DNA of 46,275 bases from positions 1 through 46,275 of the forward strand of contig JAKSIZ010000015.1 of NCBI GenBank assembly GCA_024398515.1, read 5' to 3'. Both the position numbers and the translations under genes were made by a program. This DNA comes from Bacteroidaceae bacterium (GTDB taxonomy: Bacteria; Bacteroidota; Bacteroidia; Bacteroidales; Bacteroidaceae). The notes below the pieces were generated by a model that saw only the letters and a program-made list of their open reading frames with translations, ran no database searches and was not told where the DNA came from. Positions 1 to 46,275 of the stretch are shown one piece after another. Position 1 is the stretch's first letter; each line of letters starts with the position of its first letter.

Positions 1-26
1 ATTTTTTATGCGTTAGCATATTTTGT

Positions 27-152
27 TTTTCATTGTCTTCTTGCAGGTGTGGGCAGTTGTTTTGTCTGAGAACTTGTTCTCAAGGAAAACAGATGACCAC
101 AACTGCAAAGGATGCACGAAGTGCAGACTTGCAAAGAAGAAGACAATGAAAA
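27..152. other. Multi-stem structured element with 16-bp terminal inverted repeats
   Basis: A perfect 16-bp inverted repeat (27-42 with 137-152, TTTTCATTGTCTTCTT and its complement) encloses three further helices: GCAGTTGT 53-60 with 99-106, TGAGAA 67-72 with 77-82, and TGCAC 113-117 with GTGCA 121-125. The nesting gives a closing stem with two arms, as in a structured RNA, a MITE-like element or the end of a mobile element. There is no open frame of note. I do not recognise a known RNA family. Confidence 0.5.
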
Positions 153-200
153 GATTTTTATCTATTATATGATTACGCAGGATTATCGGATGTGCCGAAT

Positions 201-286
201 GCTTTTGCTCTTACAGAGCGTATGGTTGCGTCGATATACCCAGGGCGTTGCCCTGGGCTGATGGGTGTAAGCCTTTCAGGCTATAA
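201..286 (+). repeat. REP-like intergenic repeat, copy a
   Basis: It contains GCTTTTGCTCTTACAGAGCG, then the hairpin CCCAGGGCGTTGCCCTGGG, then GGTGTAAGCCTTTCAGGCTA. The same blocks recur at 412-460 (partial) and as an inverted pair at 41188-41382, so this is a dispersed palindromic repeat and not gene-specific sequence. Confidence 0.75.
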
Positions 287-411
287 ATTGAAATAAAACC
301 CTTCATCCCCCCTTGGGGGGAATGAGGGGGGCTGCTCTTTGACTGTCGTCTTCCTCTTTCGCACCTCGGTATAGATTGAGCAAGCTCAACTCTACTCTCG
401 GTTTGTCATCG
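287..411. other. Non-coding spacer with two small hairpins
   Basis: No gene is visible. A CCCCCC-TT-GGGGGG hairpin lies at about 305-318, and TTGAGC-AA-GCTCAA near 376-389. They sit between two REP-like copies and may be further degenerate repeat material. Confidence 0.4.
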
Positions 412-460
412 GTTGCCCTGGGCTGATAGGTGTAAGCCTTTCAGACTATTGCTTAGCGAA
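412..460 (+). repeat. REP-like intergenic repeat, copy b (partial)
   Basis: Holds GTTGCCCTGGGCTGATAGG followed by TGTAAGCCTTTCAG, matching the right half of the copy at 201-286. The left half with the GCTTTTGCTC block is missing. Confidence 0.65.
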
Positions 461-706
461 TAACAATAATTGCTTTTATCATAGCCTGAGTTCCAACACT
501 GTGCTGATATATATCAACAAATATAAAGAGAGTAGAAATAAATTGCCGGAAAGTGAAACTTTCGTGTGTAAAAAAGTTGATACTTTGTATGCGCGTACAC
601 GCACGCGCGTTTTATTAATAAGGTGTAGGTTGAGGCTTTTGCTTGCAAAGAAATATGAACTTATAAACTAAATATCGTGTTGAAATGCTAAATTTGTTAA
701 AAAAAC

Positions 707-737
707 CTTGATTACAGAATAAGTTTTATTAACTTTG
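707..737 (+). promoter_or_regulatory. Promoter of the inositol-phosphate synthase operon
   Basis: CTTG at 707-710, a 19-nt spacer, then TAACTTTG at 730-737 matches the Bacteroidetes -33/-7 consensus (TTTG, TAnnTTTG). Transcription would start near 742, leaving a leader of about 45 nt before the ATG at 789. Confidence 0.7.
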
Positions 738-788
738 TCGGAAATTGAACAAACTGAAAAATATAATTGTAAAAAAACAAGGAGAATC

Positions 789-2096
789 ATGAATAATGCA
801 AATGTAAAGCCAGCTGATGGAAAGCTTGGTATTATGGTTGTTGGTTTAGGCGCAGTGACGTCAACATTTATGACAGGTGTGCTCATGGCACGCAAGGGCT
901 TGGCAAAGCCAGTGGGCTCAATGACGCAGTACGATAAGATCCGCGTAGGAAAAGGTGAGGACAAGAAATATCTTCATTACAATGAAATCGTGCCGATTGC
1001 TGATTTGAACGACATTGTTTTCGGTGCGTGGGATGTTTATCCTGCTGATGCATACCGCTCGGCAATGTATGCCGAAGTGCTGAAACCTGCAGATATAGAA
1101 CCTGTGAAGGACGAACTGGAGAAGATTGTCCCTATGAAGGCTGCTTTCGACAAGAACTTTGCGAAGCGACTCGATGGCGACAATGTAATGGTAGGAAAGA
1201 CACGTTGGGAGATGGTAGAACAGTTGCGTGAGGACATCCGCACGTTTAAGGAGAAGAACAACTGCGCACGTATCGTTGTGGCATGGGCAGCATCGACAGA
1301 GATTTATGTGCCAGTGTTTGAACCTGTGCATGGATCGCTTGCTGCGCTTGAAAAGGCAATGAAAGACGATGATAAGGAGCACGTTGCTCCTTCGATGTGC
1401 TATGCATACGCAGCATTGATGGAAGGTGCGCCATTCATTATGGGTGCTCCTAACACAACAGTCGATATCCCTGCAATGTGGGAACTGGCAGAAAAGACAA
1501 AGATGCCTATTTGTGGCAAGGACTTCAAGACTGGTCAGACATTGGTTAAGTCAGGCTTTGCACCAATTCTCAGCACTCGTTGCCTTGGACTTGACGGTTG
1601 GTTCTCGACAAATATACTTGGCAACCGTGATGGACTTGTGCTTGATGTGCCTGAAAACTTCCGCACGAAGGAGGTAAGCAAACTCTCTACACTTGAGACA
1701 ATACTCAAGGAAGAAGAGCAACCAGACCTCTACACCGATTATTATCATAAGGTAAGAATAAATTATTATCCGCCTCGTAACGACAATAAGGAAAGTTGGG
1801 ACAACATAGATATCTTCGGTTGGATGAACTATCCTATGCAGATAAAAATCAACTTCCTTTGCCGCGACTCAATACTTGCTGCACCAGTATTGCTCGACCT
1901 CTGCTTGTTGTCTGACCTTGCAGCACGTGCAGGAAAGTTTGGCATACAGCGATTCCTGAGTTTCTTCCTCAAGAGTCCTATGCACGATTATACGCAGGGA
2001 GAAGAGGCTGTGAACCATCTGTACCGTCAGCACACAATGTTGAAGAACGCATTGCGTGAGATGGGTGGATACGAAGCAGACGAAGAAATTGACTAA
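789..2096 (+). CDS. ino1: myo-inositol-1-phosphate synthase (inositol-3-phosphate synthase)
   Basis: NAD-dependent enzyme converting glucose 6-phosphate to inositol 3-phosphate, the first step of inositol-lipid synthesis; cytosolic. 435 residues. An N-terminal Rossmann motif (GLGAVTSTFMTG, about residues 19-30) and the family signatures GKDFKTGQT and NILGNRDG in the C-terminal half are visible, as is the NNKESWDNID-type segment near the end. I chose ATG 789 because AAGGAG (779-784) lies directly upstream; the in-frame TTG at 735 falls inside the promoter -7 box. First gene of an apparent operon whose next gene begins inside its 3' end. No CDP-alcohol phosphatidyltransferase or inositol phosphatase lies within the window, so the downstream lipid steps must be encoded elsewhere if present. 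Confidence 0.93.
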   Translation: MNNANVKPADGKLGIMVVGLGAVTSTFMTGVLMARKGLAKPVGSMTQYDKIRVGKGEDKKYLHYNEIVPIADLNDIVFGAWDVYPADAYRSAMYAEVLKPADIEPVKDELEKIVPMKAAFDKNFAKRLDGDNVMVGKTRWEMVEQLREDIRTFKEKNNCARIVVAWAASTEIYVPVFEPVHGSLAALEKAMKDDDKEHVAPSMCYAYAALMEGAPFIMGAPNTTVDIPAMWELAEKTKMPICGKDFKTGQTLVKSGFAPILSTRCLGLDGWFSTNILGNRDGLVLDVPENFRTKEVSKLSTLETILKEEEQPDLYTDYYHKVRINYYPPRNDNKESWDNIDIFGWMNYPMQIKINFLCRDSILAAPVLLDLCLLSDLAARAGKFGIQRFLSFFLKSPMHDYTQGEEAVNHLYRQHTMLKNALREMGGYEADEEID

Positions 2097-4647
2097 AAGA
2101 TTCTTCATACTCACATTGGCAATTTGGGCGTTGGCATTGTCTGTCAGCGCCCAATTGGCGGGTTATGTCATCGACCGTCAGTCGGGCGATAGCATACCTT
2201 TTGCCAGTGTGTCATATAAAGGACATAAGGTTGGAGTGTCTGCCGACTCAAAGGGACAGTACAAGATTTCGCGTCATAATGGTTGGAAACTAACGTTCAG
2301 TGCTATAGGTTACAAGAACGAGGTGGTGAACGTCAGCGAAAAAGTCGGCAATTTCCTTGTTGTAAAGCTTCGTCCTGACTCGAAGATGCTGAAAGAAGTG
2401 GTGGTTGACTCCAAACGTAAATCAAAATATCGCCGTAAGGAAAACCCTGCAGTCGCATTGATGAGGAAGGTGATAGAGCGCAAGAAACTCACCGACCTGA
2501 AGACAAACGACTACTATCAGTATAATAAATATCAGAAGTTGACGCTTGCCCTCAACGACTTCTCACCTGAGAAACTGGAGTCGGAAAAGATGAAAAAGCG
2601 TCAATGGCTGCTTGACCAGATTGAAGTTTGCAAGTACAATAACAAACTTATATTGCCAATTTCGGTTGAGGAAGACGTGAAGCAGCAGATATACCGCAAG
2701 AGTCCCCAGAGCGAAAAGACGATAGTCATAGGTCACAAAACGACGGGTGTGAATGAATTTCTGCAGACAGGCGACATAATGAATGTGGCGATGAACGACA
2801 TTTTCACCAATGTCAACATTTACGAGAACGAGATACGTCTGCTGCAACATCCGTTTACGAGTCCGATTGCCGACAAGGCCATTTGGTTCTATCGCTATTA
2901 CATTACCGATACCACGTATGTTGATGGCGAGAAATGTATTCAACTCGACTTCACACCAAACAACCAGCAAGACTTTGGTTTCCGCGGAACTATCTACATC
3001 CTTGCCGACTCTACATATAGGGTGAAGCGTTGCGAGATGACAATACCAAAGACGAGCGAGGTGAACTTTGTGGAGAACATGCGATGCATACAGGAATTTT
3101 CAAGCGTAGGCGGCAATGGCTGGGTGCTGACAACAGACGATATGTTTGTAGAGTTGATGCTTCTCGACTTCTTGCAGAAGTTCATAGTCATACGCAATAC
3201 ACGAAATACCGACTTTGCCTTCGCCCCACTGCCAGATGAAATGTTCCGAGGAAAGAGTAAGGAAATAATAAATCCTGATTCCGAGATGCAGGACGAAAAC
3301 TTCTGGACAGAGAACAGAAAGGTAGAACTTACAAAGAGCGAAAGTTCGATGAAGACGTTCATCAATCGCATTGAGAACCTCAAGGGTTTCAACTATATCC
3401 TGTTTGGATTGAAACTTTTGTTTGAGAACTTTGTAGAAACAGGCAGCAAGAACACCCCGAGCAAGGTTGATATTGGACCGATAAACACGACTATCTCGCA
3501 GAACTTCTACGATGGAATGCGTTTCCGTGCAAGTGCGCAGACCACGGCAAATCTGAACAAACATTGGTTCCTGAAGGGATATTATGCTCATGGAACAAAG
3601 ACGAACAACAATTATTATGATGCAGAGTTGACGTATTCGTTCAATGAAAAGAAATATCTTCCGCGTGAGTTCCCTAAGCGGACACTGACGTTTATTGCTT
3701 CGCGTGACGTTGCCATGCCGTCGGATAAGTTCTTCGACACCGATAAAGACAACGTGTTTATCTCGTTTAAGATGCACAAGATAGACAAGATGTTCCTCTA
3801 CACGAAGCAGAACCTTGATTTTGTCTATGAGTACGATTGGGGTATGAAACTCTTTGCCAATATGAAAGCAGAGCGAATGGAACCAGTCGGCGATGTGATG
3901 AAGTTCGAGACTCTTGACGGAAACATTATGCGTAACTTGCAGTCAACAGAACTCACAATGGGTTTCCGCTACGCTCCAGGCGAGACGTTCCTCAACTCGA
4001 AACAACGTCGTAGGGCTATCACTTACAATGCGCCGATTGTTCGCCTTCAGCATACCTTTGGCATAAAGAACGCATTCGGAGGCAATTACAACTACAACCT
4101 GACCGAAATAGAACTATACAAACGCACGTGGTTACCGCATAGTTGGGGAAAGATCGACGCACGTTTGCGCGGTGGTGTGCAGTGGAACAAGGTGCCGTTT
4201 GCCTATCTCATTATGCCTGTGACAAACCTTTCGTTTATTATTCAGCCGCAGACATTCGACATGATAAACAACATGGAATTCCTTAACGACCGCTATGCGT
4301 CGCTTGACCTCACCTGGGACTTCAACGGAAAAATCTTCAATAGAATACCTTTGTTGAAGAAGTTGAAATGGCGTGAAATGGTAAAGTTCCGCTCACTTTG
4401 GGGTACACTGTCAGACAAAAACAATCCTGACTACTATACTTCAAAGGGAATAATCGACGATACTGTGCTGAAATTCCCTGAAGGATGCTACAAGATGGAT
4501 GGCAAACGACCTTATACAGAAATGTGTTTTGGTATATACAATATATTTAAGATGGTGCAAGTGGAGTACATTCGTCGTTTGAACTACAACGACTTGCCGA
4601 CTGCCACGAAGCATTGTGTGAAGTTTGTCATTAAGCCACAATTTTAG
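2056..4647 (+). CDS. DUF5686 family outer-membrane protein with carboxypeptidase-like regulatory domain
   Basis: 863 residues from GTG 2056. A signal peptide (hydrophobic FFILTLAIWALALSVSA, about 16-32) is followed by a carboxypeptidase-regulatory-like beta-sandwich (about 34-110, GYVIDRQSGDSIPFASVSYKG). A long DUF5686 region then ends in aromatic-rich strands and a terminal Phe, typical of outer-membrane barrels. The function of the family is unknown. The start is uncertain: GTG 2056 (41-bp overlap with ino1), GTG 2065 and TTG 2086 are in frame, and TTG 2086 would give the tightest signal peptide. The overlap with ino1 implies translational coupling. The neighbouring inositol synthase may only share expression; a role in handling inositol lipids is speculation. 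Confidence 0.85.
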   Translation: MRWVDTKQTKKLTKRFFILTLAIWALALSVSAQLAGYVIDRQSGDSIPFASVSYKGHKVGVSADSKGQYKISRHNGWKLTFSAIGYKNEVVNVSEKVGNFLVVKLRPDSKMLKEVVVDSKRKSKYRRKENPAVALMRKVIERKKLTDLKTNDYYQYNKYQKLTLALNDFSPEKLESEKMKKRQWLLDQIEVCKYNNKLILPISVEEDVKQQIYRKSPQSEKTIVIGHKTTGVNEFLQTGDIMNVAMNDIFTNVNIYENEIRLLQHPFTSPIADKAIWFYRYYITDTTYVDGEKCIQLDFTPNNQQDFGFRGTIYILADSTYRVKRCEMTIPKTSEVNFVENMRCIQEFSSVGGNGWVLTTDDMFVELMLLDFLQKFIVIRNTRNTDFAFAPLPDEMFRGKSKEIINPDSEMQDENFWTENRKVELTKSESSMKTFINRIENLKGFNYILFGLKLLFENFVETGSKNTPSKVDIGPINTTISQNFYDGMRFRASAQTTANLNKHWFLKGYYAHGTKTNNNYYDAELTYSFNEKKYLPREFPKRTLTFIASRDVAMPSDKFFDTDKDNVFISFKMHKIDKMFLYTKQNLDFVYEYDWGMKLFANMKAERMEPVGDVMKFETLDGNIMRNLQSTELTMGFRYAPGETFLNSKQRRRAITYNAPIVRLQHTFGIKNAFGGNYNYNLTEIELYKRTWLPHSWGKIDARLRGGVQWNKVPFAYLIMPVTNLSFIIQPQTFDMINNMEFLNDRYASLDLTWDFNGKIFNRIPLLKKLKWREMVKFRSLWGTLSDKNNPDYYTSKGIIDDTVLKFPEGCYKMDGKRPYTEMCFGIYNIFKMVQVEYIRRLNYNDLPTATKHCVKFVIKPQF

Positions 4648-4688
4648 ATGCAGATACATCTGGATATTAGACAATCAACCAAAGTATT

Positions 4689-5102
4689 ATGACTGTAAAA
4701 GAATTTTTCCAGCAAGACAGATTTGCCACACTCAACGACATGGAACTCGTAGAGTGGGGTAGTGGTTATGCAAAGACGCGCCTGACAGTTGCTCCGAAGC
4801 ACTGCAACGCTGTTGGCTTCTGCCAAGGTGGTGCCATCTTCACGCTTGCAGACCTTGCATTTGCTGTTGCCGTAAACTCTCACGGCACAGTGACAGTAGC
4901 CACAAATTCAACTATAACCTTCATTCGTTCTGCCAAGCTTGGAGCAACAATCTTTGCTGAGGCGCATGAAATAGTGAACCATCATAGACTTCCATACGCT
5001 GAAATCCGAGTTACCGATGATGAAGAAAACCTTCTTGCTGTCATCACAACAACTGGTTATCGCAAGGAAGGACAGACAATGGAATTTAATGACCTAAAAT
5101 AA
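4689..5102 (+). CDS. PaaI family hotdog thioesterase
   Basis: 137 residues, the usual length for single-domain hotdog acyl-CoA thioesterases. The core helix motif is present as [20 protein letters not shown] (residues 40-59), with Asp55 at the position of the catalytic acid. The usual HGG is QGG here (Gln46), a variant worth noting. The C-terminal beta strands ([25 protein letters not shown]) fit the fold. Likely cytosolic hydrolysis of an acyl- or arylacyl-CoA; the substrate cannot be read from sequence. It sits 41 bp after the DUF5686 gene and 1 bp before the fucosidase gene, so it is probably co-transcribed, although no functional link is obvious. The arylacetyl-CoA-producing operon nearby is on the other strand. 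Confidence 0.88.
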
Positions 5103-5103
5103 T

Positions 5104-7245
5104 ATGATTATGAGAAGATATTTGTTTTTTATTTCTGTTGCTATTTGCAACATTATTGCCACATTAAATGTCGAGGCACAGAGTGTGCTGTGGTATCAAT
5201 CTCCTGCACGTCATTGGCTCGAAGCATTGCCGGTGGGTAATGGCAGAATGGGTGCTATGATCTATGGTGGCTCGTCCGACGAGGTTATACAACTCAATGA
5301 AGGAACCTTCTGGAGCGGTGGTCCGCACGATAACGACAGTAAGACTTCGCTGCAACATCTTAACGAGGTGCGACAGTTAATCTTCGATGGCAAGGAAGAA
5401 CGGGCGGCTGGTGTGATAAACAAGGAGTTCATCGTGGGACCTCACGGCATGAAATACCTGAGCCTTGGCGAGTTGAAATACCATTCGCCATACGTTGCAG
5501 CTGATGCGAAAGACTATCGCAGGCAGCTCGACCTGAACACGGCAATTGCAACTACAACCTTCAAGTCGGGAGGGAAGAAGCATGTGCGCGAAGTGTTTGC
5601 ATCGTTGGCTGAGAAGGTTATTGTTGTTCATTACAATACTAATGAGGCTTTCCGCGATACGGTTTATACTGTGAAAGGCGTAGATCATGAGGGTATTGAA
5701 GGTAAACTCACGGCAGAGGTGAGGACAATTGTGCGCCATGAGGATGGTGGCACAACGGTTATCATTAGTGCTGCAACCAACTTCGTGAACTATCATGACG
5801 TGAGTGGCGATGCATCAAAGACGAATGAAAACTACCTTGATGCCGCATGTAAATACTCGTACAAGCAGTTGAAGCAGCGTCATATTGCTGCTTATAAAGA
5901 GCAGTACAACCGTGTAAGTCTTACGCTTGACGGTAAGAAAGACCAGACGCTACCTACCGACAAACGCCTTGCAACCTTTAAGGACACGCATGACCTCGGC
6001 ATGGTAGAACTGCTTTTTAACTATGGTCGTTATCTTCTTATCAGTAGTTCGCAGCCAGGAGGACAGCCAGCAAACCTTCAGGGAATATGGAATAACAAGG
6101 AAAATGCGCCTTGGGACAGCAAATACACAATCAATATCAACACTGAAATGAACTATTGGCCGGCAGAGGTTTGCGGTCTTACTGAGTCGGTTCAGCCATT
6201 GTTCTCGTTGATTAGCGACCTCAGCGAGACCGGTGCAACCACTGCACGACGCATGTATGGATGCCGAGGATGGATGGCACATCACAATACTGACCTCTGG
6301 CGTATTGCTGGTCCTGTTGATGGAGCACAGTGGGGAATGTTCCCTAATGGCGGTGCGTGGCTCTCAACTCACCTTTGGGAACACTATCGTTACACACTTG
6401 ACAAGGAATTCTTGCGTCAATACTATCCAATATTGAAAGGTGCTGCTGAGTTTTATATAGATTATATGGTGGCAGATCCACGCACGGGGTGTCTGTCGGT
6501 TGTGCCTTCTGTAAGTCCCGAACATGGACCTGTCGGCAAGCGTACGGCTGTGACTTCGGGCTGCACAATGGATACTCAGATAGCACGTGACGCATTGAAC
6601 AATGCACTCGATGCAGCAAAGGTGCTTGGCGTTGATGCTGATTTCTGCCGTCTGCTTGCACAGAAAATAGATTCGCTGCCTAAGATGAAGGTTGGCCAAT
6701 ACGGTCAGTTGCAGGAATGGCAACAGGATGGTGACGACCCGAAAGACGAGCATCGTCACATTTCACACCTTTATGGACTCTATCCTTCGCACCAGATAAC
6801 GCCCGATGCAACGCCTGAACTCTTCAATGCTGCTCGCACAACCCTCAATCAACGAGGCGACAATGCTACGGGTTGGAGCCTTGGATGGAAGATAAATTTC
6901 TGGGCAAGGATGCGCGACGGCAACCATGCTTTCAAGATTATATGCAATATGTTGCGTCTGCTTCCTGATGACAGTCAGATGCGACAGCATCCTGACGGAA
7001 GGACATATCCAAACATGTTCGATGCACATCCGCCTTTCCAAATCGATGGAAACTTTGGTGCATGTGCCGGAATAGCCGAAATGCTCTTGCAGTCAGACGA
7101 CGAGAATATCATTCCTCTGCCAGCACTTCCCGACGAATGGAAGAGCGGAAGCATAAAGGGCTTCCGTGCCCGTGGCGGAAAGGTTGTTGACTTGAAATGG
7201 AAAAACGGTAAACTGACTAAGATGAAGGTCACAGATGCAAGGTAA
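5104..7245 (+). CDS. GH95 alpha-L-fucosidase (shortened N-terminal domain)
   Basis: 713 residues with a signal peptide (about 1-25, [20 protein letters not shown]). The GH95 N-terminal motif [20 protein letters not shown] starts near 29. Catalytic residues known from the bifidobacterial GH95 enzyme have counterparts: Asn344 and Asn346 in [12 protein letters not shown], Glu473 in PSVSPEHGP (general acid) and Asp648 in FQIDGNFG. It should release L-fucose from host or dietary glycans in the periplasm or at the surface. Family members are usually about 780-820 residues. Here the N-terminal beta domain appears to lack roughly 60-90 residues between [14 protein letters not shown] (about 175) and the [12 protein letters not shown] strand (about 205), without a frameshift. 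ATG 5110 is an alternative start. Followed by a strong terminator. Confidence 0.9.
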
Positions 7246-7261
7246 GCATCGCCAATAAAGT

Positions 7262-7299
7262 AATCCCCTCTTTTCGAAAGAAGAGAGGGGATTTTTTTT
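7262..7299 (+). terminator. Intrinsic terminator after the fucosidase gene
   Basis: AATCCCCTCT (7262-7271) pairs with AGAGGGGATT (7284-7293) and is followed by a T run to 7299. It ends the inositol synthase to fucosidase operon. Confidence 0.9.
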
Positions 7300-7400
7300 G
7301 CTCAAAAATGAAGATGCTATGGTGCATTCTCATCGCTCGACGCTTGGCGATTCTTAACACGTGCGGTGGGGATGGTTTACGCGAACGCTGAAGTCGCCAG

Positions 7401-7463
7401 AATACTGTAGCAGTTTTCACCTTAAAACTGTAGCAGTTTTCGATCGAAAACTGCTACAGTTTT
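7401..7463 (-). repeat. Three-unit palindrome array, copy 1 (inverted orientation)
   Basis: Units of the 17-mer AAAACTGTAGCAGTTTT type lie at 7401-7417 (one change), 7424-7440 and 7447-7463. Spacers are CACCTT and CGATCG. The last two units and CGATCG form a perfect 40-bp palindrome. It lies between convergent genes (fucosidase and ACT protein). T-rich sequence follows, so it could also end transcription. The rest of 7300-7573 holds no gene, only scattered GTTCGTGT-type motifs. Confidence 0.9.
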
Positions 7464-7573
7464 TTTTTGAGTTGAGCGCACGTGTTAGAAAAGTTGAACG
7501 TTCGTGTTCAGGACATCGAGCGTTCGTGTTTGAAAATTCGTGTACTCGGGTACTCGAATCTACGTATTTTCGC

Positions 7574-8002
7574 TTAGATAAGTTCAGCGAGAGTTTCGTT
7601 GTTCAGTGTGCTCATGTTGGCATTGAGTATTACCTTGCGTGTCTTCTCTTCATCGTCGGTGCGGAATAGGAGAATGCCTTTGCCACCGAGTAGGAATGAG
7701 TAGAGATAGGTGATGCCGATGCCTTCTTCGGCAAGTATCTGCAACACGTCTCTTGCTGCACCTGGGTAGTTTTCGAGTTTCAGTGCAAAGGCCTCGGAAA
7801 TGGTTACGCTTACAGATTCGTTGCGCATTACTTCGTATGCCTTTTTAGGGTCGTTGCAGATGATACGCCAGATGCCGTAATCTAATGTGTCGGCAATGGT
7901 GGTTGCTACAATCTGGATGTCTGCATCCTTCAAGAGTTGCAATACTTTCAGGAGTTTTCCTGACTTGTTTTCAATGAAAACAGATAGTTGGTTAATTGTC
8001 AT
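7574..8002 (-). CDS. Tandem ACT-domain protein
   Basis: 142 residues forming two ACT folds (about 1-70 and 71-142). The first begins QLSVFIENKSGKLLKVLQLL and the second has YPGAARDVLQILAEEGIGI. ACT pairs bind amino acids or related small molecules. Stand-alone tandem ACT proteins are often found beside phenylacetate-CoA ligase genes in Bacteroidetes, as here, suggesting a sensor or allosteric partner for aromatic amino-acid metabolism. It is the last gene of the seven-gene minus-strand operon, separated from the preceding paaK by 85 bp containing a long hairpin. There is no catalytic or DNA-binding domain, so its direct role is unknown. Confidence 0.88.
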   Translation of the reverse strand: MTINQLSVFIENKSGKLLKVLQLLKDADIQIVATTIADTLDYGIWRIICNDPKKAYEVMRNESVSVTISEAFALKLENYPGAARDVLQILAEEGIGITYLYSFLLGGKGILLFRTDDEEKTRKVILNANMSTLNNETLAELI

Positions 8003-8025
8003 AGTCTTTGGTTTTTGGGGGCCTT

Positions 8026-8074
8026 ACGGTTCGAGATTTCGAATTATTGAATTTTCGAAATCTCGAAAAACCGT
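8026..8074. promoter_or_regulatory. Long inverted repeat in the paaK-ACT intergenic gap
   Basis: ACGGTTCGAGATTTCGAA (8026-8043) pairs with 8054-8074, which is its complement apart from a three-A bulge. The arms are about 18 bp and the loop about 10 nt. No T run follows in the minus direction, so an intercistronic RNA hairpin that sets mRNA levels or stability is more likely than a terminator. Confidence 0.65.
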
Positions 8075-8087
8075 GCAACCTGATATG

Positions 8088-9401
8088 TTATTTATAATGA
8101 GTTCTTAAATCCTTTACGCGTACTGCTTTGCCTTCTGTGCGAGGCAGAGTGTTCTTTGATACGAGTTTGACAATAGGAGTGATAAGTATCTCGTCCTTCA
8201 ATTGGCGTGTTATGGTCTTTGTGAGGTTGGCGAGATGCTGGTAATCATCGGTGAACTTGGCATCGTTGAGCTCTACTTCGACGGTCATCTCGTCCTGACT
8301 TGCTTCGGTCAGAGTGATGAGATAGTCGGATGAAAGTTCGTCGAAGTGCATCAGTATCTTCTCAATCTGGATAGGGAAGATGTTGACTCCGCGGAGGATT
8401 ATCATATCGTCGCTACGTCCCTTCATGCGGTCGAGGCGCTTATGTTCGCGTCCGCAGGCACATTTACCAGGTATGATACGCGTGAGGTCGCGTGTGCGAT
8501 AGCGAAGCAGAGGCATTGCCTCGCGGTTGATTGACGTTAGGATGAGTTCGCCAATCTCGCCATCTGGCACTGGTTCAAGTGTCTCTGGGTTGACGATTTC
8601 CACTATATAATAGTCTTCCCAAATGTGCATACCGTTCTGTTCTTTGCACTCGAAGGCTACGCCAGGGCCACACATCTCGGACATACCAAAGGAGTTGTAT
8701 GCCTTCACGCCCATCATTTCCTCGATGCGTTTGCGTTGTGCTTCACTGTGAGGCTCGGCACCAATGATGAATGTTGTGAGCTTTGTGTCCTTGCGTGGGT
8801 CTATTCCGAGCTGATCCATAACCTCGCGGAGGCGTGGAGCATAGCTTGGCATGGCGTGGATTGCTGTTGTTCCAAAGTCCTTTATGAACTTAATCTGGCG
8901 CAAAGTATTGCCCGCAGCGGCTGGAACAGTGAGCATTCCAAGGCGTTCAGCACCGTACTGGAAGCCAAGTCCACCAGTGAACATGCCGTAGCCTGACGTA
9001 TTCTGGAACACATCTGTTGGGCGAAGTCCTACCATGTGAAGGCATCGTGCAACGGCGTTAGCCCATTGGTCAATGTCGCGTTGAGTGTGGAGGATGACGG
9101 TAGGATTACCCGTCGTGCCGCTCGATGAGTGCAGACGTACGCATTTATCAAGTCCTACGCTGGCAATTCCAAATGGGTAAGTGTCGCGCAAATCCTGTTT
9201 TGTAGTGAAAGGAATGCGGCGGATGTCGTCGAGTGTCTTGATGTCTTCGGGCTTAAGTCCGATTTCATCGAAGCGTTTTTTGTAGAAAGGAGAGTTCATG
9301 CAGTGCTTGACAGTCTTCTGCAAACGCTCAAGTTGTAGCTTCTCAATTTCGGGTCGAGACATCATCTCGAACTCCGGATTAAAACAATCTTCTCTATTCA
9401 T
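8088..9401 (-). CDS. paaK: Phenylacetate-CoA ligase (arylacetate-CoA ligase), first paralogue
   Basis: 437 residues from ATG 9401; an upstream extension to 9467 is open but overlaps the preceding gene, and typical PaaK starts begin close to this Met. AMP-binding enzyme of the PaaK type: SSSGTTGNPTV phosphate-binding loop, YNSFGMSEMCGPG, LLRYRTRDLTRI, CACGREHKRLDRMKGRSDD and RGVNIFPIQIE. It catalyses ATP + arylacetate + CoA to arylacetyl-CoA, or the reverse for substrate-level ATP gain. In a fermentative gut organism beside an indolepyruvate oxidoreductase, the ATP-forming direction is plausible (inference). It starts 10 bp after the stop of a second PaaK gene; the two differ in sequence and probably in aryl substrate. 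Confidence 0.92.
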   Translation of the reverse strand: MNREDCFNPEFEMMSRPEIEKLQLERLQKTVKHCMNSPFYKKRFDEIGLKPEDIKTLDDIRRIPFTTKQDLRDTYPFGIASVGLDKCVRLHSSSGTTGNPTVILHTQRDIDQWANAVARCLHMVGLRPTDVFQNTSGYGMFTGGLGFQYGAERLGMLTVPAAAGNTLRQIKFIKDFGTTAIHAMPSYAPRLREVMDQLGIDPRKDTKLTTFIIGAEPHSEAQRKRIEEMMGVKAYNSFGMSEMCGPGVAFECKEQNGMHIWEDYYIVEIVNPETLEPVPDGEIGELILTSINREAMPLLRYRTRDLTRIIPGKCACGREHKRLDRMKGRSDDMIILRGVNIFPIQIEKILMHFDELSSDYLITLTEASQDEMTVEVELNDAKFTDDYQHLANLTKTITRQLKDEILITPIVKLVSKNTLPRTEGKAVRVKDLRTHYK

Positions 9402-9411
9402 ATTGTAAGTT

Positions 9412-10716
9412 TTATTTAAGAATACGGTTGTCAATAACGTGCTTTGCCTTGCCCTCGCTGCGTTCAAGAGTGCCAGAAGGATGTAGTCGAACGACAGCCT
9501 TGATGCTCAGGACGCTCTTCAGTTTGCCTTCAAGCTTGCGCTCAAGTGCTTCGAGTTGGTGCAGGTCGTCGGTGTTGAAGAACTGCGGTTTGAGTTCTAC
9601 GTTGACAGTAAGGTTGTCGAGGTTGCCCTTTCTATCAACGATGAGTTGGTAGTGAGGCTCAAATTCCTCGGTAGAAAGAATGACGCTTTCAACCTGTGAA
9701 GGGAACACGTTAATGCCGCGAATGATAAGCATATCGTCGCTACGTCCCACGATGCGAGTCATTTTTACTTCTGTTCTGCCGCAAGGACAGTCATCTTGTA
9801 TGAGCGACGTAAGGTCACGTGTGCGGTAGCGGAGCAGTGGCATTCCCTCTTTTGTGAGTGTTGTGAACACGAGTTCTCCCTGTTCGCCGTATGGCAATTG
9901 CTCGAGGGTGTCTGGGTTTATTATTTCTGGATAGAAATGATCTTCGCAGATGTGGGAACCGTTTTTGCATTCGCACTCGTAGCTTACGCATGGTCCCATG
10001 ATTTCACTTAGGCCATAGATATTGTATCCTTTGAGTCCGAGTCGGTTTTCTATCTCTTGCCGCATGTCTTCTGTCCAAGGTTCTGCGCCGAAAGCACCGA
10101 TGCGGAGTTTGATGTCGTCCCTTGTTATTCCCATCTTTGCCATTGTCTCTGCGAGGTGCAGAGCGTAGGATGGGGTGCAGGCAATGCCTGTGATGCCTAA
10201 GTCGTGGATAAGACGAATGTGCTTTTCAGTGTTGCCTGTCGAAGCAGGAATGACTGTAGCACCGAGATTTTCAACGCCATAATGTGCACCCAAACCACCT
10301 GTGAAAAGTCCGTAACCGTAAGCCACGGAGAAAACATCGTTGCGCGTCACGCCAAATGCAGTGAGGCAGCGTGCCATACATTCGCTCCAAATAGTGATAT
10401 CCTTGCGAGTGTAGCCAACGATTGTTGGGTTGCCTGTCGTTCCGGTTGACGCATGAACACGTACAATCTCACTTGCAGGTGCTGCCTGAAGACCGAAAGG
10501 ATAGTTGTCGCGAAGGTCTTTCTTTGTTGTGAAAGGCAGTTTGACAATGTCATCCACAGTCTTTATGTCGTCAGGGTAAATGTCCATTTCCTGCATTTTC
10601 TGACGATAGAACGGAACGTTGTGATAGACGTAGTTCACAATACTGTTAAGTCGTTTGCCTTGAAGCTCGCGCCTTTCGTCGATGCTCATGCATTCTTTGT
10701 TTTTATTCCAATACAT
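9412..10716 (-). CDS. paaK: Phenylacetate-CoA ligase (arylacetate-CoA ligase), second paralogue
   Basis: 434 residues. PaaK signatures: HASTGTTGNPTIVGYT loop, YNIYGLSEIMGP, MPLLRYRTRDLTSL, DDCPCGRTEVKMTRIVGRSDD and RGINVFPSQVE. Same fold and reaction class as its neighbour, with clearly diverged substrate-pocket regions. The order aminotransferase, paaK, paaK on one transcript suggests both serve arylacetates formed from different aromatic amino acids (phenylacetate, indoleacetate or hydroxyphenylacetate); which is which cannot be told by eye. The gap to the upstream aminotransferase stop is 58 bp, without a terminator. Confidence 0.92.
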   Translation of the reverse strand: MYWNKNKECMSIDERRELQGKRLNSIVNYVYHNVPFYRQKMQEMDIYPDDIKTVDDIVKLPFTTKKDLRDNYPFGLQAAPASEIVRVHASTGTTGNPTIVGYTRKDITIWSECMARCLTAFGVTRNDVFSVAYGYGLFTGGLGAHYGVENLGATVIPASTGNTEKHIRLIHDLGITGIACTPSYALHLAETMAKMGITRDDIKLRIGAFGAEPWTEDMRQEIENRLGLKGYNIYGLSEIMGPCVSYECECKNGSHICEDHFYPEIINPDTLEQLPYGEQGELVFTTLTKEGMPLLRYRTRDLTSLIQDDCPCGRTEVKMTRIVGRSDDMLIIRGINVFPSQVESVILSTEEFEPHYQLIVDRKGNLDNLTVNVELKPQFFNTDDLHQLEALERKLEGKLKSVLSIKAVVRLHPSGTLERSEGKAKHVIDNRILK

Positions 10717-10774
10717 TATATCTATATTTGGAGTTAAGATATTAAGGAGTTATGAATCAAATTGGATTAACTTT

Positions 10775-12085
10775 TTACTCCGTTTTATGATTTTCTTCAA
10801 ACAGGCAAAGTCGTTCGTCGAGCAGGTCAATTTGCTTGTCGGTAATGAACGAAGTGCATATTCTGATGCCTTGCTGATGGCTACCCGTTGAGTCGAGTGG
10901 TATGGCACTTGCGCCATAATACAGTATCTCCTTTGCCAATTCCGTTCCCTTCATGCCTGGATACCCGACTGTGAAATAGAATCCGTCGGCAATAGGCTCA
11001 TCAAGATCCTTGTCATATACAATGTGGAAACCGTGTTTGAGAAAGACATCTTTCAGCAATTTTGCACGTCGTCCGTACTCACTTGTGTCCTTGCGGAAGT
11101 CGTAAGCACCGTCTGCTGCTGCCATCAGCATGGCTGCAAGAGCATACTGTGCACTGTGCGACGTGCCACTTGACAGGGCATAAAGCACTCGATGGATGAA
11201 TACACTTCCGAAACTTCCATTGCCGTAGCGCTTTTCAAGAGCTGGATACACCTTATTATATAAGGAGTCGGAAATGCAACTTACTGCAATACGTTCGCCA
11301 GCATAACTGAAAGCCTTGCTTCCACTGATGAGCAGAACATAGTTGTCGGTGAATCTTGCTACCGTGCTTTGATATGGTGCCTTGAACGGAGTGCTCAGGT
11401 TTCGGCGGAAGTCCATGGCAAAGTATGCCAAGTCTTCAAGCACTATGATGTCATACTTTGTGGCAAGTTCGCCAATGGTCTTCAACTCGTCTTCGTTCAG
11501 GCAAACCCATGTCGGATTGTTTGGGTTGCTATAAATGATTGCGGCAATGTCGCCTTTTTCCAAGTAACTTTCGAGTTTCGGACCAAGTTTCTCGCCTCTG
11601 TATTCATAGACATCGAATGTCTCATAACCAGCACCCATCACTGCGCACTGCTGTTTCTGCACAGGAAATCCTGGGTCTATGAATAGAATCTTTCCGCCTT
11701 CTTTGCTTTGGGTGCAAGTGACAAACGATGCGTATGTGCCTTGCATTGAGCCGCAGACTGGAACACAACCCTCAGGACGAATGTCAATATCGAGAAAAGC
11801 CTTGATAAACCGCGATGCTTGTTGTTTGAGTTCAGGCAATCCGTTGATGTTAGGGTAGAGTTGTGCAATGCCATTCTGCAACGCTTCCACCTGTGCCTTC
11901 ACTCCGTATTGGCACGGAGTAAGACCTGGCACACCCATTTCCATCTTTACGAATTCCTTGCCCGACTCTTTTTCTGCACTGGCAGCAATGGCAACAATCT
12001 CGCGAATGGTTGCTTTTGCGAAGTCTTTTATGCCAAGTGTGGCAATCTGACGGTCGATGATTTGTTTATCTATTGGAGTATTCAT
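10775..12085 (-). CDS. PLP-dependent class I/II aminotransferase
   Basis: 436 residues, fold-type I aminotransferase. Visible are the cofactor-binding segment CGSMQGTYASF (about 111-121), SNPNNPTWV with Asn190, LEDLAYFAM with Asp218 and Tyr221, and the Schiff-base Lys257 in SGSKAFSYAGERIA. It converts an amino acid to its 2-oxo acid. The operon places it just upstream of arylpyruvate oxidation, so an aromatic amino acid is the likely donor. The start overlaps the iorB stop by 20 bp, implying coupled translation. Co-occurrence with an omega-amidase-like gene in the same operon raises the possibility that glutamine is the amino-group partner (glutamine transaminase-type activity); this is inference from context. 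Confidence 0.9.
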   Translation of the reverse strand: MNTPIDKQIIDRQIATLGIKDFAKATIREIVAIAASAEKESGKEFVKMEMGVPGLTPCQYGVKAQVEALQNGIAQLYPNINGLPELKQQASRFIKAFLDIDIRPEGCVPVCGSMQGTYASFVTCTQSKEGGKILFIDPGFPVQKQQCAVMGAGYETFDVYEYRGEKLGPKLESYLEKGDIAAIIYSNPNNPTWVCLNEDELKTIGELATKYDIIVLEDLAYFAMDFRRNLSTPFKAPYQSTVARFTDNYVLLISGSKAFSYAGERIAVSCISDSLYNKVYPALEKRYGNGSFGSVFIHRVLYALSSGTSHSAQYALAAMLMAAADGAYDFRKDTSEYGRRAKLLKDVFLKHGFHIVYDKDLDEPIADGFYFTVGYPGMKGTELAKEILYYGASAIPLDSTGSHQQGIRICTSFITDKQIDLLDERLCLFEENHKTE

Positions 12086-12644
12086 AACCTATATTGAACG
12101 CTTTGATGTTCGACTCTACCACTGCATCGCCCTTGCGAGCAAAGATTGTCTTTATTGCTTCGCGCAACTGTTCGGGCGAGATGATTTCAAGATAAGGTGC
12201 TGCCATGCCTAACAGTATCATGTTGGCACCGCGTGGCATCTTGTTCTCCTTCGCAATATCCTCTATTGCCATCTTCTGAACGTGTGGCAGTTTATCGAGT
12301 TCGGCTATCACTTTGTCCAATTCCGGATAGTTCGGAATGTTTACAAAAGCATTCGACGAAGTTATTACCCACGTGTCCTCATTCGTGAACTCCATGTACC
12401 TCAGTGCTTCCATGGGTTCCATTGATATTATGAGGTCGGCTTTGCCTTGCGGAATGAGGTCGCTCCAGATGTTGTCCGTACTCAGTCGCAGGTTGCTCTG
12501 CACGTCGCCACCACGCTGGCTCATGCCGTGAACCTCGGCTTGTTTCAGTTTCACTCCAGCCTTAGTTGCTGCTTCGCCTATGATTGTTGCTATTGAGAGG
12601 ATGCCTTGACCTCCAACGCCACACAGTATTATATCCTTTTTCAT
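12066..12644 (-). CDS. iorB: Indolepyruvate ferredoxin oxidoreductase beta subunit
   Basis: 192 residues from ATG 12644. Gamma-type subunit of 2-oxoacid oxidoreductases: GVGGQG motif at 9-14 and EVHGMSQRGGDVQSNLR at about 37-53 are diagnostic. With IorA it decarboxylates arylpyruvates oxidatively to arylacetyl-CoA, reducing ferredoxin. I chose 12644 because its ATG overlaps the iorA TGA stop (ATGA, 12641-12644), a typical translational coupling that also fixes a one-to-one subunit ratio; the longer frame from 12686 lies inside iorA. Confidence 0.94.
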   Translation of the reverse strand: MKKDIILCGVGGQGILSIATIIGEAATKAGVKLKQAEVHGMSQRGGDVQSNLRLSTDNIWSDLIPQGKADLIISMEPMEALRYMEFTNEDTWVITSSNAFVNIPNYPELDKVIAELDKLPHVQKMAIEDIAKENKMPRGANMILLGMAAPYLEIISPEQLREAIKTIFARKGDAVVESNIKAFNIGYEYSNR

Positions 12645-14278
12645 TGCTTTTTTGCTTTTGCGTGTCTTCTTAATGTCTGAATACATTCTCTGCGTGGAAT
12701 GATTACGCTCACTCCATTGTAGTTTATTTCCTTGCGTAAAATCCCTGTTATTTCTTCCATGTTCTTCTCAAGCGGAACTACAACATGCAAGTGTTCTGGC
12801 TCTACGCCAAGCCCGAGGCATATTGCTTCGTATTTGCTTGTGCCGGCTGAATCTTGTCCGCCTGTCATTCCTGTTGTGAGGTTGTCGCTGATTATCACGG
12901 TGATATTGCTCTTGTCGTTCACTGCATCCAACAGTCCTGTCATGCCTGAATGGGTGAAAGTAGAGTCGCCGATAACTGCTATTGAAGGGAACAGTCCTGC
13001 ATCTGCTGCACCTTTTGCCATGGTTATCGATGCACCCATATCCACCGTACTTGCCAAAGCCTGGTATGGTGGGAGGGCTCCGAGGGTGTAACAACCTATG
13101 TCGCCAAAGATTCTGTAGTCAGGATATTCTGCTGCTACTGCCTTCAATGCTGCGTAAACATCCCTGTGACCACAGCCTGGACAGAGCTGAGGTGGACGTG
13201 CTGCGACAACATTGTCTAATTTACAATTGGCTGCCGGCAATTGGCAAACGCTTCCGATCAATGCTTTTTCTACGCTGTCAGGGTTCAATTCGCCGGTGCG
13301 AGGGAGCTTTCCCGTCAGGCGACCTGTCACTTTGCAATCGCCTATGCCATTGTCCTGAAGCACTGCCTTCACGCCTTCTTCAACCACAGGCTGCCCGTCT
13401 TCTACTACGATTATTTCCTTTACGTTCTTTGCCATAGCCACAATCTGTCGCTCAGGCAAAGGGTATTGCGACACTTTGAGTATGGTGAAGTCGCCTACTT
13501 TCTCGCCCAAAGCCTCGCGAACATAGTTGTATCCTATGCCGCAAGCAATGATTCCCGTCTTTGCGCCGTCGGCTACGGTCAGCGTATTGAACTGGCTTTC
13601 TTCGCTCGAACGGAGCATTTCGGGTTGTTTTTCGAGGAGTGAAACGTACTGGCGGCGTGCTATTGCAGGCAGCAGAACCCATGTCCTTTCCTTTGATGCA
13701 GGCATTGAAGCCACTGGCATCTTGCTTGCAGCAACCTCTACGTTAGCCCTTGAGTGGGCAAGACGAGTGACCATGCGCATCAGGACAGGCTCTTTTATTC
13801 GCTCGGAATACTCGAAAGCGACTGCCATCATGTCGTATGCTTCTTGCTGGTTCGACGGTTCAAACACTGGTACAAGAGCGAACTTTCCATAGAAACGACT
13901 GTCTTGTTCGTTCTGGCTTGAGTGCATCGAAGGGTCGTCGGCAGCCAATACAACAACGCCACCATTCACTCCTGTAACGGCAGAATTGACGAATGCATCG
14001 GCGCAAACGTTCATCCCGACGTGTTTCATGCACACCAATGCACGCCGTCCGGCATAGCTCATGCCGAGTGCAGCCTCCATTGCAGTCTTCTCGTTCGTGC
14101 ACCAACGCGAGTGAATACCTTCGCATTCAGCCTTGTTGGCAGCCGTATATTCTTGTATATACTCCGTTATTTCCGTCGAAGGAGTACCAGGATAAGCATA
14201 AACTCCGCCTAATCCTGCATGTAAGGCACCCAATGCTATAGCCTCATCTCCTAATAATAATTTTGCCTGTTTGTCCAT
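12641..14278 (-). CDS. iorA: Indolepyruvate ferredoxin oxidoreductase alpha subunit, lacking the C-terminal ferredoxin domain
   Basis: 545 residues. The N-terminal pyrimidine-binding TPP domain has LLLGDEAIALGALHAG and YAYPGTPSTEI; the middle transketolase-C-like region follows. The C-terminal pyrophosphate-binding domain has CPGCGH (366-371), GDIGCYTLG, GDSTFTHSG (437-445) and SDNLTTGMTGGQ. Substrates are indolepyruvate and other arylpyruvates. IorA proteins of archaea and many bacteria run to about 600 residues and end in a two-[4Fe-4S] ferredoxin domain. This one stops after IPRRECIQTLRRHAKAKKQ, with none of the CxxCxxC motifs, so electrons must leave through another protein. The first codons overlap the end of the amidohydrolase gene by 28 bp. 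Confidence 0.94.
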   Translation of the reverse strand: MDKQAKLLLGDEAIALGALHAGLGGVYAYPGTPSTEITEYIQEYTAANKAECEGIHSRWCTNEKTAMEAALGMSYAGRRALVCMKHVGMNVCADAFVNSAVTGVNGGVVVLAADDPSMHSSQNEQDSRFYGKFALVPVFEPSNQQEAYDMMAVAFEYSERIKEPVLMRMVTRLAHSRANVEVAASKMPVASMPASKERTWVLLPAIARRQYVSLLEKQPEMLRSSEESQFNTLTVADGAKTGIIACGIGYNYVREALGEKVGDFTILKVSQYPLPERQIVAMAKNVKEIIVVEDGQPVVEEGVKAVLQDNGIGDCKVTGRLTGKLPRTGELNPDSVEKALIGSVCQLPAANCKLDNVVAARPPQLCPGCGHRDVYAALKAVAAEYPDYRIFGDIGCYTLGALPPYQALASTVDMGASITMAKGAADAGLFPSIAVIGDSTFTHSGMTGLLDAVNDKSNITVIISDNLTTGMTGGQDSAGTSKYEAICLGLGVEPEHLHVVVPLEKNMEEITGILRKEINYNGVSVIIPRRECIQTLRRHAKAKKQ

Positions 14279-15063
14279 ACTATATCGTTAAGTGTTGAGA
14301 ATTTATTTCTGTATTTGTCCAATGCTTCCTTGTCGAGTATGCCTGTCGCCTCGCATTCCTTATAGTCATCGCAGCGTGCAATGATGTGTCCGTATGGGTG
14401 GATCAAGGCACTCTCGCCACGATATTCGCCCCAATCATCCTTGCCAACGCAGTTCACACGTGCCACATAGCACTCGTTTTCTATCGCGCGAGCCACGCTC
14501 AATGTCTCCCATGCCAACTCTCTTGCTATAGGCCAGTTTGCGGGATAGATTATCATGTCGTACGATGGACGGCCGCTTGGCGTGATTACGTTTCGTGCCC
14601 ACATGGCAAATCTTAGGTCGTAGCACACCTCAAGCAATATCTTGATGCCACGCCATTCTACGATGACACGCTTGTCGCCGGCAGTGTAGTACTGCCCTTC
14701 GCCACCGAAGGTAAACAGGTGAGCCTTGTCGTAGATTGTGATGCTTCCGTCGGGCTTGACGAAATACATGCGGTTGTAGAACTTGCCGTCGAACTCCACT
14801 GCAACGCTTCCGCATATTGCGGCATCGACAGCCTTTGCCTTGCCCAACATCCATTCCACCGACAGCGGAACGATATAATCGCCCACCTTGATGTCTGCCT
14901 TCTCGGCAAATCCTGCAGGGTTCATCACGCATCCAGTGGTCCACATTTCGGGCAAAATATATAAGTCAGACCCGAGGTTGCGGTTGATTGCCTCGTCGGC
15001 ATGGGCAATGTTTGCCTCCACGTTTCCCCATTTCACTTGAGTCTGCAATAATGTTATCTTCAT
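14251..15063 (-). CDS. Carbon-nitrogen hydrolase, omega-amidase (YafV) type
   Basis: 270 residues from ATG 15063. Nitrilase-superfamily catalytic triad: Glu39 (LPEMWTTG), Lys113 (YDKAHLFTFGGEGQYYTAGD) and Cys147 (LLEVCYDLRF). The YDKAHLF...GE..YYTAG block resembles the omega-amidase/YafV branch, which hydrolyses 2-oxoglutaramate and 2-oxosuccinamate. First gene of the seven-gene operon, overlapping iorA by 28 bp. Combined with the downstream aminotransferase it could complete a glutamine-dependent transamination, because hydrolysis of 2-oxoglutaramate makes transamination irreversible. Alternatives within the family (other amidases) cannot be excluded by eye. The upstream extension to 15096 would cover the promoter and is rejected. 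Confidence 0.88.
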   Translation of the reverse strand: MKITLLQTQVKWGNVEANIAHADEAINRNLGSDLYILPEMWTTGCVMNPAGFAEKADIKVGDYIVPLSVEWMLGKAKAVDAAICGSVAVEFDGKFYNRMYFVKPDGSITIYDKAHLFTFGGEGQYYTAGDKRVIVEWRGIKILLEVCYDLRFAMWARNVITPSGRPSYDMIIYPANWPIARELAWETLSVARAIENECYVARVNCVGKDDWGEYRGESALIHPYGHIIARCDDYKECEATGILDKEALDKYRNKFSTLNDIVWTNRQNYY

Positions 15064-15085
15064 ACCTTTTGTAATATATTTCTTG

Positions 15086-15093
15086 CAAAGGTA
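15086..15093 (-). promoter_or_regulatory. -7 element for the omega-amidase/ior/paaK operon
   Basis: CAAAGGTA, read on the minus strand as TACCTTTG, matches the Bacteroidetes -7 box about 22 nt before the ATG at 15063. CAAA at 15117-15120 could be the -33 box, but the spacer of 23 nt is longer than usual. Further TAACTTTG-like sequence on the minus strand lies at 15184-15191. Confidence 0.5.
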
Positions 15094-15259
15094 CACAATT
15101 TATTTTATATAACCGTCAAAATCGAATATATTTTTACGCTTTTGCGAATTTATTTGGCTTTTCCTCATCAGACGCTTTGCTTGCAAAGTTATCGCGAAAC
15201 ACTTTGTTTGTCGGGGAGTGACCTAATAGGCGATGAGCACTAAGCGTAGTGAGTGAAAA

Positions 15260-15322
15260 AAAACTGCTACAGTTTTCGATCGAAAACTGTAGCAGTTTTG
15301 ACTTGAAAACTGTAGCAGTTTT
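15260..15322 (+). repeat. Three-unit palindrome array, copy 2
   Basis: Units at 15260-15276 (AAAACTGCTACAGTTTT), 15283-15299 and 15306-15322 (AAAACTGTAGCAGTTTT) are separated by CGATCG and GACTTG. It sits in the 542-bp gap between divergently transcribed genes, far from either 3' end, so here it cannot be a terminator for those genes. Downstream flank sequence (AACGCTCGTCTTGAG) resembles that of copy 3. Confidence 0.93.
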
Positions 15323-15481
15323 CCCTCGATTATAACGCTCGTCTTGAGAAAGCATGACGCTCAACCGTTCAGGAAGTACAGAAGACTGCCAACGAAAAAA
15401 GCGGAAGAAACATTTTTTTTTGCAGAAATGCAACTTAACTTTAGCGCAGGAAAAGGGAAATGAATTTGGCAAAATGTTGTC

Positions 15482-15578
15482 ATAGATTAAGTTTTTTCCT
15501 TAAAAAATAAAAAAAATCACACCTATATATATTATATAAGGTGGGAATTTCATATCTTTGCAGATAGATTAAGTTTTT
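15482..15578 (+). promoter_or_regulatory. Aldolase promoter region with direct repeat and A/T palindrome
   Basis: TATCTTTG at 15553-15560 fits a -7 box. No clear TTTG lies at -33; instead an imperfect palindrome CACC...GGTG (15519-15543) occupies that place. The 15-mer ATAGATTAAGTTTTT occurs at 15482-15496 and again at 15564-15578, bracketing the promoter. The arrangement suggests a regulated promoter, but the binding protein is unknown. Confidence 0.45.
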
Positions 15579-15605
15579 CAACAAATATAAAAAGTAAAGC
15601 AAATT

Positions 15606-16601
15606 ATGGTTAATTACAAAGACCTTGGTCTCGTAAATACACGCGAGATGTTTAAGAAAGCAGTTGCCGGCGGTTATGCAATCCCAGCATTCAACTTCAA
15701 CACAATGGAGCAGATGCAGGCAATCGTAATGGCAGCAGTTGAAACAAAGTCGCCTGTAATCATGCAGGTATCAAAGGGTGCACGCAACTATGCAAACGGC
15801 ACAATCCTCCGCAACCTTGCAAAGGGCGCAGTGGAATATGCAAAGGAACTCGGTTGCGAAAAGCCGGAAATCGTGCTTCACCTTGACCACGGTGACAGCT
15901 TCGAACTCTGCAAGGACTGCATCGACAATGGTTTCTCTTCAGTAATGATCGACGGTTCAAGCCTTCCTTTCGAGGAAAACATTGCACTTGCAAAGAAGGT
16001 TGTTGACTATGCTCACCAGTTCGACGTAACAGTTGAAGCAGAACTTGGCGTACTCGCAGGCGTTGAGGACGAAGTTTGTGCAGCAGAGTCTCACTATACA
16101 AAGCCAGAGGAAGTTATTGAGTTTGCAACTCGCACAGGCTGCGACTCATTGGCAATCTCAATCGGTACATCGCACGGCGCACACAAGTTCACCCCAGAAC
16201 AGTGTACACTCGTAAACGGAGTCCTCGTTCCTCCTCCATTGGCATTCGACGTTTTGGAAGAAATCGAGAAGAAACTTCCTGGTTTCCCTATCGTTCTCCA
16301 CGGTTCATCTTCAGTTCCTATGGAAGAAGTAAACACTATCAACCAGTTTGGTGGCAAGCTCGAAGCAGCAATAGGTATTCCTGAAGAGCAGCTCCGCAAG
16401 GCATCAAAGTCTGCTGTCTGCAAGATCAATATCGACTCTGACTCACGTCTTGCAATGACTGCAGCCATCCGCAAACACCTTGCAGAACATCCTGGAGACT
16501 TCGATCCGCGTCAGTACTTGAAGCCTGCACGTGAGAACATGAAGAAGATGTACATCCACAAGATAGTGAATGTACTCGGTTCTGACGGCAAACTTGCATA
16601 A
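15606..16601 (+). CDS. fba: Class II fructose-1,6-bisphosphate aldolase
   Basis: 331 residues, cytosolic zinc enzyme of glycolysis and gluconeogenesis (fructose 1,6-bisphosphate to DHAP and glyceraldehyde 3-phosphate). AIPAFNFNTMEQMQA at the N-terminus, HLDHGDSFE (metal and catalytic Asp/His), EAELGVLAGVEDE, GTSHGAHKF and LHGSSSVP (metal ligands and phosphate site) are all intact. Monocistronic: own promoter region, followed by two hairpins. Codons are strongly biased towards a small preferred set compared with neighbouring genes, as expected for a highly expressed enzyme. Confidence 0.96.
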   Translation: MVNYKDLGLVNTREMFKKAVAGGYAIPAFNFNTMEQMQAIVMAAVETKSPVIMQVSKGARNYANGTILRNLAKGAVEYAKELGCEKPEIVLHLDHGDSFELCKDCIDNGFSSVMIDGSSLPFEENIALAKKVVDYAHQFDVTVEAELGVLAGVEDEVCAAESHYTKPEEVIEFATRTGCDSLAISIGTSHGAHKFTPEQCTLVNGVLVPPPLAFDVLEEIEKKLPGFPIVLHGSSSVPMEEVNTINQFGGKLEAAIGIPEEQLRKASKSAVCKINIDSDSRLAMTAAIRKHLAEHPGDFDPRQYLKPARENMKKMYIHKIVNVLGSDGKLA

Positions 16602-16607
16602 TAAGAA

Positions 16608-16718
16608 CACACCTTCAAATTCCTTTTGAAAGGTGTTGGAGTATGTTTCCACTCTTTGAAGGGACAAAAAAAGAACTTACTGTCTCGGCTTGGCAACATT
16701 GTCAAGCCGATTTTTTTT
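16608..16718 (+). terminator. Double hairpin and terminator after the aldolase gene
   Basis: A first hairpin (ACACCTTCAAA with TTTGAAAGGTGT, 16608-16636) has no T run. The second, CGGCTTG (16686-16692) with CAAGCCG (16703-16709), is followed by eight T (16711-16718) and is a standard intrinsic terminator. Confidence 0.85.
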
Positions 16719-16771
16719 GCTTTTTTCGCAACAAATTGTCCGTTCGGAATTAGTATGATGCACTAATTTCG

Positions 16772-16920
16772 ATGCAGATGTCAAACGAGAACTTTCGTCT
16801 TGATGTGCTTGAGAACGATATTCTTGCCCTCAGCGAGAAACTAATGTCGTTGCTCTTATTCGACCACACTGCTCAACATTCTCGATAATTATGAGGAAGA
16901 GATTTGTCACTCGTTTTTAC
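16772..16920 (+). pseudogene. Decayed 5' fragment, possibly of a DNA methylase/restriction-type protein
   Basis: From ATG 16772 a short frame reads MQMSNENFRLDVLENDIL then ALSEKLMSLLLFDHT and stops at 16888. After a +1 shift it continues TLLNILDNYEEEICHS. From memory the pattern resembles the N-terminus of Bacteroidales methylase/restriction-associated proteins (ALSxxLLxxLLxDxTT..NIxWATDxYE), with the WAT codons lost. There is no promoter, and it runs into the 3' end of the opposite-strand esterase gene. The reading is tentative; it may simply be non-coding spacer. Confidence 0.3.
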
Positions 16921-17495
16921 TGCAAGCCGAGGATTTGCTTGGCAAGGGGGACGATGTGTTGGCGTAGGACTTTCTCGTTCAGACGGTGCTCGCCATCGAA
17001 ACGCTGGGCGTTGGCGTAGTGCTTCTTGAAGAGGTCGTAACAGTTGGCTGTGGTGTCGTGAATGCCAAACATGCCGTACGTGTTTGCCTTGTCGAAGTCG
17101 GTTATGCCCTTAAACTGCTGGCGTTCCATCTGGTTGAAGTGCTGAATGATGTCGCGAGTGATGCGGAATTCCTTTTGATTGTCCTTGCGGCCATTGAGGA
17201 ACTTGAATGTTCCGGTCTTCAACACTTTCGACATTGTTGACATGTTGAACGCTGGGTTTACGCAAATCTTCTTGAACCCGAACATCTGCTGTGCATACAT
17301 TGCGCCCATTGATGTGCCGATGATGAGGTCTGGCTGTTCCTGCTTGCAGAATTCCTGCAGGTAAGGCAACGCCTCGACGGGGTCAACGGGTATGTCGGGG
17401 GCTACGATTTCGATGTCGGTGAATATGCGGCGCAGGGCTTCTACCGTGCCGCTGGCTCCTGAACTGCCAAAGCCGTGGAAATATACGATCTTCAT
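16917..17495 (-). CDS. YqiA-like alpha/beta-hydrolase (predicted esterase)
   Basis: 192 residues of the UPF0227/YqiA type: IVYFHGFGSSGASG oxyanion-loop region at 3-16 and nucleophile elbow GTSMGA with Ser62. A late Asp in GIHDTTAN and His in DGEHRLNE complete a Ser-Asp-His triad in the expected order. Predicted cytosolic serine esterase; physiological substrate unknown. Monocistronic and divergent from the helicase gene. A TACCTTTG-type -7 box lies on the minus strand at 17539-17546. Confidence 0.86.
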   Translation of the reverse strand: MKIVYFHGFGSSGASGTVEALRRIFTDIEIVAPDIPVDPVEALPYLQEFCKQEQPDLIIGTSMGAMYAQQMFGFKKICVNPAFNMSTMSKVLKTGTFKFLNGRKDNQKEFRITRDIIQHFNQMERQQFKGITDFDKANTYGMFGIHDTTANCYDLFKKHYANAQRFDGEHRLNEKVLRQHIVPLAKQILGLQ

Positions 17496-17538
17496 TCTTT
17501 TCGTTCCTTTCTTTTTATGGTTTTACGTTTTGTCGGTG

Positions 17539-17546
17539 CAAAGGTA
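17539..17546 (-). promoter_or_regulatory. -7 element of the esterase gene
   Basis: CAAAGGTA on the plus strand reads TACCTTTG on the minus strand, about 43 nt before the ATG at 17495. No convincing -33 box is seen. Confidence 0.45.
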
Positions 17547-17612
17547 CGTTATTTTTTTCTAATTATCATAGGATAGGTGGGAGAAATTACGGCAGTAACT
17601 GTCAGAACAATT

Positions 17613-17676
17613 CAACAATAAAAGCAAAAAACTTCGTCTTTTTCTTTGTATTGTCTTCGATAAGCACTAACGTTGA
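17613..17676 (+). repeat. Promoter-bearing repeat, upstream degenerate copy
   Basis: The 49 bp at 17613-17661 are identical to 17701-17749. Beyond that the copy continues AAGCACTAACGTTGAC, where the -7 box is TAACGTTG instead of TAACTTTG, so this copy is probably a weak or dead promoter. The repeat distance is 88 bp. Confidence 0.85.
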
Positions 17677-17764
17677 CTGCGTCGAAATTAGGCTGCATCT
17701 CAACAATAAAAGCAAAAAACTTCGTCTTTTTCTTTGTATTGTCTTCGATTTGCACTAACTTTGC
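17675..17764 (+). promoter_or_regulatory. Promoter-bearing repeat driving the helicase gene
   Basis: TTTG at 17733-17736, 19-nt spacer, TAACTTTG at 17756-17763. The whole stretch from GACTGC (17675) aligns with 43568-43656 upstream of the GH2 gene, including GCATCT, AACAATAAA, the pyrimidine tract and TGTATTG. The -7 box ends only 5 nt before the ATG at 17769, so transcription should begin at or next to the start codon. Confidence 0.8.
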
Positions 17765-17768
17765 CCCC

Positions 17769-19196
17769 ATGATTACCGATATCCTTAAAGAAAAGATTAC
17801 CGATGCACTTGCTTTTCCTCCTACGCGGGAGCAGGCTGAAGCTATAGAAACCTTCGCTGGTTTCTTCTTTTCACGCAACAATATGTCGGCAATGATACTG
17901 CGTGGATGTGCCGGAACGGGCAAGACAACTCTTGCAAGTGCAATAGTGAAAGTGCTCGACGACATGGGGCGAAAGGTCGTACTGCTTGCTCCTACAGGCC
18001 GTGCAGCAAAGGTGTTTTCTCTTTATTCGGGCAAAGAAGCGCTTACAATCCATCGCAAGATATACCGACAGAAGTCGATGACAAGCGACGAAGTGTCGTT
18101 TTCGCTCGACTTCAACAAGGGCAAGAACGTGCTGTTTGTTATCGATGAGTCGTCGATGGTGTCCAATCTCGGGGGCGAAAGTATCTTTGGAAGTGGCTGT
18201 CTGCTCGACGATTTGATTCAATATATATATGAAGAAGGCGACAACTGCCGCATTCTTTTCATGGGCGACAAGGCGCAATTGCCGCCGGTAGGGGAGGATG
18301 AAAGTCCTGCCCTCAGTGCTGATGTTCTCGAAGGATATGGGCTTGAGGTGTCGGTGGCGGAGCTTAACGAGGTGGTCCGTCAGCATGAAGAGAGCGGAAT
18401 TCTATACAATGCGACGCAGATTAGGAACCATTTAGCTTACGAACTTCCCAAGATTCGTCTTGCCGGTTTTGCCGATGTTCAGGTGGTGACGGGCTCTGAA
18501 CTCATCGAAAGCCTGAGTAATAGTTACCGCGAGGTAGGCATAGACGAGACTATGGTGGTGACTCGCAGCAACAAACGTGCCAATATATACAACCAGGGAA
18601 TACGCCGCACGGTGCTCGACCGCGAGGATAAGATGTGCGGAGGCGACATGCTGTTAGTGGTGAAAAACAACTATTACTGGACCGAAACCGACCCTGATTG
18701 CAACATCGCCTTCATTGCAAATGGCGACAGGGCTGTGGTGAAACGCATTCGCAACGAGCATCAACTCTATGGTTTCACCTTTGCTGACGTGACTTTAGAA
18801 ATGCCTGACTACGACAACTACGAGTTTACGGCACACGTGATGCTCGATACAATCTACACCGAAAGTCCCGCACTGACACGCGAACAGAGCGAACATCTCT
18901 ATCAAAGTGTGCTTGAGGACTACTCGCTGCAACCCAATCGACCGGCTCGGAAGCGCGAACTTCTTGCCCAGGTGCGCAATGATTCGCACTACAATGCACT
19001 GCAAGTGAAGTTTGCATACGCCGTTACTTGTCATAAGGCACAGGGTGGTCAGTGGTCGCATGTATATATTGACCAGGGCTACATGACCGAAGAAATGCTC
19101 ACCGAGGACTACATACACTGGCTCTACACAGCCTTCACACGTGCCACGGAGAAGCTTTTCCTTGTCAACTGGAACGCAAAACAAATTGCCGAATGA
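17769..19196 (+). CDS. RecD-like ATP-dependent DNA helicase (superfamily 1)
   Basis: 475 residues from ATG 17769. An N-terminal segment (LAFPPTREQAEAIETFAGF) precedes Walker A GCAGTGKTT (46-54). VLLAPTGRAAKVF (motif Ia), FVIDESSMV (Walker B/motif II), ILFMGDKAQLPPV (motif III) and the C-terminal UvrD_C_2 motifs VTCHKAQGGQWSHVYID and YTAFTRATEKLFLVNW follow. Predicted 5'-3' SF1B helicase acting on single-stranded DNA ends or R-loops; it lacks the N-terminal helix-hairpin-helix part of RecD2. The longer open frame from 17673 crosses the promoter and is rejected. The likely mRNA is leaderless. Its TGA overlaps the ATG of the next gene. Confidence 0.92.
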   Translation: MITDILKEKITDALAFPPTREQAEAIETFAGFFFSRNNMSAMILRGCAGTGKTTLASAIVKVLDDMGRKVVLLAPTGRAAKVFSLYSGKEALTIHRKIYRQKSMTSDEVSFSLDFNKGKNVLFVIDESSMVSNLGGESIFGSGCLLDDLIQYIYEEGDNCRILFMGDKAQLPPVGEDESPALSADVLEGYGLEVSVAELNEVVRQHEESGILYNATQIRNHLAYELPKIRLAGFADVQVVTGSELIESLSNSYREVGIDETMVVTRSNKRANIYNQGIRRTVLDREDKMCGGDMLLVVKNNYYWTETDPDCNIAFIANGDRAVVKRIRNEHQLYGFTFADVTLEMPDYDNYEFTAHVMLDTIYTESPALTREQSEHLYQSVLEDYSLQPNRPARKRELLAQVRNDSHYNALQVKFAYAVTCHKAQGGQWSHVYIDQGYMTEEMLTEDYIHWLYTAFTRATEKLFLVNWNAKQIAE

Positions 19197-20272
19197 TGCT
19201 TTACAAGAACAAACTTATACGTCAATTACTGCAAAAACGAGTGCTGCGAGGGGCGATGACGATGCTTTTCATCGTTGCCGCCATGCCTTTGTGGGCGCAA
19301 TACAATGATATTCGCTACCTCACAAACAGTGCTGCAAAACTCGTACAGATAGACTGTGAGGACGACGCAACGCTGCTCTACTTCACCTACGACAACACTC
19401 GCCCCAACACTTACCTCTATGTCTCTGATGCCATACGACTCAAAGTGGGGGGCATAGACTACTATCTGAAGGGCGCAGGCAATATGCCTGTGTCGCACGA
19501 TGGAGGCGACAAGTCGGTCGCCGGAAGGGCAGGGAAGAGGCTGAACTTCGTTCTTGCATTCGACAAAGTGCCCATTGACAAGCCTTTCGACCTCATTGAA
19601 AACGAACTGAGCACCACTGCTTTCAACTTCCATGCAATAAAAGTGAACACGCAACTGAGGACAAGACGCTACGACATTGACGTGTTCCTCGAAGACACTC
19701 ATATAAAACATCGCAACGTAGTGAACGTCGGAGGCAGCCGCTACAACGTGTGGAAATGCCGAGGACTGACGCTGACGATGCACTCCATGCGCACTGGTGC
19801 GAAGGGCGACGACATTAAGGTGATGCTTGACATAGTGAACAACACGGGCCGCAGCATCAATTTCAGCACCGACGACCTCAACATCATTGCCTACAAAAAG
19901 AAGAAAGAAGTGGCGCTTACCATGCCTGTGGCAGACAATAATGGGGTAGGGAATAGCGTCAGACGATGGGATGACTACGAGGCATTGCTTGCCGACGAAG
20001 ACGAACCCCGACGCAAGACTTCCACGCGAATCAGCACTCTCGACGTGTTGTCGCGATATGCCGTGACGGACAACAACGCCGTGTTCAGCCGATACCTTCA
20101 GCAGTTGAAGACCGACTTGTCCGACCGCGCACTCGTCTCTCGTGCCATAGACAATGGCGAATGTCATGGCGGAATGTTCACCCTCGACGCCAAGAAGTCC
20201 GACTACATCACTATCGCCTTCACCCTCGACGGCGAATCATATCGCTACAAGATAATCGTCAATCAGCAGTAA
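19193..20272 (+). CDS. Secreted protein of unknown function
   Basis: 359 residues with a signal peptide: charged MMLYKNKLIRQLLQKRVLRG, then AMTMLFIVAAMPLWA and a mature start around QYNDIRYL (about 36). The mature part is beta-rich with alternating hydrophobic strands (TLLYFTYDN, TYLYVSDAIRLKVGG, YKIIVNQQ at the end), like an immunoglobulin- or DUF4352-like fold, and has no recognisable catalytic motif or membrane segment. I do not recognise the family. Its ATG overlaps the helicase stop (ATGA, 19193-19196), so translation is coupled to a cytosolic DNA helicase, an odd pairing. A 313-codon open frame lies antisense to it, but the signal peptide and overlap favour the plus frame. Confidence 0.8.
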   Translation: MMLYKNKLIRQLLQKRVLRGAMTMLFIVAAMPLWAQYNDIRYLTNSAAKLVQIDCEDDATLLYFTYDNTRPNTYLYVSDAIRLKVGGIDYYLKGAGNMPVSHDGGDKSVAGRAGKRLNFVLAFDKVPIDKPFDLIENELSTTAFNFHAIKVNTQLRTRRYDIDVFLEDTHIKHRNVVNVGGSRYNVWKCRGLTLTMHSMRTGAKGDDIKVMLDIVNNTGRSINFSTDDLNIIAYKKKKEVALTMPVADNNGVGNSVRRWDDYEALLADEDEPRRKTSTRISTLDVLSRYAVTDNNAVFSRYLQQLKTDLSDRALVSRAIDNGECHGGMFTLDAKKSDYITIAFTLDGESYRYKIIVNQQ

Positions 20273-20337
20273 ATCCTATGTACCGCAGCAAGGTTCTTGC
20301 TTAAGAGACGATTAACACAAAGTTAAGCGACTGAAAA

Positions 20338-20400
20338 AAAACTGCTACAGTTTTCGATCGAAAACTGTAGCAGTTTTGACTTGAAAACTGTAGCAGTTTT
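20338..20400 (+). repeat. Three-unit palindrome array, copy 3
   Basis: Units at 20338-20354, 20361-20377 and 20384-20400, with spacers CGATCG and GACTTG, identical to copy 2 over all 63 bp. It lies 66 bp after the secreted-protein gene and about 140 bp before the C10 protease gene. Flank AGCGTTCGTCCTGAG and ATCAACATTGTCG resemble copies 2 and 4. Confidence 0.93.
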
Positions 20401-20510
20401 CTTTCGGGTTTAGCGTTCGTCCTGAGTCATCAACATTGTCGCTTCTTTGCATCAAAGCGTAAAAACCCAAAAAAAAATTGTAAAAAGGCAATGAATACAA
20501 AAATTTTTTA

Positions 20511-20518
20511 TAATTTTG
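20511..20518 (+). promoter_or_regulatory. -7 element of the first C10 protease gene
   Basis: TAATTTTG matches TAnnTTTG, 21 nt before the ATG at 20540. No TTTG at the right distance upstream. Confidence 0.45.
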
Positions 20519-20539
20519 CAACCGATTTATATGTTTATT

Positions 20540-22852
20540 ATGAAAAAATTATTTTTAGCAGTTGCCTTATTGTCTGCATTGACTTGCGGTGCAACCATAA
20601 ATAAGGCAAACATGAAAGTCGCCTACACAGCAAAGACAGCTGGTAAGGTTGACTTCACAGTGTTAAACAAGGTCGGCGACAAGGGATTTGTTATTCTTGA
20701 CAGCCAAGACCAAGTGTTAGGCTATTCCGATGCAGGAACGTTCGACTACGACAAGATGCCTGAAAACCTCAAGTGGTGGTTGAGCCAGTATCAGGAGCAG
20801 ATTAACTGGGCTCGCACCAATGGGGTTCAAAGTCCAAAGTCCCAAGCTTTGAGCGACAGCGACTCCATCATCGTGCAACCTCTTCTGGGAGAAACAGAAT
20901 GGAGTCAAGACCTTCCTTTCTGCATTTACTGTCCGCCTGATGGTAAATATTACAGTGCTGTAGGTTGTGTGGCAACGGCAATGGCGCAGATAATGTATTA
21001 CCACAAATGGCCAATGAGGGGGCATGGGTATCACGAATATGAATGGAATGGTAATACGATTTCCCGCAATTTCAGTGAGTCAATATACGATTGGGACAAC
21101 ATGTTGCCGAAATATCGTAGTGGAGAATACACCGATGAACAGGGAAAGGCTGCTTCGAGATTGTGTGCCGATGCAGGTATAAGTGTTGATATGCAATACA
21201 CTGCCCGCGAAAGTGGTGCGGATTCAAGGGCAATGAAGTATGCTTTTGTGCGTAATTTCGGTTATTCTGCCAAGACTCATTACTTGGCGCAATTTAATAT
21301 GCCAAAAGAAAAATGGGACAGCGTACTCGTAGCAGAACTTGATGCAGCCAGACCTATTCTATATTGTGGTCAGGACGACAATGGGTATGGAGGACATGCT
21401 TTTGTGTGCGATGGATATACGCAAGAAGGCTTCTTCCATTTTAACTGGGGATGGAACGGAAGCGGAAACGGATATTTCAAGACTGGTGCGCTAAATGTAA
21501 GTGGATATAAATTTAACATTTTCAACGATATTACGATTGGAATAGAACCGCGTTCAACTGTACTTGTAGATGGACTGTGCTATGAAATAATGTCAGACTC
21601 AACAGTTGTGTTTACTTATAGGGATGATTCTGAATATACAGATTCTGTTGTTATTCCTGAGGAAGTGACTATTGATAGTGTGACATATAAGGTAAGCGGT
21701 CTGATTCCAGGATGTCTGTCGGAACAGGTGATTGCGCCTTCTATTCAGGTGCCGTGGACAACGCCTCCTGCTGCAGAAAGAGTATTCAGTGATTTTGTAT
21801 ATAAAAACACAGTGCTCATCGTACCGGATAATTGTGTTGAACTTTATGCAAATACTATAGGATGGGATAAGTTCTTGTGCATAAAGGATACTATCGGGCA
21901 TAGTTTTGAGTGGAGTGAATGGGAACCGTTTGATGATGGAAGAGGTACTTATATATATACTGCCAATTACTATTTTGATAAAGGTTTCAAAGACACAGAC
22001 ATGCCAATCTCAGTTAGAAAGAGTAAGACTAATGAGGGACAGTGGCAGTTCCGGCTTCTGCATTGGTCATACGATACCGACCTATATATTACCTATGATA
22101 GCATAACGGGAAACTGCTTCATTCCAAAACAATATGCAGGCTATGAAATTCTTATTGATGGTGTAGAGGCGTCAGTATATATTTCAGATGTTCCGAATTT
22201 CTCATCAAAATATACTTATGAGAAATATCCTTGCAAATATGATGCTGAAAAAGGTTTGTTTACATTGAATGTTATTTATCAGTGTGGTGGGGAAAATGAT
22301 GATGCATACAAAAATCATGGAGTGGAGACATTCCAGATTGATGGGTTTTTAACCGATATGTTTGCAATATATGATTACGACAAGACATTCGGCAAGAAGA
22401 TTGGAGTCAGAATCACGGCGGCAAACGGGATAAAGTCATGCAAATATGTTTTTGTGGAAGGCGAGATAAGTCAGGATTCGGTTGCTGTAGTGGCACAGCA
22501 GATAGCCGACACTCTCATTGAAAGCAAGACTGCCTACGTTGGCTTGTCAACTTACAAACCTGCTTCCGTAAGCAAGACTTACACAATGGTAATTGCAGGT
22601 TTCGGTAAGAATGGCGACTTCCGCAACTATACGTCAACGATAGTAAACTACAACGACATATATGATATGAAGCTTGGCGATGCTAATAAGGACGATGCTA
22701 TTGATGTCAGCGACATTACGACAACGGCAGCATATATACTTGGCAACAAACCAACCATCTTCAACCGTTTCTCTGCCGATATAGATAAGGACGGAGTCAT
22801 AACGGTTGCCGACATAACTGCTCTTGCGGCAATGATATTAGGAAACGAGTAG
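20540..22852 (+). CDS. C10 (streptopain-type) cysteine protease with C-terminal dockerin-like repeats
   Basis: 770 residues from ATG 20540 (ATG 20531 is also in frame). Signal peptide MKKLFLAVALLSALTCGA. A short propeptide/inhibitor-like part (KVGDKGFVILDSQDQVLGYSDAG) precedes the C10 domain, with Cys143 in AVGCVATAMAQIMYYHKWP and His286 in GGHAFVCDGYTQEGFFHFNWGW. A BspA-type segment follows (VLIVPDNCVELYANTIGW), then a beta-rich module beginning EWSEWEPFDDGRGTYIY (about 457-602). Two dockerin-like repeats close the protein (LGDANKDDAIDVSDITTTAAY and DIDKDGVITVADITALAAM). Secreted protease, probably activated by propeptide removal. It converges on a second C10 gene with a shared terminator. 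No cohesin is in the window. Confidence 0.93.
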   Translation: MKKLFLAVALLSALTCGATINKANMKVAYTAKTAGKVDFTVLNKVGDKGFVILDSQDQVLGYSDAGTFDYDKMPENLKWWLSQYQEQINWARTNGVQSPKSQALSDSDSIIVQPLLGETEWSQDLPFCIYCPPDGKYYSAVGCVATAMAQIMYYHKWPMRGHGYHEYEWNGNTISRNFSESIYDWDNMLPKYRSGEYTDEQGKAASRLCADAGISVDMQYTARESGADSRAMKYAFVRNFGYSAKTHYLAQFNMPKEKWDSVLVAELDAARPILYCGQDDNGYGGHAFVCDGYTQEGFFHFNWGWNGSGNGYFKTGALNVSGYKFNIFNDITIGIEPRSTVLVDGLCYEIMSDSTVVFTYRDDSEYTDSVVIPEEVTIDSVTYKVSGLIPGCLSEQVIAPSIQVPWTTPPAAERVFSDFVYKNTVLIVPDNCVELYANTIGWDKFLCIKDTIGHSFEWSEWEPFDDGRGTYIYTANYYFDKGFKDTDMPISVRKSKTNEGQWQFRLLHWSYDTDLYITYDSITGNCFIPKQYAGYEILIDGVEASVYISDVPNFSSKYTYEKYPCKYDAEKGLFTLNVIYQCGGENDDAYKNHGVETFQIDGFLTDMFAIYDYDKTFGKKIGVRITAANGIKSCKYVFVEGEISQDSVAVVAQQIADTLIESKTAYVGLSTYKPASVSKTYTMVIAGFGKNGDFRNYTSTIVNYNDIYDMKLGDANKDDAIDVSDITTTAAYILGNKPTIFNRFSADIDKDGVITVADITALAAMILGNE

Positions 22853-22870
22853 CAGAACCTTATTCATAAA

Positions 22871-22915
22871 AAAAAGTTTCGCGACATTTCATTTGAAGTG
22901 CCGCGAAACTTTTTT
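22871..22915. terminator. Bidirectional terminator between the two C10 protease genes
   Basis: AAAAAGTTTCGCG (22871-22883) pairs with CGCGAAACTTTTT (22902-22914). The A run on one side and the T run on the other serve both convergent genes. Confidence 0.9.
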
Positions 22916-22928
22916 ATGATGTTATCGA

Positions 22929-25694
22929 TTATTTGCCGAGGATGATAGCTGCTGTCTTTGTGATGTCGGCTACTGTGATTACTCCGTCGCCGTCAACATC
23001 GGCATTGTCCTTATTGAAAGGCTCTGGAGACGTGCCTAAGATGAATGCTGCAATTGTTGTGATGTCGGCTACATCAACATTTCCATCGTTATTGGCATCG
23101 CCTGCCATACCTTCAGGTGCAAGTTCCTTGAGTATTGTGTAAGTCTCAAAACCATACTCCTTGAATTTTCCACTCAGATAATAAGTGTCGAAGAAGAGTG
23201 TCTTCTTCTCAGCATCGTAATATGAAGCATCGCTACCTGACTTGACAGAACGATAGTCGTTGACAGTGACATCAACTTTCTTATAGACGAATGCCGTTTT
23301 CTGCTCTTCGAAGGAAACTGTTCCAGTCTCTGTGTCCCAATAGAAGAAGAACTCAGTGTCGCCGTACATCGGAGTCAGTTTCCAGTTCTTAGTGTTGTTC
23401 TTGTCTTGATATGCAACTACGTCGTTCTGTGTTATTTTCTCCCATATAGAGTATTCGTATGTGCCTTCATATTTTGCTATCCATTCAGGTTCTTTTGCGC
23501 TTTGGTACTCGAAGTTGAAGAAAGCAAACTCACGGAACTGCCCTTCCGGAGTCATGGAGACAACGGTCAGGGTGTATTTGTCAGGTTCGGTAAGTTGAAC
23601 CTTCAATTCGTGTTCTGTTGCGTATTCTGGTGTAATAGTGCCAGCTTTGATGCCGTTGGCAATAGTCTGTACATCGGTTTTAATCAGTGTACCAGCATTG
23701 ATAACGTAAGCATACTTCTTTACATCGTCGGTAAATGAAAGTATTCCTGTCATTTCGCCTTCCTCGTCAACCGTTACATCGTCGATAGCGATGTCGTAGA
23801 TTGGGAAGCCCGAGATGAGGAATTCATCTACGCCACGCTTAATCGTCATATTCTCGTAATGGTAAACCAGTGTCAGTGACAGCTTGCCTATCACTTCATC
23901 GAACGTACATGGAGAGTTCTTGTATGAGTTGTTTTTGTTGAATGTCGGTGCGTCGGCTACGTAAAAAACATGACCACTATACGTGGTGCCAAGATGCTGT
24001 TTTGGCACTGTACAGTTGTGGGTTGTGCTGTCGTGATTGACTATGAGTGACGACATCGTGCCGAAGTTGTCAATCTTAAACTGCTGAGCATTCCCGTCGG
24101 ACAGCAGGTAACGGCTTGCTACTGGCGACTCTGATGCCTCGTAGAAATCCTTGTATGAGTAGGTGTAAGTGCCGAATCCGTCTTTCACAGGCTCCCACTT
24201 CGACCACTCGATAGAGTCATTACCATCGGTAATTTTGTGGAATACCGACCAAGGGAAAGCATTCTTGTAAGTATCGAACATACCAGCAGGCACGTGGAGT
24301 GTTGCATTATCGTATGCAGTGTTGTCGAAGATTGTCGTAAGGAAGTCCTTAGGTGTGTCGCCTTCAATCGTTACCGAAGTCAGTTTGCTGCAATTGATGA
24401 TTGAATTGGCTGCAATGCGCTCAATAGTCTCTGGGATGACAAGCGATGTTATATTGGTATATTCAAAAGCCTTAGGACCTATATCCGTGACGCGATATTC
24501 CTTTTCGTCGAGCACGACAGTTGAAGGGATAACGATGTCACCAGAGTAAATGCTCTTTGTTGAGAATGTCACTTCGACAGTCTCATCGCCCAGGATGTTG
24601 TAGCATAGGCCATCAACCATATTTTCTGATCTGTTAGGTGCAATGCCGATAATGGCCTCTTGGCTATCAGTGAATGAGCCGGCAACGGCAGGTGTAAAGT
24701 AGCCGTTTCCCATGCCTGACCAGCCGAAGTTGAAATGGAAATAGCCGTTAGAGTCGAATCCGTCAGCGACGAAAGCGTGACCACCGTCGGTGTTGTTGCC
24801 GCTATAGATTACCACACGCCCCGCTTCAAGTTCTGTCTTCAGCATAGTTCCCCAAGAGGTCTGAGTGTAAGCTCCACGATATACATACTTCGTACTCGTC
24901 TTATAGCCAAAATAGTTTTTCAGTGCCGAAGCAATAGAATTTGTGTATGCGCCACTGGCGTCAGAACTATAGTACATAGACACGGAAATACCACAGTCGT
25001 ACATCAGTTGTGCAACAGCATTTGCCTGCTCTGCAGTGAAATCATGATATTGTGGCATCATCTTGTCCCACTGGTAATGTGACTTGGAGAAATCGGCACT
25101 CAGAGTCTGTCCATTCCATCTGTAAGACTTAGAACCAGTGCCGACCAACGGCCATTTGTGATAGTACATAGTCATTGCCATTGCTGTGGCAATACAGCCG
25201 GTAACGCACCTACCTTTGTTATCAATAGGGCAAAGACGGTTGTAAGGGTCGCCCTGGTCCCAGGTAATCTCACCGAGTAATGGCGAAATCACTGGCACAG
25301 GTGCTTTGGCTGACTTAGGGAGAATGGACTTCTCGCCCGTTGCACGCAGGTATTCTATCTGGTCCTGATAGCCTTTCAGCCACATCTTGGCATTCTCTGG
25401 CAGTTTGTCGTAGTCGAACGAACCGCTGTCGGAGTATCCGAGTATGATTCCTTCAACAATATCATCGGCTGCAACGATAACGAAACCATTATTGCCCGAC
25501 TTGTTGAATACATAGAAGTCGCGGTTTACGGTCAACGGCTTGTCTGGAATTGCCGTATAGGCAAGTTCAAGGTTTTGATACGCTTTTACGAAACTTTGTT
25601 TTGCAAGGCTTTGAGCCTCTGTGACGCTGATTACTTTAGCCTGCAAGGCAATTGCAGAAAGTAAAACAAATACGAGTGATAAAAATTTTTTCAT
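22929..25694 (-). CDS. C10 (streptopain-type) cysteine protease with BspA-like repeat and dockerin
   Basis: 921 residues. Signal peptide MKKFLSLVFVLLSAIALQA, then a full inhibitor/propeptide domain (VISVTEAQSLAKQSFVKAYQ to ILGYSDSGSFDYDKLPENAK, about 21-103). C10 domain: Cys167 in VTGCIATAMAMTMYYHKWP, His306 in GGHAFVADGFDSNGYFHFNFGW. BspA-type leucine-rich segment (FEYTNITSLVIPETIERIAA, about 410-470). Two related beta modules start at EWSKWEPVKDGFGTYTY (about 494) and EWIAKYEGTYEY (about 740). The C-terminal dockerin pair is AGDANNDGNVDVADITTIAAF and DVDGDGVITVADITKTAAI. Paralogue of the convergent C10 gene, but with a complete propeptide and one more beta module, so this locus grew by duplication and divergence. 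Confidence 0.94.
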   Translation of the reverse strand: MKKFLSLVFVLLSAIALQAKVISVTEAQSLAKQSFVKAYQNLELAYTAIPDKPLTVNRDFYVFNKSGNNGFVIVAADDIVEGIILGYSDSGSFDYDKLPENAKMWLKGYQDQIEYLRATGEKSILPKSAKAPVPVISPLLGEITWDQGDPYNRLCPIDNKGRCVTGCIATAMAMTMYYHKWPLVGTGSKSYRWNGQTLSADFSKSHYQWDKMMPQYHDFTAEQANAVAQLMYDCGISVSMYYSSDASGAYTNSIASALKNYFGYKTSTKYVYRGAYTQTSWGTMLKTELEAGRVVIYSGNNTDGGHAFVADGFDSNGYFHFNFGWSGMGNGYFTPAVAGSFTDSQEAIIGIAPNRSENMVDGLCYNILGDETVEVTFSTKSIYSGDIVIPSTVVLDEKEYRVTDIGPKAFEYTNITSLVIPETIERIAANSIINCSKLTSVTIEGDTPKDFLTTIFDNTAYDNATLHVPAGMFDTYKNAFPWSVFHKITDGNDSIEWSKWEPVKDGFGTYTYSYKDFYEASESPVASRYLLSDGNAQQFKIDNFGTMSSLIVNHDSTTHNCTVPKQHLGTTYSGHVFYVADAPTFNKNNSYKNSPCTFDEVIGKLSLTLVYHYENMTIKRGVDEFLISGFPIYDIAIDDVTVDEEGEMTGILSFTDDVKKYAYVINAGTLIKTDVQTIANGIKAGTITPEYATEHELKVQLTEPDKYTLTVVSMTPEGQFREFAFFNFEYQSAKEPEWIAKYEGTYEYSIWEKITQNDVVAYQDKNNTKNWKLTPMYGDTEFFFYWDTETGTVSFEEQKTAFVYKKVDVTVNDYRSVKSGSDASYYDAEKKTLFFDTYYLSGKFKEYGFETYTILKELAPEGMAGDANNDGNVDVADITTIAAFILGTSPEPFNKDNADVDGDGVITVADITKTAAIILGK

Positions 25695-25718
25695 AACATC
25701 ATTTTGATAATTGGCTGC

Positions 25719-25881
25719 AAAGTTATAATTTTATTTTTTAAATAGAGAAATTTTTCGTATGTTTTTTTCTGTTTGCAACGGTTTGTGAACTTGATATAGA
25801 CGTTTTTTTGCATTTTTACGCAAAAAAAATGAAAAAAACTTTACAAAAAGTAAGCGAAAACATTTTTTTTTTATAACTTTG
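25719..25881. promoter_or_regulatory. Divergent promoter region between C10 protease and the giant secreted protein
   Basis: CAAAGTTA at 25719-25726 is a minus-strand TAACTTTG box for the protease gene. TAACTTTG at 25874-25881 on the plus strand suits the 1778-residue protein, with a leader of about 105 nt. Neither has a clear -33 TTTG. The gap 25695-25993 is very A/T-rich, and no other feature is seen. Confidence 0.5.
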
Positions 25882-25993
25882 CAAAAATTTTGTATAAATT
25901 AAAAAATATGAAACGCGTCAACACGTAAAACAAGTATATAACAAAACATTTTTTTTATTTCATTTATTTATTCACTTAATTAACAAAAAGATT

Positions 25994-28900
25994 ATGAAAA
26001 AGAAACTTTTATCATTGTTTGCTTTGGTCACATTGGCAGTGGGCATTACAGTCGCTGTCAACTATGCACCAGGCAATGGACTGAAGTTTGCTGGCAAGAA
26101 CGCTAAGACAGAATTTGCTGCAACACTTCAAACGGACCAAATGGTCAAAGCTAAAGCCCACAAGAAGGGAGCCACAGCTCAGCCTAAATCAGAGGGTGAA
26201 GACTGGGGCGAATGGACAATGTTTGCTCCTGGTGGCTCTAACGATGCAGTATGGACTCTCACTGCATGGCAGTCAGGCAAGCTGTCTGTAAAGACTTATG
26301 TTCGTGTATCTGCATCTGACCCTGCTAAAAAACAGATTAAGTGCGAAGGTTGGGGTGCTGGTTTCTTCACTGCATCAGGCGTTGACATCCTGCTGAACTG
26401 GAACTCGAACGACAATACCATTGAAATTCCAATGCAAAGTACAGGATACTACATTTCAAATTATAATGATTACGCAGTTCTTGGTACTTTCGAAACCGGT
26501 TCATACGATCCTGAGCAAGGTAGGTTCACATTCTATGTTGGCTACTCTGTTCCTCAGTATTATGTGATGAGTCAAGGTTTTGGATTTGGTACTGAAACAC
26601 TCCAGATGGCTGGTGAGTTCAAGGATTATAATCTCAGTTTCTTAAGAGGCACTGTTGATGACGCTGCTACTCCAATCAAGCAGACTGTCAATGTCGTTCC
26701 TGGAAAAGACCTCACAAGCTTCCGTGTACACGCTGATACATACGAGAACTATGCTGCAGCTAATGGATCTACTGCTTATTTAGACTCTTTAGCATCAGCT
26801 CCTGGTGAAGATTACACTGGCACAAGTGCAACCGTAGAACTTCAGGGAAGCGGTTATGGACTCTACGTTGTTGTAGTTTCTGCATTTGTTGATGGAGTAA
26901 TGAAGAAATACGACTATGACGTGTATGAAGTACACCCAGATTCAGAATGGGAGTCTTTAGGCATGCGTCCATATTGCGACGATATCGTAACATCTCTGTA
27001 TAACTTTGGCGTTACAGGTTATGACTATGAGGTAGAGATTCAGAAGCATAAGACTTACAAGGACATCTTCAGAATCAAGAACCCATACGGTACCAAGACT
27101 GATTTCAGTAATTACACTTTGTTTGAAAACGCATACATCTATATCAATGCACAGAATCATAGTCTTGTAAAGCCTACATTCCAGCTTTCTTATGCTGACT
27201 TAGGTATTGACGTTGAAGGTGGCATGCCATTAAACCTGAAATTGGCAGATTCAAAGGTAGGTGGAACATACGATGGCTATTCTATCACATTCCCTAAAAA
27301 GGCACTTGTTTCAAACAACTACTATGTAAACACAAACGGCCTCTTCCGTGCTGTTATCAACTTCAGAAATCCTGTCATTGGAATAGAAAATGGCGCAACT
27401 TCAGTTCTTGCAGGCGAAACAGTTAAGATTGTTTCCGACAACACTTTCGCAACTGCAACTTACGAGTCCCTGACTCCAGAACTTGCAACTGTTGACACTA
27501 AGGGTGTTGTAACAGGTAATGATGCTGGTATTGCAAAAATCAGAGTGTCTCAGTTAGCAGCATATGAGTTCAACGCTGTAGATACTACTTTGGAAATCGA
27601 AGTATTGAAGAACCCATTCATTTATGCTAATTTCGTATTCAACTCAGACGAAGGTCTTGCTGCTTTAGGAATTGAAAAGCCAGCAGTAAGAGCTGCAACA
27701 AACCTCACTGGTAAGACTTTGACAAGCGATGTTGTAACTATGACAACTACAGACGGTGGAACTGCTACACGCGTATGGAACACTGAGGGTGTTACTGACC
27801 TCCGCATGTATAATAAAGGCGGTTCATTCACATTCTCTGTTCCTGAAGGCTATAGCATCGTAAACATAGACTTCACTGGTACAGAATGCAGTCTGTTTGG
27901 CGAAGATGGTGAATTCGAAACTTGCACAAAGGCTCATACAGTATGGAATGCTCCAGCAGATACTACTATAACAAGCAAGACATTTGCAGCTGTAGGAAAT
28001 TGCAAGATTAACGTTATCAAGGTTAAGGTTGCAACTCCAGAAGAACCTGCAGGAGCTCTTTGGGACTTCACTAAGCTCACTCCTGTAAAGGCTGACGGTA
28101 CTGGTAACCTGAAGAACGAAATCAAGGACGATGGTGGTGCAGGTTGGTCTAACCTCCAGAACAATGCTGCAATCACTGATGCAGAACTTACTATCGCTGA
28201 AGGTGTTCCTTACGAAGTAACTAAGGGTTTGAAGTTCACTGCCGGTGGTTCAGGTTGGATTCACATCCGCAACTATCCAGAAGACTACTTCGGAATGCAG
28301 CTCTACTCTAACAATAAGGATCTCATGATGACTGTTCCTGCACAGGCTGGTCAGTATGTAATCCTCACAGCTCTCTCTCCTAACCAGGGTGTTCTTGCTG
28401 TTAAGGCTATCGAAGGCACTGACACTACTATTATTAATGTATGCGGAAACGCACCATACGTATATCAGTCAAAGAATGGTGATGTTAAATTCAACATCGT
28501 AAAGCAGACTACTATCAAGAAGATTGAAGTTGTTGACGAATTGCCTGTAGGTCTTTGGGACTTCAACACAATTACAGCTTCTGTAGCAGATGGTACTGGT
28601 AACCTGAAGAACAACATCGTTGACGACGGTGGTGCAAGCTGGTCAAATCACCAGAATAATGCAGCAATCACTGACGCAGAACTTACAATCGCTGACGGCG
28701 TTCCTTACAACGTAACTAAGGGCTTGAAGTTCACTGCAGGTGGTTCAGGTTGGCTCCACATCCGCAACTACCCAGATGATTACAACGGAAAGCAACTCTT
28801 CTCTAATAATAAGGACCTCAAGGTAACTGTTCCTGCTACAACTGGTCAGTACGTTATCTTCGACGCTCTCTCAGCAAGTGGCAACACTCAGATTGTTTGT

Positions 28901-31330
28901 GGCGAAGACACTGCTGAAGTTTATCCAGGCGCAGTAGGTGGTTACATCTTCGAAGTTAAGGTTGACAACCCTCAGTTCAACATCAGGAAGCAGCTTACTA
29001 TCAAGAAGATTACTGTTGTTGACAAGGCTCCTGTCGCTTTGAAGGCAAACCTCAAGGCAGGTGTTGAAAGCAATGTTCTCAAGGTTGGCGACGTAGCTCC
29101 TATCACTTGGTCATCTAACAACGCTGTAGCTCCTCTCTTCACTTCTGACAATGAAGGCGTAGCAACTGTTGACGCTAAGGGTAACATCACAGGCGTAAGT
29201 GCTGGTGAAGCAACAATCACAGTAACTCAGCCAGCTAACGCTTACTTCCTTGAAGGCGTTGCTACTATTAATGTAACTGTTGAAAACGCTGGTCCTACTG
29301 ACTTAGGTCTTGCTATCGCAGAAGCAGTAGCAGGTAAGGTTATGGGCGACACTGCAGTTGTAACTCTCGACGGTAAGGTAGCTTACACATTCGAGCAGCC
29401 AGTTGACGCAGGTCTTGTTAATATTATTGTAAACGGTAATGGTGCTGTCGTTACTCTCTCTGACTCTGTTCAGATTGCAGGTCAGGCAAGCCTCATCATC
29501 AACGATGTAAACTTCGACTGTGTAGCTAACACTAAGCTTGCTCCTATCGCTTTGTCAGCAAATCCTGACTCAAGCCTCGTAGGTACAAACTTCCAGACAG
29601 AAGGCACATCTCTTCGTGCAAATGCATTCTATAACGCAGGAACAATCACACTCAGCAACTGTAACTTCAGCGGAGTAAAGACTTCTCTCGTTTCAGCTAA
29701 CAAGCGTGAATGGAACCTTAAGAACCTCACTATCAAGAACTGTATCGTTCAGTTCGACGTAGCTTCAGGCATCGACTCATACATCAACTGGTATGGCAAC
29801 AGTAATAACGAAGGTTCAATCAAGGAAATCGTTATCGAAGGTTCTACATTATATAATATAGTAGAAGGCAACAGCAACTACTTCCTCCGTTACCAGAACA
29901 GCAGTAACTCTCAGCCTCAGAAGGCATGGGCAGAACCTCAGTTCGATGGCAAGTGCTCTTGGACAATGACAAACAATACATTCGTCAACTTGCCTTCAGA
30001 CAAGAACTTTGCTAACAACTATCCAAACAAGAACCCTCTCTGCGAGTTCACTTGGACAGGCAATGTATTCTACAACACAACTCTCCTTCAGAAGGCTATC
30101 CAGGGCAACGTAGCAAACTTCACAGCAGCTGACAACTCTATCATCGGTATTACAAGGGCTGTTGACGCAACAGATGCAAGCAAATTTGCTACAATCGACT
30201 CTCTCCTCATCATCGGTGAAAAGCCATTCGTAGTTCCTACAGCAGCTCTCGACCTTACAAATCCTGACCTCAAGGCTAACTTCACTCCTTACGGTTTGTC
30301 ATACGCAGCACAGAACAGCTTCGGTGACCCACGTTGGGCAGCTGAGGTAGTAGCTCCGGCTCTTGCTATCGCAACAGACTCTATCGAGGTTGAAGGCGTT
30401 AAGGTTAAGCGTCCTGCTACTTGGAAGTTCGGTTCTAACGAAGTATATCAGCTTGCTTGGACTTCACTCAACCCTGCAACTCCTGCATTCGCATCTTCTG
30501 ACGAAGCAGTTGCAACTGTTGACGCTGAAGGTAAGATCACTCCAGTGGCTCCTGGTTATGCAACAATCACACTCTCTCAGGAACCAACAGCTGAGTTCAA
30601 GGCTGCTACTACTGAGTTCGTAGTAATGGTTTGCGCACCTGTAGAATATGCTGACTGCTATGCAGACGAAGGTCTGAACTACACAGCTCTCAACATGTGT
30701 GACATACTCACTACTTACTCTATCAACGGTAGCAACAAGTATGGAATGAATGCTCCTATGTCAGCAATCCTTTCATACTTCAACCCAGGTGCTCCTATCG
30801 AGATCCAGACTTCTAACCGTGCAGCATTCATCAACCCAATCACTGATGCAGCTGACCAGTCATACGTACCAACTTCTTCTGACGGCTCTATCGCAGTAGC
30901 TCCAGTTGTAGGTACACAGAAGACTCTGTCAATCCGCATTGCTAAGGCTGACTCTATCAAGTTCTACTACACAGGTTCAGGTGGTTCTTCTACAACCGTA
31001 ACTATGTGGGTACTCAACGAAGCTGGCGAAACAATCGCAACTGTAGAAGGCGGTGACGCTGCAGGTAAGGGCAAGGCTTCTAACACTGTATCTTACGTAT
31101 TCCCTGACGATGGTAAATATACAGTAGTTCTTGGCGGTACAGCAGGCGACATGGAAATCTACTACGGTAAGGTATTCTGCCAGCCAGAGCAGCCAACAGG
31201 TATCAATGAAATCAACAACTTCCCAGCTGTCAGCGCAGAAGGCATCTTCAACCTCCGTGGTCAGAAGGTAACAACAATGCGTCCAGGCAACGTTTACATC
31301 GTAAACGGAAAGAAGTACATTGCAAAGTAA
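25994..31330 (+). CDS. Large multidomain secreted protein (Ig-like, duplicated module, beta-helix, C-terminal sorting-type motif)
   Basis: 1778 residues. Signal peptide MKKKLLSLFALVTLAVGITVAV. Two beta modules start at DWGEWTMFAPGG (about 70) and EWESLGMRPYCDD (about 318), the second of a type seen in many Bacteroidales surface proteins. BIG2-type Ig domains lie at about 463-540, 1017-1096 and 1455-1545 (pattern ATVDxxGxxTxxxxGxAxI). A tandem duplicated module of about 165 residues spans 687-852 and 853-1015 (LWDFTKLTPVKADGTGNLKN and its twin). A DUF4957/DUF5123-like parallel beta-helix (about 1104-1449) ends NPDLKANFTPYGLSY...DPRW. The C-terminus GIFNLRGQKVTTMRPGNVYI...GKKYIAK resembles the conserved tail of Prevotella secreted proteins. 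The ligand is unknown; a surface binding or adhesion role is inferred. Codon use is strongly biased, suggesting high expression. Confidence 0.85.
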   Translation: MKKKLLSLFALVTLAVGITVAVNYAPGNGLKFAGKNAKTEFAATLQTDQMVKAKAHKKGATAQPKSEGEDWGEWTMFAPGGSNDAVWTLTAWQSGKLSVKTYVRVSASDPAKKQIKCEGWGAGFFTASGVDILLNWNSNDNTIEIPMQSTGYYISNYNDYAVLGTFETGSYDPEQGRFTFYVGYSVPQYYVMSQGFGFGTETLQMAGEFKDYNLSFLRGTVDDAATPIKQTVNVVPGKDLTSFRVHADTYENYAAANGSTAYLDSLASAPGEDYTGTSATVELQGSGYGLYVVVVSAFVDGVMKKYDYDVYEVHPDSEWESLGMRPYCDDIVTSLYNFGVTGYDYEVEIQKHKTYKDIFRIKNPYGTKTDFSNYTLFENAYIYINAQNHSLVKPTFQLSYADLGIDVEGGMPLNLKLADSKVGGTYDGYSITFPKKALVSNNYYVNTNGLFRAVINFRNPVIGIENGATSVLAGETVKIVSDNTFATATYESLTPELATVDTKGVVTGNDAGIAKIRVSQLAAYEFNAVDTTLEIEVLKNPFIYANFVFNSDEGLAALGIEKPAVRAATNLTGKTLTSDVVTMTTTDGGTATRVWNTEGVTDLRMYNKGGSFTFSVPEGYSIVNIDFTGTECSLFGEDGEFETCTKAHTVWNAPADTTITSKTFAAVGNCKINVIKVKVATPEEPAGALWDFTKLTPVKADGTGNLKNEIKDDGGAGWSNLQNNAAITDAELTIAEGVPYEVTKGLKFTAGGSGWIHIRNYPEDYFGMQLYSNNKDLMMTVPAQAGQYVILTALSPNQGVLAVKAIEGTDTTIINVCGNAPYVYQSKNGDVKFNIVKQTTIKKIEVVDELPVGLWDFNTITASVADGTGNLKNNIVDDGGASWSNHQNNAAITDAELTIADGVPYNVTKGLKFTAGGSGWLHIRNYPDDYNGKQLFSNNKDLKVTVPATTGQYVIFDALSASGNTQIVCGEDTAEVYPGAVGGYIFEVKVDNPQFNIRKQLTIKKITVVDKAPVALKANLKAGVESNVLKVGDVAPITWSSNNAVAPLFTSDNEGVATVDAKGNITGVSAGEATITVTQPANAYFLEGVATINVTVENAGPTDLGLAIAEAVAGKVMGDTAVVTLDGKVAYTFEQPVDAGLVNIIVNGNGAVVTLSDSVQIAGQASLIINDVNFDCVANTKLAPIALSANPDSSLVGTNFQTEGTSLRANAFYNAGTITLSNCNFSGVKTSLVSANKREWNLKNLTIKNCIVQFDVASGIDSYINWYGNSNNEGSIKEIVIEGSTLYNIVEGNSNYFLRYQNSSNSQPQKAWAEPQFDGKCSWTMTNNTFVNLPSDKNFANNYPNKNPLCEFTWTGNVFYNTTLLQKAIQGNVANFTAADNSIIGITRAVDATDASKFATIDSLLIIGEKPFVVPTAALDLTNPDLKANFTPYGLSYAAQNSFGDPRWAAEVVAPALAIATDSIEVEGVKVKRPATWKFGSNEVYQLAWTSLNPATPAFASSDEAVATVDAEGKITPVAPGYATITLSQEPTAEFKAATTEFVVMVCAPVEYADCYADEGLNYTALNMCDILTTYSINGSNKYGMNAPMSAILSYFNPGAPIEIQTSNRAAFINPITDAADQSYVPTSSDGSIAVAPVVGTQKTLSIRIAKADSIKFYYTGSGGSSTTVTMWVLNEAGETIATVEGGDAAGKGKASNTVSYVFPDDGKYTVVLGGTAGDMEIYYGKVFCQPEQPTGINEINNFPAVSAEGIFNLRGQKVTTMRPGNVYIVNGKKYIAK
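28052..29035 (+). repeat. In-frame tandem duplication inside the giant secreted protein gene
   Basis: Two modules of about 490 bp (28052-28548 and 28549-29035) encode near-identical stretches such as NAAITDAELTIA, VPYxVTKGLKFTAGGSGW and HIRNYPxDY. Divergence is uneven: the first two thirds are very similar and the last third differs. Confidence 0.85.
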
Positions 31331-31350
31331 TAGCATACCAATTCTATATC

Positions 31351-31389
31351 AAACGCCTCCCAGCATCTCGCTGAGAGGCGTTTTTTTTC
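31351..31389 (+). terminator. Terminator after the giant secreted protein gene
   Basis: AAACGCCTC (31351-31359) pairs with GAGGCGTTT (31375-31383), and the T run continues to 31388. It separates this gene from the susC operon. Confidence 0.88.
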
Positions 31390-31469
31390 GTTAGCATTTG
31401 CTGACACGAAATGTAGTCTGCCATGACACGAACGCTTGGCTTTTATAAAACGAACGTTTTGCATGAGAA

Positions 31470-31532
31470 AAAACTGCTACAGTTTCCGATCGAAAACTGT
31501 AGCAGTTTTGAAGTGAAAACTGTAGCAGTTTT
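31470..31532 (+). repeat. Three-unit palindrome array, copy 4
   Basis: Units at 31470-31486 (last base changed T to C), 31493-31509 and 31516-31532, with spacers CGATCG and GAAGTG. It lies after the terminator and about 260 bp before susC. Flanking ATCAACAATGTCG and AAAGCGGAAGAA are shared with copies 3 and 2, so the repeat element is longer than the three units. ACGAACG motifs precede it (31428-31458). Confidence 0.93.
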
Positions 31533-31683
31533 CGCCCGAGTATAAATGACGTCTATAATAATCAACAATGTCGTTGTCACAAAGCAAAGCGGAAGAACCC
31601 TTTTTTTAGTCAATACAATGCCCCTACAAAGCCCACTTTTAGTTCTAATGTAGCACGTAAAGACTAATTTTAGATTAAAAAAA

Positions 31684-31714
31684 TTTGTACTTTCAAAAAT
31701 ATTTGTTAATTTTG
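31684..31714 (+). promoter_or_regulatory. Promoter of the susC/susD operon
   Basis: TTTG at 31684-31687, 19-nt spacer, TAATTTTG at 31707-31714: a full match to the Bacteroidetes promoter. The leader before ATG 31794 is about 75 nt and A/T-rich, without obvious attenuator structure. Confidence 0.75.
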
Positions 31715-31793
31715 CAGATTGAATTAATTTGCTGAAATCTGTTCAGACAATTATAAGGCAAAAAAAGTATAAATATATTTTTTAATTTTAACT

Positions 31794-34700
31794 ATGAAGA
31801 AAAAAGTAACTTTGATGTTGAGCATGCTGTTTCTGTTTGTAGGAATAGCAATGGCTCAGACAAAGGCAAGCGGAACTGTCGTAGAAGCTGGCACTAACGA
31901 ACCGATTATTGGTGCTACCGTTAAAGTGCAGGGCGCAAAGACAGGTACGGTAACCGACATGAATGGTAATTTCAGTATTTCCGTTCCATCTGGGAAAAAG
32001 ATTACCATAAGTTATGTTGGTATGAAGTCCGTAACATTGACCGCTAAGCCAAAGATGAAAATTGTGCTTGAAGGCGATGCAACAACCCTTGGCGATGTTG
32101 TCGTTACAGGTATGCAGAAGATGGACAAGCGATTGTTTACAGGAGCTACAACCAAAGTCGAAGCCGAGAAGGTGAAACTTGATGGTGTGGCTGACGTCAG
32201 CCGTTCACTTGAAGGACGTGTGGCAGGTGTGTCAGTCCAGAACGTGTCAGGTACCTTTGGTACTGCTCCAAAGATTCGTGTGCGTGGTGCAACGTCAATC
32301 TATGGTAGCTCAAAGCCGTTGTGGGTTGTTGATGGCGTGATTATGGAAGACGTGACAGAAGTTTCTGCCGACCAGCTTTCATCAGGCGATGCAGTGACTC
32401 TTATTTCATCTGCTATCGCTGGTCTTAACTCCGACGATATCGAGAGTTTCCAGATATTGAAAGATGGTAGCGCTACATCTATATATGGCGCGCGCGCGAT
32501 GGCAGGTGTCATTGTCATCACAACCAAGAAAGGAAAGGCAGGTCAGAACAGCATTAACTACACGGGCGAGTTCACTATGCGCCTGAAACCAAGTTATACA
32601 CAGTTCAATATCATGGACTCTCAGGAGCAGATGGGTGTATATAAAGAAATGTATAACAACGGTTGGCTGAACTTTGAGTCTTCTTATCGCAGAAGTTCAA
32701 GTGGTGTATATGGAAAGATGTACCAGTTGATGAACAAGTACGACGCAGAGACAGGCACATACGGTCTGCCTAACACACCAGAGGCAATGAACAAATATCT
32801 GCAGGAAGCTGAAATGAGAAATACAGACTGGTTCGACCTTTTGTTCAGCAATTCAATCCAGCAGAACCATTCAATAAGTATGTCGAGCGGTACTGAGAAG
32901 GCACAGTACTATACTTCCCTCTCACTCATGAGCGACCCAGGATGGTCAAAGAGAAGTAAGGTGCAGCGTTATACTGCAAACATCAATGCAAACTACAACG
33001 TAAGCAAGAAGCTTACAGTAAACCTGATTGGAAACGCTTCATATCGTAAGCAGGAAGCTCCTGGTACACTCAGTGCTTCAACAAACTCACTTACGGGTGA
33101 AGTTAGCCGTAACTTCGATATCAATCCATATTCATACGCTATCAACTCATCACGTACTCTCGACCCTGATGTGTTCTACACAAGAAACTATGCAGACTTC
33201 AACATCTTCCATGAATTAGACAACAACTACATGGACCTCGATGTTATGGATCTCAAGGTTCAGGCAGAATTGAAGTATAAGCCAATAAGAACTCTGGAAC
33301 TCTCAGCAATCGCATCTTACAAATATGCAAACTCACTCCAGCAGCACTATGTAAAGGAACATTCAAACCAGGCTCTTGCTTATCGTGCAATGGACGATGC
33401 AACGATGCGTGATTCCAACCCTTGGCTCTATACAGACCCAGACGATGCCAACTCACTTCCTATCTCAGTATTGGAAAAGGGTGGTTTCTATAAGGAGTCA
33501 AAGAACAAGATGAATGGCTGGACAGTACGTGCAACTGCAAACTATAATGATGTATATGCTGAAGACCATATCGTAAACCTCTTCGGTGGTCTTGAAATAA
33601 ACGAAATCAACCGTAACGCTTCTTCTTGGGAAGGTGTTGGTATGCAGTATGAAATGGGTTATCTCCCAATCTACGACTACAAGTATTTCAAGCAGACATC
33701 AGAAGAGAACTCACTCTACTATGGCCTTGGAAACTCTTATTCACGTGAAGCTGCATTCTTTGCAAATGCAAACTACTCTTACAAGGGACGCTACTCGATT
33801 AACGGAACAGTACGTTACGAAGGTAGTAACCGTCTTGGTAAGGCACGTAGTGCACGTTGGTTGCCTACATGGAACCTGTCAGCAGCATGGAACGCTCACG
33901 AGGAGTCTTGGTTTGAGAAGCTCAACAAGGTTTTGTCGCACTTGACATTCCGCGCATCTTACTCTCTTACCGGTGACAAACCGGCAGTGGTAAACGCACA
34001 GATGATTATCAACAGCACAAACCCTTGGCGTGCATTCAGCTCTGACAAGGAGTCTGCACTCTACATCTCTCAGTTCCCTAATCCAGGTCTGACTTACGAA
34101 AAGAAGCATGAGTTCAACTTTGGTATCGATGCCGGTTTCCTTAATAACCGCATCAACCTCGGTTTCGATATCTACTGGCGTAACAACTACGACCTTATCG
34201 GCCCTATGAACACAGCAGGTTATTCAGGAGCGATTACTTTCTATCCAAACATCGCCGACATGAAGTCGAATGGTGAGGAACTCTCAATTTCAACAAAGAA
34301 TATCGTAAACAAGGACTTCCAGTGGAACACAGACTTCATCTTCTCACACGTGAAGACTAAGGTTACTGACCTCCAGTCAACAGGTACTCAGATTTATGAG
34401 ATGGTAACAGGTACAGGTTTCACAATGGAAGGCTATCCATACCGTTCACTCTTCTCAATCGACTATCAGGGACTGAACAGTAATGGTTATCCAACATTCA
34501 TCAATCAGGAAGGCAACCTGACAGTAAGCGACATCGACTATCAGTCATATTCTATCGACCACCTTATCTATGAAGGTCCAACAGACCCAACAATTACAGG
34601 TTCGCTCGGTAACATATTCACATACAAGAACTGGAGACTGAATATCTTTGCAACTTATTCATTCGGAAACGTTGTACGTCTCGATCCTTCATTCTCTGCA

Positions 34701-35102
34701 GCATACAGCGACCTGACTGCACATCCAAAGGAATTCAAGAACCGTTGGACTATGCCAGGCGATGAGGCATTCACAGATGTTCCTGTACTCGCAGACTATC
34801 GCGGATACATAAACGATTCACAACTCTCTCGTGCATATACAGCATACAACTATTCACAGGTAAGAACAGCAAAGGGTGACTTCATCCGTATGAAGGAGAT
34901 TTCCCTCTCTTACGACTTCCCTAAGAACTGGCTCACTCACCTTGCAGTGAAAGCTTTGAGCATGAAGCTTCAGGCTACAAACCTCTTCTTGATTTATGCT
35001 GATAAGAAACTCAACGGACAGGATCCTGAATTCTTCAACACTGGTGGTGTTGCCGTTCCAATGGCTCGTCAGTTTACATTCACTCTCCGTTTAGGTTTGT
35101 AA
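31794..35102 (+). CDS. susC: SusC-like TonB-dependent outer-membrane transporter
   Basis: 1102 residues. Signal peptide MKKKVTLMLSMLFLFVGIAMA, carboxypeptidase-regulatory-like domain (about 24-95, GTVVEAGTNEPIIGATVKVQG), a TonB-box-like TTLGDVVVTGMQK, plug domain (about 115-245, SLEGRVAGVSVQNVSG, IRVRGATSIYGSSKPLWVVDG, DGSATSIYGARAMAGVIVITTKKGK) and a barrel ending in FTFTLRLGL. Forms the channel of a SusC/SusD uptake complex, energised by TonB. The substrate is not readable from sequence. The downstream HExxH lipoprotein and the neighbouring proteases point to peptides, in contrast to most susC loci, which are flanked by glycosidases. The N-terminal STN domain is absent, so it should not signal to an anti-sigma factor. 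Confidence 0.96.
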   Translation: MKKKVTLMLSMLFLFVGIAMAQTKASGTVVEAGTNEPIIGATVKVQGAKTGTVTDMNGNFSISVPSGKKITISYVGMKSVTLTAKPKMKIVLEGDATTLGDVVVTGMQKMDKRLFTGATTKVEAEKVKLDGVADVSRSLEGRVAGVSVQNVSGTFGTAPKIRVRGATSIYGSSKPLWVVDGVIMEDVTEVSADQLSSGDAVTLISSAIAGLNSDDIESFQILKDGSATSIYGARAMAGVIVITTKKGKAGQNSINYTGEFTMRLKPSYTQFNIMDSQEQMGVYKEMYNNGWLNFESSYRRSSSGVYGKMYQLMNKYDAETGTYGLPNTPEAMNKYLQEAEMRNTDWFDLLFSNSIQQNHSISMSSGTEKAQYYTSLSLMSDPGWSKRSKVQRYTANINANYNVSKKLTVNLIGNASYRKQEAPGTLSASTNSLTGEVSRNFDINPYSYAINSSRTLDPDVFYTRNYADFNIFHELDNNYMDLDVMDLKVQAELKYKPIRTLELSAIASYKYANSLQQHYVKEHSNQALAYRAMDDATMRDSNPWLYTDPDDANSLPISVLEKGGFYKESKNKMNGWTVRATANYNDVYAEDHIVNLFGGLEINEINRNASSWEGVGMQYEMGYLPIYDYKYFKQTSEENSLYYGLGNSYSREAAFFANANYSYKGRYSINGTVRYEGSNRLGKARSARWLPTWNLSAAWNAHEESWFEKLNKVLSHLTFRASYSLTGDKPAVVNAQMIINSTNPWRAFSSDKESALYISQFPNPGLTYEKKHEFNFGIDAGFLNNRINLGFDIYWRNNYDLIGPMNTAGYSGAITFYPNIADMKSNGEELSISTKNIVNKDFQWNTDFIFSHVKTKVTDLQSTGTQIYEMVTGTGFTMEGYPYRSLFSIDYQGLNSNGYPTFINQEGNLTVSDIDYQSYSIDHLIYEGPTDPTITGSLGNIFTYKNWRLNIFATYSFGNVVRLDPSFSAAYSDLTAHPKEFKNRWTMPGDEAFTDVPVLADYRGYINDSQLSRAYTAYNYSQVRTAKGDFIRMKEISLSYDFPKNWLTHLAVKALSMKLQATNLFLIYADKKLNGQDPEFFNTGGVAVPMARQFTFTLRLGL

Positions 35103-35135
35103 TATATATATAAGGTGTAAAAAAAGAAAATAACT

Positions 35136-36773
35136 ATGAAAAAGAATATATATAATTCAATCATGGCAGCCGTTGTGTTTGCAATGGCATTCACTTTCGT
35201 CAGCTGCGATGAATATCTGGATAAACTACCTGACGACAGAGCTGAAGTGAACACAGAGGAAAAGGTAAACTATATCATCACTTCTGCATATCCGGACTGC
35301 AGCAATGCCTTCATTGCTGAAATGAGCTCCGATAATGTTGACGACGTTCAGTACTATGCAGCTGTGAAAGCAAACTACAGCAGTGCACAGAAAGAAATGT
35401 TCTGCTTCCAGCAGGTAATTGATGAAGACTGGGACACTCCTTACTGGTTGTGGAATTACTATTACAAGGCAATAGCAACTGCAAATACCGCACTTCAGGC
35501 TATTGACGAAGTTGGTAGAGAGAAACTTAAACCGCAAAGAGCCGAGGCTCTGCTTTGCCGTGCTTATAGCATGATGAAGTTGGCAGAAGTGTTCTGTATG
35601 GCTTACGACCCTACTAAGGCTGACGAGTATTTGGGACTTGCGTATCCAAAGACAGTCATCGAGGACATCACTTCAGTTCCAGAGCGTGGAACTCTTGCTG
35701 AACTCTATGCAAACATCAATGCAGATATCGAAGAAGCTGTTGGCGGTAATGTTCCTATGTTGAACGAAGCCCACATGTCAGTGCCTAAGTATCACTTCAA
35801 CCTCAAGGCAGCATACGCATTCGCAGCACGCTTCAACCTCTATTATCAGAAGTGGGACAAGGCAGCAGAATATGCAACCAAGGCTTTAGGCGCAAATCCT
35901 TCAGCTTACCTGCGCGATCTTTCTACTTACAAGGAGAACGCTTCAGGTGCAGATGATATCTTCAATATGTATATCCGTTCGTCTAACAACTGCAATTTCA
36001 TGATTCTCAATGCTTACTCTTTGATGGGTCGTGCAGGTAGCAGCTACAACCGTTTCAACCACAACGCATGGATTGAAGGCAATGAGACATACGGTGCAAA
36101 GTGTATCTTCGGCGCAAGCACATTCGGACTGTTCTATTGGTGTGATATGCTTTACATCTATAATGGTTTGAGTTCAGCATTCTCATTCTTCCCTAAGATG
36201 TTGGAGAAGTTTGAATATACTGATAAGATTGCCAGCACAGGTACTCCGCACATTGTTGACTGTGCCTTCACAGGCGACGAGACTATCCTTGTCCGTGCAG
36301 AGGCATACACACACCTAAAGAAGTATCAGGAGGCATACAAAGACCTGAATACTTGGGCAATTCCTCATACTAAGAACAAGGCTGGTGTGTTCGAGTCCCG
36401 TCCTATCTTGAATGCAGAAACCATTGCTGAGTCATTCGAGGATGTTGATTACTCAAATCCTATTCCTGAAAACACAAAGCAGAGAACTCTTCGCAAGAAA
36501 CTGCATCCTCAGGGATTCACAGTTGAAGTTGGTGAGCAGGAAAACCTTATCCACACAATTCTGCATTTCCGCCGTCTTGAGACTTTGTTCCAGGGACTGC
36601 GTTTCTACGACCTCAAGCGCTATGGTATAGAATTCACTCACTTCATTGACAAATCTGAACATATCGACCCGATAACATTCACGGCAGGCGACCTTCGTGG
36701 TGCAATCCAGTTGCCACAGGCTGTTATCAATTCAGGTGTTCAGGCTAACCCAAGATTAGAAGAAGCAAAATAA
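35136..36773 (+). CDS. susD: SusD-like surface lipoprotein (RagB/SusD)
   Basis: 545 residues. Lipoprotein signal with Cys near residue 25 (FTFVSCDEYLDKLPDD). SusD N-terminal helices follow (EEKVNYIITSAYPDCSNAFI, YWLWNYYYKAIATANTALQA). TPR-like helices come next (RAEALLCRAYSMMKLAEVF, YHFNLKAAYAFAARFNLYYQ), and the C-terminal part has FRRLETLFQGLRFYDLKRYG, typical of the family. It acts as the lid and ligand-capture subunit on SusC. It begins 33 bp after susC. Closest in style to SusD proteins that go with zinc-metallohydrolase lipoproteins. Confidence 0.95.
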   Translation: MKKNIYNSIMAAVVFAMAFTFVSCDEYLDKLPDDRAEVNTEEKVNYIITSAYPDCSNAFIAEMSSDNVDDVQYYAAVKANYSSAQKEMFCFQQVIDEDWDTPYWLWNYYYKAIATANTALQAIDEVGREKLKPQRAEALLCRAYSMMKLAEVFCMAYDPTKADEYLGLAYPKTVIEDITSVPERGTLAELYANINADIEEAVGGNVPMLNEAHMSVPKYHFNLKAAYAFAARFNLYYQKWDKAAEYATKALGANPSAYLRDLSTYKENASGADDIFNMYIRSSNNCNFMILNAYSLMGRAGSSYNRFNHNAWIEGNETYGAKCIFGASTFGLFYWCDMLYIYNGLSSAFSFFPKMLEKFEYTDKIASTGTPHIVDCAFTGDETILVRAEAYTHLKKYQEAYKDLNTWAIPHTKNKAGVFESRPILNAETIAESFEDVDYSNPIPENTKQRTLRKKLHPQGFTVEVGEQENLIHTILHFRRLETLFQGLRFYDLKRYGIEFTHFIDKSEHIDPITFTAGDLRGAIQLPQAVINSGVQANPRLEEAK

Positions 36774-36780
36774 AAGGAGG
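36774..36780 (+). promoter_or_regulatory. Strong Shine-Dalgarno before the metallohydrolase gene
   Basis: AAGGAGG, placed 7 nt before ATG 36788 and directly after the susD stop. Such perfect sites are uncommon in Bacteroidetes, where most genes here have none. The next gene also has a purine site (AAGGAAGGAA before 37730). Confidence 0.7.
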
Positions 36781-36787
36781 TAGCACT

Positions 36788-37711
36788 ATGAAATATATTA
36801 AAATTTTATTATTCGTATCAGTTATCGCAACATCTTTGGTAGGATGTAGAAACGATGACTTGGATCCAAACAGTATATTCGATACTACGCCACCTGTACG
36901 TACAGAATTTGACAGATGGCTGATTGAGAACTATACAGTGCCATTCAACATCAATCTGGTTTATCGTTACAGCGACAGGGAGACATCAGGTACTTACAAC
37001 GTAATCCCTGCACAGGAAGATAAAGCTCGTGCCCTTGCTATTATGATTCGTCACATCTGGCTTGATGCATACAAGGAGGCTTTGAGCGAGACTTTCATCA
37101 GGACTTACTCTCCACGAGTAATCCAGTTTATAGGTTCTCCACAGTATAATGGTACTGGAAGTATGACACTCGGTATTGCAGAAGGTGGTCTTAAGATCTC
37201 ATTGCTCAATGTGAACTCTATCGACCCTGATAATATCTATATTGACACAGACAATGCAATTGCTGAGCAGGGCCACAAGCCGATTGACTTGAACTACTGG
37301 TTCTTCCACACTATGCACCACGAGTTCTGTCACATCCTCACTCAGACTAAGGACTATCCTACAGACTTTAACACTATTTCTGCCGGAACGTATATCCCTA
37401 CAGACTGGCACAACAAGTCTGACTCTGAAATGATACCTGAAGGATTCGTTTCTGCATACGCATCAGAAGAGACAAATGAAGACTTCGCAGAGTGCTATTC
37501 ATATTATGTTACTCACTCAGAAGATGCTTGGCAGGCTTTGCTGACAAGAGCAAAGGATGGCTCAACGAAGATTAAGAAGAAGATGGACATTGTCCGCCAG
37601 TATTTCCACGACTCATGGGAAGTAGAACTTGATTCTATCCGTAGCGTTGTGCTCACACGTACTGACGACATCAGAAAGGGAAATGTTGATATTAAGAATT
37701 TGAAATTTTAA
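36788..37711 (+). CDS. Substrate import-associated zinc metallohydrolase lipoprotein
   Basis: 307 residues. Lipobox LVGC with Cys20. Zincin motif HHEFCH, with His178, Glu179 and His182 as HExxH. A downstream acidic stretch (EETNEDFAECYSYYVTH, about 228-244) can supply the third ligand. This matches the family of HExxH lipoproteins found next to TonB-dependent transporters in Bacteroidetes (TIGR04549-type). It is 14 bp after susD, so clearly in the same operon. Predicted surface- or periplasm-anchored protease/peptidase trimming what SusC/D capture; no member's substrate is known to me. Confidence 0.9.
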   Translation: MKYIKILLFVSVIATSLVGCRNDDLDPNSIFDTTPPVRTEFDRWLIENYTVPFNINLVYRYSDRETSGTYNVIPAQEDKARALAIMIRHIWLDAYKEALSETFIRTYSPRVIQFIGSPQYNGTGSMTLGIAEGGLKISLLNVNSIDPDNIYIDTDNAIAEQGHKPIDLNYWFFHTMHHEFCHILTQTKDYPTDFNTISAGTYIPTDWHNKSDSEMIPEGFVSAYASEETNEDFAECYSYYVTHSEDAWQALLTRAKDGSTKIKKKMDIVRQYFHDSWEVELDSIRSVVLTRTDDIRKGNVDIKNLKF

Positions 37712-37729
37712 TAAGGAAGGAACAACACA

Positions 37730-39109
37730 ATGAAAAAGATTATATTTTATGCTTTGGCATTGCTGACCACCGTTACATACACTTCTTGTGTAAGCGAGGT
37801 TGAAGATATCTTTGATGATTCTTCTGCAAATCGTATTCAGACTGCATTGGAGAATGAAAGACAGATATTGACCTCTGCTGCCAATGGATGGGTTATGGAA
37901 TTTTTTGGTTCTCCGACAGAAAACTCTTTCGGTGGTGTCAACCTGCTTATGAAGTTCAATGCCGACAGCACTGTTACGGTTGGAAGTGAAAAGGCTACAG
38001 CCCCATATCGTACTGTCACTTCACACTTCAAACTGGAGCAGAGTGCAGGTACTATTCTCTCATTCGACGAGTACAACGAGCTTGTTCACTACTTCTCTGA
38101 CCCTTCAGCACTTGAGGAAGGATGGACACCAGGTTACGGCTTCGAGGGCGACCTCGAATTCCGCATACTTTCTGCATCAAAGGATTCAATCATCCTCCGC
38201 GGCAAGAAGCATGGAGCACGCGTCGTAATGACTCCAGTGCCAGATGAGTATGCCAACAATTGGGAAGGCTATCTCGCAAAAGTGAAAGAAGTTGAGGAAG
38301 AAATGATCTTCAGCTCTTACAAACTTTATATTGGCAAAGACACTGTTGATGTCTCTCCAGTCAACCGTTCGTTTGTTTTCTCATATCAGGAGATGAACGA
38401 AGAGACCGACAGTATTGAAGATAAGGTAAAGCAGATATGCTATATCGTAACTCCACAGGGCGTAAAACTCTATCAGGATTTGGAGTACGGCGATTATTCA
38501 ATCAATGGCTTCAAGTATATTGAGAATGCTGAGACTTACGAGGCTTTCCAGAATAGTGACGTCATTCTCGCACCGAAATTCCCTTCATTGGCAGAACAAT
38601 TTACAAACAAGGCTAATGTTTGGTGGATTACACGTGAAAACCTCAGCGACCCTATCAAGGCAGAATGGGATATCGCAGACAAGGGAATGGCTGCATTGAA
38701 CGAGACTTTCCGCTATGTAAACCTCCAGACAAAAAGCAATCACTTTGGTTTGTACATACGTAACTACAATACCAAGAAGAAGGCAAACGTAAGTTCAAGC
38801 GATGCCGGTATGGTATGGTTCACGGTTTCTTCTCTGAATGCTGATGGCAATAAGATTAAAATCACGTTTGCTGATGCCTGCAAGAAGAATACCGACTGCG
38901 ACGATGGTGGTTCATTCTATCTGAACCCTAAGAAGGTTAAGGATTTCAATCATGCTGTCTATACATTAGGCACAAAGGAAGGCAAAATCTTCAATCTTAC
39001 TACCGACAGACAGAAGAAGCCTTCATATATAATACTGACAGAAGATGCAAACCCTGACAATGTCATTAAAGTAAAGGTCGCAAGCGAAGATTTTCGACCT
39101 CTTGAATAG
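37730..39109 (+). CDS. DUF4302 lipoprotein
   Basis: 459 residues. Lipobox TYTSC (Cys20). The N-terminal signature NERQILTSAANGWVMEFF and GGVNLLMKFNADSTVTVGSE are characteristic of DUF4302 proteins, which accompany SusC/D and the HExxH lipoprotein. Beta-rich throughout, no catalytic motif seen. Likely an accessory surface ligand-binding lipoprotein of the uptake complex. 18 bp after the preceding gene, last member of the susC operon. Confidence 0.9.
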   Translation: MKKIIFYALALLTTVTYTSCVSEVEDIFDDSSANRIQTALENERQILTSAANGWVMEFFGSPTENSFGGVNLLMKFNADSTVTVGSEKATAPYRTVTSHFKLEQSAGTILSFDEYNELVHYFSDPSALEEGWTPGYGFEGDLEFRILSASKDSIILRGKKHGARVVMTPVPDEYANNWEGYLAKVKEVEEEMIFSSYKLYIGKDTVDVSPVNRSFVFSYQEMNEETDSIEDKVKQICYIVTPQGVKLYQDLEYGDYSINGFKYIENAETYEAFQNSDVILAPKFPSLAEQFTNKANVWWITRENLSDPIKAEWDIADKGMAALNETFRYVNLQTKSNHFGLYIRNYNTKKKANVSSSDAGMVWFTVSSLNADGNKIKITFADACKKNTDCDDGGSFYLNPKKVKDFNHAVYTLGTKEGKIFNLTTDRQKKPSYIILTEDANPDNVIKVKVASEDFRPLE

Positions 39110-39155
39110 TATAAGACTTGACATTGGATAGCGAATTTGCTATATAATGTAAAAA

Positions 39156-39200
39156 ATGTAAGCAAAAATTTGGTCACCTACCAATTTTTGCTTACATTTG
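39156..39200 (+). promoter_or_regulatory. Promoter embedded in a long inverted repeat before the dockerin protein gene
   Basis: ATGTAAGCAAAAATTTGGT (39156-39174) and ACCAATTTTTGCTTACAT (39180-39197) form an 18-bp stem with one bulge and a 5-nt loop. TTTG (39169-39172), 20-nt spacer and TACATTTG (39193-39200) form a promoter whose two boxes lie in the two arms. It may also end the susC operon, although no T run follows. Confidence 0.65.
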
Positions 39201-39264
39201 TAAACAAAAACATTAAAAAGGAAACAAAAGAATAATTGAATTTATTAATTTAAAAAGTAAAGTT

Positions 39265-40692
39265 ATGAAGTATTTTTACGTTAAAGTAATGCTGTTTGTG
39301 TGCGCATTCGCACTTTCGGCAAACGCTAATGCAGCTGAAAAGAAACTGCCAATCAATCCTGCTACTTTTACAAAGTTCCAGATTGGTAACAAGATTGGCG
39401 AAAACTATGAGATTACAGGTATCTATGCAAAGCAAGTAAAGAAAGGTCCTAAGACAGCCACTAACGATTGGATACCAAAGGAAGGCTGGGAACCATACGA
39501 AGGACCTAATGGCACATCAGCAGGTAATTACATCCGTACAAATGAAGACCACGGACTCGTTGATCCAGGTGAAATCCACTGTAATATCTATACACAAAAG
39601 ATGGCTGAAAACCCTGATACATCTTACTTCAAGATTGAAAACTTCTTTGGCCTGATTCACAAAAATCTTAAAGATACGACTAAAATAGATACAACCCTCG
39701 TATCATTGTATTTCAAGTGTAACACTAAGACAGGTCAGTGTGTAGTCCCTGTTCAGGATATGGACCTCTTCATTTCTGTAATAAACAGAACTACAGGCGA
39801 CACTTATGAACTTGAGTGCTACCTTGGCGACGTTCCTGAGTCATTGGGTACGCCTCAGACATATTATAATTATTACCCATGTGAAGCAGACTTAGACTAT
39901 GGTTTGTTCACTTTCAATCTCTACTACTTCTGTGAAATGGGTGGCTTCGGTCTTTCCGAAGAAAAGTTCCTCATGGATGGTTCAAAACCTGAATGGACAG
40001 AATGGACAGAATGTGGAACTGCAGAATACACTCATGGAATGATGGTAGATGAAGAAGAAGGCGAAACAGGATTGCAGGAAGATATCGTTGTCTATAAGCG
40101 TATCTACAATCCAGATCCAAGAGTATGCGAGTACTGGTTTGAAGAATGGGGCTCTGGTTACTGGACGAGATCTGGTGTTGACTTCATCGTTCATATCAAT
40201 GCTAACGGAACCATCTCTGTTGATGAGCAGTTGACTGGTGGTACTGAGACTGACGAGGAAACTGAAGAGGAAGTCGATATATATGTGCAGGATCTTGTTT
40301 CATTCAACTCTGAAACATTCCTTCCTGAATTCTGTTCATCAACATTCGATGCAGCGACAAAGACTGGTACTATATATCCTTTCTATTACTACTACACAGA
40401 TCCAGACGCAGGTCAAGTAAGTGGTTGGCCTGGTAAGTATCCTGATGGCGCAGGTGGTTTCGATGACCGATTCAGCGATGTATTCACTATTCATGAAACT
40501 GCTCCACAAGGTCTCGTTGGTGATGCCGATGAAGATGGAAGTGTAACAGTTGCCGACATCACAACTACTGCATCTTACATTCTTGGCAACAATCCAGAAC
40601 CATTCAACTTCGATAATGCCGACGTTGATGGTGACAAGGCAATTACTGTATCCGACATCACTGGCATTGCAGGAATTATCTTGGGTAACTAA
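39265..40692 (+). CDS. Secreted protein with two beta modules and C-terminal dockerin
   Basis: 475 residues. Signal peptide MKYFYVKVMLFVCAFALSANANA. Two modules begin DWIPKEGWEPYEGPNG (about 68) and EWTEWTECGTAEYTH (about 243). The second matches the N-terminal module of the 1778-residue protein: WGSGYWTRSGVDFIVHINANGT here against WGAGFFTASGVDILLNWN there. The dockerin pair LVGDADEDGSVTVADITTTAS and DVDGDKAITVSDITGIAG ends the protein. No catalytic motif, so likely a binding or scaffold protein of the same secreted set as the two C10 proteases. Own promoter and strong terminator. Confidence 0.85.
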   Translation: MKYFYVKVMLFVCAFALSANANAAEKKLPINPATFTKFQIGNKIGENYEITGIYAKQVKKGPKTATNDWIPKEGWEPYEGPNGTSAGNYIRTNEDHGLVDPGEIHCNIYTQKMAENPDTSYFKIENFFGLIHKNLKDTTKIDTTLVSLYFKCNTKTGQCVVPVQDMDLFISVINRTTGDTYELECYLGDVPESLGTPQTYYNYYPCEADLDYGLFTFNLYYFCEMGGFGLSEEKFLMDGSKPEWTEWTECGTAEYTHGMMVDEEEGETGLQEDIVVYKRIYNPDPRVCEYWFEEWGSGYWTRSGVDFIVHINANGTISVDEQLTGGTETDEETEEEVDIYVQDLVSFNSETFLPEFCSSTFDAATKTGTIYPFYYYYTDPDAGQVSGWPGKYPDGAGGFDDRFSDVFTIHETAPQGLVGDADEDGSVTVADITTTASYILGNNPEPFNFDNADVDGDKAITVSDITGIAGIILGN

Positions 40693-40717
40693 TCTAAGTT
40701 TACGAGTATTAATAAAT

Positions 40718-40754
40718 AATACGTGAGTGCCCCAAAGCACTCACGTATTTTTTT
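40718..40754 (+). terminator. Terminator after the dockerin protein gene
   Basis: Perfect 13-bp stem AATACGTGAGTGC (40718-40730) with GCACTCACGTATT (40737-40749), 6-nt loop, followed by a T run. Confidence 0.92.
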
Positions 40755-40932
40755 GTCGGACACCAATAACCTGTAATATACTTTTAGTCTTTTATAACTC
40801 AAACTCTCTACACCTATCCCAAGCCAACAACCCAAAACCGATAACCCATAGCCTAACTTCATTTATATTGTAGGAATGCGTCGGCCAATGTGAGCGCAGT
40901 CGTTTCTCGGTACAAGCATTAAACCCTTTTGC

Positions 40933-40993
40933 ACATTCTTAGAATGTTCACGTGAACATTCTAAGAATGTTAAGGCGAACATTCTAAGAATGT
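40933..40993. repeat. Three-unit palindrome array, second sequence type
   Basis: 15-bp units at 40933-40947 (ACATTCTTAGAATGT), 40956-40970 and 40979-40993 (ACATTCTAAGAATGT). The first spacer TCACGTGA is itself palindromic; the second, TAAGGCGA, is not. The period is 23 bp. Outer flanks also pair (CTTTTGC before, GCAAAAAG after). The architecture equals that of the AAAACTG arrays although the sequence is unrelated. Confidence 0.92.
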
Positions 40994-41187
40994 GCAAAAA
41001 GGATAAAAGCACGTCCAAACCAACACCACCGTCCATGCCCACCGACCATAACGAAAGAATCTCGAAAAAAGTTAAGAAAAAACATGTGTCCGCTAAACAT
41101 CCCAAACATATTATATCAATACACGATATTTAAGGATACGCCATATATGAGCAATTTTCTGCGCTCCGGAGGAGCAACATGCTAATA

Positions 41188-41382
41188 GCCCAGGGCAGAG
41201 CGAAGCGACGCCCTGGGTATAATGATGCAGACTATCTACGCTCTGTAAGAGCAAAAGCATTTATACGCGATGCAACTATAAAGCTTTTGCTCTTACAGAG
41301 CGTGACATTTGTGACATACGCCTTACCCAGGGTGTCGCCTTGCTCTGCCCTGGGCTGATAGGTGTAAGCCTTTCAGGCTATA
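41188..41382. repeat. Inverted pair of REP-like repeats (copies c and d)
   Basis: The arms 41238-41258 and 41283-41303 are perfect 21-bp complements (core GCTTTTGCTCTTACAGAGCG). Outside them GCCCAGGGCAGAGCG (41188-41202) pairs imperfectly with 41341-41355. Copy d continues into TGTAAGCCTTTCAGGCTATA. Together they could fold into a hairpin of about 165 nt. A small GCTCC-GGA-GGAGC hairpin (41163-41175) is adjacent. No gene lies in 40755-41477; spacer between features is unremarkable. Confidence 0.85.
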
Positions 41383-41403
41383 ATTTAGCGGACACCAATA
41401 ATA

Positions 41404-41444
41404 CAAAAAAAACAGTGGAACGAATGTAGAACCACTGTTTTTTT
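41404..41444. terminator. Bidirectional terminator near the H1-like protein gene
   Basis: CAGTGG and CCACTG arms are extended by an A run on the left and a T run on the right (about 41404-41418 with 41432-41444). Placed after the minus-strand gene ending at 41478. Confidence 0.82.
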
Positions 41445-41477
41445 ATGCGTAAAAATAGAGTAGGGGAGCAGAGGACT

Positions 41478-42059
41478 TTACTCTGCCGACTGCTTGATGA
41501 AGCGGCCCTTTTCGTCGCGGGCAGGAGTTGACTTCTTTGTAGATTTCTTCTTTGTAGTCTCCTTCTTGGCTTTTGTGGTTGTCTCCTTCTTAGCCTTCGA
41601 CGTAGATTTCTTTGCAGTCGCCTTGTCGCTCGCCTTCTTTGTACTTATGAAACGACCATTCTCATCGCGTGCAGGAGTTGCCTTCTTTGCCTTGGTTTCC
41701 TTTTCGGCAGTAGCCTTTTCCGTAGTTGATTTCTTTGTTGCAGTTGACTTCTTTGCCGTAGTCTTCTTCTCTGCAGCCTTTGTTTCGGTAGTCTTCTTCG
41801 CTGTAGTCTTCTTGGTTGTCTTGGTAGTTGACGACTTCACAGCATCTGTCCAGCAGCGTGCACACTTTGTGCGACCAACGTTCTTTGCCTCAGATTCGGT
41901 CACCTTCTTGATGGTTGCTGTCGTGTTCTGCAGTCCTGGGCAGTCCTTTACTTTGTGATACTTTGTTGCACTTGTGCTTGTGCTGATCCATACATCGCCT
42001 GCACTTGCCATCTGAATAGAGAGCATTGCGACGATTGCAAATAACAATACTTTCTTCAT
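41478..42059 (-). CDS. Secreted Cys-motif protein with histone-H1-like Lys/Thr/Ala tail
   Basis: 193 residues. Signal peptide MKKVLLFAIVAMLSIQMASA. A small domain follows with His35, Cys40, Cys66 and Cys69 (YHKVKDCPGL...GRTKCARC), the spacing of a zinc-binding or disulphide knuckle seen in other Bacteroidetes exported or nuclease-associated proteins. The remainder (about 74-193) is low-complexity Lys/Thr/Ala, like bacterial H1 homologues. It carries two copies of PARDENGRFI or PARDEKGRFI, about 50 residues apart, the second at the C-terminus. H1-like tails normally bind DNA inside cells, so an export signal on one is odd. Function not known; binding of extracellular DNA or polyanions is a guess. 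Confidence 0.75.
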   Translation of the reverse strand: MKKVLLFAIVAMLSIQMASAGDVWISTSTSATKYHKVKDCPGLQNTTATIKKVTESEAKNVGRTKCARCWTDAVKSSTTKTTKKTTAKKTTETKAAEKKTTAKKSTATKKSTTEKATAEKETKAKKATPARDENGRFISTKKASDKATAKKSTSKAKKETTTKAKKETTKKKSTKKSTPARDEKGRFIKQSAE

Positions 42060-43037
42060 AATACTTAATTTTAATGAATAATAAATAATGTAGTTGTCGA
42101 TTGCAAAGATAGTAAAAATGTTTAATGAATGAAACTTTTAGGCATTTATTTTTGCATTTTTTACTGGAAAAACGCTCTTTTTTGTGCATCCGACACCTCA
42201 TTTTCGCACTTTTACCCCTCAACGATGGTCAAAAACAGTGTGAAAACGCATGTTTCTTTTCCAGAATCACTGAAAACCTATACAAGAATTTTGGGGGTAA
42301 ACGCAGTCGTTTTCAGTGAGTTTGCCCCAAAAACACCCCTTCAAAACTCGCGTGAAATCCAACTTCTCGTATTCTTGTTCAAAATATCGAAGTTTTGACG
42401 CATTTTGCAAAACGGAACGACAGGATTATTCGACTTTACATATTTTAATATAATAAACACCGAATTTTGAATTTGCAAACGACGATTAACATTTGAAAAA
42501 CAGATACTCTGAGCGACAATAGTACACATTTATTGAATACTGAAACGCAAATCAAAACCCATCAATGTTTTCAAATATCCAAATTTGGCTTTACAAATAA
42601 CGATTTCGACCATTATTTTCAAAATAGATATACGCTATATAATCAGGCGATTATATGTAGTGGTGAAAGTGATTTATGTCAAAGAATATCCTTTTTTGCG
42701 GAAAAACTGCATAAAACATATAGATAGTCATAGCGAGTATATATATAATCATATTGAAGTCAGTTATTTAATGTGAATGCGTTTAAGCAAGGGTTTGTTA
42801 AAGCATTGCTTCATTCTATGGACTTTGATGGGAGATCAGTATGAATTTGGAAAGTCAAATTCAAGAAATCTAACGTTGAATTTGATTTTTCAAAGATTAG
42901 AATTTGCAAATTTGTTGCGAAAAATTTGCAGATTTGAATTTAATGATTTAACTTTGCAAAACGTTTAAGAAATGTGAAAATACCCCTCTTTTTGGGGCAT
43001 CGTAGTAGTGAATCTTCAAATTCAGGACATAAAAACA
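42060..43037. other. Long A/T-rich intergenic region
   Basis: 978 bp without a convincing gene; the short open frames lack RBS, signal peptides and family motifs. It contains the minus-strand -7 box TATCTTTG (42104-42111) for the H1-like gene, a pseudoknot-like pair of inverted repeats (42268-42332), many AATTTG/CAAATT motifs (42840-42960) and the promoter of the XRE gene. Confidence 0.6.
42925..42956 (+). promoter_or_regulatory. Promoter of the XRE regulator gene
   Basis: TTTG 42925-42928, 20-nt spacer, TAACTTTG 42949-42956. The leader of about 75 nt carries a small CCCC-TCTTTTT-GGGG hairpin (42983-42997). Repeated CAAATTT/AAATTTG around the -33 box could be the regulator's own operator. 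Confidence 0.6.
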
Positions 43038-43478
43038 ATGAAAGATCGAATCAAAAAAATCATGGAAACGCAGGAGATGAGCCAGAAAACTTTCTCGGAA
43101 TATCTTGGCATTTCACCTGCAGTGTTAAGCAGTATCTTTACTGAAAAGACAAAGCCGACGCTTCAAACCGTATCGGCAATAATCGAAAAGTTCCCAGAGA
43201 TTAGCCTCGATTGGCTCGTCACGGGACAAGGAAGAATGTATAAAGAAGAGAGCACCGAGGCTCAGACTCGTGCTGCAATGGAACTGCCGAAAGCGAAAAA
43301 CCAGTCATTAGGAATGCGCGATCTCTTCACAAATTACGAAGATGGACCGGCAAAACCTGCTACCCTATCGGAGGCGGATAAGCATGCAACCGTATATTTG
43401 CCAAAGCGTGAAATAAAGGAAATACGCATATTCTTCGACGACGGGACATACGAAACTTTTACGAATAATAGTAAATGA
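43038..43478 (+). CDS. XRE-family helix-turn-helix regulator
   Basis: 146 residues from ATG 43038; an in-frame GTG at 43008 would add ten residues without improving the domain. The HTH_3 domain covers about 1-62: MSQKTFSEYLGISPAVLSSIF contains the helix-turn-helix, followed by KPTLQTVSAIIEKFPEISLDWLVTGQGRMY, a standard ending of Bacteroidetes phage-repressor-like XRE proteins. The rest is a linker and a short hydrophilic tail (LPKREIKEIRIFFDDGTYETF) that could mediate dimerisation. Targets are unknown; it sits upstream of the GH2 gene but is separated from it by a terminator. Confidence 0.85.
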   Translation: MKDRIKKIMETQEMSQKTFSEYLGISPAVLSSIFTEKTKPTLQTVSAIIEKFPEISLDWLVTGQGRMYKEESTEAQTRAAMELPKAKNQSLGMRDLFTNYEDGPAKPATLSEADKHATVYLPKREIKEIRIFFDDGTYETFTNNSK

Positions 43479-43486
43479 TAATAGGA

Positions 43487-43514
43487 AAATATGGCACGCG
43501 TGTCATATTTTTTT
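43487..43514 (+). terminator. Terminator after the XRE gene
   Basis: ATATGGCAC and GTGTCATAT arms (one mismatch), followed by TTTTTTT. Confidence 0.8.
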
Positions 43515-43567
43515 ATTACCTTTGACGGTGTCGTTATCGGCTTGCCGCTTGCACAAAGGGCTTGTCC

Positions 43568-43656
43568 GACTGCAAGAACGTAGGTTGCATCTTAACAATA
43601 AATATAAAAAACTATGTCTTTTATTTTGTATTGTTTTCGATTTGCATTACCTTTGC
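43568..43656 (+). promoter_or_regulatory. Promoter-bearing repeat driving the GH2 gene
   Basis: TTTG at 43625-43628, 19-nt spacer, TACCTTTG at 43648-43655. The stretch from GACTGC (43568) aligns almost end to end with the helicase promoter at 17675-17764, including the pyrimidine tract and TGTATTG. Upstream at about 43517-43531 a TTACCTTTGACGGTGTCG segment resembles the degenerate copy at the helicase locus. Confidence 0.8.
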
Positions 43657-43681
43657 AGTGGAAATATAAAAACTTCATATT

Positions 43682-46081
43682 ATGAAAAGGATTATCGTGA
43701 TGATTATTGCCGCAGTTTCGACGTTAGGAATGTGGGCTCAGCGTAGTGAAGAAGTGATAGATTTCGGATGGAAGTTCCATGTCGGAGATGTTGCCAATGG
43801 TGAAAGTATGGATTGTGATGATAGTCGTTGGGCTGTTGTTGACCTTCCTCACGACTATCAGATAAGTCAACCTTGGGTAGAACCATCGAAGGATGAACGT
43901 CCCGACGAGAGTGATCCAGGTGCAAATATCAAGAGTCGCCTGTCGTCGAGAGGCTTCAAGGAGATGGGCATAGGCTGGTATCGCTATTGGTTTACGCCTG
44001 AAGAATCGTGGAAACAGCAGCGCACACTCATCGACTTTGGCGGAATAATGTATGTCGGCGACGTGTATCTGAATGGAAAACGTATTGGCGGAACGGAATA
44101 CGGATACGTTGGTTTCGAGGTTGACATAACCAAGATGTTGCGATATGGAGAGCGCAATGTCATTGCTGTGAAGGCTAATACGCAACGACCAGAGAACTCA
44201 CGTTGGTACACCGGAGGCGGTCTTTTCCGCGATGTGAAGCTTGTCCGCACCAATGCACAGCAGTATTTCACGCGTCATCCGTTGTATGTCACGACCAATG
44301 GCGAATGGGTAAAAGTGCAGGCTTCAATGGCATATCAGGTCAATTCAAAGGATGCTTTCAGCGTTGAGGTCAAGATAACCGATGCTGCAGGACAGGTAGT
44401 TGCGACGCATATAAACAAAGTAAATGGCAACCGTCGCCAAAAGGGCAATGCCGAATATGTGCTCGACTCAATGAAAGTGACCAATCCAAACCTTTGGAGT
44501 TGCGAGACACCTTATTTATATAATATAGAAGCGACAATTATCAATGCGAAAGGCGAAACGATGGATAAGGTTTCTGATGAGTTCGGATTTCGCACCATCG
44601 AGTATTCCCCAGCGTTTGGTTTCAAGCTTAATGGCAAGAAAGTTTTGCTGAAAGGCATAGCAAACCATCACACACTTGGTGCTCTCGGTGCTGCTGCTTA
44701 CCCTAAAGCAATCGAAAAACGACTGAAACTCCTCAAGTCGTTTGGCGTAAATCACGTGCGTTCTTCCCATAATCCTTACTCAGAAGACTTCCTACGCTTG
44801 TGCGACAAATACGGCATTCTCGTTGTCGATGAACTTTACGACAAGTGGCTTACACAATATACAGGTGGCAGAACATCGTGGACCGAGCTTTGGCAGCAGC
44901 ATATTCCTGAGTTCATCACACGCGACAGAAACCATCCGTCAGTCGTTATGTGGAGTCTCGGCAACGAACTCCAGACATATCCTCAGATACCTTATGGCGA
45001 TTATGGTGTGACTGCATATCGCATCCAGAAGCCTCTGCTCTTGCGTTATGATGCTACTCGTCCGGTGACAGTAGCCATGCATCCACGTGGCCGCAACGAA
45101 AAGACCGACTCACTTCCGTGCAATCTTGCGATGGAAACAGATATCCAGGCATACAACTATCGCTATATGTACTTCCCAGGTGATGGGCAAAAGTTCCCGT
45201 GGATGATATTCTACCAGAGTGAGGCAAACGTTTCCGGTATGGGACCAAACTTCTTTGAGATGGATCTTAATAAGGTTGTCGGACTTGCATACTGGGGTAT
45301 GATCGACTATCTCGGCGAGAGTAATGGCTGGCCAGCAAAGGGATGGATACAGGGAATGTTCGATATTTCCTTGCAGCCAAAGCCGTCTGCCTACTTCCTG
45401 AAAAGCTATTTCAACGATGAAGAACCGCTTGTCCACGTTGCAATCATCGACAATGCTAACGCAAATCAACTGTGGAACGACGTTCAGGTGGGCACAAAAA
45501 TCATGAGCGAAAGCTGGAATCGCGAGGAAGGAAAGGCGTATGATGTTGTCACTTTCACCAATGCCGACGAGGTGGAACTCTTCCAGAATGGCCGCAGTCT
45601 TGGCGTGAAGCAGAACGACAAGAAGAATGCAAAAGTCCGCAACCGCATATCATGGGGCAAGGTTCAGTACGCGAAAGGTACGCTCGAAGCCGTTGCCCGC
45701 AACAACGGAAAGGAAGTTGCTCGCCATAAATTAGAGTCAACGGGCGACGCAGTAGCACTCAAAGTCTTTGCCGACGACGATTTGGATTGGACGGCAAACG
45801 GCATGGACGTGAAGTATATCCGCGTCAACGCAGTCGATAAGAAAGGTCGTCGCGTCTTCGATGCAAACGAGAAACTGACGTTTGAAGTCGAGGGTGATGC
45901 AAAGATTGTAGGTGTTGACAACGGCAACAACTACAGTGACGAACTCCACACTGGCAACAGTCGCAGCCTGTATCAAGGCAGTGCGCTGGTCATCTTGCGT
46001 GCTGGAAAGGTCGGCGGAAAGGTTGTGCTCAAGGTCACTTCAGATAAATACAAGACTGCAAAGTTGCAGATGATGCTGTAG
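43682..46081 (+). CDS. GH2 family glycosidase (beta-galactosidase-like)
   Basis: 799 residues with a signal peptide (MKRIIVMIIAAVSTLGMWA). The GH2 sugar-binding jelly roll (about 20-190, GWKFHVGD, VDLPHDYQ, GIGWYRYWF, DVYLNGKRIGGTEYGY) precedes an Ig-like domain (about 195-300). The TIM barrel (about 305-590) has general acid/base Glu429 in MWSLGNEL and candidate nucleophile Glu514 in FYQSEANVSG. C-terminal beta domains (VTFTNADEVELFQNGRSLG, LKVFADDDLDWTANGMDVKYIRV) complete the chain. Secreted exo-glycosidase acting on beta-linked galactosides or a related sugar; specificity cannot be set by eye. Monocistronic, driven by the repeat promoter. The last 194 bases of the window hold no feature I can support. 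Confidence 0.93.
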   Translation: MKRIIVMIIAAVSTLGMWAQRSEEVIDFGWKFHVGDVANGESMDCDDSRWAVVDLPHDYQISQPWVEPSKDERPDESDPGANIKSRLSSRGFKEMGIGWYRYWFTPEESWKQQRTLIDFGGIMYVGDVYLNGKRIGGTEYGYVGFEVDITKMLRYGERNVIAVKANTQRPENSRWYTGGGLFRDVKLVRTNAQQYFTRHPLYVTTNGEWVKVQASMAYQVNSKDAFSVEVKITDAAGQVVATHINKVNGNRRQKGNAEYVLDSMKVTNPNLWSCETPYLYNIEATIINAKGETMDKVSDEFGFRTIEYSPAFGFKLNGKKVLLKGIANHHTLGALGAAAYPKAIEKRLKLLKSFGVNHVRSSHNPYSEDFLRLCDKYGILVVDELYDKWLTQYTGGRTSWTELWQQHIPEFITRDRNHPSVVMWSLGNELQTYPQIPYGDYGVTAYRIQKPLLLRYDATRPVTVAMHPRGRNEKTDSLPCNLAMETDIQAYNYRYMYFPGDGQKFPWMIFYQSEANVSGMGPNFFEMDLNKVVGLAYWGMIDYLGESNGWPAKGWIQGMFDISLQPKPSAYFLKSYFNDEEPLVHVAIIDNANANQLWNDVQVGTKIMSESWNREEGKAYDVVTFTNADEVELFQNGRSLGVKQNDKKNAKVRNRISWGKVQYAKGTLEAVARNNGKEVARHKLESTGDAVALKVFADDDLDWTANGMDVKYIRVNAVDKKGRRVFDANEKLTFEVEGDAKIVGVDNGNNYSDELHTGNSRSLYQGSALVILRAGKVGGKVVLKVTSDKYKTAKLQMML

Positions 46082-46275
46082 AGGATGCTACAGTGACAGG
46101 ACTTTAAAGGAAGCAGATTTTCTTGATCAATGCACAGATAATCTAAAAGCTCAGATGAATATTATAACATTTATGAATAGAATGCAAAGACTTGAAATAT
46201 TATGCTATCTTCTTTTGGATGAAAATCAATCCAAAATTGTTATCAAATAATCCAAATGAAATAACAATTCGTTAC

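Follow-up and report, generated by a model that had tools for sequence, protein, structure and literature searches.

The locus at positions 15260-15322 of a 46,275-nt stretch of DNA from a Bacteroidaceae bacterium (the window, meaning that whole stretch) carries three 17-bp near-palindromes at a regular interval, and it raises the question of whether such an array is a mobile repeat, a transcription signal or a site at which several protein dimers could bind side by side. A sequence-only reading had reported four arrays of this kind in the window, and a search for the unit AAAACTGNNNCAGTTTT with up to two mismatches confirmed them by returning 12 matches against 0.34 expected, a number reached in none of 100 shuffles. 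The description also held for the period of 23 bp, the CTA and TAG centres, the CGATCG spacer, the mismatch in the fourth copy and the 63 bp over which copies 2 and 3 are identical, and the gene contexts given for the four arrays (convergent, divergent and two tandem) agreed with the open reading frames. The flanking similarity was real as well, consisting of inverted arms of about 45-50 bp. The inventory was incomplete, since a second word with the same layout, at 40930-40998, had been missed. We refer to the first word as family A and to the second as family B. The features are listed below, the arms with the E values obtained in the window from an arm profile built from arms of the source genome, the right arm of array 2 among them.

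7401..7463, minus strand: array 1 of family A, made up of three 17-bp near-palindromes with a period of 23 bp
7467..7509, plus strand: weak arm beside array 1 (E 0.14)
15260..15322, plus strand: family A array 2, the focus of this study, with units at 15260-15276, 15283-15299 and 15306-15322 and spacers CGATCG (15277-15282) and GACTTG (15300-15305)
15326..15369, plus strand: right inverted arm of array 2 (E 1.3e-6)
20338..20400, plus strand: family A array 3, same as array 2 over 63 bp
20402..20444, plus strand: right arm of array 3 (E 0.028)
31422..31468, minus strand: left arm of array 4 (E 2.1e-6)
31470..31532, plus strand: array 4 of family A, whose unit 1 has one mismatch
31536..31576, plus strand: weak right arm of array 4 (E 0.95)
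40889..40925, minus strand: weak A-type arm beside the family B array (E 0.22)
40930..40998, plus strand: family B array, three ACATTCT-N-AGAATGT units at 40933-40947, 40956-40970 and 40979-40993, period 23

Other repeats also occur in the window. A promoter-like repeat of the TTTTTCTTTGTATTGTCTTCGATTTGCACTAACTTTG type is present in three copies (17612-17763 and 43592-43655), and of the 46 matches in the related genome G489, 34 are short hits to this repeat; an intergenic repeat, TGCCCTGGGCTGATAGGTGTAAGCCTTTCAGGCTATA, with long inverted repeats occupies 249-470 and 41182-41402. At 20516-22852, 22929-25694 and 39265-40692, Spi inhibitor domains accompany two C10 peptidases, and type I dockerin domains occur in three proteins.

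The nearest named relatives of its fructose-bisphosphate aldolase gene come mostly from MAGs of Prevotellaceae or Bacteroidaceae, several of ruminant origin, which suggests a Prevotella-type gut bacterium as the source. The source genome (G000; 90 contigs totalling 2.65 Mb, completeness 88%) contained far more than four copies. Family A units with at most one mismatch numbered 230, against 2 for a reversed control, and two-unit matches with at most two mismatches numbered 151, against 0, from which we estimated roughly 79 family A arrays with a mean size of 2.9 units. Family B accounted for about 26 arrays (51 two-unit matches, control 0). Three units were present in 57 of the 61 family A groups in the loci examined, the remainder being one pair and three single units, and in 25 of the 27 family B groups, with one pair and one single unit. 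A third word of the same genome, AACATTG-NNN-CAATGTT (family G), was found through its arms, which are of the A type, as three units at 23 bp at L433:1988-2050 and L434:1395-1457; no further family G array occurred in the own-genome loci examined or in 299 other loci. Among the 16 perfect arm matches listed in the source genome, 13 adjoined known family A arrays as judged by coordinates, one was split from such an array by another repeat and two flanked family G. Families C and E belong to the relative G489 and family F to Prevotella sp. P3-122. The pitch was exact in all 212 steps measured, at 23 bp in families A (115/115), B (51/51) and F (30/30) and at 22 bp in family E (16/16).

The perfect 40-bp palindrome formed by two adjacent units, described for the window, is present there, but across family A the combination of CTA with CGATCG is a minority variant. 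In 57 aligned rows, six of which were later removed as mis-registered to leave 51 arrays, the commonest core was TAG-GGATCG-TAG-GACTTG-TAG (11 rows), all three centres were TAG in 31 rows, and units 1 and 2 formed a perfect 40-bp palindrome in only five.

Comparison with the consensus showed where the core is conserved. The inner 15 bp of the family A units were changed at 6 of 2295 positions and the outermost pair at 23 of 306, against 57/306 and 55/306 in the two spacers, while the arms differed from consensus at 33-46% and the distant flank at 63% of positions. Family B had no change in 900 unit bases, with 9/160 and 31/160 in its spacers, and family F had 27 changes in 810 unit bases, with 48/144 and 38/144 in its spacers; overall, 0-3% of unit bases were off consensus in these three families as compared with 6-33% of spacer bases. 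In family E the unit arms were changed at 5 of 728 positions, and at least nine spacer sequences were found among 26 two-unit stretches. This constraint is not explained by copying or conversion of the whole core, because the spacers sit between the units and would have stayed alike. The loci were gathered by word patterns that tolerate few mismatches, which favours intact units and misses strongly decayed arrays, most units lying well below the tolerance, and the invariance of the units could partly reflect recent spread.

The centres of the 153 family A units were TAG in 123 and CTA in 30, with no others, and there were 29 one-sided changes, none being compensatory or two-sided. Inversion of the centre makes no difference to the site of a symmetric dimer, and the orientation-free centre together with the one-sided changes fits a two-fold symmetric site in double-stranded DNA better than a hairpin. 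The CTA centre mostly came with a C at the start of the spacer (12 of 16 rows), which helps to complete the 40-bp palindrome; flipping of the centres may have occurred by template switching inside the palindromes.

Alignment of family A returned a conserved 63-bp core between two inverted arms, whose outward consensus was TTTCGAGTATAAnGnTCGTYC followed by AAAGCCAAACGnTCR. The information content was near 1.5 bits per base within the core, dropped to 0.3-0.75 over the initial 40 bp of each arm and was below 0.1 by about 60 bp, the conservation of the arms declining outward with no sharp outer terminus. Self-similarity of the arms peaked at a shift of 22 bp in families A (0.394, 102 arms), E (0.55, 11 arms from G489) and F (0.365, 29 arms from Prevotella sp. 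P3-122), the means being 0.256-0.272; as the A and E arms are homologous and the F arms are not, the 22-bp phase represents two independent cases. No covariation was detected between the arms of an array, own arms being as complementary (0.418) as swapped ones (0.418), with 481 of 1000 swaps reaching the own value. An arm pattern matched 69 times in the source genome against 1 for the control, and at most six times, in line with controls, in each of the other 248 congeners, although the arms of G489 are too diverged for this pattern to detect. The flanks of family B resemble those of family A (left-flank consensus tGAgCgtTtaAgtCGTTTGC), and at one locus of the source genome the arms flank a single unit.

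A separate repeat, GTCGCTGCGCTTGGTG...CGACGCAAGCGTCGATGACTT, was observed between array and arm at five loci of the source genome (L022, L031, L034, L037 and L043). It abuts 6 of the 51 family A arrays, with several tandem copies in one locus, and it occupies the inner side in place of a unit in 5 of 72 distinct arm hits. This repeat appears to insert at the junction of array and arm, leaving the units intact.

The position of the arrays relative to genes was then considered. Ten of 57 arrays had first fallen in mechanically called ORFs, and spanning ORFs shorter than 450 nt were treated as spurious. The 51 family A arrays were found in tandem (30), divergent (11) and convergent (6) gaps, at contig edges (3) and at an ORF start (1), as compared with 9 tandem, 5 divergent and 4 convergent array-free gaps of at least 160 bp in the same loci, so that no clear orientation preference emerged. 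The occurrence of arrays in all three kinds of gap argues against a pure terminator role, as the sequence-only reading had held from four arrays.

Conservation in relatives gave a divided result, as the exact word was not found while the architecture was present in some of them. None of 300 other sampled genomes of the family, 21 of which are congeneric, contained the family A word, its exact two-unit pattern had no match in genome_contigs (84,980 species, the own genome possibly left out), and viral contigs contained no exact two-unit match to A or B. Of 398 congeners, G489 matched the aldolase region best (89% over the aldolase gene and 73-82% over other blocks), and it carries two families of its own. 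Family E (AAGTTTT-NN-AAAACTT, with a 22-bp step) gave 27 two-unit matches against a control of 0 and had none in G000. Its units are framed by arms homologous to the family A arms, and of the 11 groups counted five had three units and six had two, one of the latter being cut by unknown bases. Family C (CACACCT-N-AGGTGTG) forms groups of 4-5 units in steps of 23-24 bp and has no recognisable arms. Prevotella sp. P3-122, recorded under that name and not as a MAG, carries family F (AAGGTTA-N-TAACCTT, with a 23-bp step; 99 two-unit matches over the whole genome against a control of 0), whose arms differ from those of family A and whose groups comprised 15 of three units and two single units. A further genome, G406, had one AGAAAAC-ATC-GTTTTCT array at 22 bp in 100 kb.

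A generic array detector, for which shuffle nulls gave 0, found one array, that of Prevotella sp. P3-122, among 80 named aldolase loci (1.40 Mb), and no array in the 100 kb examined from each of G005, G033, G299, G560, G352 and G587, nor in G301 (102 kb) or the 28 aldolase loci from congeners; as it recovered four of the five window arrays, and 39 family A arrays against 57 triples by word counting, its negatives are not exhaustive and its array counts are lower bounds. The array class looks sporadic among the relatives sampled, most of which appear to be without arrays. Three individual loci were also recorded: a doubtful array in 100 kb of G022, a member of another genus, with three TTCTTGCGCAAGA-like units spaced by 22 bp (L079:13975), perhaps a further word or chance; A-like arms with E-type units cut by the contig start (G489, L114:38); and A-like arms around a different palindrome, AAAAAAAGTTAACTTTTTTT (G489, L111:8326).

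We then compared the genes that border the arrays in different genomes. Four of the 28 proteins neighbouring family E arrays in G489 were orthologous to neighbours of A or B arrays in the source genome, with the orientation agreeing in every case, whereas other G489 ORFs used as control gave 0 of 74 (p 0.005); a first control had given 3/85, all in loci picked by homology to the window, and the final comparison omitted those loci. A partial 81-aa match between an E neighbour and one of the own genome was dropped by the coverage rule, and two further neighbours seen at the nucleotide level (L278/L188 and L279/L001) were not counted in the ortholog comparison. The distances between array and gene in the four shared pairs were 313/295, 173/179, 529/226 and 172/79 bp, and in the two pairs examined the DNA beyond the arms hardly aligned except for one promoter stretch. 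Family F neighbours shared no gene with A or B neighbours (0/29, control 1/52), and family C shared 1/13, on the other side of the gene and in a locus chosen by homology. The positions that E arrays share with A or B arrays possibly reflect common descent, and insertion into favoured gaps is possible too. In a comparison of the window with G489 for empty sites, synteny was broken and the intergenic DNA hardly aligned.

The sequence-only interpretation is partly supported; both of its proposals, a mobile repeat and a multi-dimer protein site, survive. The element is a high-copy repeat with a word private to the species, and within its core each unit is conserved separately. A spreading repeat is indicated by the copy number and the private words. 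Several dimers side by side are indicated by a pitch that stays exact while the spacers drift, by the constraint on single units and by the symmetry of the centres, and the evidence together suggests that the element may be both at once. Copy number, pitch, unit-level conservation, centre inversion, arm phase and the occurrence of different words in one frame are direct observations. Our reading, held tentatively at somewhat below an even chance, is that the arrays are putative docking stations for a dimeric DNA-binding protein, borne on a dispersed MITE-like repeat. The carrier would be a non-coding, intergenic repeat of about 150-160 bp on which one homodimer would bind each near-palindrome, so that three dimers, probably cooperative, would lie side by side at a pitch of exactly 22 or 23 bp (about two helical turns), in the geometry of three-site phage operators. 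The inverted arms may hold further, weaker sites in the same phase, onto which the complex could spread. The likeliest role would be chromosome organisation or that of a roadblock or insulator rather than control of particular promoters, since arrays lie in all kinds of gene gaps. The 22-bp phase of the arms, the different words in one frame and the four neighbours that E arrays share with A or B arrays also speak for docking. Against docking stand the private word A, which resembles the words of mobile repeats, the small number of shared positions, the two-unit groups of family E and the 4-5 units of family C.

The strongest rival, possible although somewhat doubtful, is a non-autonomous mobile repeat of MITE or REP type, the palindromes of which would act as hairpins or transposase sites and the conservation of which would reflect recent amplification. 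High copy number, inverted arms, a word not found in the 300 other genomes sampled, an exact two-unit pattern without a match in genome_contigs, a solitary-unit version with arms and several words in one set of arms all suit such a repeat. However, its conservation does not peak at the ends but declines towards them, the core spacers diverge while the units do not, and a search for Y1 transposases gave little: the source genome, 88% complete, gave one partial match with a stop and no A or B unit in its locus, and none of the four intact genes in G489 (78% complete) is flanked by arrays, one having a C array about 1.6 kb away. The third word, family G, supports a shared frame but leaves the balance as it was, because it does not separate a protein site from a mobile repeat. 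A functionless minisatellite born of replication slippage, like the 23-nt BrickBuilt repeats of Porphyromonas gingivalis, is improbable: the pitch and intergenic setting are shared with BrickBuilt, itself predicted to form stem-loops (PMC4596501), but slippage gives variable unit numbers, whereas three units predominate here, and the spacing never slips though the spacers diverge. A structured RNA or bidirectional intrinsic terminator is the least probable, for although, on the minus strand of two arrays, a hairpin of 18 pairs precedes a T run and the strands fold far better than shuffles (z -6.22 for DNA, -6.79 for RNA), as any palindrome would, divergent genes border 11 of 51 arrays, own arms pair no better than swapped ones, compensatory changes are absent from 153 units and the window has no Rfam match.

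Returning to the docking stations, the word differs between species and within one genome inside similar arms, and sites and proteins would therefore probably change together; we read the three-dimer binding site as a word exchangeable within a frame that is kept. A stronger version, which we consider unlikely, is that some 100 chromosomal binding stations had their word replaced between species and families in concerted co-evolution with their proteins, while architecture, arms and some positions were kept. Dispersed palindromic repeats are commonly regarded as mobile debris; if proteins bind these arrays, gut bacteria would have a new binding system of genome-wide extent, and nature would offer a case in which proteins and some 100 sites shift specificity together.

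No described repeat family matching the element was found in the open-licence literature. The BrickBuilt MITE of P. gingivalis (PMC4596501) has intergenic 23-nt repeats (1 to 22.8 repeats, 19 copies), a leader of up to 285 nt, a tail of up to 318 nt, IS5-type ends and predicted stem-loops. The arrays share with it the intergenic 23-nt tandem repeat, a conserved and a variable part in each unit, inverted flanks and restriction to a species; they differ in layout, with mostly three units, about 79 and 26 arrays in families A and B, and arms that are symmetric and phased at 22 bp. In the window the IS5-type end GAGACCTTTGCA was not recovered as a feature of the arrays, giving 7 matches with at most two mismatches against 4.5 expected, one of which, with two mismatches (15182-15193), lies 67 bp from array 2 and outside its arm. 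As for MITEs in general, the element has inverted arms, each about 45-50 bp long, which fade at the outer end; target-site duplications and empty sites could not be delimited in an element without sharp ends, the intergenic DNA of the relative hardly aligning.

REP and BIME repeats associated with RAYT are likewise high-copy intergenic palindromes with species-specific words, and REP repeats bear an unpaired GTAG or CGTC tag at the stem foot (PMC3733652). The arrays differ in having no such tag, a fixed tandem pitch and no linked RAYT found. On inspection, the feet of the palindromes are A-runs or variable spacers, GTAG occurring only across the family A loop, and no Y1 gene was flanked by arrays where examined in G000 and G489; membership was rejected. 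A D-type unit with two mismatches near the Y1 match of G686 was taken as chance.

The operators of phage lambda are spaced at 23-24 bp. The arrays resemble lambda OR/OL in comprising three dyad-symmetric near-palindromes of about 17 bp at a fixed pitch of about 23 bp, lambda having six 17-bp operators (PMC4997575); the arrays differ in occurring in about 100 chromosomal copies, in the near-identity of their sites and in having no repressor gene known. Another analogue is the stoperators of mycobacteriophages, where one repressor is reported to stop transcription at numerous genome-wide sites; those are asymmetric and lie in phage genomes, whereas the present sites are symmetric, triple and placed in a bacterial chromosome.
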